Shown here one piece after another: positions 1-64,000 of a DNA stretch of 64,000 nt (the first letter of the stretch is position 1; each line of letters begins with the position of its first letter). The DNA is from Tubulanus polymorphus. Lineage: Eukaryota > Nemertea > Palaeonemertea > Tubulaniformes > Tubulanidae. The stretch is taken from the NCBI RefSeq assembly GCF_964204645.1, contig NC_134027.1, forward strand, positions 8,296,485-8,360,484, given 5' to 3'. A program made the position numbers and the translations under genes. The notes beneath the pieces were generated by a model. The model was not told the origin of the DNA. It searched no databases and saw nothing but the letters and a program-made list of their open reading frames with translations.

Positions 1-359
1 TACTTTCAATAGCATTTATCATTAAAAAGATAAATCGTAGGCATTTATTTTCGGGACCGGCTACGGCCAGCTATGCAGCATCAGCAGAACAGACTAAACT
101 GATTCGTATGTCAGTAGCCGTTGTGATAGCGTATACGATATGCGAATTGCCGGGAATAATTGATCGAGTCATCATGATGAACTGGATTGAAAATGATTTA
201 TCAGAAGCTACCGCCATGTATTTCCGAAAAATGTCCATATTATTAACAACCGTAGATTCATGCTTGAATTTTCTCCTCTACTGTTTCGCTAATGATAAGT
301 TCAAACAAAATGCTATTCAGATAATTCAACGTAAAAAGACGTTCGTCAACTTTCGTTAA
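1..359 (+). CDS. Rhodopsin-like GPCR, C-terminal fragment (FMRFamide/peptide-receptor-like)
   Basis: The frame is open from base 3 to a TAA at 357-359, and the gene enters the window already in progress. The visible protein (about 118 residues) holds the end of TM5 and the third intracellular loop, then TM6 (about residues 37-58) with a Cys-x-x-Pro core read as CELP, an extracellular loop, and TM7 with DSCLNFLLYCFAND. The latter matches the family A NSxxNxxxYC pattern with Asp at the first position. A basic helix-8 stretch (DKFKQNAIQIIQRKK) and a short tail follow. Such receptors sit in the plasma membrane and signal through G proteins, often for neuropeptides. No intron is seen, as is common for these receptors. 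The ligand cannot be told from this fragment; FMRFamide-receptor-like is my best guess. It lies about 1 kb before recognisable TBC1D32 exons on the same strand. Confidence 0.8.
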   Translation, partial: LSIAFIIKKINRRHLFSGPATASYAASAEQTKLIRMSVAVVIAYTICELPGIIDRVIMMNWIENDLSEATAMYFRKMSILLTTVDSCLNFLLYCFANDKFKQNAIQIIQRKKTFVNFR

Positions 360-360
360 G

Positions 361-1374
361 TGCGTGTTTAACGTTTTTTTTGCAATGTGTGCTCGTAGTA
401 GCTAGACACTGTAAAGCAACGAGTTTCGCGATTGGTTTACCAGCTTGCGTCGATTGATAATTAAACGAACCAAAGGTAAAACATGGAGTACAAACTTATA
501 ACAATATTCGCTACACGAGCTTCGTACGTGGTTGGAGGAGACGTTGTTGCTGTAGAGTTTGTTAAAGGTTTCGGTGGGATGACTGCTGAGGTGCATGCTC
601 GTAATTCAATGTGTATATAATTTTGTACAAACATGAACACGAAAATAATTTCAAACGTAAGAAAACTCATTTTCTTTATTCTCTCGAAAAAGTGACAAAT
701 AACAATTCATGAACGCATTTTAACACAAATCGGACAAAAATATAAATTCAATGACAAAAGTTGTAAGAATCAGGACAAATAAATTCTAGAATGAATATCT
801 ACGCAGAGGCGCACAATTTTGCAACATCGAAAAATTATATCATTCATATTCACATGTAATATTCTTGTTCTGAACGAATAGGGGAATAAAAAGTACATAT
901 ACGGCCGTTTTCAGTCAATTTTGTGGACACATTTCGTCATTATATAGGTTAAATTTCTTCCCAAAATTCAGTTGATGTATATTGATTGCTGACACCTTTT
1001 CACCCTTCAGCCCAACAGTCCAAGAGAATATGGGTTCTGTCATACTAGGTGTAGTTTTTCAACATTTACATGAAAGGTCTATGCTTTGAAGGTTACATTC
1101 CCTATCAATATTGATTTCTAACACTGTTATGTTCTTTGTGGACTGTTTTTTCACCCTAAAGTGTACGGTTTTGACTGTTCTTCTTGTAACTTGATATTCA
1201 GGTTAGGGGTGGAAGGAGCATGAGCCCCATAGTTTTTGACTTATATTGTTCATCCTGGTTCTAAGTTCACCCAGGTTTGCATATTAATGATGCCGCAAGC
1301 CAGAAAACCTGTTATCATGCTTTGCAGCTATATTTGATGCTGTTATTTTCTGATGATTTTTTGCATCTTTATAG
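361..1374. other. GPCR 3' flank and intron or intergenic DNA before the TBC1D32 exons
   Basis: AT-rich DNA with no recognisable exon. Possible polyadenylation signals AATAAA lie at 778-783 and 885-890 on the plus strand and could serve the GPCR. The right end carries a pyrimidine stretch and an AG acceptor leading into the first recognisable TBC1D32 exon. Since TBC1D32 still lacks about 415 N-terminal residues here, part of this stretch is probably intron. Confidence 0.55.
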
Positions 1375-4300
1375 AACCTGTTGATATTCCTCAGTTTCTT
1401 GTGTGTATGATCAATTTGATCGGGGATAAATTGATTCCTGTCAACTCAACCACACCAGGTATGTAGATTCTTTTTACCAGAATTAGATATACACAGGACT
1501 CTCAAGATGTTCTGCTCATTTCTTTTCTTGTTAATTATTTTGCTAGGTTTAGGTATCTACGATCCTAGGACATTAGTAACCAACATGTTAAAGAAGTTAT
1601 GCGCTTCAGAGCTGAATCTCGGAGTTTGTATCTGTAATGATGAAGTAATGGATGCGCTCCTCGTGCCTATCATACAGTGGTTAGACGATGATACTGTATC
1701 TCATGGTAACGTGGCCTGTGATACGGCGTTATTGCAAATCGCTGATGTCATATCAACAATTGCTGAAAGCAATCAAGGCCGGCAGTTCCTCATGTACGGA
1801 GAAAAACTAGATCATTCGTCAAAGCAAGTATTCAAGTCTCTGATGAGGACAAATTGTTTTAACCTGATGTTTTGTTTTATAAAAATCACTCCCTAAATAT
1901 TCTAGAAATGGTGGAGCTCATGTGATCGCTAGGTTTGCACGGCGTGCGCTTATGAACGATCTGGGAGATGAGGAAACCTGCGGCCCGTCTCAAGCAGTTA
2001 TCGGCGCCTATGTGTATATATGTCGACAGTTGTACAATAATGGTGAAGGTTTACAGTTTCTTTATCAATACAATCTTCATGATGCTATCGCTAAAGCTTG
2101 GAGAGAGGTGAGTCAGAAAGGTCTAACTCTCTGGGAATGTTGTAGCCTTGTCTATATCAAAATCACCATGGATAAAATTCTGAACATTTTAGGCTCTAGG
2201 TGATTTGGAAAGGGGAGGAACACCGACTCCTGGCAAGAATTCAGACTCGGCATCAACTATGAAAGAATCTCACAACGCGTAAGGACAAAGTGCTTCAATT
2301 TACAAATATAAAGCCTGCTCTTTATAACTTACTGAAGTACATGTTTGTATTCACAGGATCATGTGGGAAGACACTCTTCGTGATAATCTGTTGAACTTTG
2401 CTGGAACTACAAAAGGTCTGCTGTTGTTACAATTGTCTGGTGCAATGAATGAATGTGTCTCATACATGTATACTAGATACGCCAAGAAATTACAAGTTAG
2501 TTGCATTCGTTTTGATGGACCGACCTACGGAAATGAACTGTTACAATTACTTATTGATGATTTCAATCTTAGGTGAGCAAATGTGAGAAATTTGGTTATG
2601 GTTACATGTTAACGCAGGTGGCTGCCACTTCTCCTGGCATGGTTGCCTTACAGAATACAGGTAAGGAGGAAAACAAGAGATCTTGTACCCGGTTGTTCTT
2701 ATATGGGAATGTCAATCAGTGGAGTGTAAAGAGTGTAAATGATATATTTTTCTAAACTTTTCAGGATTTATCGAAGCTTTAGTCGGTGATGTATGGACGG
2801 TGTTAGAACATGGTGCCGAAGATTTGCCATTGTCCAGTCCAAAAGTCTGGCCTACTCAACCGATCGATCGTGTTGCTCATAAGCCACTGATAAGCCTTTT
2901 GAACTTGTTGTCCGCTTATCCAGCCGTTTATGAAGCGCTGAAAGATAGAAAACTTCCAGCCAAAGAAAGCTACACATTACGAGAAATTCCTGTTTCTATT
3001 GTGGTAAGATAAACAACATGCATCATCCACCCTGTGCCATACCCTTGAGACCTGTTAGTGCGATACAGCCATTCTTGATGGATTTCACCGATACTTGGTG
3101 TGAGGATTAGGGCCGGGCAGGTTGGACATCCAACCATCTCGAAGCCACCTTATATTTCTCATAAGCAGGCTTGAATGGGTTTCCCGAAAATAGGTGTGAG
3201 GTGGCCGTCTTGAATCTCTTGGCCTGCAATCAGGAATGGTTTTTCTAGAAAATTTTGTGATGGTTGAGACTAATGCTGGACTTAAATCAAGAATTCTTAC
3301 AAATTAAATGAATAATTGAGTAAACTCATTGGTTTTCTATGAAGTATGCAATATGTTACCGGTAACTGTCTTCAATTTCTTACTTATCACTGTCTGCTTA
3401 CCCCAGGGAGACATCGGTGACAATTACCACATTCTAATTTTTACCCCTGTACAATAATATATTTTAGGAGCTGATTGACCGACTCATTGTTGTTGACAGC
3501 CAAGCTAAAGTCCAATCATTATTTGACTATGAACAATCACATACTTTTGGCCTAAGGTAGATATTAAATCTAGTTTGTAGAATAAGAGTCTGGTTTGCTA
3601 TGCACAACTAGTTGTAAGTAAAAGAAATATACAGAATTTAATTTTCTTTTCTTTATATCATTTTCAGGTTATTGAGTGTAATGGTGACTTGTTTAGATAC
3701 GTACCTATTGTTGAATCACCAGTACAAATTACAAAACATGTTGCTGAAATTCCAGTCAGAAAATGTCCGAGAGGGAGAGTACGTGAAATACTAGTGAGAT
3801 GTTTGAATATCATTTACTTTTCAATTTCATAAATACATCAGCCTTATCTATTCAATTTTCAGTCCAGATATTATAATTGATATGTTATCTGTTGAGAGGA
3901 ACTATATATTAGTGAAGACATATCTGATAGGTGGACCAAATGAACGACTCATACCTGCACGAACTCTATCAACGGAAACCTCAACACCATATCCATTCCC
4001 AATGGTGGTCAAGTTACCAATTCCAAGAGATTACTCTCCAAATATTGCTGGACGATCTTCTATGAAACAAGGTGAGTTTATTCACTATACTTCTGTATTT
4101 CTTTTGGCTTTTTATAATGCCAGTCAAGAGTCTCCGCTAAGGTGACCATATGATTTATGAATGATAATCTTATTTTTATTTCTTTTTCGATTTTCATAGA
4201 TAATGAACTCAGTAAATTTTTGTCAGACGGGAAAAAGTCTGAACATAATCAACAATGGATGGAGAAGTGCAGAAAAACCTTTTGTCAACTTTTGACAACA

Positions 4301-5913
4301 AAACCTGAACAGGCTAAAGGAAATAGTAAGTACCTGGTGTACTCTATGCGCATTACTTTTATTGTAACAATGCTATTGCATAGGAGATGGAATATTTTGT
4401 TTTCGGTTTTGCAGTGATCCAAGAGTTATTAGAACAGGTTTTACCATTGCTGACTGAAAGACAAACTGATGTTACATTTCCACAGCAAGAATTTAGTGGT
4501 GAGATGCTAGTGATATTACGATGTTTAGTCATTTCAGACAACTTGAATATTGATAAACTTTTGAATCTTTTGCAGCTAGTGACTCTTCCGTCAAAAATCA
4601 GCGTCTTACACCAATTCAAGAACTAGGAATGGAATTAGCTGTCAGGTTTGTGCAGAGAATATACGCGAGAATACACCTATTAAATAAGAAAAAACAGATT
4701 TCTAAATACCAGTATTTATTCAAAATCAATGCACTTTCATTTTAGATATGGAATCCATTTAAAGCTATTCAGCTCGAGTGCATCAGCCACAGATAAACTG
4801 TCTTTCTTGATGAAAAAAGTAAATTTGTTCTTACAACAGAAACGTCAGAAGAAACTGAAGACTCCACTTAGTATCCTTTGATTCGGTTATCTAGCTTGTG
4901 CTTTCAGTAGCAGATCAACTTGAAAATAACTGTTGAATGACGCTGTGTTGTAACAAAAATGTGAATGTATCTAGCGTGACTGTTATCAAACTAAATTGCA
5001 TTATTCAGATTATCTAAAGGGTAATTACCCTGGAAGTGATTGGTTTGCGTGTTCAGTCTTTCTCATTATGAATGGAGATAGAGATCGTACATGGAAGTTC
5101 CTACATAGATTTTCTTCGCTAGCTGCTTCTGCGTATCTGTGGCCTGCTAGGCTTCATAATTCTGTAAGTAACATTCTCTTAATGATGATAATTCCTGGTA
5201 GCTTATAATTCAAAAATGCATTTTGTCTCATTTCGGTATTCAGGTTCACTTACCAACACCAATGATGAGCAGTGGAATTCCTCCGTTGTTTTCTGTGACT
5301 GGATATAACGTTGAATTGCTGCTTCAGTCAGAAAATCCAATTGTCTACTCTGCCTTTAAAATGTCTGGTTATACGCCCGCTCAAGTAAGTACTTTTGGTA
5401 CTAATTCGACTAAGAAATAAATCGGAATTTTTGCATAAGAAATATTACTGATTTTCAAATGAGAGGAATTTCACTTCTAATTGTTTTCCGTGTTTTCTGA
5501 TTCAGATTTGTCAGCATTGGTTGAGGCAGTGTTTCTGGAACTATCTCGACTGGGTTGATATATGCCACTATATTTCGATATGTTTAGTAATGGGTATCGA
5601 TTACCAGGTATATCTGTGCGTCGCTATTCTCAAACATCTACAGCCTGCCATTATGCAACACATGCAGACACAAGAACTAGTCATCTTCCTAAAAGTAAGC
5701 TGAGCCAAAATTTTTGATTATTGCGATTGAGCAAGTTGGAATGACCATTTTCTCCGATTTCATTGTATGTCTCATACTTGATACTGACTGACTTTTCAGG
5801 AAGAACCTATACGTAACTTTAGAGTGGGACAGTATTTAGAATTCATGCAACAGCTGGAACAAAAATATCGACAATCTGTTTTAAAAGATATGCTTGATGT
5901 TAGCCGACCATGA
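1375..5913 (+). CDS. TBC1D32: TBC1D32 / broad-minded, C-terminal two thirds (18 exons)
   Basis: Exons: 1375-1458, 1547-1823, 1906-2107, 2193-2278, 2357-2495, 2573-2660, 2765-3003, 3468-3556, 3668-3778, 3863-4071, 4200-4325, 4415-4498, 4576-4645, 4746-4870, 5009-5163, 5244-5384, 5506-5694, 5800-5913 (TGA). They join in phase to about 842 residues. The C-terminal TBC-like domain is well kept: [50 protein letters not shown]. The middle contains KGLLLLQ, a YAKKLQ stretch and a SYTLREIP segment also found in vertebrate TBC1D32. The protein acts in ciliogenesis and Hedgehog signalling; its TBC domain is not a typical Rab GAP. The vertebrate protein is about 1,250 residues, so roughly 415 N-terminal residues are not found. 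The intron after 1823 appears to use a GC donor (AA|GCAAGT), because only this keeps frame with the next exon. The gene ends about 570 bp before the DYNC1LI start. Confidence 0.92.
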
Positions 5914-6481
5914 ACTGGAAATATTGTCTTTTTTGCCATTGCGCAAAAAGTCGGAGCCATTAACCATTGCAATGACCAGTGCATCATCATTCTCTTCTAA
6001 TCCGTCCATGGCTACAGTACCTGCTGTTATTTGTTATTTCATTTTCATTCAACTATTGTTGAATTATTTGTCATGTCTATTTCATACCAAATCATATTTG
6101 AGAGGTCATAAAATCATAAAGCTTATAGTTTTTAAATGTAAAATGAATGTTTGCAATGTACATTAAAATATTCAATAAATGAGTAATTTATTATATGTAC
6201 TGAGTGAATGAATTTGTTTTGGTGTTACTGCTATCAATATATAATTTTGATAATCCTCCGAAGAGTTTTTAAAATGTGGATCAATACGAAGCTGAAAGCC
6301 CAATAACTCGCAATAACTCCGGCCCGCGTACTAGCCGTTCACACGTTACGTACCAGTAGGTGCTGCCATCTAAAAGAAGCCCTGTGGAGACCACGTGCTT
6401 TTCCGCAAAAATAAACAACATGACGTAATTGAATGTATGTTCGAGCGTGCGCAGTGAATGACGGAAATTGTCTGATTCAAG
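5914..6481. other. TBC1D32 3' UTR and DYNC1LI promoter region
   Basis: A short tandem-gene spacer. The left part is the 3' UTR of TBC1D32 with an AATAAA at 6174-6179. The right 300 bp (about 6180-6481) must hold the DYNC1LI promoter and 5' UTR. It is locally GC-richer than its surroundings between 6300 and 6481. Confidence 0.6.
6174..6179 (+). terminator. Polyadenylation signal of TBC1D32
   Basis: Canonical AATAAA about 260 bp after the TBC1D32 stop codon, the only good hexamer before the next gene. Confidence 0.6.
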
Positions 6482-6489
6482 ATGGCGCC
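6478..6489 (+). promoter_or_regulatory. YY1-like motif over the DYNC1LI start codon
   Basis: CAAGATGGCGCC overlaps the ATG at 6482. It resembles the CAAGATGGCGGC initiator-proximal element often found around start codons of housekeeping genes and bound by YY1. One base differs from the consensus, so this is a suggestion only. Confidence 0.35.
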
Positions 6490-9400
6490 GATCGGCGACA
6501 GGAGAGACAGGCAGGGCAGTATGGACACTACTAAACAACTTGGCGAAGGCGAAACATTATGGTGAGGGTCTAATTAGATAGATCTATACCCGTTCTAATT
6601 AACCCTGTCCAATTTAAGTGATATGAACGCGTTCTTCTGTCTTAAAAAGTGAATAGTTCCACGTTACGAATGCCACTTCCGCATTCTCAACCCTTTTTTT
6701 CTCTCCACTTCACAATTTTTGACTGACCACGACTAACTCCCCTCTCTCGTAGTCTCGGATCCCTTGAGAAAAATATCTACCCCCTCGTTTATACTCATCT
6801 GACAGGGGCTAAGCCCAACAGAACTGTCCTGTCAATACTAAGAGCATTTCGATGTTGTTGGACACTATTCCAATCCATTCCACAATTTCTTTCAATCGAA
6901 TGATTGTCATCCTACTCTGCCTGGTCTATGCCTGCACTCAAACACACTTGTAACTCATACCCTAAATAGGCCTACTGAATTTCATTTTGATATCTTATTC
7001 ATCAATGAAGACGTTTGTTCCTATTACAAATTGAATTTGAAATTTATCCAACCGTAAAAAATGGAAGAAATGATAACGTCATCTGATCTGGTGATTGATC
7101 GCCACTAAAGGATAATGTTGATACTTCACATCCACTGGATGAGTGAGGATTGATGTCCGATATGAAACCCATCCCTAACTCTTATTCACAGAGAACGCCA
7201 TTGATCCTTTATGATCCATCAACCTCTGGTGTAACATTCGCCCTGCAGATACCCTTTTATGTTGCAGTACAGAGGCCTATGCTGGAGTATGGAAAGTAGT
7301 AAATCTAAGTATATTCGTTGATTTATCGGTGAAGTCTTTCTTTTCAGGGCTGAAATCTTGAGTGAAGTTCAGACAAGTGCCACGAATAAATTACCATCGT
7401 TTAAAAATTTAGTTATCATAGGTAAGTAGTGCATAGAGCATAGCTTCATGCCTACTCAGATGGGAAGCACTTTATTGACAAGCTCCAGTTGATCATAGTC
7501 GGATCGAGTTTCAATTCGGTGTTGTCATTGTTTTTCAAGGTGATAATGATTCCGGCAAAACGAGCTTAGTCGCTAAGTTTCAAGGCAATGAAGACCTAAA
7601 GAAAGGAATGGGCTTAGAATATCATTATCTAGATGTTAAAGATGAAATACGTGATGGTAAGTGTGAAATAATGAGCCTAAACATTTTCCTGACATATCCA
7701 GCTTCGATGACCAAATGTCCGCAGGTTGGACAGAGAACCGGTAACCAAAACAAAAGATTTTAACACGAGGCTGATTTCTTTATTGGGTACAAAGAAGACG
7801 ATAACTTGCAATGCATTTAGGTACATTTGGAAAGAATTCCATTGGTTGGCTTTCAGTGGTGTTTTCGCAGGCACTGAAATATACTTCAGATCATCGAAGA
7901 TCGTGATAATTCATGAGGCGTTATTTCACTGTGTGGCGGAATCCTCTTATTATTTGCACCGAATAATTCAACCCGATGCTTGCCCTATAACAGGTGTATA
8001 TAAACCATGTATATTTAGGATAACAGCTGCAAGAAATAAAACCGGTACAAATCTTGATTGATACATATCGTATTGTTGAAGTAGAAGTGCGTCCTTCTGT
8101 GACTGGTTCCATGGATAACGAGTGACATCATAACAATTTGCACAGCTGGCGCGTTCGTCTCTGGTGTGTGATGTCACAAGTTCACTCTTTCGACGTTTAA
8201 TGTCAAACGATTATCTCTCGCTTGACGCCCAATATATATTCTTCCAATAGAGCGTGGAAGTCGCAAACTTCATGGGAGGGAATGTCATTTTTTAACGCTA
8301 TGATGCGTACATGGAAAGATGATTTATGGAAAAAGTTATTTATCTGAATTTGGTCCAGCCTAGGGAATCTTAGTATATTCTGTTTTAGATATTCAGTCAA
8401 GTACTGGAAAGTTTTTAAAGCCTTTAAAAGTTTTGTAGCTAATTAGTATATTTTCATTCGGCTTCTTCCTTTCTTCTCAAGTGTATAGCTTTTATTGAAT
8501 GATTAAAGAAAAACAAAATCGCCTTAAATTTCAACCAGCTATATCCTCGATAGATCCCAACTATATTTTGTCTTGATGAATTTGATGTTAAATGCGTCTG
8601 CTCCTACAATTCTTACAAATGTGTCACATATGTCGGTTATTGATTCACATCTCAACTAATCGTCGTTGAAAAAAAAGCATTTATGTCATGCGTTGCAGAA
8701 CTACTGCAAGACATGACAGTTCAAGCACATTCGAAAGCATTTTCTGTTTAGAAGGAGTTTTTAAGGAATCAATAAGTCGTAGGAACCCCGAGATAGTTAT
8801 GGCACTATGAAAAGCTATGCATTTACATGAACTTAGAATTTGTGGGGACCTTGTATCTAATACAGGGGTACTCGTTCTGTTACATTTCTGCTGATCTTCC
8901 TGTTTGTAAGTCAGTCACTTTCAGTTTGATGAATAATTTATAAAACTTGTAGGCGTAATAGATCTTTTTATATTTGACTATTCCTTGATATTCATAATGA
9001 ATGAAATGGTGAATCATTGAAAACCATTGTTATTATCTCTAAAACGTCATAATTTATACAGTATCAAGTCTAGTCTGTAAAACTGTCATTATCGATTAAA
9101 TCTGCATTGTTTAATAACTATACTAATCAATATGAGCGTCATTTCTTAACCCAGGCTCGTGAGGATAGCTATGAATTCTGTACACAGGTGTATTTGTACT
9201 CGAGCAGTTTTCAAAAAGCGGGCTACGGCACGCCTTCTAGTAATATAAGACATCTGCATGTATATCTGAATATTCTCACTCAATAATAGGATAGATTCAT
9301 ATTTTATTATAGGTGAAAAAGAATTATAGACAAATGTTTTTTTGAACTCGCTGTTTCAGTTTAGGAGAGTCAACTTCCCGGGTCATATCTTGGAATGACT

Positions 9401-12400
9401 GTATAGAACACAAATATTGTAAAGCCGAAAACCCTTCTCGCGACAAATATTCAGATCATTTGCAACCACCAGATTTTAAAATAGGCCTTTAAGTGTGGTG
9501 AGCAATTTAGAATTTTATCGTTAAACAGTACAGAACCTGCTTAGGTAAGTGGGTACTGGTAACCAGTCTACTAGACTGGTTCAATGTGTTCTCGTTTGGT
9601 GCGCAGTTAAAAGTATGTGTGATTATGTGGTATTATTTGTGCTGTAATTATGGGTTTATTGTTAAGTCGGCGAATAGTCATCAAAATGTAGAACAAAAGG
9701 CATTTTGTATTATTTTCTATTGTTTAATTGGGTAAATTGAATTTTTTTTGCGTACATTTCCGTGTAGTGCCTCAGCTGATGTAGGGTTTCCTTAAAAACT
9801 ATGCTCCGTACCCATTTTCTGTATTAGAATAAGATATCTGTGAATAAACTCTTGGTTTTGTTTTGATATTTTCAGATCAGACGCGACTATCGACTTGGAT
9901 TTTAGACGGCGATCCGCATCACGCGGGACTGCTCAAATATTGTCTCTCCGAGGAGACTTTCGAACATACGTTATTGTTATTAGTAGTTTCTATGAGTCAG
10001 CCGTGGGCCGTAGTGGACGGTTTACGCAGGTGGAGTTCTATATTGCGGGATCATATCGAGTTACTTAGGATAGACCCGATCCGAATGAAAGAACTGGAAC
10101 AAAGTCGTAAGTACTCTCTCGATGTTTCAGCTGAATGTTGTTGATGAATCCGTGGTTGAAATCTGAATCACATCGCGAATATATAGATTTAACAATTGAA
10201 CCTGGCAAATTGGATTGACCTGACATAACATGATATGTAGACATTATCGATTGAAAAGTCTATCCTATATCAAAACAAATGGGTATGAAAGAATATTAAT
10301 TTGCGCATTATGGTTTCTAGTTCAGTGTTCTTAACCAGGAGTTTAACCTATTTTTTTAGATTAGGTAATCGGATATCCATAGTACGAACCAATTTCTATT
10401 TTATCGTATGATCGATACCTCATTGCTTGATACACCAATCACGAATTAACATGTTCAATTATTCCTAGATTTATAAACAGAGATCACACAAAACATTGGA
10501 CCTGGTCCGAGCCAAGTTTTAGCGGAAATGACTCACTTCGTTTTGTTTGAGCATTCATTAGTATCGAATGAGTGGCTTACGTGTGAGCGCGCTCTCTAAT
10601 TAGGCACAGGCCAAATTTGGCTCGGACCGTATCGTCTCTGTATGGTCGTGGCTATAATATCAGGCAATTTTTGGGTATAGTGGCCAAGTAGTTCAAGCTT
10701 TGAAGTACCGCTCCCCTCAATTCAAATTTTCTAATGGTGGCTGAGCATCTTAGAAATAATGCTTTCCGTAGCATGAAACAATTTGGGGATCATCAGGGAT
10801 GTACATCATAGACTAGTTGGTTGTTGTATTATTAGCACTGGTCACGAGCTAGATTAATTGTGTGACATTCATTATAGTGGGACATAATCTGTATGTACCG
10901 TATAAAATTAATGAACACTACTGATCTGTATGATAATGATTGATGTTGTTCACAGCTGTATAAACCCAATTCAGTTTAATGCAATAGTTGGCTTTCAAAT
11001 TATGCTTATCAAAATAATATCAGCTCGCAGTAGCAGCAGTGGATTATGATTCATTGGGAAAGATTTTTCAGATGTTTGCTTGAAAATATATCTACTCAGT
11101 TATCTATAACTGTCAAAATGGTAAAAATGAAATTCATTGCGGCTAGCCATTTTACCACAAGGTCCATACAACTCACTGATTCCTTAAAAACTCTCTATAA
11201 CCAAATGCTTTTAATGGTAGGCCTACTTGAAACCTATTTGATTTGAGCAAAATGCCTTCAATTTCAAGAAATTAAGGCGATTAGAAATTTTTGTCTAGTT
11301 TGTATTTGCCCAGTAGACAATGCCCAAGTCAATGCAGTCTGGACCAGGATATCCTTTTAAACAATTAGGCAGTAACTGAATTAGAAACTGAGTTTTAGTC
11401 ATCTGAAGGATAGAAATTGGCTTAGAAAGCCACCAAGCCTTACCGAGATAAACTATACTAATTTATGAGGAGTCTACTGTAATTGTGACATGAAAGTGAT
11501 TATATATCAAGAGCTCTGATGAAATCGCAGGGGTCCAGAATACAGCTAGATATGTGGGCTGTTAGCTTTCCTGTTAGTCTTGTCTCTGCTGACATGTGGT
11601 TGGTTAGATAAGACTCAGGGAGGTAGGAATGACTGCAGAACTGAGTGCTCTTTCATAGCAACTACAAGTACATGTACTTTGTTATCTCTAACTAGGGCCG
11701 AGAATGTCAAATGTCGTAAAAGAAGTTAATCAAAATGATAAAAAACGAAATGAGGGAAGCCATGAACCAATATTGTGTGTAATTTCTTTCAGTTGTCACA
11801 TATTTCCAAGATTACACAGAACCTAGCGAAGAAAGCAGTCATTCACAGTCACAACGCCGAGAAACGAATCCGTTACATCCGCAGCCATCGTCGACCGATG
11901 ATGATAAAGTCATACTGCCATTAGGAGAAACTACTTTAACGAAAAACCTTGGTATTCCAATTGTAGTCGTAGTTACAAAGGTACGCTTTAACCCTGTCTT
12001 CCATACTATATGCGTGATCTTATCACAGACGGGAGATTCATTTTGATCCTCGGGCGTCCGTGAGACCTTTATTCTCGCACTGTCTGTATCTCTCTGTCTG
12101 CGCTGAAAACCCTGTTTTTCAATGATATGATCTCGAAGATGACCTCATGATTCGGGAAAGGGGTCAAAATTCAAGAAGTTGTCTTGACAAAATTTAGCTA
12201 TTCGCCCAAGGTACAACTTATCCAAAATGCAATGGGAACTAAGGCATGGTAATTTCATGGAGTTCGGGTTTGAGCCAGAGCTGGAGAACCATTGTCGCCT
12301 ATAGCTTATTTATTCATTTTCGTAGATTTTGGTTAGAATAGATTCAGGTTCGATCACCTATCGATTTAATTAAAAGGCTTTTTCCTCTTTTTCAGAGTGA

Positions 12401-15400
12401 TGCAATCTCAACGCTAGAGAAAGAACACGACTATAGAGAAGAGCATTTTGATTTTATACAGCAATATATTAGGAAATTTTGTTTAAATTGTATCCTTTGA
12501 AAAAAAATGAAAACACGTTATTATAGTGGTCACGCCTTTGCTTATTTATCAACTGAGCAGATATAGTTTTAGAAAAAATAGGAGTGAACTGAAGTTAGAA
12601 AAGATAACTGTACACAAGATCGATATGATAGCCTTAACTGTTGATTAGATGGTGCATCCCTGTGTTATACGTCGGTGAAAGAAGGCAAGAATATAGACCT
12701 CTTACATAAATATATGCTACATAGAATATACGGATTTCCATTCACGACGTCTGCCCTAGTTGTAGAACGAGATGCTGTTTTCATGTAAATATCTCGGCCT
12801 TTTCTATTCGACTATTCGCATATGTCATCAGTACCAGCATAACAAAACCTATGAATACGAAGTGTTTAAAGTTAAGAAACCATTTCTGTACAAAAAGAAT
12901 TGCTTCTAGATTTACTGTTCAAATTAGGATCAATTTTGAATTAGTCGATGGTTACCTGGTGATAATAATTTCATATTGATTTATATTGTTTGTGTTTATA
13001 GCCCGGCAGGATGGGATAATGAGAAGAAGATTAGCATCTTATACGAGAATATGACTTCAATGAAACCTGATGATCCATTCGAGGATGTGCTGATTAAACC
13101 TCCTACACGCAAGGTATATTCACATCCAGTAGCTTTGTAAATTGGCCATTAATTCTACACAAGTTCTACCACGATGATATCACCAATTTTCTAACCATAT
13201 CTGTGTCAAACTTTCTTAGATTTTGTTGGTGCATGTCGCGCAAAATGCTAAATATGAAAACAACCGATGTTTATATCATGATTTGGTATAGTGTAGTGTC
13301 CGATTAAACGTCATGATCATTATCATTTTGTAGCCTATTCAGAGGGATTTAGAAGTTCTGGCTGAGGATGAACAGACATTCTTAATGAAGCAACAGATGC
13401 AACTGAGTAAAACTCCAGCTCCAGGAGGCACTCCAAGACAGGTATGATATGATATTCGTGTAATCATATTCGTGCTGAATAAGACGTAAAGGATCAATGC
13501 TAATGTAATTCGATGTCATATTGTAGCCATAAGGGCTTTAGCATGAGAGATTATATTTCAGAATGCCCCAGGTGGCAAAGAGGAACAGAGGGTAAGACTG
13601 CTGCTGGTGACAGAGGTGTTGAACTTTTACATACATCCCTTCAACGAAATCCAACCTGTGCTTGTCATTTTCATTTACCCTTATTTACAGTTCAGAGCAT
13701 AAAATGCATCAACTCACTGATTCCTAAGTTCTTAACAAATCAAGGCTGCAATTGTCTTACTCATTGGATCGGGTACAAATGTTGGGACATGTCATTCCTG
13801 CGATAATATGTCCCTTGGCAGGTTGGATTTCAGTATTGCTCAGTACATTGTGGTTTCTTCTCTTGGTAACAATTTCTATGACATACGGTAGTATACGTAT
13901 ATACTTTTCACAGAGTTTTTGGTGTAGGATTTCATTCTCCAGAACAATAAAATGTAATTGGGGTTTTTTTTTGTCAAAGAGGGGAGTTATGAAAGAACCA
14001 CTGAACATACATACTTTTAGGCCACTTCTGACTTCAGTCCCAGTAGGCTCTTGCATTCACTTCTCATCCATCCGTTTGCTTATTTTGATCTCTTGTATTT
14101 TGTTTGTACATGTATTTACCCTAGAAATATCTGCAGCCTGAAAACTGACCAGATGAGATTCAAGATGACTGACTAGTGGCCATTGTTGTTTGCTGTCAGC
14201 ATTTTTAAATTGGGTCGATTGGACAAGTCTTGTGGCTTTTTGTGTCCCCAACGGTCATTTCGGGCTGAGTATTGGTACCTTTAACTAAATTTTTAACCAC
14301 AATAAAGTGCAGAATTGTAACTCGTGGCATGTACTATGGTTATACGAAAATATTGTGAGTTTCAAAGTCATAGGGTCTGTATATGCTCACCATGGGGTGT
14401 TGAATAGCAGGATGTCATGGTATTAACATGCATATTTTGTTACTGCAATCAATTACAATAATTCTAGCTCATGATAAGTTCTATGAGTGGTGAGATTCAA
14501 CTCATTGATTACTGTAATTGTTCTCCAGGGGGCATTGAATAATCAATATTGAAATTGTCAGATTGTTGCGCATTTCACCAAGTGGGCATGGTGTCCTTGG
14601 AATCCTAGTTTGTGTTCACATTTGGAATCTGGTTTACCCTCTGAGAATAATCTTCTCTATGAATGTGTTAATTCACCCATGTTGACTAATACAGTTTTCA
14701 CCACCCACTCTAATAACTACATTCACTCATTTATCATATATATGATTATCACAGTATTTTAGAAAGAAAATTGTGTTTTTTGCACATTGCGTTATGTATT
14801 TATTTTTCAAAGGAAGATTAGTCTTCATTTCATTCATACCTATCCGATTAAGTTTGTGAAGTCTAAATCTAAATTGTCAATGATGAACTATTTTTGTTTT
14901 TGTGTTAAGATGCCAGGTCTGCATCCCGATCTGGAAACTCTGCCCGTTCTATTGGCAAGTACCTTATTAGTGCACACTGCATGTGTAAAAGCTCTTTGTT
15001 ACACCATGGACATATAAACTCTAGTTAATATATGCCCACAGTAACGCACTAACATTTTTTGATGGTCAAACAAAAGGATAAGGGATATGATTATATACAA
15101 CGTTTACTTAAACTTAAATTTAATTTGATTTTGTTTGATAAGATTATGTTAACATCAACTAGGGTACTAAATATCGGTTTTACTATTTGCTATTAAGCTA
15201 AACTGTGTGATGTACTTACCTATATATGATGGGTTTATTAATATCATTGGAGTAGATATTTGGTAATATTTAATCATGTAATCAGTTGATAGTATATCAT
15301 CTTGTGATAGTGAGTGCTAAACAATGTTTATGATTGACCTTCTAAAACTCAACTTGAAGAATGATTAGAACATATTTGTCGGTGATGATATTAACCGTTT

Positions 15401-16223
15401 TTTGGGAGAGTTGGTTTCATGAACAAAGCTTGGTGGTTAAAAATGTTATGATGAAAGCACTTTTATATCTATATCATTAGACACTATTTTAAAGGAACCA
15501 CACTCTATAAGTCGCTTATTGGAAATGGAATATCTTCGGGGCAAGCTAGTACTATTGCTATCACTGTTGTTCCATATCTGGCAATGGTTTTGTTGTTTAT
15601 TTTCTCAGGATTCACCATTACGATCAGCTGGAGGTTCACCAAGAGTTTCTGGGTCACCGGGTACTGGAGCTGGGCTCACTGCATCACCGAAAAAGGTATC
15701 GAAATCACGCTTTTTATGATATTGCATTTTGGTGAATGGAGCCATCATTTTGTGACTCTTTTGTTTCGTTCATCTGTATCAATGTACTATTCACTAAGTT
15801 GCATATCATTTCGTATGTAATTTCAGGCTGATGGTGCGCGCGCAGGAGGTGCAACCAATGAAGGCGTTTTAGCAAACTTCTTCAACAGCTTACTAAGCAA
15901 AAAGACAGGGGCAGGTGGAGCTGCCCCCGGTGCAGGTGGTGTTTCACCTACAATCAAAACAGGTATTCTCATGTTCTTATAGACGGCAATCATTTTATAA
16001 CTACTGAAATATAAACAGTTATAATGATTATTAAACTGATACCAAAATCTATTGTTCATTTTCATAATGTTCTATCTCTTAGATGCTGAATTTTTGAATT
16101 ATGTTTTTCTTTATAGATAAAGCGGCAGTGACTCGCGACGCCGCGGCCGAGTTGGATCGTATGACTCGCGCCAAGAAACCAATCACTCAAATCTCCACAA
16201 CTACGAACGATTCGCAGTCGTGA
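6482..16223 (+). CDS. DYNC1LI: Cytoplasmic dynein 1 light intermediate chain (LIC), complete, 13 exons
   Basis: Exons: 6482-6561, 7348-7421, 7540-7656, 9876-10106, 11793-11980, 12396-12489, 12649-12784, 13002-13113, 13334-13441, 13562-13591, 15609-15695, 15827-15962, 16117-16223 (TGA). They join in frame to 499 residues, against about 492-523 in vertebrates. The N-terminal Ras-like fold shows GEGETLWAEILSEV, a P-loop GDNDSGKTS (about residues 52-60), WILDGD, the [14 protein letters not shown] strand and the [15 protein letters not shown] region. The C-terminal half has the adaptor-binding [16 protein letters not shown] helix and the late AELDRMT helix. LIC links the dynein heavy chain to cargo adaptors. 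Vertebrates have two paralogues (DYNC1LI1/2); this looks like the single invertebrate form. The 30-nt exon at 13562 and the Ser/Pro/Gly-rich linker after it are the least certain, and linker exons may be alternatively spliced. Confidence 0.94.
10478..10640. repeat. Inverted-repeat element (MITE-like) in DYNC1LI intron 4
   Basis: The left end CAGAGATCACAC...GGTCCGAGCCAAGTTTT is mirrored at the right end by AAATTTGGCTCGGACCGTATCGTCTCTG. The arms are about 30-40 bp with an interruption, around a centre of about 80 bp. No coding sequence lies inside. It looks like a small non-autonomous DNA transposon. Confidence 0.6.
11161..11503 (+). repeat. Dispersed repeat family 1, copy A
   Basis: This intronic segment of DYNC1LI is similar along its length to 29010-29292 in the AMFR gene. 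Both begin GGTCC and share TTGATTTGAG, a C-CCAGG/ATATC-like block, AATTAGGCAGT, AAGATAAAC and GAGGAGTCTACTGTAA, and both end GACATGAAAGTGAT. Small indels separate the copies. No coding capacity is apparent. Confidence 0.7.
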
Positions 16224-17568
16224 AGCGCGTACAGCGCTCGTCTAGGTCATCTTTCTCCCCTCAAACCCTCGACTGACACTCTTTACAACTGACAACCGAC
16301 AAACCGCACGCTAGTAAATGAACCATTTCTCACGCAGTACGGAAAGGAATTCAAAGTGCTTAGTTTAAAGTATAAAATTGAATCGGTCCCACGCAAAGGG
16401 GTGATTTTGCGTGGACTGTTGGTTTATTTTCGGCCATGACATTGTCAATCACGGTGTAGATTTTTTTCTTGATCACATGAGGGATGTCGCGGTAAACGTT
16501 CTCTAAAGAGAGAGTTATGATCTCGGTGCTTCCACCTAGTACTATAATCGGAAACAGAAGTTGTTTCTGCTATGAAAATATATCGCGTTAAAGCTATAGA
16601 GCTGAGAATAGTTTTCGAGGTGGTGTGGGTATGTACTAAGTTTCGCATTGATCTGTTGGTACCGGTATATGCTGAGTGGACTTCTATGCTGCTGTTATGA
16701 AAATCCAAACTGTCTAGTAGACTAGCTAATATCATTACGCAAGTTGTGTTTCAAGAATAGAATTCTAAAATTGACTCTCGAACTCCTAGGCAACTGGCAG
16801 GAATTGGCTTCTGTTTCGTAACCATCTAGATATGATTGCTTTATGATTTTTGATCACGAAGTGCGCAAACCAAAGACCTTTGCGCTGTGTCTGTGTACTT
16901 CTCTCCTTATTCAATGTGAAAAACATTATGTATATAAATTTAGTCCATTCAATGGATGTACATGCATGTGCTTCTATAAATAGAGGCAGACAATTGATTT
17001 GTATAATAAATAGTACGTATGATAAACCCACACGTTAATTTCTCGCTGACAATTATGAATCAAATAACATGTAAGTTGGATAAAAAGTGCTTCACCGACC
17101 GAGAGAAAGAATAAAAAATACAATCTGTCTACAGTTACAGCAGTATCGAGGTAGAAATCAAATTAGGCTCCCATAGAAATTGATGTTATTCGGAGAGATA
17201 CTGGTAGTTGTTTCATTAACTGACTGCTGTAACTGCAGACGCCGTGGAAAGAAAAATAGAAAAAAAATTGCCTTGTCTTGAAACCTTTCTGTCGTGATGT
17301 ACTTACTCCAATAAATCATGTATATATACATATATATATTATATATGAAAATTGTTAAGTCAGTGGTCTTATCTCTTTCGGTTGTTATGCTTTGAATTCG
17401 AATTACAATTTTCGAATCGAGCCCTTATTTTTCTGCTGCACTTTGGTGGTCTGATGCCTTTAAAGGATAACGAGTGGTATGTTTTATTTTGAAAAAACGG
17501 ATTTTATATATATAGCTGCGTGTATGTAAGCATTTTTCTCTCGTGTATGGTTTTCATAATGGAGGATC

Positions 17569-17574
17569 AATAAA
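17569..17574 (+). terminator. Candidate polyadenylation signal of DYNC1LI
   Basis: AATAAA in the context GATCAATAAAGC, 1.35 kb after the stop. A second AATAAA lies at 17310-17315 and a third at 20598-20603. Which is used cannot be decided from sequence. Confidence 0.4.
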
Positions 17575-17898
17575 GCTGGTCGATTCTCAGATTTTTCTTC
17601 AAACCGGGTATATTATAAGATATTTTCGTATGTCGGAAAAGTGTCTTGATGAATGGAATAAATGTTGAGCGTGATACATAACAGTGACATGTCATGGCCT
17701 CTTTTTTGTTGGATGAATGAATTTGTTGAATAAGGGAGTACGATACATCCTGTTCATTTACCTTGCACGAGGATGATGGTCATCAAGTTCTAGGCTGGGT
17801 GGTATTTATGCTTGATTAAATTCTAAACATAAGAGTATCCATCATTTAAAACATTCATGGCCTGTCTGAATTCTCCCGCAGAATAGTCTAAAACTTGA

Positions 17899-18034
17899 AC
17901 AGTAAAACGCACTTAATCAGGGTAATTACAGCACCAATTAACTGGTTAAGATAAATCTACATATTCTGGGGTACAAGTGGACGGATTGGATCAAATTCCA
18001 GATTAAACTGTTCTGAATAAGCGGGTTTTACTGT
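17899..18034. repeat. Short terminal-inverted-repeat element
   Basis: The left end ACAGTAAAACGCACTTAATC is mirrored at the right end by CTGAATAAGCGGGTTTTACTGT, giving roughly 22-bp inverted ends around an AT-rich core. It is non-coding and consistent with a MITE in the DYNC1LI 3' flank. Confidence 0.6.
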
Positions 18035-18378
18035 AGAACCGCTTAATGTGAATGGTGCATTTCACTACCGATTAAAAAGTATTGTTTGTGTATTACGTAT
18101 TTTTGGCGCCTGCAAATGTTTCATGAGAAATGTATAGATTTTATTTTTCATCTGCTGTGGTATTATGTACATGAGGCGGAAAGCGTCCATTTTATAAAAA
18201 AGCACAAACTGTTGTCAAGGACTTGATTAACTGAGCTCACTGCATAAAAAGCTGCTTCAACCATTCAGTTATGATATTGAATAATTAGGAAATCAGAAAT
18301 TGACATTTTGACTCGACACACTCTATTTAGCCTGGGTAACTTCACATCCTAGCTAGGCAGCAAGAATTCTAAAATACC

Positions 18379-18489
18379 GGGCCCAGTTTTATAGGCTGGT
18401 ATCAACTTAAACCCCGGGGCTAACTTAATTTGTTTTCAACTGAGTTAGGCCCTGTGTTAAAGTTAATACCAGTCTATAAAACCAGGCCC
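18379..18489. repeat. Inverted-repeat element with 30-bp arms
   Basis: The left arm GGGCCCAGTTTTATAGGCTG (18379 onward) is repeated in inverse at the right arm ending TATAAAACCAGGCCC (18489). The arms extend about 30 bp with a few mismatches, then continue more loosely inward to a loop at about 18430. MITE-like and non-coding. Confidence 0.65.
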
Positions 18490-20956
18490 TGCTGGTTCTC
18501 ATTTCTCGAGGCCTGATTTCTGATTTCCTGTAAAGTTCCATTGATGGTTCGAGCTTGTTTTGCATTGCATTTCATTTCTTGTAATTCACAAACCGCAACT
18601 AAAAATGTATGTGTTGTTAAATCTATGAAAAAAAGTAGTTGTGTGCCTTCTTATTAACAAGTTTCAAAAGGTTTGATGCAGTTTCGCGGATTCTATTTAA
18701 GCTTCACTCCGTGCAGATATATGACCGGGTCCTGAGGTGACACAATGGCGATTGACATTGATTGGCCTTGATCAAATTCGAATTCGATTTGCTTGAAGTT
18801 ATTTAACGCTTGAATCTTGAAAAAGCAGTGCAGTGTATAGTATGATGTTTTCATAGTAAATTATGTCCATGAACTGTGATGATAATCCTTTTTTATATGT
18901 TGGATCTAATGGTGACTAACGTAGATTTTAGAATACTCAAAACTTTTGGGCCATACGTTACAGAATAGAACGCTTAGCTACCTCTTAGGCAAAATTCTGC
19001 AAACTGCTTTCACTCAATTTTAGATAAAGGTTTTCGGTTGAGAATTTTCATTTCATTTTGATCATGACATCAATAAATGAAGCCCGAGCATTTCTGTAAC
19101 TGTGACTCAGAATATTTGTACTTATGTAGTCTGTATATATAATATGCTTTCGTGTGTGCCTGTTATTGTGATACTTGGTCTGTCGCTGCAATGCAGATCT
19201 TTTGGAACTTGTTGATCAGTGCGTCAAAGAAGGGTGGTTTTGGGGTTTTTCTTTTTTCGAAATGGCTACTAAAGGAATACACCCTTTCTATTAAGAATTT
19301 GAAACTTTTTCACTAGTAGTACTTCCTGCATTCATTGTATAAAGCAACGACCACTTCAAGGTTTGCGCTTCATTATTTCAAATACTGGTAAAAACTTTGT
19401 TGTGGTGACAGTTTTGTACTGCTTTTATTTAGAAATCGAAAAAAAAAATGTTGCTACATCATCATAACAATGTAGTGGTAATTATCATGTGTTTTGCGTT
19501 GCTGTATAATACATAGGTCTACATTCGAGGAGCAAGTGAATGAATCAAAATCTTCTAAAGAGAGATGTAGACTGATGTCAATCAGTAATTGTTGGATGCT
19601 CAGAAATAGGTCTAAGTTTGAATCTTTCACTCTTTTCAACTTGAACGTACTGTTGTTTTATGTTGTACTTTTCAAGAATGATTCAGATACTGATTCAGAT
19701 GCTTTAATGGCCTAACCAACTGACTTCATGAGCAACCAAACTTAAGTTGCCAGACACCGAGATGTTCCCAGATGATGGGCTCCGAGATGGGCTCAGGCCA
19801 GCCTGGCCTGATAGGGTTAGATATTTCTTACTGGTAGTGCATCTGATAATTAACTGCCTATCACGAGGCAGGAGCTCCTTGGATCCGCCACTGGACATTT
19901 TGAACTAGTCTTTGTATAAAATTGGGCAGGATTAAGCTTCCTTCTCTACTGCTGATAAGGTATTGACCACAATGGGTATGTCATAACATGTACAAACTTA
20001 CTGTCGATCTACCAGAAAAATGTTTGACAGCCAAATGTACTAGCAAATCTATGGTACCAAGTAGAGATTCCAAAAAATGATGCCCATTTTGGTTAGTAAA
20101 GCTTATTGAAGAATTTTATTGTATGCAAACCTTTGTTAAAATGTTTATTTATAATATGATGTACGAAGTTATCTCAATAATTTTTGTAGGAATTATTTTA
20201 ACAGCTTCCGGTTGATGAGCGCATATAATTCAATCAATTGGTTATTCATTAGTAAAACAATTACGCAATTTTTGGTCAACAATTATACCATTGCTTCTCA
20301 ATTTTAGCGACAATGTTCATTAGTTTTTTGTTGAACCCGAAATATCATCATTATTATAATAATCTTTGACTACTTACTGGTGGTGTTTGCTTGCTTTTTT
20401 CGGGTCTGTGCTACCACTGAACAGGTTAACCATAATTTTGTAGATAGTGAAAAAGTTTATTTATATTCTATATGGACTGCACGTTTGTATGGAACATGTG
20501 TAAAGAAATGACCAAATTATATTATATTATACTAGTTGCTGTCTTGTAAATGTCCTTTCGGGGCTATATTGGAATTAAGGTAAAATTTCATTGCAAAAAT
20601 AAAAAGTTTCGAAAAGCATCCAGAAATTGTTCAGTGTATTTTTCTCCGTTTTTGCGTGATGACTCGCGTGAATTCTTGGATCTGGTTATTTAAGGCGAGA
20701 TGTAAGATTGAGTTAAAGGCATCTAATTATGCGCTTTTGGACTTAATCTTGATAGAAACTATCCCCTAGAAGTTCACACTGATGCAGACCCATATCGCTT
20801 TGTGATAATCTTTCTGTAAAAATTCTCGGCAGGTGCCGGTCCATGCAGTAAGTTTGTTACCTTATAATTAAAGATTTATCCTCTTAAGATTAGCATGGTA
20901 AACATAAGCCCTTGAGGACAAGAATGCAAATGCGTATAATTTTCAAGAACAAATGA

Positions 20957-20962
20957 TTTATT
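20957..20962 (-). terminator. Candidate polyadenylation signal of the 138-residue gene
   Basis: TTTATT on the plus strand reads AATAAA on the minus strand, 186 bp beyond the stop codon of the gene at 21148-21928. Confidence 0.4.
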
Positions 20963-21147
20963 TTTTAGAAAAACAATGTACTGGTAGTGTTTGTTTATGT
21001 CAGATTTTAATCATATTTACAGCTTTTGCACAGGTATGTAGCACACATCAGAAAACACTACTAATCGAATCTTATATACCAGTTACTAATATATACACGA
21101 AATGATCATCAACTGTCTATTATATGAAATGCATGTTTCTTTTCTTT

Positions 21148-21928
21148 TCACAATTGACGGTCAATTTGCTGGTGGACCATGGCAAACTGATGATTGGAGA
21201 CGTTCACTTCAGATTCTGTATTCACGTGCGGCAAGTCGTCATTATGCACATCAACCGAGGTCTCTACCTTCACGATTTGACTCAGCAACAGTTTCATATG
21301 ATTTCGTAACTCTCGAATGTATTCCGTGAAACGAAACAACGTTGTCTCCAAGGCAGCCTTTTTAACGTGTAACTGTAACAGGTGAACAATGTGGCCGCGC
21401 CTCTCAGCTATTACCATTCTACTGCCTAATCTCATTAATTCGGTTCCTGTGAAATAAAATAAGGACATTGATGATACTAAACTGGAAACAGTATTCATAA
21501 AAAAGCTGCAGCTTAATCGTCATAAAGAAGTTACGGTATGGATAAGCCTAAATCCCATTATATGCAGAATTTAAGAAATCTGATGATCTGTAGTGAGAGT
21601 TTGAAACGTTGTGTATTTTGATTTCAATTAACTTCACAATCATTATTCTAATGTAAATTTGAATGAAATACTCATTTTCAAAATACAGCGTAAAGAAGAG
21701 CAACTCAGTCATGGACATATGAACTACAGTTTATACATCCATGGCATTACCATATGTATGTGATATTTGACATAAAAAATTTTTTTTTTGATAATGTCTT
21801 TTTCACTTACCTATTACATTCAGTTGTTCAATTGCTTTATTATGTTTCTCCAATAATTTTCCCAAGAAGAAAACCATTGGTAGATCTACTGCTGAGAGTT
21901 CAGTGTCCTGATACGATGCACTATCCAT
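21148..21928 (-). CDS. Unrecognised 138-residue helical protein, two exons
   Basis: Exons on the minus strand: 21811-21928 (ATG at 21928) and 21148-21446 (TGA). The donor AATAG|GTAAGTG and acceptor TTCACAG|GAACC join the exons in phase at a glycine codon. An in-frame TGA lies 45 bases upstream of the ATG, which supports this start if no further 5' exon exists. The protein begins MDSASYQDTELSAVDLP. It then has FFLGKLLEKHNKAIEQLN and a second helical stretch with ERRGHIVHLLQLHVKKAALE and RELRNHMKLLLSQI, rich in Leu, Lys, Glu and His; this suggests helices, probably coiled coil. A polar Asn/Val/Asp tail follows. No signal peptide or membrane segment is evident. I do not recognise the family; a small complex subunit (kinetochore, meiotic or cytoskeletal) would be a guess. 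It lies tail-ward of GINS3 on the same strand. Confidence 0.68.
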
Positions 21929-22562
21929 ATTTGACGGTCTTTCTATGTTGTATAAGCAGAGATCTATCGGTCAAGTGTCCTGTGGCTATCATCTACACAA
22001 ACTAGATATTCTTCCGATAGTGTACCTTTATTTATGACAGTATTTAGTTATTTAGGCATCAAAACAATTGGCATAAACCACTGCATCATATCTGGTTGGC
22101 TGGTTAATATAAATGAACCACTAATTGATGTTACAAATATCTTGTAAGCACCAAATGTAATGTAGGGGAACAGAGTTTAATTCAAAGAGAAAACAATTCT
22201 AATCAACTCCGTTAATTGCCTGGGTCAGCGAAGGATGAAAGTTTTAGTGCAAGCTCCTCAATCCAGCTAATTCTTCAATTCAAGCAAATATAATAGAACA
22301 ATCATCCTTAGCCATATCATTCATTATATAGATGATGTTATCAAAACCATTAATGAAAAAGACACATCTTAGTTTTACATATATTAAAATAAATATATTT
22401 ATCTCATTTTATACAAAAATTGTACAAATTTGTATGTACATATATACAAGTCGATTGTATTTACACTAGTATATTACAAATTTAAGCACACTAATAAACC
22501 AATATATTATTTTAGAAATATATTATGACTATACAATCAGTGTGTGTGAATAACAAGGAGTT
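21929..22562. other. AT-rich spacer between the 138-residue gene and GINS3
   Basis: Very AT-rich. It holds no exon I can support. It should contain the GINS3 3' UTR and the promoter of the downstream minus-strand gene. A minus-strand AATAAA (TTTATT on plus) is at 22027-22032. Confidence 0.5.
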
Positions 22563-24685
22563 TCAAGAGTTCTCATTATTGACGCGTTTTCGTTTACGAA
22601 ATCTAGAAACCATGTGCGACGTATCGAGTTTTTCCGTTTCTCGTGTTTCCCATCGTTTGAAATCTTTCAGTCCTAACTGTCCGTATTTGTAAATGACTTT
22701 TTCGAGTTCGTCTAATTTCGACATGATTTTCGCGCCGTCTTCGAAGTACGCGTTTTGCGAACAGTCCATTATACGTCGAAATCGGCCCTGAAATGTCTGA
22801 AAAAAAAATCAATGAAAATTTAAACGATGCATTAGTTTCAGTCGTGATTTCTAAAAATAAACCATTATGATATTCAAAAACTTAATGAAAATCAATCCAC
22901 TCAAACAACCCAAAAATCAATCCAGAAGTATATCACCTGATATATCGTTCTAATTGAAACTGCTATTTCGAGAGACATTTTGGATTGAGACATTAGCTTC
23001 TAATATATTGTACACAATATATTGTATTTTTCTAACTTCTGACACATTGAATTGTTATTGCAAAACCTATTGTTTCATTCACAATTGTTGGTTCTGTGCA
23101 AAATGAATTTTACTAAGATATTTTCTATACAGCAGGATCCACTTAATTTGGATCATTCAGGACCAACAAAATAAATATGGATGAAAAGTAATTTTCTGGT
23201 ATATTAATGAACAAATGGACTACAAATATTTTCTGAATTAGAACAAGAAGCCGATCCGGATAAAGCGGGTTTGACTATACTTACTGTAAGTAACGTTTTC
23301 GCAATATCAGTAGATTCGGTGTGGCCAAAGCTAAGCAGCTGTGTTCCAAATGTATAGAAGTAAGGCCCCATTTTATGTAAATCGACGACATTCGGATCTG
23401 CTTGGTAAATATGTCTGTTACCTTCTCGATATTGTTTCGGTATTTCTATACTGACTATATGTCTTTTCCGACTGCACAAAGCTCGTGCAAGCCAATAAGG
23501 AAGCTCCAGTTTCGAATTAGCGCTCAAGTCTTCGCTGTCAGCACTCGGATCCAAGAAACCTGTCAAATGAGAAATCGGGTACGTTCATGTATGTTCAATT
23601 GTGAAAGGGAAGATTATTTTTGGCAAAAAAAGCCAAATATTGAAAAGTGTGATAAATTGAGAAGTCAGACAGACCCAGGCTAACTAACATAAAAAAGCAA
23701 AAGTGGTCTAGTACCTAGCCGTTGTTCCTGGAACCGTAACAACGACTGGAATTCAGACTAGAGGAAAAGGTGCTTTTTCAACAATAGGCTACATGAAAAG
23801 AATCAAGCAAAGAATCTGTATTTTAAATAATTTTGAATATCATATGATATTCAAAATTATATAAAATACAGATGGTGCCATGAAAACTTAAAACATTTTA
23901 ATTGGAGAAAAGAATTAATCATACAATCATTTATTGATTAAAATTTCATTTGATTTTGATTGACCACTAGTTACTGTCTATTTATTAATTGATGAGACCT
24001 GTTTTTCTTGGATATTTTGCTTACTTTTTGGGGTACATACCTCATTTATGTCTTAACAGAATGCCAAAAGTCGCGGACAACAACTGAATATCCGATATAT
24101 TTCCAGTTCTGTACCAATTAGATGGATTGGCAAAAAGACTCCTTAAGTCCAATTGAATGAGAGAGAAAATCCTCCATTTTGTGAAATTTCTTGAATTTTT
24201 ACATTGTCACCATGCCTACGAAATGAAGTTATTTTTCTTGTGGGGTCTCAACAACTAAATCAGGGTGGCGTAGGCATGGTAACAATGTTCAAATCCAAGA
24301 AATTTGACAAAATGGAGGATTTTCTCTCTCATTAAACTGGACTTAAGGAGTCTTTTTGCCAATCCATCTAATTGGTACAGAACTGGAAATATATCAGATA
24401 TTCAGTTGTTGTCCGCGATTTTTGGCATTCTGTTAAGACATAAATGAGGTATGTACCCCAAAAAGTAAGCAAAATATCCAAGAAAAACAGGTCTCATCAA
24501 TTAATAAATAGACATTAGTACACAGACAGTCACTGAGAAAGATGAAAAGTTTTTATCATACCTAAACGCTTAACTGGCGTAATAAACTTGCAAGGAATTC
24601 TTTCTTGCGATGATAATATATCATCTATACTGAAGTAATTTTCCCTGTAACCCGAACTGCGGTCATTCGATAGAGAATTAGACAT
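22563..24685 (-). CDS. GINS3: GINS complex subunit 3 (PSF3), complete, 3 exons
   Basis: Exons: 24562-24685 (ATG), 23285-23559, 22563-22796 (TGA). They join in phase to 210 residues; human PSF3 has 216. Diagnostic stretches are ENYFSIDDILSSQERIPCKF near the N-terminus, SKLELPYWLA, the almost invariant DPNVVDLHKMGPYFY, FGTQLLSFG, and TFQGRFRRIMDCSQNAY leading to a basic tail (SRFRKRKR). PSF3 is one of four GINS subunits. GINS joins MCM2-7 and CDC45 to form the replicative CMG helicase in the nucleus. The first intron (23560-24561) is unusual in holding a 60-bp palindrome and a foldback with 245-bp arms. The gene is head to head with AMFR. Confidence 0.96.
23814..23873. repeat. 60-bp near-perfect palindrome in GINS3 intron 1
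   Basis: Two 30-base arms beginning ATCTGTATTT meet at a central CATATG with no spacer. By eye there is one mismatched pair. It could extrude as a cruciform or fold as a hairpin in the intron RNA. Confidence 0.85.
23976..24513. repeat. Foldback element: two 245-bp inverted arms, 48-bp loop
   Basis: The left arm 23976-24220 is the reverse complement of the right arm 24269-24513, with about ten mismatches counted by eye and no obvious indels. The loop is 24221-24268. Outer ends are GTCTATTTATTAATTGATGA and its complement; inner ends are CATGCCTACG and CGTAGGCATG. No coding sequence is seen, so it is best read as a large foldback MITE or a recent inverted duplication. It lies wholly inside GINS3 intron 1 and would form a long duplex in the pre-mRNA. 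Confidence 0.9.
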
Positions 24686-25366
24686 ATTTTTTCACTTTTT
24701 CAATCAAATTTTGTATAAAAGATGTAAAGTAGGTCAACTTTTGAATTCCGCGGTCACTTGGGAATTGCTAATTTGTTTTAATAGCCTTTTATCCCCGAAA
24801 TTCCAAACTCATTATATATATTATGTTCCTGTTTTATCATCTATTTGTATACTCAAGCTATGTTCATTATATTCTATAAATCAGTATAAGAGTAAATTAC
24901 TTTTTGCTGCCGGCAATAATAAAATTAATTGAATTTTGTGCTCGAATTGTCCGCTCACATTGAACTTCTTTTTACGCGTGGTAATACAATTTTGAATAAA
25001 TGTTTGAACAATTACAATCATTGATCTTGCAACAAGCTTGCAACATTTCATTTCATTTTATTTAGTGTAAAAAGAAATCTGCTAATTGTTGAATTCACAA
25101 AAATGGCTTTCAGATAACGTACTATTTTGCACACCAACCCGGAAGTAAAACTTCGGCCTTTCTGTTTACGGAAATCAAAATGGTGTCGTAATTAATGAAG
25201 TTTTTATCTCTACTTCTTGAATTATGGCCAAGACACCGACGTGTAACAAGCGGGCACCTACTTGACAGCACGTTTCGAATACGTGACATTACTGAAACCT
25301 GGAATAACTAGTTTAAATCGACAACCCAACGTTGCTAAAACGGATTTAAGTCGTCGAATTGTCATC
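24686..25366. promoter_or_regulatory. Shared GINS3-AMFR divergent promoter region
   Basis: 681 bp separate the GINS3 start (24685, minus) and the AMFR start (25367, plus). An ETS/GABP-type core CCCGGAAGTA lies at 25138-25147, nearer AMFR. ACGCGT occurs at about 24974-24979 on the GINS3 side. Transcription starts cannot be placed from sequence. Confidence 0.5.
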
Positions 25367-28300
25367 ATGCCTGTCGTTTTGTTAGAACGTTTACCCCTTC
25401 CTAGTTTACAGACATATACGACGTTCAGCGTCGTTTTGTTGGCGTGTGCTATTATCTTCGCGCATCAGAACGTGACGGATACATCGCTTGCTTCTAATGA
25501 CACCGTTGAAGCGGTTGCGGGCGGCGCCAATTCAGCTGATGAAGCCGGTGGCGGCGGCAGTCTCATCGCTGACGGAATCCTCATCAAATTCAGAGAATGG
25601 GATGTGTATTTTTCGAGTATGTTTTCTCTGCTGATGTCTGAAACGTGGTGTGTGTGGGTAAGTGTTTTTTTACGGGTACCACTGAAAAAATGAGTTTAGA
25701 TTAGTTTATATCGTATTCTTTATTTCATTTTCAGACGCTGATAAATATGGCGTATTGTTGTTTGATTTTGGTTGGTAAGACAATACAGAACATGGTGTTC
25801 GGGGAACTTCGTGTCAGTGAGCAACAGGTAATGTCGGTTTTCATCATCTTCTACGCCTCATTCTATCTTAAAAAATATCCTGTTGTATTAATGCTCATTT
25901 CCAACTTAGATATTCGCATGTCGATATGCCTTTGATTACAATTCTATCATCATTGACAGTTTGTTCTTGTTCATTTCAGCACATTCGTGATAAGTTCTGG
26001 AATTTCGTTTTCTACAAGTTCATTTTCATCTTCGGCGTAATGAACGTGCAAAATATGGATGAAGTCGTGATGTGGTGTGGCTGGTTCTCAGTTCTCGGCT
26101 TTTTGCATCTTCTTTCACAACTCTGCAAAGATCGCTTCGAGTATGTAAGTAAAATCATTTTCCGTATGCGGTCTCGATTATCGATCGAATACGGGGTATT
26201 TTTGGCCCATCGTGATTAAATTGAGAACTACTCTGCGTGAGGTATTATTTAATTAGCGACGTTAGCTACAAATTTGCTTATTAGCCACATTCTAATAACA
26301 CGGTAATATCTCGTGTAGTCTCAATCAGAGAGGGTACCTTAATTAATTGAATACACGAATACAGTAAACGATATGTGCAGTAGTTGCCTAGATATAGCAT
26401 TACTCACCTTGGTCATTGGTAGTTAATAGTTCTTGGGATTATCCAATTTATATCCATGTACACTTCGTTTTTAATTTAAAAAATTCTTATTCGAGACTAC
26501 AATGTTGCTAGTGTTTATTTTTCGATGAATTGATGATTAGAATGATTTATGAAAAAAAGAAATGAAATCTAGTTACTCATATTTATACCAGGGTCCTTAT
26601 GTTTCCTTAGATTCCTATCCTATTATATGAATATCCTAAAATCCAAAAATTCTAATAATAATTATGTCAAATTTTTGACAAACTTTTAGGGGTGAAATAA
26701 CCTAAAATTCTGAGATCCCCTCAAATCCCCCATAAATTATGAAATTTTTCAACTCAATCTATGAATGCAACTCTGTGATTATGCAAAGTCAATCAACCAG
26801 ACTGTCCAGTTGGTCCCAGAAAATTATCCATGTCTCCAAAAGTTGCTTGGGGCGCTATCTATCCCCTGAAAAGCGTATATAAATTAGTATGATAAGATAT
26901 TTCATGATGCCGAAAGGAAATTGTGTTTTCAATGAAATTCCTCTGTTAATTATGTTTGATCAGAGCGGCATGAATGAATATTACACAAAAATAGACTCCT
27001 AAAATTGTGAGAAAATGACCTAAAATTACCCTAGAATTGACTTCAGTTGACTGATGCCTTGGAACCCTGTATAAAGACATGGCAGATGATTGATTATCAT
27101 GTGTTTTTTCAGTTATCGTTCTCACCAACGACCCCGAAATGGACTCATATTCGTGTGTTGATGCTACTAGTTGGAATATTGATTCTTTGTGGTCTATTGA
27201 TAGCGGTCTGCATACTGATCGGAATCCAGACTGATTTTAACACGTTTGCTTTCATGGTGGCTGAGGTGAGCAATCATTTCTTACGTGACCATTCCAATAG
27301 TTTATTTTTCGAGATGAAAAATTTTTTTATTTCGTAATAGTCAAAATTCAATTTCTACCAGTTACTTCTTGACCTTGTCGTGTAAATGGATTAAGTTTGA
27401 TTGACGGATAATATGTCTAAAGCAGTTAAAGTTAAATGTGTTGAACCTCATTCATTTCCCATTATTGTTTTGATATATTTTAGTGCGTATTACTTATCAT
27501 CAACACCCTCTACGTCATATCCAGGTAAGCTATGACACATTTGACCGAAGTACTACACCTAGTTTATGGACTTTATTAGACTTAATAGATAAGAAACTGG
27601 TTTTTCGTGTGACTTTTATTCAGTAAATCAAATATAGATAAATTATTTGACTTAATACCTTGAAATGCTAGTTCAATAATTGTATTAAGAGGAAATATTT
27701 TTAATGGTATTGCGAACAATACCCGAGTAGACGCAAAGCTAGCTTAAGGATTGTCTGCGGCAATGATAAATACGGTAACAGGTGGTGTTCCTGGAACTGT
27801 GTACAGACGAATGTTGATATCAATTGCACAAAACAAGTGCACTTTTATTACCACTGATGATATTATTCTAGGTAGGCCTATTGTGTATAAAAAAAACCAT
27901 AATCACCAGTAGAATGCAAACTCAAAACCATTTCTTAATTGATTTGGTTATGAGTACTGTAGTAGAAATGGATCGATTCCTATTCTAGAGTCACTAATAC
28001 AGAATTCAAACTCATCATCTTCTACGCCTCAATTTATCTTTGAAACATCTTAAACCATGTCTATAAAGAAAAATAAGTAATTTTGAGCTCAAATAATGGA
28101 CTTTGCCTTCAATGTGGCTGTGTGAAAAAATTTCTGCAAATAAGTTTTCTTGGTTCGTCTAGCCCACAATCTCCCAGTCTCTAACTTGGATTCATTGTTG
28201 CAGATATAGTATACATCTATTCGATATCAGCCAGGAGGGAGTGTGGGAAAATAGAAGCATTTACAACTACTATACCGAGTTGATTTTCGAGCTTGCTGCA

Positions 28301-31300
28301 TTGTCTGTAGATTTCGCACATCATTTGCACATGTTGGTAAGTTCTTTATGTAAATGATGATATACAACCAAAGTCAAAGTAACGCCATCCTTTTTAATGT
28401 CACTGCTCACTTTTTTTCAGAGAACAAATTTGCCCAATCTAAATATAATTCAATGAAAATACCATTCTTTATATCGCCATATTCGTAATAATGCCATCTA
28501 TTTCAGTGCTTCCAACAGTGGCGTTAGTTTGAAACCAAAAATCATGTTGAAAACTTTGTATTGATTTTCCTTCAAAATTGATGATCTCTCTTCCAGATTT
28601 GGGGCAATATTTTCTTGAGTATGGCTAGTTTGGTGATCTGTATGCAGTTACGTTATTTATTTTACGAGTTCCAGAGAAGAATAAAGAGACACAAAAACTA
28701 CATAAAAGTTGTGAATAGCATGGAGGCCAAGTATGTTTGTATTTCGATTCTGAATTGTTGCAATTGTTAATGTATGGCATTTGTCTCATAAACTAATCAG
28801 TCTTGATTTTATAATCTCAGGTTTCCGATTGCCACTGCTGACGATTATTCTAGTACAGATGATTGCGCGATCTGTTGGGATAAAATGGAAATGGCTCGAA
28901 AATTGCCATGTGGCCACATATTTCATAGGTATGTTTGTTCATACATATACGCCATGGTAATGAACTAGTTCAATTCTATTTCTACTTGCATCACCCATAA
29001 GAAAGGCAGGGTCCCTATGACCACTTGATTCCTTTAATACTTCTAAACAGAAAATGCTTGTAAAAGTGCTTGAAACTCCTTTGATTTGAGCCAAATGCCC
29101 GAAGCTGCTTTAAAACTCCTAAGGCCAGGGTATCTTTTACCAAATTAGGCAGTTACCAAATAAGAAATCGAGTTAAGTAGTGTACAGTAAAGGATAAAGA
29201 TTTGCTGATAAAACCATCAAATTAACGGTTTACCAAGATAAACATAACCGATTTAGGAGGAGTCTACTGTAAATTAGACATGAAAGTGATACACACACTC
29301 CTCGAAATATGAAATTTTCTTTTCTTATTTCCTTAAACCCCTTATTTCCTGGAATGACCGATCTGTAGGGACACTGATAGGTCTTCGTTGAGGATAAATT
29401 TTGCGCTTACATTTGACTTTCAAACATTTGTATATTTGATTGCAGCTCTTGTTTACGATCATGGCTGGAACAAGATACAACGTGTCCGACTTGTCGAATG
29501 TCGTTGAGTGATCCTGGCGAAGAAACTCCTCCCGTCCAAGAAGAACGAGGAGCTGGAGACGCCGACCGACAAAATCCCCAAGATTCGACAGCCAACCATT
29601 TCTTCCACTTCGATGGTAAATAGATACATGAAAACAGATGAAATCATGTTGTTAAATATATATATATGTATGTTACGCTGTATCGAAATCGTGATGATAT
29701 CGTGGTATGTATCTCTCATTGAAGGATCGAGATATGTGAGCTGGTTGCCTAGTTTTTCGGTCGAAGTCACTCACACTCAATTCCTTGGAAATGTCCGTCG
29801 TCAAAACATCACGCCAAATCAGACATCTCAGTTAGATCATATGGTGAGTATTAGGATTCTGTCTATAGCAACAATATTTTCTCACATATACTGAAGTATC
29901 CCAAATATTTCAAATAATGCTATGTACTATAAATACCGTAAGACAAATTATTTCATTAACAATTATCTTTTCACGAATTAGAATATGATGGGATATGATT
30001 TATGAACTATAGTATGGGTGACATAGATATGTCTGTAGAATACAAGAAACAGAATTAAGCTTTAAATTATATGAAAGCTGTGGTGTTCATTTCAGGCGAG
30101 ACAAGTACAAGGCGTATTTCCTAATGTGTCAATAGAAACTATTCAAGAGGATCTCCGAGTGACATTTTCTGTTGAACAGACAATTGAAAACATTCTGGAA
30201 GGGCGATTGATTTCACCACCAGTAAGTTCATCATAAGTGTCTCAGATAAAGCTTCAGGCTCTACTTTTTCTGTATGGTTAAGTTGGGCTGAGTGAATGAT
30301 TGAGCTATTTGAATATTTGTGCACTGAAGCTTTATGGCCATTTTGCAGTATTAAGTATTTTATTTCGTGTTTGTTTTGTTTCGCTTTTACAAAATATTTT
30401 TATACTCGATAGACCAGCGCATTTGCAACACTGACCACGACCAGTCCGGTATATTCAGATGCTATATCAACTGAAGCAGAAGAAGAGGTAACCAAAGCTG
30501 TTTGCTCCCTCACATATTTTAACTTTCTTCGCTCCTATTTGACAAGCTTTCATGTTCGCCTTTTTCCGTGTTTAAGGATGTTGCGCTAAGCAATACGGAA
30601 GATCATAACATCATGTCGACATCTGAATTTGATAGTTCTCATCGAATTGAAGCTAATTTCATAGCGGACGAGTTAGATTCTAGTTCTGTCAGTAATGAAA
30701 GGTGAATACTGTGCTTTAGATCCATCGTACATGGAGCTCTATTTAAACCTTATTGCAAGTATGGCTTTTCTGATCTTTCTGCTTACCTTTTCCAGCAATG
30801 ATGAACCTGTAGCTGCACCTGCCGGTGTCAGATTTTCAAAATCATCATCAGAGAGGGAACAGATTTTAATGAATAGAAAAGAAGATATGATTCAACAAGC
30901 AAAAAGGTACGTGTATACCACCAGTTTTTTTTTGGGAAATCTGTTGAAAATTAGCTCATTTCTTGGAATCATTGTTGCAACCAGAATTGAACATTGATTA
31001 TGTTGAAACCGGAGAAGTTTATGAAGGAATGTTCAAAATATCAAAACGCATTCAGATAGCTGAACACTTGCCTATACTTTGTACTGGTGTTGCGCAATTA
31101 TATACAAAATGTAGTCTTTGCATATATTTATATGACTTTTGTTTGTTACTGTTCATAGAAAGTATATGGCCAAGTTGAATCTCCCTACAACTTCGAGTAC
31201 AAGCACTAGTACGACATCTACACCAGTTGATAGTCACGATCTGCTTCAACCGGTGAATAGCCGCGAGTTAGCATACCAGGCGGCCCAACGACGTATCACT

Positions 31301-31324
31301 CGAAATCTTAACACGGATACGTAG
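25367..31324 (+). CDS. AMFR: AMFR / gp78, ER membrane E3 ubiquitin ligase, complete, 15 exons
   Basis: Exons: 25367-25657, 25735-25827, 25980-26144, 27113-27265, 27484-27524, 28204-28336, 28597-28730, 28821-28928, 29446-29615, 29725-29843, 30096-30221, 30413-30487, 30577-30701, 30796-30906, 31159-31324 (TAG). All phases join, giving 669 residues (human 643). The start is chosen because MPVVLLERLPLPSLQTYT matches the vertebrate N-terminus. Several membrane segments come first, including the FWNFVFYKFIFIFGV region. A RING-H2 finger begins DDCAICWDKM (Cys about residues 352 and 355) and runs through PCGHIFHRSC to CPTCRMSL. A CUE domain follows (MARQVQGVFPNVSIETIQ, about 469-508). The E2-binding region contains RFSKSSSEREQILMNRKEDM, and the C-terminal RELAYQAAQRR may be a VCP-interacting motif. 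In ER-associated degradation the protein ubiquitinates misfolded clients with UBE2G2 and p97/VCP. Confidence 0.96.
29010..29292 (+). repeat. Dispersed repeat family 1, copy B
   Basis: Copy in the AMFR intron between exons 8 and 9, similar to 11161-11503 and in the same orientation. Shared landmarks are GGTCC at the start, CTTTGATTTGAG, AAATTAGGCAGT, CCAAGATAAAC, GAGGAGTCTACTGTAA and ACATGAAAGTGAT at the end. No terminal inverted repeats are obvious. Confidence 0.7.
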
Positions 31325-31478
31325 TGAGCAGTTGTGAAAAACTATTGAAACAATTAGATACAATTTCGTATATAAGGGACAAAATCTACAGATGTAAAAA
31401 TCCGTGTAAACTCCATCTCTATTTCAGCTAATTGTTAGAAAACTTATTGAATTGTTTCTCTGAGAGGATTATATCCAC

Positions 31479-31484
31479 AATAAA
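31479..31484 (+). terminator. Polyadenylation signal of AMFR (nearest)
   Basis: AATAAA in CCACAATAAATTTGCG, 155 bp after the AMFR stop codon. Confidence 0.55.
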
Positions 31485-34128
31485 TTTGCGTACGCAAATT
31501 AACACACTGAATGTTACTGCTGTAGCCAAAGATAATGATCTTTTGACATTTCGTCATTGTAGCAGTATATGGTTCTCGTAAGTGAATGAATTTGTCTTAG
31601 GTTCTGGTCCATGTGTGTAGTTGCTTCGCATTTAGAAATGTGTAATATGCCGGCATATATGTATATATATTGCTTTATAAAAATCAAGTAGCGAGTAATA
31701 CCTGGTAGGTGAAAACATCAATGAATAACCAAGGCAACAATTAAGAACTAAAATGGGAATTTGACAATTCATATGACCATACCCCAATAAAGGCATTATG
31801 ATTATTGTACGTGTACATACATTATAATCTATATATGTATATATTATACATATTTTCATAAAAGTTTCTGGCCTTATTTCATATACTCGACTTCAAGCTT
31901 GGCCGTGTATAAACCATTCAATTTTAGTGTTGGTTGCCTGAGAAGAATTTGCTATATACTGCAGCAGGTGAAAATATTTTTCAATATATGTGAATGAAAT
32001 GTAAAGATTTATTTAAATCTATTTGTCTAGGGTACAATCTCTTCAACGAAATATGTGCTATGATCCACTTGATTTTCTTGTTTTTCTCAACACGAATTTT
32101 TTCATTTCAAGTTCCATCCCTTTATTATTTGTTTACTACAATATCCTATTTATTTTATTTATCGTTGTAATGATTGATGTAATCTGATCCGGAAAATTGT
32201 ATTGAACTGGAAAGTAACCTTGAATATTCTCTAACTATGCACTACATGTTTGCCCAATACTCTGTATAAGCTTTTGCAGCTAATGGCTACTGTTGATATG
32301 TTCTGGACTGTGTTAATCCAGTAATCGAATTTAAAGCAATCCAAGCGCTTAGACTTTTACCAACATATGCATCAGCATAAGTAGCAATACCAAATTTGGT
32401 TGTCTGAAAATTGTAATTCCAGACGAATTTTGGCAATGAACAAAATCTGGTATCAGTTTTACATACCGGTATGTGAAATCAATTTGTAATAGACTTGTAT
32501 AATAGAAAAATGGTGCTGTGTGTAATTATTATTGTGTCATATGTAATTCAGTTGATTTTTCCTTAAAGTTTTTATCGCTGCTCCTGATTTACTTTGATAA
32601 CCTATAAAATGAACTAACATTATCTCTACATATTATGGTATATATGGATTAAATATATGCGTACATTAGTTTATGTTGAAAAATTTTGTATGTTTTCTGC
32701 TTAGATTACCATTGTAAAAATGCTCAAATAATCTAAATCGCTACATTCCTTCTTTTTAGTGAATATACATGCTGTTTTTTGAAAGCTTATATGTATGACT
32801 TCTTCTGCAGTGCAATATTATTTGGGGACATGCATCTTCTATCCCGTGACTAGTTAGATTTGAGCGGAGGCTCCCAGAAATATAAAGGTTAAATTTCAAG
32901 AAGTGGTACATGTCTTGATCTGGAACATAAGAATTTCGGTACAAATTAATGTAGAAATATGCAATAGATTTCTTCAAGCACGCTTTTTCTGATAAAAATT
33001 CCAGAAAAATAAATAAAATACATGTACACCACTTCTGGACGTACCTATTGAAATGATGCGATACATTTGCATTTAATTTCATGTTAATTGTCATCAGCAG
33101 CTTCTCGATACTCTTGAAACACTTAATTACTAAGGGCATTATGTTGGTTTTCTGAACTTAATTGTTCTCTCATAGGTTTTTTCAAAACAAGGCTTGTCAG
33201 TCTGGTGTAAATACCGTGCTCAAATCCAGTTTTTGTATTCAGCTGCAATAATATACAGTTTCTCAGTCACTGGATGATGATGTATTCACGATATTTAATC
33301 ATGATTGATAACATCTTCATAAAATAAATATTTTACGAATAAAATGAAGCTGTGCAATTTGTCTTGGATGAATAAGATTTATAATGTTTGGCTTAGTTGA
33401 GTATCTCTTAATGTTAAATTATCATTTTCTTGTAAGTAATTTGATGTAAATGCACCCAATTGTATTGGCAGGTATGTCTTTATTTTTATCAAAATGAATT
33501 GTGTGAACCTTTGTTCAAAAATCAATGCAGTGTATGCTATATTTTGTTGGTGTTAATGTTGGCAAATACATAACAGCAGTCTTGCTCTTCATAAATCTAT
33601 AGCCTTGTTTACATAGGTGCTTTGAATATTAAAGGCTTTATCTTTTGATTTGGACCCAATGTATTTAGATAGTATTCGAATATGATAGCAGTCGAATTGT
33701 TGTTACATTAATCCCACAATTGTCAGAACAAACTTGTTTCTAAGTTAATCCTGAAATATCAAGAAACAAGTTAAAGTTCTCCACTTTCCCGTTTTGTGGA
33801 TTTGTACACTCCTCGACAGCCCTGGTCCATCTTCAAACACTATTATGATCTAGGGGTTATTAGCTATCAACAACTGACCAATGTATCAAATCTATTTGTT
33901 TTAACAAGGTACCGCTTTTTCCGAAAAAGAATCCTCATTTCTAGTTGAAGGCTAGGTGATGTAAGAACGACAAAGATATCGTAAATCCATTGTTTACTAA
34001 GTGAATCCAAACCGAACAGCATGGTAAACCTATCAAAAACCTGTCCTACGGCGTCAGCTTATGATCCCTTAACCATCATCGCAGACAAAAATTTTAACAA
34101 CATCGATATATAATCATCACACAAGACA

Positions 34129-34134
34129 TTTATT
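34129..34134 (-). terminator. Candidate polyadenylation signal of COX4
   Basis: TTTATT on the plus strand (AATAAA on minus), about 255 bp beyond the COX4 stop codon. Confidence 0.45.
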
Positions 34135-34387
34135 CCGCTATCCACTTCAATTTCATATGATAAATAACACAAGAATGTATGTTCATGTATATACACTCAT
34201 CTATCGATAGTAAACACCTGTTGCAATTACATGTACGAAAACCATCATCAGGGATAAATGATTAGTAGTAGTATTATAATTAGTTGCCAGTCTATCTGAT
34301 TGTTCTCTCTAAATACGTTTAACAAAAAGAAAAAAAAACAATGGTCGAATTAAAACTAATATCGTTCTTCCTAATGTTTGACTATCT

Positions 34388-35441
34388 TTATTTCCAGTCT
34401 CCCTTTTCGTAGTCCCATTTCGACGCAACACCTTCTACGGCTCCTTGACGTTGTTGGATCATACGTAACAAGTTAGCTTCCCTCCATTCTTGCGTAATGG
34501 TATGCGGTTTAGGAGGATATACTGCAAAGATAATTCAATTAAATGATAGCAAAATGGTCTACTCAAAATGCTTTCTTTCTAGTCCGGGGGCTTTATCAGA
34601 ACTAATTCGGATGAGAATTCATACACTTCGCTTACCATATTGTTGCATCCACATGTAAAACCATCCGGCTACCCCGAAACCAAATAATACTCCGGCTACA
34701 ACCGATTTCCAGTCACCAGTTGGAGCGGTCATTTCGGCGTAAGTTTGACAAAAGCTTGAGCGATATACTGAAAATATAATACATAATTCCTAAACGATGC
34801 CAACAGAAAGAATCACGATAATCTTCCACAGAAGGACTGAGTTCGAAGACCATTTGATTCCATCAATCATGCTTTGTAAAAGTTGAGCGAAAACTGCTAA
34901 TGGAGACAATTAGGGCATTTCTTTGAAGAAATACTCTCCAATTTTTCAAATGCAGTACATATACAGTGGAACCTTGCAACGACGAACTTCATTCGACCAG
35001 AAAATCTGTACATTATAACAGATAGCTTATCCAGTATGAAATTAATGAAAATATGGGTCCAAATTCTTGTTTTGTGATAACTGAGATCAACTGTTATATC
35101 TGGGGTCATTACAAGCATTCACTCCCTGATATGAACTTACATTGTTTTTTCTCGTCGACGGATAAGTTTTTCCAGTCGCCAGCTTCTTTCTCTTTCAACG
35201 CTACGATTTCGGCCGTATCTTCTTTGAAACGAATCGCGGGGCACGGAAATTCGATTCGATCCATATAGTTACCGCGTCCATTAAATCCGAAACCGACAAC
35301 CTCTCGGTCTCCGATTCGAGGGTGGGCGCGTTCTTTAACCGAGATCGTGTGTGAATCATGTCGTGCTGCCGAAGTAGTGAGCGCCCTCTGTGATGTTGTT
35401 GCCACTCGCCGTCCGGCAAACCGTAATATAGAACTTGCCAT
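34388..35441 (-). CDS. COX4: Cytochrome c oxidase subunit 4, complete, 3 coding exons
   Basis: Coding exons: 35141-35441 (ATG), 34636-34767, 34388-34521 (TAA), in phase, 188 residues (vertebrate COX4I1 is 169). The N-terminus MASSILRFAGRRVATTSQRA is a basic, Ser/Arg-rich mitochondrial presequence. LKEKEAGDWKNLSVDEKKQ, LYRSSFCQTYAEM, one membrane span (about 122-141) and the C-terminal ASKWDYEKGDW are hallmarks of the family. The subunit sits in the inner mitochondrial membrane as a nuclear-encoded, regulatory part of complex IV. An acceptor (TTTTTCCAG|ATCACG) six bases before the ATG implies a 5' UTR intron; a matching donor GGTTG|GTAAGT ends a probable noncoding exon at 36332. Intron 35140-34768 contains a copy of repeat family 2. 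Vertebrates have two paralogues; one is seen here. Confidence 0.95.
34962..35108. repeat. Dispersed repeat family 2, copy A (in COX4 intron)
   Basis: Begins TACAGTGGAACCTTGCAACG and shares ACGAACTTCA, GACCAGAAAAT, TTATAAC and CCAGTATGAAAT with 55935-56121. The TACAGTGGAACC end also appears inverted at the right end of the other copy, so it is a terminal inverted repeat. Likely a MITE family. Confidence 0.65.
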
Positions 35442-36331
35442 CGTGATCTGGAAAAATGATTCGTAAATTATTAGATCTATCAGTGCTTAATATAAGTTTG
35501 AAACTGCCTTAAATGTTAAACCTTTGAAAATCAAAATATAGAGAGAAAAGCTTTCAAATATTCTGATAAGAATGGATCAGTCTTTGTCAATTCGGGATCT
35601 GCCAAATACGTTGAAAATTGCGCCCCTTAACCCCTCTAGTCAGGGCGCCAACACCACAGGCTCACCTTCAGAAATTGCAATTCTGAGCACAAGCACATGT
35701 CATTAGGGGCTGGAGGGTGGTCACTTTCTGCCCATTTACAAATTTGTTGAGTTTTCCTGGATTTTTCCATATAATAACACCAAATACCCCATGACAGCAA
35801 GTGAATCCGAGAAATTTCTTGGTTTAAAATCGTTACTATTTATTCATTTTCTTTATGAACCACGTACTGTTAAAGAAACGCGCTGTCAATAACATGACTA
35901 GGTTTTTTGCAAAATTTGTAAAAAAATTCCCATATATTTTTCTTTCTGAAATTTTTCCATTCCCTTTCGGTTTTTGTTTCCCTCCTGTCGTCGAAACCCA
36001 GTGGCCACATCCCATCTCCCACTACCTTAGATGCATACTTAATTGATACAAGGTAAGCTGATACATAATGTCATTCAAATGTCACGTAAAAGCAATAAAA
36101 AGAACCAGGTTCAAGGTCGCTGTGTAGTTTGACACACCGCCACCACCGACCGAGAACCGGTTAAAAACAATTTAAACATCGTTAATCTTTGAGATTATGA
36201 ATGAAGATAAAATGTTATTATTTCCAATCTAAGTATCCGTATTTAATTTACACGCTCTCTGCAAAAGATCCCACAGGAACCGATTGAAAGGAGTTAATTA
36301 TTCAAAAACGCGTGTTTAGTACATTACTTAC

Positions 36332-36400
36332 CAACCTTCAAACAAAAATGGCCGACTAGCTTTGTCCAGATAGAGAAAAGTCAACGAATGGGTTTCCAAA
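36332..36400 (-). other. COX4: Probable noncoding first exon of COX4 (5' UTR)
   Basis: A donor GTAAGT follows GGTTG on the minus strand at 36331. It fits the acceptor just 5' of the COX4 ATG, leaving an intron of about 0.88 kb (35448-36331). The upstream limit is not defined by sequence; 36400 is arbitrary. Confidence 0.45.
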
Positions 36401-38725
36401 AAGTACGTATTTTAACCCAGCTCAATTGAAAACATGTTATTAAATGACCCTTTAAATTCTATTGACAGTGCATGGTCTTGGATGGATGCATTTTATCGTG
36501 ATTTGGGTAATTCATATTTTGATTGAGATGATTTCAATGACAGTTTTCAGTACTTAGTGCGATTTGATGTGGACCCGGAAATAGAACATAACATATGACG
36601 CATACTACCCCGAGTAAATTCTGGTCAGCGACACTGGTCTATGAAGAAATATATCTATTTCACGCTTCACAGAGTGTCGGAGTCTTCAATATCGAGAATG
36701 TTGTCATCATTTGCTGTCTAGAAATTCACTGAAAATCTCATGTTTTAGTAGGTGAGGTCGAGCACTTTTGTCGTACAGTCAGACCTAGTCAGTAACCTGA
36801 CTGTGGTTTAGTTTCACGATCGGATATTTTCACAAACCACAGTCAGGAATGGGAAGGTCATTTTTGTATGAAATCTTCGTCAGCCAATTTGACTGACGAG
36901 TAATTTGCCTGGCATTTCATTGTCTCTTAAGATATCTGTCTCATTTTTGTTGTAATCGACGCACAACAGATTCGTAGTTACTCTGATACCTAAAACACCT
37001 CACCTGACGATCTTAATCCATGTGCAAATCGGCCGTAAAGTGAGAGTAAATTTCCGTCCAGTCAACAGCTGCCATTTTGAAAATTACTGGAGGTGCTGGC
37101 ACCTGTGGACTGAGGCCAGGACAACAGCACAAACTAACAAAGCGAAACGACGGAATTTAAAAAAATTAAAAAATCAATTTTTATTCACATTTTTCTTTTA
37201 CCAGAAATTTATTATTTCATTATTTATTATGGAAAACACGAAGACTTGAAATAAAAGTTGGAAAACCATCAAAAATAAAAATTGTCGTTTCGTCTTGGAA
37301 GTTTTATATAAATCCTTGTAGGTCCCCTTGTCTTATCATGCCACATGTGCAATACAGAGAAATGGCGGCCAATGGCGAAATTTGTGGAGAAATTAATTAA
37401 TTTCTCAAAATAATGTTGATTAATCACTCGAAACATACATAAAATTGGATTATTTCGAAAGGTACCTGTGTTAGTTTGTGAATTAAGCCATTAATTGTGG
37501 ACTGAAGTGAATAGAAAGTATATTTTTGAAGCGTTACTTTTTTCAACCGTGTTTTGGTCCTTGTCATCCCTAACGTTGGTATAAGCCCATCCGATTATAA
37601 AAAGCTTACCACCAACGATTAGGTAACTAACTAAGTCAGACCCTCCCCAGACTCGGTTGCAAGAACAAGAGACTAGAGAGAGATTATGATCACTTGTTTT
37701 TTTTCTTGTATTTGGTCTCTTTTTGTTCATCGCTTATTTGTTGATTATCTACTACTTGTTAATACTCTAACCATCACAATCGATAATGAACTTAAGTATA
37801 GTAAACAGTTCATTGAATTGTCTTCATCAACAAGTACCGTTTGAGTTACAATAAGAGGTCATAGTACTAATTAGCGTCTAGACGTAGCGGCCCCACTCCG
37901 CGTGGTTGCGCCACCGCGCGGGATTTACACGAAGCGGCAGAACACAAACAGGGCCACTCTCTCAATTTTCAATGATAGAAATCGTGTGTGCATTTCAATT
38001 ATTTCGGCTGTTATGGTTTTAAGGCACAATATAAGTTGATGATGTGATATGGCGATGTTAATTAATGATAATTCCGCAGTGAAGCTAGTCACGAACGGTG
38101 TCGATTGAGTGTACAGCTGCCAAAAACACTGAAATGTGCGTAGTTGCGTAACTATTTGCAGTGAATTGCAGACGAAACATGAAGCCTTAACGGCCGTTTA
38201 AAAGAATATTATACCAATCGCAATTGTAAAATAAAAATGAGATAGAACCTAAGTTAAAATTCTGGCCATTTCTAAAATGTTATTAATTATTATTACTAAT
38301 TTTTAGTCAGTGCGGAACGTTTAGTTTTCCAACAATAATGAGGGGTGGTAGGTAGTCATGCAATTCAAGTCATCATTATTACACGTTACTTCCGTGTTGT
38401 TGAAAATCTCGCGAGTCCTGGACTAAACCCCAATGAACAATGTGATCTGTGTGCTGGCCACAAATGCACACAGATCACACTACACTACCCATTACACACT
38501 CCAGTACCCACAGCTTTCATATATCCATCCAAATATTTAGTGGCTTTCTTCCTGGATGTACTACATGAGATAATTGTCACTTCTATAAGTCCTTTGTTAT
38601 CCTTTTATTTTCAGTCTTCAAGGTAAAAAATTCATCAAATAGATAATTCACCACTGGTCCAGCAAGATGAAAAAGATATTTTACTAAGAATTGGAAGTCG
38701 TGGGTGAATAGATACTATCAGGACA
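36401..38725. other. Divergent COX4-SYS1 intergenic region
   Basis: No exon recognised. It contains a 14-bp-stem inverted repeat at 36796-36847 (CCTGACTGTGGTTT and complement) and a GC-rich patch with CpGs at about 37875-37945 in otherwise AT-rich DNA. An ETS-like ACTTCCG is at about 38389-38395 near SYS1. The SYS1 5' UTR must lie in the right part. Confidence 0.5.
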
Positions 38726-39594
38726 ATGGCTGGATTCCGTAGCAGTGCATGGGATCCTATTAATATTGTGTCGCAGATTTTGACAATACAGTGCGTTTTG
38801 TATTTTGGATTAGTGATATGGATTTTTCTTATGGACTTTATTGCCGCATCAGACAGATCACTGGATCAATTATTTGCCTATTCGGTAAGTAGACGACTAG
38901 GCCTACAGCAATGATTCCCCTCTGATAATGGCTTAACTTTTGATCATTATTGTGGTAATTTTTTCCGACTGGGTGGATACTGACTTACACTCAGGCCCTA
39001 GTCCTAAAAGCTGAACCAACTAAGTGATGAATCCATAAGGAAGTGAATACAACTTTGATGATTTCGTTTCAGGCTCTATCATTCCAGCAATTTAATGGAA
39101 GGCTCATCATGGGTGCATTTGTATTAAATTCACTAACAGGGTAAGGATAAATTGAACTTTTCACTAATATAACAAATCTTTTTAGAAATAGATAGATGAA
39201 AACCAGGTATCAATAATAAGCAATTACTGATTGACAAAAAACATTTTCAATAGGTTTTTACATTATCTGAAGTAAGCCTTGCTTCATTTTGACGATAAGA
39301 TTCTTAGTTCTAGTTTCACAATATTTTCAATCATTGTCTACTTTGTTTTTCAGGGCTGTTGGATTATGGTTCATTGTACAGCGCACGAAGCTATGCCTGG
39401 ATTTTACTGCCAGCGCACACTTCTTCCATTTACTGATCTGTTGGTGTTATAACCAAGCGTTTCCAAACACATTGTCGTGGTGGCTAACGAACCTTATTTG
39501 TGTAATCATTATGACAGTATTAGGCGAATTCATGTGTATGAGGACTGAACTGAAAGCTATACCCCTAGGCATGGGGCCTAAAGTGGATTTATAG
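38726..39594 (+). CDS. SYS1: SYS1, Golgi-localised integral membrane protein, complete, 3 exons
   Basis: Exons: 38726-38884 (ATG), 39073-39140, 39354-39594 (TAG), joining in phase to 155 residues; human SYS1 has 156. The start MAGFRSSAWDPINIVSQI matches the family N-terminus. Four membrane segments are visible: near the N-terminus; after GRLIMGAFVLNSL; in FFHLLICWCYNQAF; and in LICVIIMTVLGEF. The cytosolic C-terminal motif CMRTELKAIPL is conserved. SYS1 recruits the small GTPase ARFRP1 to the trans-Golgi, where it helps place GRIP-domain golgins. The gene converges with VPS35. Confidence 0.95.
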
Positions 39595-40072
39595 TACCGA
39601 TTACACAATATATTCATCATTCTTTCTCTCTCAGTTACCAAAGATGCTAATAAATAATGCTTCATTAGAGCATATTCACCGTTGATCCGTCATGTTCATG
39701 TCAGTACCTCTGTGGGGCTCACCATTTTTTGATAGACGATATAATGAATGTGTATTTGAAAATGAAGTTACAGGAATTAAGTTAATGTACCCGGTCAATG
39801 TGAATTCCGTAACCATTCCTTTTATCCCCTACTTTGACCATCCATATGTTCTTTTGCTCATCCATTTGTTCTTTTTCTGTGATCTCTTACAGATCTTAGG
39901 ATCACTTAATCAATGGCTGTATATACACGTCTGTAATCTGTAACTATATTAAGTATCTGAAGCAATGTGAATATTCTATTGAGGGGACATACTGGTATTT
40001 AATTTCTGACACTTGATGAAAGTGGTACATGTATTCTTGTATTGTGTACAATAACTGTATATTTTTGATGTA

Positions 40073-40078
40073 AATAAA
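40073..40078 (+). terminator. Polyadenylation signal of SYS1
   Basis: AATAAA in GTAAATAAATTTGTG, 479 bp after the SYS1 stop and followed by a T/G-rich stretch. Confidence 0.6.
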
Positions 40079-40356
40079 TTTGTGATTTCATTATTGTTAT
40101 AAGTTTGTTTACTGTCACTATCTTTTACTTCGGTCCACGCAAAGGTCTACTTTTACGAAACGTTAATTGAAAATTTCTTGAGCTGCGTTGAAGATGTTTA
40201 ACACCTGTGGAACCGAGACTCAGAGATGATGCATATACATCCAGTAACTTCCCTAATATATTGCTTTATGATCCTTTTCGTTTGTGATGTCCTTTGTATA
40301 ACGAGCTGCCGACATACTGATTTTAAGAAGTGGAGATCTTCAATAATTTATCATAA

Positions 40357-40362
40357 TTTATT
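40357..40362 (-). terminator. Polyadenylation signal of VPS35
   Basis: TTTATT on plus (AATAAA on minus), about 525 bp beyond the VPS35 stop. Confidence 0.5.
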
Positions 40363-40885
40363 CTATACATACTTATGGGATATAATATACACAACAAGAT
40401 AAGATGTAGTACAACAGTTCATACGATTTTACTGATCTTTCTTTCGGTACCAATAGTGACATCACATTATTATATTATTTACCAAAAACAACAAATTACA
40501 AGTAAAGCATAGATGATCACAGATTCAAACTTTATGACAACATATTCTTTAGTTAGACATATACATAGTGAATTGAACAAGGACATCTTTCTTTTCATAA
40601 AGCTGGTCGTCGATTTGATGAAAAACCTACATATGGTTTGAATTCGAGTTATCTATTTACAGAGGTTAACACATCGATATTGTATAAACATGGATAATGC
40701 TTGTGTCATTGTAAATATTATAACAGCTTGCTCAGATTCCTCAGTATGTCACCAATAGAAGACATAAGAATTGTATGCTTGATTTATACAAGAAATATTG
40801 TTCTATGTTTGTGGTATTCGAAGTTCACACAAATATCTGATAAGGCGATCATATCAATATATCTGCTTTTCCATTTGAGTTCTAT

Positions 40886-45693
<4,808 letters not shown>

Positions 45694-45817
45694 TTTGAAG
45701 TCATGTGACCCGAATTGCCGGGCGGTGGTGGGGCCACTTTACGGCGTTGTTCCCGCAATAATCTCAAGGTCGTAGACGCCGCGATATTTTGGACTTGTCA
45801 AAAAAACATTTTTTGGA
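45694..45817. promoter_or_regulatory. Bidirectional VPS35-ORC6 promoter core
   Basis: Only 124 bp separate the two start codons, so both 5' UTRs and the core promoter fit here or overlap the first exons. An E-box-like GTCATGTGAC (M-box core TCATGTG) lies at 45700-45709. The stretch is GC-richer than the flanks, and no TATA box is apparent. Confidence 0.65.
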
Positions 45818-47312
45818 ATGAATTCTCAAATTCTTGCTGTCATCGCTCCAAAACTTGGCATTCATTCGCAATCAGTGTTGAGGTTAGGAATTCTTATCCT
45901 TTTACACTTCATTCCTAGAAAACAACTGCAAATAACTAATAGATTTCAACTGAATTGAAAAATTAATTCGAAACTTTTTCAATTTTACTGTTTCCAGTCT
46001 CTGGGGCGCTCTACTGGTCTATAAATCTACTGTTGGCCCAGGCTGAATGATATTTTAAGGCGAGGGTTATTTTCGTATTTCATGTATATTTTCTAATTCT
46101 AGGAAAACTGAAGAATTATCCAGACTGGCTAAGACTCAACATTCAACATCAAATAGTCTGACCATTAATGAAACTTGCCGGGTTGTTATGTTCCTCGACT
46201 TGGCTTCTTCAGCATGCGCCCAACCAATTGACAAGGTAGTTAACATCCAAATCTTCGAATTTAAGTCGAATGTCTGCATCCTTTGAATGTGATTTTTATT
46301 TCAGAAATTCAAAAATTTCAAATCTTTTAGACTTTAGCTATTAAAATGTCTGGAGTCAGTAAAAAAGTGTACAACATGTCTTACAAGACTGTGGAATCAT
46401 TGCTCGGATTGCAAAAACAAGTTTCAGTTCGGGATTTATGTGTTCAATTTGGTTGTACAGACGCCGTAGATTGGGCAAAACAAGTCTTACAAAGGTAACT
46501 TATAATAAGTGTAGGCTTATAATCTGTATTGATGGCTGGGGATAGGTACATTTTAGTGCACTGAGTCTAGTGTAAATTTTTTCTTCAATTGATCCAGATT
46601 TATTCATTACTTTCTATCTACTGGTAGTTATGGCTTAGAATTGTCGGACAAAGGCCAGGAAGATATTGATCTATCGAGACCTTTGTTTCAAGGAGCAGCA
46701 GTTGTAGCAAGTTGTCGGTAAGTCTACATTAAGGTTGGAACGTGGCTAGAATTGTGTGGAATAAATTTCAATGTCTGAAACTAGGTTGCAAGGTGGAAGT
46801 TATCTATTAAGAAATTGTATATTGACAGGAAACTCAAGATTAAGATTGATCGTTCAAAGCTTATTGATCACATCGGGACGAAGAAATCTATCATGGATAA
46901 ATTGATCACTGAAATGGAAAGACATGCAACATTAATAGGTTATACATTGATACAGTGGAACTCATATAATCCACACCAAAATGATAAATAGATGAAAAAA
47001 ATATTGTATTTCCAGAAACAAAGAACAAAGACAAGCAACGAAAGAGGGGCAAAAATTTCATCGAAGACTTGGAAAATAAAATTCATGGTAGCACTCTACC
47101 AATTATCGTTGTTGTTTTTGCAAAAATATATATTATTATGATCCTTTTGAAAATTCACTCAATTTGCTAATTGAATTAGTTCATGTGTTGTAGAAGAGGA
47201 AGTGGCTTCCAAAGTGAAGAAAGTTGAAACCAATGACGATGAAGCTGGCGAGAATGCAACAGATTTCCAGGCTTGGAAAGAAAAGATTCTTGGTCAGTCT
47301 GCAACTGGTTGA
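45818..47312 (+). CDS. ORC6: ORC6, origin recognition complex subunit 6, complete, 7 exons
   Basis: Exons: 45818-45882 (ATG), 46103-46235, 46331-46494, 46628-46717, 46829-46938, 47016-47087, 47194-47312 (TGA). They join in phase to 250 residues; human ORC6 has 252. Two TFIIB-like helical modules are visible: the first with IAPKLGIHSQ, CRVVMFLDLA and a PIDKTLAIKMSG segment; the second with ESLLGLQKQVSVRDLCVQF, DIDLSRPLFQGAAVVASC and KKSIMDKL. A basic linker follows. The C-terminal TDFQAWKEKIL corresponds to the motif that binds ORC3. ORC6 helps ORC bind DNA and load MCM helicase, and also acts in cytokinesis. The residue aligned with human Tyr232 is Phe here (about position 236). Confidence 0.96.
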
Positions 47313-50300
47313 TTGTAATGCTGTGATTAATGTGATGCAAGATTTATTAACTTGGTTCGGAAATTTGAAAAAAATAGTCCATGTATTGAGCTTGATAAAT
47401 CGTTCATAAAGTTTGTATTTATGTATAGATTTGTATGTATTTTGTATATGAAAGGCTTAAATAAAGGTATAGCCATTCGGATGAACCTGTCTGGATAATA
47501 TTCTAAACTATTTTGACTGGTTAACCCTAACCCTAATTTGGACTGCAATCCTGACCTGTTCATCAGTACTGGTTATTACTTCTGTGAATTAGAATTCATC
47601 CAACCAACGAGTCAACTGTATAGTTTTTGTCCCTGTTGCGCCATCACTCAACCCGATATTTTCCTCGTAGTCAACTTGATTCCCAATTTCTCGAGAACCG
47701 GTACAATCACTCGGTCCACAGACAAAAGATAGAAAGCGATAACAAGAACTGATTCTTGGATTAAATTTTCAATCATATATATTATTTATTGATGAACAAT
47801 ACTTTTGAATGAATATACTAATATACTTGAATATACTAAGATCATTATACATATAATATCATATATTATATCAAATAGAGTTTTCTAGCAATTGATCAAA
47901 CATATACCGGTATACTATTTATGTATATTCATATATCATTTGGAAAATGCATTCGTAATTGTCATTGATTATAGTTGATTAACATTTCCTCGTGTGTGAC
48001 ACCACTGGGCATAATTATTTTCCTAAAAAATAAACAACCAGTTTTCCACATACAACTAAATATTGTGTACATTAAAAAATGTATATTACTTATATAATCA
48101 TTCATATTCTTATATAATATTTTATGTACATGGTATAGAAACAAACTGAGTATAGAAGAAAAGCCCAGCTAACTCGGCATTTATCAAATCCAAAAATCAG
48201 AGAACCGTTTTTGGCCAAGCGAAGTATAAAAATAATATTGGTTCCAATACCAGATTTGGTCAGAACAAATCGTGACAAAATTACTTGGTCCCATCACAAC
48301 TTCGATGCGGTCTCTGAAGTTCTGAGTTACACTAGGTTTTGCTATGGTGTGTTCATCAACTATCAGACAAATTGAATAATTTCATTCAGTTAATCACGCA
48401 AAAAGTCGTTCGGAAGTAACGGCACTAACTGATTATAGTTCGCAATACATAATTATGGTATGGAATACATCATATATCAACATAAACATAAACTTTAAAA
48501 TACAACAGCAATTTTTAGCAATCAATATATATGCTTGTATATTATTCATCTATATTGAGAATTACGTTATATAATGATATACATTTAGTTAGAAACATTT
48601 CATCCATCTGTAAGCACCATCTTGGTTTTCATTTTCCTATGAAATAACTATAACATATCGTATATCTATATACAATAGTCTATAATTTCTATTCATATTC
48701 ATAATAAATATATACAATTTCTATACATTCGTACAATGTTATCAATATACATAGACCTTTTAATATATTTATTCATAAGCGTTTTTTTTCATTATATATT
48801 ATCTCTATTCTTTCTTTTTGAAATTTGCAAACTAGAAAAAAACTCCCAATGCCAACTTTCATCGTCGTAGCACCATCTGAAGAATCGAGTGAACATAGTC
48901 CTCGAAATAGTAGAAAAAACCTATGAAAAATAGATTGTTTTCTACACAAAAAGAAAAGATGTAATTGATATAAATTGAAATCTCCATAAAATAACTTCTC
49001 TTTTGAATGAATGATTCTTAAAATTTGTTTCTCTACAAGAGTAAGAAGAGTTGAATGACCTACCGGTACACAAAGCTTCCAGTGAATTCGAGATATGGTT
49101 ACAAAATATATATCGTAATTATTTACTGTTTCATTTCATATAGTAGAAATCCCAGTTAGAATCACATACGTAGGTCAGCATTTTAGTTCTAAACCTGATT
49201 TACATCATGAGATCGGAAGGATGAATGAGAAGCAATGTAATAATGAAGTAGGTTTACACAAAAAGAGATCATTTGTATTCATGATTGAAACGCACTTCAT
49301 AGAAAATAAGCTCGAGATCTTTCTACCGACATTCAACGTGAACCAGCAGCACAAGCATTGAAAGATTTCACTAAACCCGATCACACAATACAGTCCAATG
49401 CAAAATTGTGACTTCAACTAGCCACAATTTATCATCAGTGCCATAACTTTGAAGAAACTGGGCCTATGGTTAGCAACACGAAAATCAATGAACAACAATA
49501 TATGGACCATTCAGACCATTCATCTTATAGTATTTGGCCTCTTCTATTTGACCAGATTGACTTCAAAATCCCTGATGATTTTATTTACGCCAGCTTATAG
49601 TAGGCCAAACACACTAAAAAATAAAATTGGCCTTGATGCAAGATATGCCTTCAGTTTTTGATTGTTGTAATCTGACAACTTGCATAGGCTTAGTTTTCAT
49701 GAAATAGCTTACATAAGATAGGTCATCTGCACAACCATATAGTACAACCATAATACGATGTGCGTACACAAGGTAGGACCTTAAAAAATGCACTATTTTT
49801 GCATACGTACTTTATGAACGGTCAATTTACCAAAATGTTGACGGTGAAATAACAGGAATATCATAACATTCATCGACTTGAACTTGGCACTCGTACAACT
49901 AACTATCATTTCAGCACATACATTTCATATCACTTTTTTTTGAACTAGATAAATTGAGTGACAAGCCTGAACTTACTACATTAATCAACAAATTACCGTT
50001 CGGATAATATACAGCGGTGAGCAAGCAGACGGAGGGCGAATTGGGTAACAAACTTGAGTGAGAAGAGATCGGGGAAAAAATGGCCTGTCATTCATCAAAG
50101 ACGTATGCCATCGTGTGTGAGGGGGTAAAAAGCAGTGTTGAATAGAGTGAACATTAAACTACTGTAACAATTCAAGCAAAAGCAGACTTAACAAGGACGC
50201 AATGAACTTCAGCCAGAGAATTATAATATTCTGAGAGAATTTACCAGCGATTACTTCAACAAGCCTTATGGTACACAGGGGCATCAAAATTGGAACTGGT

Positions 50301-50598
50301 GTACGCTGGCATATAAAATTTTCCTCATTCTCAAAACATTGTGAATTAAAACAGCTTTAACAATTTCTCGACTAATTTTCCTGATGAAGTATAGCATACG
50401 CTAGTAGCGAAAGCTCGTATTTTCAATGAAATCAACCTAAAAAGTACTGTCTTCATATTCAACAATTTCTTACAGCAATGTTAGATTAGCTATAGGTCCA
50501 TGATAGGTTTATCATATTGTTATCAACATACGCACATGTACATGAAAATTTTAGATACATGATAATTGATTTATAGACATGCGGCAATATTGAATAGT
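47313..50598. other. Convergent 3' region between ORC6 and the CARMIL gene
   Basis: About 3.3 kb, very AT-rich, with no recognised exon. AATAAA at 47460-47465 fits ORC6. Minus-strand signals (for example TTTATT at 47785-47790) could end a long CARMIL 3' UTR. A short TTAACCCTAACCCTAA stretch near 47520 is too short to call telomeric. Confidence 0.55.
47460..47465 (+). terminator. Polyadenylation signal of ORC6
   Basis: AATAAA, 147 bp after the ORC6 stop codon. Confidence 0.6.
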
Positions 50599-53500
50599 TC
50601 AAACATCGCAAGTATCTCCATCATCCCCATCATCTAATAACACACAATCCGCCACGGGAATCTTCACTTGTTCATCAGATTCTACTTCTATATCAATCGG
50701 TTTATTGTTGTTTTCAGTAACATCTGCGGATCCTGCATCATTTTGTAGGTCAAATTCAGCACCTGCTGAATTAACATCGGATGAACTACTGTTGTCATCA
50801 TCGTCATCATCGTCGTCGGATGTTTCTTTTTTCTGTTCGGTATCTTGTGAAACTTCCTCAGGAATTTCTTTCACAGCGGATGGTTCCTCAGTAGATTCGG
50901 TAGGGATATTTGTTTCAACGCTAACAGCCACTACAGGCAATGAAGGAGTTATATTGGTGAGGGAATTGGATGATTTCATAGAATCGCTTCCATCTGCTGA
51001 AAAAAGATGACAATATATCAAAATATGAATGTCAATATTAAAGTTATTTTAAGATTTATCACTAACCAAAATGAGGTCGCAGTGAAGCTTAAAAATGAAG
51101 GAGCAATGGAAATGGGTTTTTTGACTACATACGTTTTGACCAGATTTTCACATGATCAGACTCGGTGTAGAATGTATAAATTAAAGTGATTTCATATTCC
51201 ATGCTATAGCAATATCTATTCCCAGTGTGTTTAGCTACTGAGAGAGTTTTCATGCTATGTATGAGTTTTGACAATGGATCTATTCCAGGTTGAACTAATA
51301 GTATTCTAAAATCTTCGAATGCAAGCACTAAACTGACTTAAAGAAGTAAAACATGGTGGATAGTGAAGTAAAACATCCTCGAAATAGTAAACCCAATAAT
51401 ACCAAGAAACGTAACTGATAAATTGACTACACCGCGTATCAAATAAAAAAAGAAATCTTAAAATTGTTATACCCATTTCTACCGGATTCATACATCATCA
51501 AAATATTGATGAAAATCTTTCTAAACGTAACAGAAATGTATACAGAAAAAAACATGATATAAACGATGCAATACTGAATTATCATTGGCTGGTAAACATA
51601 TAAAATGACGGTATACTTACTGATATCTATAGGAGTCATTCCTCGTGGTAGAGACTGTGACTTGTTCGTATTCTCAGTGTCAGAATCTGTGCCACTCAAT
51701 CGTCGTAAGCTATCGATGCGGTTCTTAACCGACAGACGATTTTCGTCTTTCTCGAGACTAGAATCCTTTCTGTTCTCGGCAGGACTCGATTCGCTACTCG
51801 AAGGTCGAGACTCTTTAGTCGCTATCGTCCTCAAGTCTTTGCTCAGCGTTGAATCTCTGCTGGCCGGTTGCGGAGTTGATTCTCGACTAGATTCCCGGCT
51901 AGCTATTACAGGACTCGATTCTTTACTCAGACGAGAACCTAAACAAAGTAATATCACATGGTACTGGTATTTCTTACATCAATACGTAATTTGTAATTGA
52001 AACACACAACTTTTTCAGAGCACATACCAGGCGGTGGTGGTTTCCTAGGTTTTGCCGATGCTATCGGTGGTTTCGGACGCGATGGAGGAGCTGGTTTAGC
52101 TACAGGATGAATCGAGAAATATGTTAAAATAATTACGATAACAACTGAATCAATTGTCTCGGCGTTCTGAAAGATCAGCTACATACTGGATGGTGGCGGT
52201 GCTGGCCCAGGTTTTTTCTCCGATGCTGAAAAAGCTCTTGACGCTCGCGGTGGCGCCTGTGGACTTTTATCCGGTCGCGGGGGAGGTGGTTTGTGTTTTT
52301 GGTCTGCTTTGTCGCCCTGAAATTGACAATACCATGTGGTCCTCGCCTGCGAAAAGAAATGCTTTCATGCAGCAAATGCTGGCGTTCTCTCTCTTGAAAC
52401 GAATGACACAGTTACTAACAGAAAGTGTAAGATATACAAAGAAAAGTAAAGAACAGATTCTTATCAGAACATTTAGCTAGCAAACAGATTTAGATTGACA
52501 GTTGTGAAGAAAGTTATGCTCAGACAAATTAAGCGTACAGTGTTATTTAAGAAGAGTTAAATAGGAAAATGAAATATACAATAATACAGTTGTCTCGTAC
52601 AAGAGATGGAAAGCAGTTCTTTACGGGTGAGTTTTACACAAGAAACTGAATATTCATGAAACAAAACCTGTTTTTCATAAATTACTTTGTGACAATTACA
52701 ACAAACAAAACATAAAACATAGTGCAAAGATATAAGAGACAACTTAGGGATACATTATTCATTAGTAATTAACCGAAAAGAAGATATGTTAAAACAAAGA
52801 TCTACTAACATTTGTTAACAATTCAGATATATTTTCCTTAGGCACTTACCTCAGAAGCCATTCCGGTTTGCTTCAGTTTCATTTCAGCAAAAATTCCAGA
52901 ATTGACACCAAAGCCAATTTTAGGAATACTTGCAGGCTGCCTCTTTACAACTGGTTCTTCTACTGTCACTTCTGACTGCACTTCAACTATAATGAAAGGG
53001 AAATGATATTCATTTGATATTCAACAGCGCAGCTTTCATCACTCAGAAGGAAAAGAAGCACTGCCATTTACCTTTTTCTTCAGTGTCAGGTTTCTCTTCA
53101 GGCTTTGTCTCTTCAGGTTCAGCCTTTGTTTCATTTTTTTTCTTGAAAAATTTCATCTTTCCAAATCCAAAGCCACTCCTAGAATTCACAATACACATTT
53201 TCGATAAAATGATGTAGTGTTTCACCCCATTGTACCGGAAGTGAGAGCAATATCGATGTACATACTTGCTTTCAGATTTTTCTTTTGATTTGTCATCAGA
53301 TTTTTCTGTGTCCTCCTTACGGTTGGTCAAATTATTCAAGAAACTCGGCTTTTTCGTTGATGTTTTCGGTCTGAAAAACATATAAATTCAAGTACCAATG
53401 CTAAGAGTCCGAAACAAAACACTCATTAAGCAGAAAAAAAAAGAAATCTCATTCTCGTAAATTTATCCTTAACCAACTATAAGTTTCTTTGCATCATCAT

Positions 53501-56500
53501 TTATATTCAAGATATTTAGGTTGATAACACAGTTACAATATGGAATGAATTTCTTTTCCAATATTTTAGCCATTATACTGAGAATAAGTCAATTACTTTT
53601 TACTTAAGTTTTAGAAATCAAGGATAGGTACTAAATGTGCCCGGCTACTGATGTCATTCATTGATCCTGGTGATTCAAAATTTTCAACACGCTAGCCAAC
53701 ACAAATGAGGGTATTACGGTAATCAAAATTTCCCTCTAACCAAAACAATAAACCTTACAGAGCTCTCGTACACAATGATTAGATACATATTTTTATAATA
53801 ATACTTACTTGTTTGAGGGTGGAGGTGGGCGTTTTACAGCGGGCGTTACAGTTGGGACATTCACTGGTTCAGAAGAAGTTTCGAAGAAAGCATTGACACC
53901 TTCACTCAGGGTAAATGGCGAATCAGTCTCATTAGAATCATTGTTATTGGTAGGCTCTCGAGATGCTGCCGGTTTCGATGGCAAGTGCGTACGTGGCCGT
54001 CGAGGGCGGCTCTTCTGTAAGTGTTGTAATTTCTGTTCGCCAGCAGCAGGCAATGGACTTAGATCACCAAATACTTCTGCATCTGTAAATAGCAAAATTG
54101 TTAGGTATAACATACATAGATATTTTTTCATAATAGTATAAGCGAATAATACGGTGAACGCTAATTTCATACAGGTTCATCTCATTCTAACATTCAATCT
54201 AACATTCTAAAGATATTTTGTAGCTCGTTTAACCTATTAGCCCTCAAACCGCCCGCATCTGCCCTGCCTATTACTCCTCAAGCCGGCCCTATCTACCCTT
54301 TCATCTGCTGCACAAAAACAGTTACAGTAGGATTCAAACCCATTAGCTTAGGATAAACAAGACATCTAAGATGTCGAAATTCCGTATAGAAATCAATATC
54401 TTCCTATTTGAAATTCATGGTTATTTGAAATATCACAGATCCGAGCGCTCTCTTATATCCCAGTAAGGCCCACCTCATCAAATCTTATACCATATATGAA
54501 AGTTTGTTGACAACAAAATAACACAAACTTGTAATACATGAAAATCAAAATGAAAATGGAGCTTTTTTTGTATCGTGATAAATGTGGATTTTCCGCTGAA
54601 TTTTCTGAGGAGTAATAGACACTACTGACCGGGTGGTGAAATTCCTGAGTGCTAATGGGCTAAAGTTTTCAAGTTTCGAACTGATACCCGAAGCATTCTT
54701 TTCATTCATCCAAACATGTTCATACAAACACATATACATACATACATACCATTTGTCGTTTTAATTTTGGGTTTATTAGTAGGTGGACTTAAAACAACCG
54801 CTTTTACTTCTGGAGCCTTGACGAACAATGATGGTCCAGGAGCATCAATTGATGCACTATGTCCTACAAATCATAGATACAACACAAAAACTGTGACAAA
54901 CTTCTACAACAAAATACCATCGCAATGAAGCCCTAACTTTGTGAGAGCACATGCAACCACTATTGCAGAAATTGCATCTCGAATACAAAAAATGTTGAAC
55001 TACCGGTAGTATGAATAATGATTACACTGTTTGTGCTTAACTTTAACCAAATATTTCTAAAATCACTATCAGTACGTAAATTAGAAAAACCGTCTATTGG
55101 TAAATTTTCAGCAATGAAATGACAAAACAACATGAACATAAATTGATAATAGGCATGCAAGTACGAAAAGCTAACATTAATGCATATATCAAAACACCAA
55201 AACACTTTCTTTCACCTGTAGAATTTTTTTCTTCGATTTCATGCTCTGATTTTTCATATAAACTTGTTTCCATGCAGTCTAAACAGATTTATATTACAGG
55301 TAAGTAAAACAGCATTTCAAAGATGGCTTTATTCAATAGAAAATTCTTGGTTAGGTAGTAAAAAGACATTATTGAAGATTGTTACTATCTCATGCGTTTA
55401 GTTGTAGTCACGTCAAAAGGTTAACGAGTAAGATCCTAAACTAAGGTCAGTTACAAGATGAGTTTTTAAAAGCATAGGAAATATAACTGGTAGGTTTTTC
55501 TATTGTTAATAGCTGAATCTATCGTGGAATATGTTCTCACCTATGACTGACTGAGGTCGAACTTTGGAGATTTTGATGCTCCGTCTCTTCTGTCCACAAC
55601 ACTGCTGTAAGTAAACATTACATCATGATTACGCGATTAACCCTGCTTAATCTTGAAGATGGTTTGGCACTAATAGCATTCATCGAGTTTATTGTTCATG
55701 ATTATGAGTTAGCATATGATACGCATATGTTTACATGATGAACAGAATATATGATATAAATGCTATGAATATTGATTTTAGAGTTCATTACTTCATCCTC
55801 AAGTTCGTCTTTATTTATGATGAATACATTGTTGTCTGCCTCCGCATTTCTCAGATTTACTTGGCTACTACTTATTTTAGCATTCAGATGATCCTTCTGG
55901 AAAAAGCCAAGTACACTTAAATAATCAGTGGTGATGATCAAATTACAATGTAATCTCATCACAACGAACTTCAAGGGACCAGAAAATATGCGCGTTATAA
56001 CCAACAGTTCGTTACATCCAGTATGAAATCAACCAAATTGTCTCATTAGGGACATAATTTCATATTTGATATATCCGATGAATCGCTGTATCAGAGTTAG
56101 TTATACCGAGGTTCCACTGTAGTTCAGATTTAGTTCAAATTGATACAAACTTAGTCTATATGTATAACATACCAATTCTCTATGATTGGTTGTCAATGAT
56201 TCCAACACAGCATCCATTATTCTGTTCGACAAATATTCACTCAATGCTAAGTTCACCTCACTGAAACGAACACATTGACATATTTCCCTAAGTCGCGATT
56301 TTAAGTTGGCTTTCAATATGGAAGAAAAAATACATACCACATTTTATTCATCAAATCAGTACCAACTTGCTCAACTAACAAATCATGCACAAGGTTTGGT
56401 TGCAGTTTGATTTTCTCAGCACAAGCGTTTAGGATTTCCTCTTTGAATGCCTAAAATCAGGTATAGTTGAAAAACCCAATATCCAATAGAGTATAACCTT

Positions 56501-57654
56501 ATGCAAAATATTCTGTAAATGAGACCATTAATGTATTTTCTATGAGACTGATAAGTATGGAGACATATATACCTCATCTTCCATTATGGCTGGACATTGC
56601 TCTTCAACTGACCGAAGCATCTCTTCAAGATTATTCTGTAATTAAACAAAATTATTCCCAAAAATGTCCTCAAATATTCAGTGATATGATGGTATCAAGT
56701 AAGGAATTGAGTAGGACACCTTTAACTGTGTCGACAACAGATCTTGAATTTCAATTCCTATATTATCTAGTTTCTGGTCAACAACATTTCCTTTGCCTTC
56801 AGACTCTTGGGATACTTTCTGTAAACTGAGTAGAACCTGCATAACAAGATAAAATATGCAAGTTTTTTTTTTCATGAGAAAAATTGAATTCCGATGATAT
56901 TTCATGGTCTAGGCAACCTACTTGTCTGGCACTATCGGCATCTTTCAAAAATTTCTGGGCTGTTTCAATCTGTGAGCCCGTGCTTTCGCTACAATCATTT
57001 CCCAATGCGTTGATAGTGTCTTGTAGCTGTACAACCAACCTATCCACCATCTATGGGTATTCATAAGACAAGCCGCATAAATATAAACCTCGTAATAATG
57101 GTTAATCATGGAGTGTAGGAAAAGTGAAATGCAGATCAAACCTGTTGAGCGGAATTGACGAGGAAGCCTTGATGCAGACGGAATGATTTATCACTGTTGA
57201 ACTTGCGAGGACTGTGATTCCTGTGCAGCAAAGCTTCGATGTGTTCAAGGACTGCGAGTGTTTTTTCGGAGTTGTTTTTTAGAGCATTTGCCGCATCGTA
57301 TACAGGCGTAGGCATGTAGCGTAGTGTATAATTACTGCAAGGTGATTAATTGATTACTGCATCGATCCGGTCAAACGAAGCCAAGACAGTACAGTACAGG
57401 GATAACAGGGAACATTCAGTAAGATATATATCATATAAAGTATAGACAATCCCGCACTAATAGAATGAGAAAGATGAAGTCCAAAAAGTTTCCTTAAAGA
57501 TACTAATTTTTTGATTTGACTCATTTTTTCATCTTCAGGAATTTTCGCACTTAATCTTTCTCATTATATCAGTGTGGGATTCTCTATATATTGTCGCAAC
57601 ACAATTCAAACATGGTGTATTACCAATGGTTGAATATCATATAGAATTCATTGG

Positions 57655-57694
<40 letters not shown>

Positions 57695-60600
57695 AAGTAC
57701 TAACAAACCTTTCTAACGCATTGGCCACGTCTTTAAATCCTTGGTGAGTAGTAAGATTGCGATCCCACAGAACTGTCTCCAGTTTGTGATTAATGACGAG
57801 CGCTTTGGCCAACATTCGTGCACCGACATCTCCCATATAGTTACCACTACGAATATATGATCACGTAAAATATAAGTCCCACAATCACATAGCCAATAGG
57901 TGATAATATCGAAACGTTGAAATTTATTTTAAAATCTGAATTTTCCGTTCTCCACAAAAAACCATTATCATTTCTTGACTTATTGCGAAGTTTTACCTTG
58001 TCATATGATCAAGTTTCTTGTAAGATAGAAAAACAGGCTTTAATTATGTAAGAACATATACACTTTACTAAAAAATGTCCAACCTTATGTCAAGCTTCAG
58101 CAGACTTGTGTTACTACCGATAGCATTGATGATAATGGCTGTATCCATCTTCAGCTTAGAATCGGCTAGCGACAATGAGGTAATTGGCTAAAAAAAGTTT
58201 AAAGTGTGTTCAGTTTTTTCCCAGCAACGCTTTAAATATCGACACTAAATAAGCAATGCTATTGACAATGTTGATCTTGAGTAATTAAAGTAACTTACGC
58301 AGCAGTCATCTTGAATAAGATGCATCACAGCATCCAATACCTGAGCAACGTTTCTAAAAAAACGAAAATTATTATAAAAAGTTAGCTTGCATAAGATAGA
58401 TAGAGATCCATATAACTCAACCAAAAAATGGCAAAATATTCAACTCATATATCTGTTTACATTCACGAATAAAAATCCAGAGTTTACCAAAAAAAATCAT
58501 TTAATAGGTACAAGCATTTGATACATCATAAACAAGTAATGATATATCGAAGTTCATTTTATAAATAGACTGGTAAATTGATATATTAGTGGAAAGTTAG
58601 GAGTTAATTCATTCATAATCCTTATACGTCTTCTAAATGATAGAATTATCTATAAATAATGTTTAGATCTTTCTTATTTCAGAATACAAATTGCATGCTC
58701 TCACAGTAACTACCATGCATTTAACTGACACGGCTCTAAATCAGTACCGTAGACAAATCTCGAGAACGCGAGCACTTTTTATAAGTGTCATCAAACTATC
58801 CTAATTTGAAAATTTCTAGTTGTTTTCATCGAATGATATCGTATTTCTTGCATAAAATTTATGAAGTCTTGTCAATTTCAACCATGCTAACAAAGATCTA
58901 GAATGAAATACCCGCGTAAACTGAGTGGATAGATTCGGAAACGCTTTTTGTGAGTTTCAATGTAATTAAAGTCGAAGTCATTGTTGTATAACGTTGCCCG
59001 GCAGCTAAACAGAATAGAGAATAATAATACATGCTATTAGTTTGGTATGTTTCGAGTTTTTTTTCTTTTTTTTAATAAGTTTGATATTTCGTGAACGAGG
59101 GGACCTGGAAGCATGTTTCATCACAGCAGAATCATCACTCTACATTATTGAACATTGCAGCAATTTTTGCATATCGCATGCAGGATACAGTGAGCCACAC
59201 TCGGTCAATCGATTAGTTCAATGTTCTTCATGTGCAGATTCTTTAAAAACTTGGATCTGGAAGTCCTTTCATCTTTTTCAACCTGAACCCAATTCAATTC
59301 TTTTGTCACACTTTGTTTAGACTAAATTCTTTATTTCACCGGAAAGAGAAAGGCACAAATATCGGTGCCCAATGAAACTGAGCATGCGTCATGTCATTCG
59401 AATATCCAACAGTATACCAAGGCAGGTACATGCGATTCTGGCACATGCCTTACTTTCTTTGTTGATGTAAGCCTTTATTGAAAGAGTCTGCAGGAAGCCA
59501 AAACATCAATCTGTGGATCAGACAATAAATCAATCACACTTTTTTGCACCATTGTGTTTTGCTATCTCGTATCTAGCACATCAAGGGACTCCCCAAGTCT
59601 TGTATGTTACACAAAATCATGACTAGAATTTCATTTCATGCAGCCGACGCAAATGTCTCTTGGTCTATATAGTGATACTGAATATGACACGTATAATGAT
59701 GAATACTTCAACACGATAGCCAACTCCTCAATAAAAGATATTCTTTGTTGATGCGGTATTACCAAAAATTGCATTCCTTATCATTCTCTGTTGCACTCAA
59801 CACAGTTCTTTAGACTTGAATTTACAGTCTTTTCTAAACTCTATATTAAGGCACTGAAACTCAAATTTCACTATAAATCAGTGAATATCAGTCTGAATAT
59901 TGATATGCTTTTTACATTGTAGACAACTGCTTCCATGTGAAATGAATGCCTGATAAACCATAAATAACTGCATAAGGTATGTAGTTTGTAATGAATCATG
60001 CATATAAGAAAGAGGAAGTATTTGTATTCAGAAAGCAGACCGCATTGGTGGTATGTTTACCTTGGGGATTTAGACGAACTGCTGCTAATAGATGAGCTGC
60101 TTTTCCTCGGCCTAAGTTTCGATACAATCTCACAATGAATTTTGATTACGATGTTTTTTCAGTTACTTATGATATAAACAAACATATCTTCCAGTAATTA
60201 CCAGTTCAGTTTAGACAACTAGATGATAAAGGGCTAGACGCAATCATTACTTAGTTCAAGAATTCAGCAGAACCGTTTCAGAATAAAATTCAAATGCCGA
60301 TTACAAAGTACAAGAACCCATTAAAACCAAACCTATAATCCACCACCATGACTGAAAGCCACACTATTAGGCAGCTGTAATAATTCATCATTATTCACAG
60401 AAGAGGGAACAATTTTTATCTCTTACTTTGACTTCGTAGTGACAAAATTCTTGCCGATGCTCAATTCTCTGAGGTTCTTGTTTTCGGTGACCCGATTCAA
60501 AATAGGGATCATATCAATATCAAGTCCTGCCAAAGACAAAATAAGTAAGACAATAATACATGAGCTAGAATTTTCATCACATTAAGTGAATCATGAAAGT

Positions 60601-63600
60601 GAATCACAAAAATACAAAATTACCGTTGTCACTGATATCTAAGCGGGAAACACATGTCAGATTAGCGATGGAGTTTTCAAGAATTAGCGCTCCCGCTGTT
60701 CGAAAATCATTAGTGCTGATATCTAATGTCATGTCTTCGATCTGCAGATTACTTGTTAGACCGTTCAGTAATCCCCTGAAAATTGAAAGATAATCATCAA
60801 GGAATCGATGAAACAGTCTGATATTTTATTCAAGATGTATGCAAATGATTGAGGAGATAAATGTACCGTAATGCTTCCGGAGGGAGCTTATTATTGGACA
60901 GATTTAGATATTGCAGAGACATTGCCGTAGAAAAGAACTGCTTCCATGTTACTGGTACAGTGATCTCTTTCGACTTGGCTCTACTGGTGAAGACGTTGCC
61001 ACCTAGATTCAAATGGCTTAAGTTTTGAGTACATCCACGCAACAAAGCACCACAAACCTAAGACAAAGAACACGTCATTACAAGCAAAAAGAGACTATAG
61101 AGAAGACTTCATACCCGATTTGTTGATTCTTGTTATAAAGAAGAAAAGATTTTCCAATGTACAAAAGATGTCATTCTAAACCATACATTCATAAATCTAA
61201 CTGCACGATTATCATTTGAATGAAATACAATGCAGACACCTTATAATCAATTCTTACCATATCGAGTGGACATTCTGTTTCAGACAAATCTATATGTCTC
61301 AGCGTATTTGGTTTTGCAAGAAAATTGCACAGACTCTGAAAGAACAACCATGATTACCTAGTACATGTTATACCTACATCAACAGATTTTTAGATTATGT
61401 GCCAGTTAAAATTGATGATAGATTTTATACATACGGTAAGCTCTTCCATCTTTAATGAGTTTCCTGACAAATCTAGTTTAGTCAAAGTGCTTGCAACGTA
61501 CTTATTCATCGCCAATGAATCAGCTAATCGGTTAATTCCTTTAGCGGTTAATCCACAGCGAGCAAAGTTAATGGATACAAGTCCTTTAGTTAGTTTACTG
61601 AGTGGATTGGTCAAGTGAATGATGCCTGTGTGAAAAAAAATATTTCTCTTTAGTTAAGTTCATGATTTCTAACGTTTGAGATTCAACGAAAATTTGCCAC
61701 TTCTCACACTATATACCTCTATCCTCAATATTGTTATCAGAGAAATCAATAGTATGGAGTGGAGTCTCGGAATTTGACAGCAAAGCCATGGACAACTTAT
61801 GGACAAACTCCCTGCAAAGAAAATTTCAGTAAATATCACCATGTACAGTAACAACTTTTCATACAGGACGACTACCAGCATCTACCAGTATGTATACATA
61901 CCATTTCAAGCCAACTCCGGCTAAATGTAACTCCTCCAATACTGTATTGCTCTTCATGACTTTGTTAACTTCATTCATGGCTGCCAAGTTCTAGAAAAAT
62001 AAATACATTTTTTCATAATTTTTCAAATTTGTACCCAGTATCTACTATTTTCATTATCTTTTTGTACCTTTCAGTTTTTTATTAAAATGTACTGATCAAA
62101 GTAGAATGAGGTAAGACCACAAAGACAATTAACTCTCCTTATAACCATTACAATCGTCTTTTTGGTTTTACCTAAGAGTTACATGAAGAGAATTGAAAGA
62201 TATAGAAAGTACTTAGAAATCTATGACAAACAATATTACTCACAAGTTTGGTATTAGTTGCATTGAATTTGGTGAACCATTTATTAAAACGCAAAGCAGC
62301 TATAACTGGAACAAGTTCTCTGAAAAATATTGCTTTGTTGAGAATTCAATCAAGTAAAAACCAGCAATAAAGGGTTTCTGCAAATTGGTTTCAGTTATCA
62401 TATATGCTTTAAATTTCTTTATCATTGTAGGCTTGTAGAAAAGATGAACAAACGTAGCCTACAAATGTTGAATACCTTCACTATTAATATATGCACTATT
62501 GAATAAATCATCATGAGGAAGCAACAGCATTTCAGGCCAAAAATGACAGCCATCCTATGTTCAATCAACCTAATTTTTCCTAAACCCTCAGAGAATATAT
62601 ATACAAATGAAAGATCAAGATAATTGATTGAAGCGTCTTACAAATTTCCAATGAACTTCCAAAAAGTGCAGAAGTGCTGATTTTGATGAACGACAATGGC
62701 CATCTTGATTCCAATCTAGCCAATTTTTCAGCTGTAGATGAGGTATACAAAAAGCAAATATCAAGATCGTATATCAAAGCATATCGAACACTTCCCAAGA
62801 AAACTAGATTCTGTCTATAGATAGATGGCCATATGAAAAGTGAACGCAAGCAATTGTCAACTGGGACTAATTTTTCCTGCTAAAAAAGTTTCGTCTGAAT
62901 CTCTTTCATCAGATATGTAATTTCAGATAAATACACCAGGAAGGAAAGACCTCAGTATAGTAGATAATGGATGCATTAAGTGACATAGTAGTTACTTTTA
63001 CATGAAATAGGTAATTACCCCAATCAGCATGCAAACAAAATTTATGAATTTTTCTAAATTTTCCATTTCCAATGGTATGATTACAATGAAGGCAAATTAG
63101 ATCTGAACTTGATCTTACTTGACACAAGAGAGCCAAGCTTGGCAAACATACGATCGGGTGAAGAACAGGAATTTAGCATAAAATCGAGCAATTATTCATT
63201 ATTACCTCGGGTCTAAATGATCGAAGTCACCGACGCAGAATTCCTTGTTTCCCTGAGACAAATATATCGTGTCTACATCCTAAGAAAACAAAGAATCAAT
63301 AAATAGAATTAGTATAAACGGTAGCGATTTTAACATTGATCGGAAAATATCGTTAAAACCTACCCAAGCTACTTCATCTCGGTACGGTAAACAGTGTTTA
63401 TCACACATTGCACTATACATTTGCGAATAGTTATCACATGGACCTGGATCTCGGGCTTCTATATCTTTGATCATTGTGTGCATTGTTTTTATCCGATCGG
63501 GAGGACTAACGTCAATTGTCTTGATCAGCTTACTGCAATAAAAAGCGCAATAGCCGTTGATGCTATTGATGTGCTTGAAAGTATAGAATTACTTGACAAA

Positions 63601-63850
63601 CTGAAATTATCAACTCATTATCGACCAACAAACAACTTGATAGGTCTAAATTAATAATCAATTGTCACAATAATCAATTGGCATTAAAGTAGGAATATTT
63701 GCTTTTCACGCAAACTTACTTCAACGGGGTTGAAATGAAGACATTTTTCAATGATGTACAAATGTGCGCTATCATATGATCAAATTCATCTGTATCTTCA
63801 TCAACCAACGAATGAAACAAATATGTTTTGCCTTCAGCCATTAGAAGTAA
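50599..63850 (-). CDS. CARMIL: CARMIL family protein (LRRC16-like capping-protein regulator), 32 exons, N-terminus off the window
   Basis: Exons, 5' to 3': 63720-63850, 63364-63532, 63206-63279, 62244-62319, 61902-61990, 61717-61811, 61435-61625, 61258-61335, 60867-61057, 60624-60775, 60427-60526, 58299-58353, 58084-58187, 57709-57846, 57142-57334, 56922-57050, 56720-56836, 56573-56635, 56338-56450, 56173-56260, 55792-55896, 55541-55604, 55216-55278, 54750-54863, 53809-54082, 53266-53370, 53072-53178, 52850-52986, 52187-52316, 52028-52099, 51621-51938, 50599-50996. All phases join: 1,410 residues in the window. Order: end of the PH-like domain (ICTSLKNVF), linker ([20 protein letters not shown]), leucine-rich repeats (about 125-548), helical dimerisation region (to about 782), CPI motif [11 protein letters not shown]...P (about 916-932), a CSI-like [11 protein letters not shown], proline-rich PPPPRP segments and an acidic tail (DDDDDDDD). 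CARMILs bind and uncap capping protein at actin barbed ends and help lamellipodia. Vertebrates have CARMIL1-3; which this resembles most is not decided. Confidence 0.94.
54228..54664. repeat. Inverted-repeat element in a CARMIL intron
   Basis: The left end TTTAACCTATTAGCCCTCAA and a TATTACTCCTCA block about 55 bp inside are mirrored at the right end (GAGGAGTAATA ... CTGAGTGCTAATGGGCTAAA). The arms are imperfect, about 70 bp. It lies in the intron 54083-54749 and is non-coding. Confidence 0.6.
55935..56121. repeat. Dispersed repeat family 2, copy B (in a CARMIL intron)
   Basis: Shares ACGAACTTCA, GACCAGAAAAT, TTATAAC and CCAGTATGAAAT with 34962-35108. It ends ACCGAGGTTCCACTGTA, the inverse of the CAGTGGAACCT end of copy A. 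Intron 55897-56172. Confidence 0.65.
57661..57692. repeat. (AT)n microsatellite in a CARMIL intron
   Basis: About sixteen uninterrupted AT units just outside the exon 57709-57846. Confidence 0.9.
58354..60426. other. Largest CARMIL intron in the window
   Basis: A 2.07-kb intron between the exon ending [10 protein letters not shown] and the exon starting NVAQVLD. It is mostly AT-rich with nothing recognisable, except a possible serine-rich cassette exon at 60061-60111. Confidence 0.6.
60061..60111 (-). other. CARMIL: Candidate serine-rich cassette exon of the CARMIL gene
   Basis: On the minus strand, acceptor AAACTTAG at 60112-60119 and donor GTAAAC at 60055-60060 bound 51 nt. The phase fits exactly between the exons at 60427-60526 and 58299-58353. 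Inclusion would insert [17 protein letters not shown] between KSK and NVAQ in the leucine-rich-repeat region. Usage is inferred only from splice sites, phase and composition; it may be spurious. Confidence 0.4.
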
Positions 63851-64000
63851 CTGAAATCGAAGTAATTAAAACACTGTATACACCATTTCTGTTAATCTAT
63901 ACGAACTTTCGTACTTTATGCATTGATGCCCTTTCTATAAACTTAACTAAGTTATACTCATTCAATCTTGAAACTAATTTGTATTGATTGATTCATTACT

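Follow-up and report, generated by a model that had tools for sequence, protein, structure and literature searches.

A probable gene for a small, largely helical protein in the nemertean Tubulanus polymorphus

The coiled-coil proteins of the synaptonemal complex can keep their length and coiled-coil layout but not their sequence (PMC8598163), and failure to detect homologues accounts for many lineage-specific genes (PMC7660931), such that a gene like the one described here may be a diverged orthologue of something already known. The gene lies on the minus strand of the 64,000-nucleotide stretch of the T. polymorphus genome that was analysed (hereafter the window), between positions 21928 and 21148. 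With a probability of roughly three in four, we take it to be a genuine single-copy gene with two coding exons for a soluble protein of 138 residues, which works by helix–helix binding within a larger complex. That the locus is a real small gene is very probable in its own right; given that it is real, there is a good likelihood that its product works by helix–helix binding, as a subunit or adaptor.

Two described proteins suggest themselves by eye as counterparts, namely TEX12 (PF15219) of the synaptonemal complex central element and the augmin subunit HAUS2 (PF15003). TEX12 is similar in size (123 residues against 138), shares a short disordered N-terminus followed by one long helix, and has a weak residue similarity with a score of 44, which 31 of 1000 pattern-preserving shuffles also reach. 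The 138-residue protein differs, however, in possessing an extra acidic tail. Moreover, the locus is not among the matches of a whole-genome profile search with PF15219, and hmmscan of the protein likewise returns no TEX12. The assignment was rejected, there being a better TEX12 candidate elsewhere in the genome. This likely orthologue is at G000:C5:2570543-2570644 on the minus strand, where the exon scores 56, a value reached in none of 1000 pattern-preserving shuffles, and where a nearby stretch of the locus, FDTLFSEYNAIKGFV, matches the next segment. The Pfam TEX12 model nearly misses this exon (15.6 bits, E 4.2), despite the clear alignment of its residues.

The resemblance to HAUS2 consists of a look-alike string (HIVHLLQL / YMVHLLEL) and of FFL near the start of the helix. 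Against this, the alignment score is 40 versus a mean of 35.2, and 100 of 500 shuffles reach it; HAUS2 was rejected on these shuffles and on the existence of a better locus. At that locus, the HAUS2 model matches two adjacent exons (G000:C4:23125946-23126571; best 22.2 bits, with a cut-off of 27), which read LEASYHRY and then YASELLPLVAPVISDLHTLID, look HAUS2-like and are likely to be the HAUS2 gene. A broader comparison, serving as a lead only, took in 28 small helical proteins of human origin. The best of this panel is again TEX12, at 2.4 s.d. (44 versus 30.7; 11 of 300 pattern-preserving shuffles), and nothing in it goes beyond what is expected for a panel of such a size.

An earlier note on this DNA had described two minus-strand exons with good donor and acceptor sites and an in-phase join, preceded by an in-frame stop and followed by an AATAAA, and all of these features are indeed present. 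Coding exon 1 (21811–21928) encodes MDSASYQDTELSAVDLPMVFFLGKLLEKHNKAIEQLNVI together with the first base of a Gly codon. Its start ATG (21928–21926) is in a strong context, TCAAATATGGA, with A at −3 and G at +4, and an in-frame TGA stands upstream at 21971–21973, within a stop-to-stop frame of 21970–21803. The phase 1 intron (21447–21810, 364 nt) runs GTAAGT...TTTCACAG. Its donor, TAG|GTAAGTGA, with 21810 as the first intron base, agrees with the consensus at eight of nine positions (TAG|GTAAGT), and its acceptor, TTATTTTATTTCACAG|GAA, with 21447 as the last intron base, has pyrimidines at 13 of 16 positions. Coding exon 2 (21148–21446) contains 98 complete codons and ends with the stop TGA at 21150–21148. 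The exons join in phase to give 417 nt, that is 138 residues and a stop codon, with MDSASYQDTELSAVDLPMVFFLGKLLEKHNKAIEQLNVIGTELMRLGSRMVIAERRGHIVHLLQLHVKKAALETTLFRFTEYIRELRNHMKLLLSQIVKVETSVDVHNDDLPHVNTESEVNVSNHQFAMVHQQIDRQL as the spliced product. The G+C content is 36% and 44% in exons 1 and 2, respectively, against 29% in the intron between them and 28% in the downstream flank. The AATAAA (20957–20962, minus strand), a possible polyadenylation signal 186 nt beyond the stop codon, is weak evidence alone, since by a hand estimate roughly one is expected per kilobase; a second motif, ATTAAA, is found at 21011.

The length of the exon 2 reading frame is not in itself evidence of coding, since by a hand estimate at 36% G+C about one frame that long is expected per 64 kb in six frames. 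Necessarily, therefore, the model was assessed as a whole. Models were counted that ran ATG–donor–acceptor–stop on either strand, with a donor of at least 8/9, an acceptor of at least 13/16 pyrimidines, an intron of 50–1000 nt and at least 138 codons, and the null was a first-order Markov chain in 4-kb blocks, resampled as 5000 windows. In 45 of the 5000 (~1%) there was a two-exon model of 138 residues or more under equal splice criteria, and in none did such a model reach the observed codon log-likelihood of 6.18 as well. An earlier resampling of 1000 windows gave eight with such a two-exon model, and the reversed and the complemented window have no model of this kind, even at 100 codons. The real window contains three: the 138-residue gene and two with a common first exon (53381–53071). 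The latter, of 151 and 152 residues at 53381–51956 on the minus strand, are the sole other place in the window that qualifies, and they are likely to represent a gene.

The 1994 codons used to train the codon model came from chaperonin exons across the genome and from the Pfam-supported exons of the window. Exon 1 scores +0.034 per codon in its predicted frame, the other five frames being negative; exon 2 scores +0.040 per codon, the best of six frames, with the +2 frame close behind at 0.034. Both values fall within the range of the known exons of the window (−0.04 to 0.11, leave-one-out). In other words, the two-exon model is beyond chance on splice, length and codon statistics, and the earlier note's proposal of a real gene is thereby backed.

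The gene is also unique. Across the 268-Mb genome, the protein matches solely its own two exons, on which basis a recent duplicate or a transposon gene was rejected, and the DNA of the locus is single copy apart from a dispersed repeat in the intron. The repeat copy (21542–21630, core 21582–21629) recurs at 42 other places in the genome with 76–94% identity. The repeat is some 48–90 bp long, and several copies occur as pairs in opposite orientation, separated by about 20 bp (C5:22872324/22872392, C2:9413602/9413674 and C3:9028233/9028303), in which respect it resembles a foldback or miniature inverted-repeat element. Unique exons around a repeat-bearing intron fit an intron that tolerates insertion.

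The encoded protein has an acidic N-terminal segment of ~16 residues, a long hydrophobic-rich, probably helical region of net positive charge (residues ~17–108) and then an acidic, flexible tail, in which VETSVDVHNDDLPHVNTESEVNVSNHQFAMVHQQIDR would be an example of a tryptic peptide. A single-sequence AlphaFold model of exon 2 alone gives one helix of ~67 residues (exon residues 2–68), with pLDDT of 90–98 over most of its length and a model pTM of 0.45, followed by a stretch of low confidence and then by another, short helix. Hydrophobic residues recur with a period near 3.4–3.5 over residues 17–105, a periodicity reached by 44 of 2000 shuffles. Over the whole helical stretch it is the period of 3.4 that is significant, the strict heptad period of 3.5 being absent; locally, a period of 3.45–3.5 is seen in residues 17–48 and 75–105. 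A regular coiled coil is accordingly only a candidate description of the protein, a strict heptad not extending over the whole helix.

Searches for relatives returned little, in keeping with the earlier note's view that the protein belongs to no recognisable family, which holds in Pfam, PDB sequences, Foldseek against the PDB, and the bacterial and viral collections. Pfam gives no credible family, its sole entry being DUF3158 (PF11358), below the cut-off (E 0.008, 16.2 bits against 27). This match is regarded as background, since the reversed sequence, used as a control, reaches similar scores with other families (Spectrin_7, E 0.011). Among PDB sequences there are just designed proteins, none of them credible (E 0.39–0.9), and a Foldseek search of the exon 2 model against the PDB finds nothing, even with E values as high as 10 admitted, a result of little weight for a single helix. 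Nor is there a relative in the viral contigs or in 84,980 prokaryote genomes, and a bacterial or viral origin of the gene was rejected on this basis. The collections searched were Pfam, PDB, bacterial and viral ones, without animal genomes, so absence from them says little; the gene may already stand in the annotation of the animal as an uncharacterised protein.

Neither a transmembrane nor a catalytic domain is recognisable in the 138 residues, and the protein therefore most likely works by binding. The predicted helix would probably continue into the part encoded by exon 1 and pack with other helices into a coiled coil or a bundle, and the protein, presumably expressed, could then act within a larger partner complex, either as a small subunit or as an adaptor. 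Proteins of this kind can drift in sequence whilst keeping their length and helical pattern, and this would account for the lack of a recognisable family. Such drift may be rapid here, the description ‘fast-evolving’ being drawn from the lack of matches.

How the gene should be labelled is a separate matter. There is about an even chance that its protein belongs to an already known family of small helical subunits (those of the kinetochore, mediator, augmin, BLOC/BORC or the synaptonemal complex are examples) but has diverged so strongly that profiles miss the orthologue; this is compatible with a subunit that binds through its helix and differs from it in label alone. In its favour, Pfam can nearly miss real orthologues in this genome, as with the likely TEX12 exon above, but the best of the panel is unremarkable among 28, and both TEX12 and HAUS2 have better candidates elsewhere. 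It is doubtful that the protein is instead a small helical subunit of some conserved cellular machine, either restricted to Spiralia or diverged in the extreme, and undescribed in any animal. Less likely still is a young, lineage-restricted gene recently born from non-coding DNA: shortness, single copy and the lack of detected relatives in the collections searched would fit such an origin, but that lack carries little weight where animal genomes are not included, the G+C content and codon use of exon 2 resemble those of established exons, and a long stable helix is predicted.

The least probable reading is a non-coding one, in which either the open frame and its good-looking splice sites arose by chance or the locus is a gene for a non-coding RNA. 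The reading frame is indeed of unremarkable length, and resampled windows do on occasion give a model as long, but none of them reaches the codon score, and the strong start context, the upstream stop, the single-copy unit and the change of G+C at the splice sites all argue for coding. A gene for a helix-binding protein is thus the reading retained here, and as such the finding is an ordinary one, of a common orphan-gene kind and not a new biological system, orphan genes of this sort being numerous in every animal genome. If real, it is one more small gene missed by profile libraries, and the locus illustrates how family models pass over small helical proteins even when an orthologue is present (cf. 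the 15.6 bits of the likely TEX12 exon).

The gene follows GINS3 on the minus strand, as the earlier note had placed it. The last coding stretches of GINS3 lie upstream at 22563–23584 (minus strand), as given by weak Pfam matches on the frame 23207–23584 (PSF3_N, E 5.7e-6, just under the cut-off; Sld5, E 0.14, below the cut-off); the last exon we take to be that of GINS3. Other neighbours in the window with Pfam matches, besides GINS3 (weak), are TBC1D32/BROMI, dynein light intermediate chain (DLIC) and VPS35, and AMFR and COX4 are presumably further ones. DLIC, GINS3 and VPS35, together with the presumed AMFR and COX4, fall within ~35 kb (9848–44129). The human counterparts of all five are on 16q, a shared placement that suggests ancient linkage.

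Two further loci in the genome were observed. At G000:C31:7097-8704, on a contig of 110 kb, there is an unbroken chaperonin frame of 575 codons, and this contig is possibly a bacterial associate or a contaminant in the assembly. Hox genes occupy G000:C6:5318228-5634756 and share a single strand; their homeodomains include Lox5-, Lox2/Lox4- and posterior-like ones. The motif KLNGP is present in one Lox5-like gene of the cluster and the motif IKELN in two that are Lox2/Lox4-like, Hox signatures by which the animal is most likely a lophotrochozoan.
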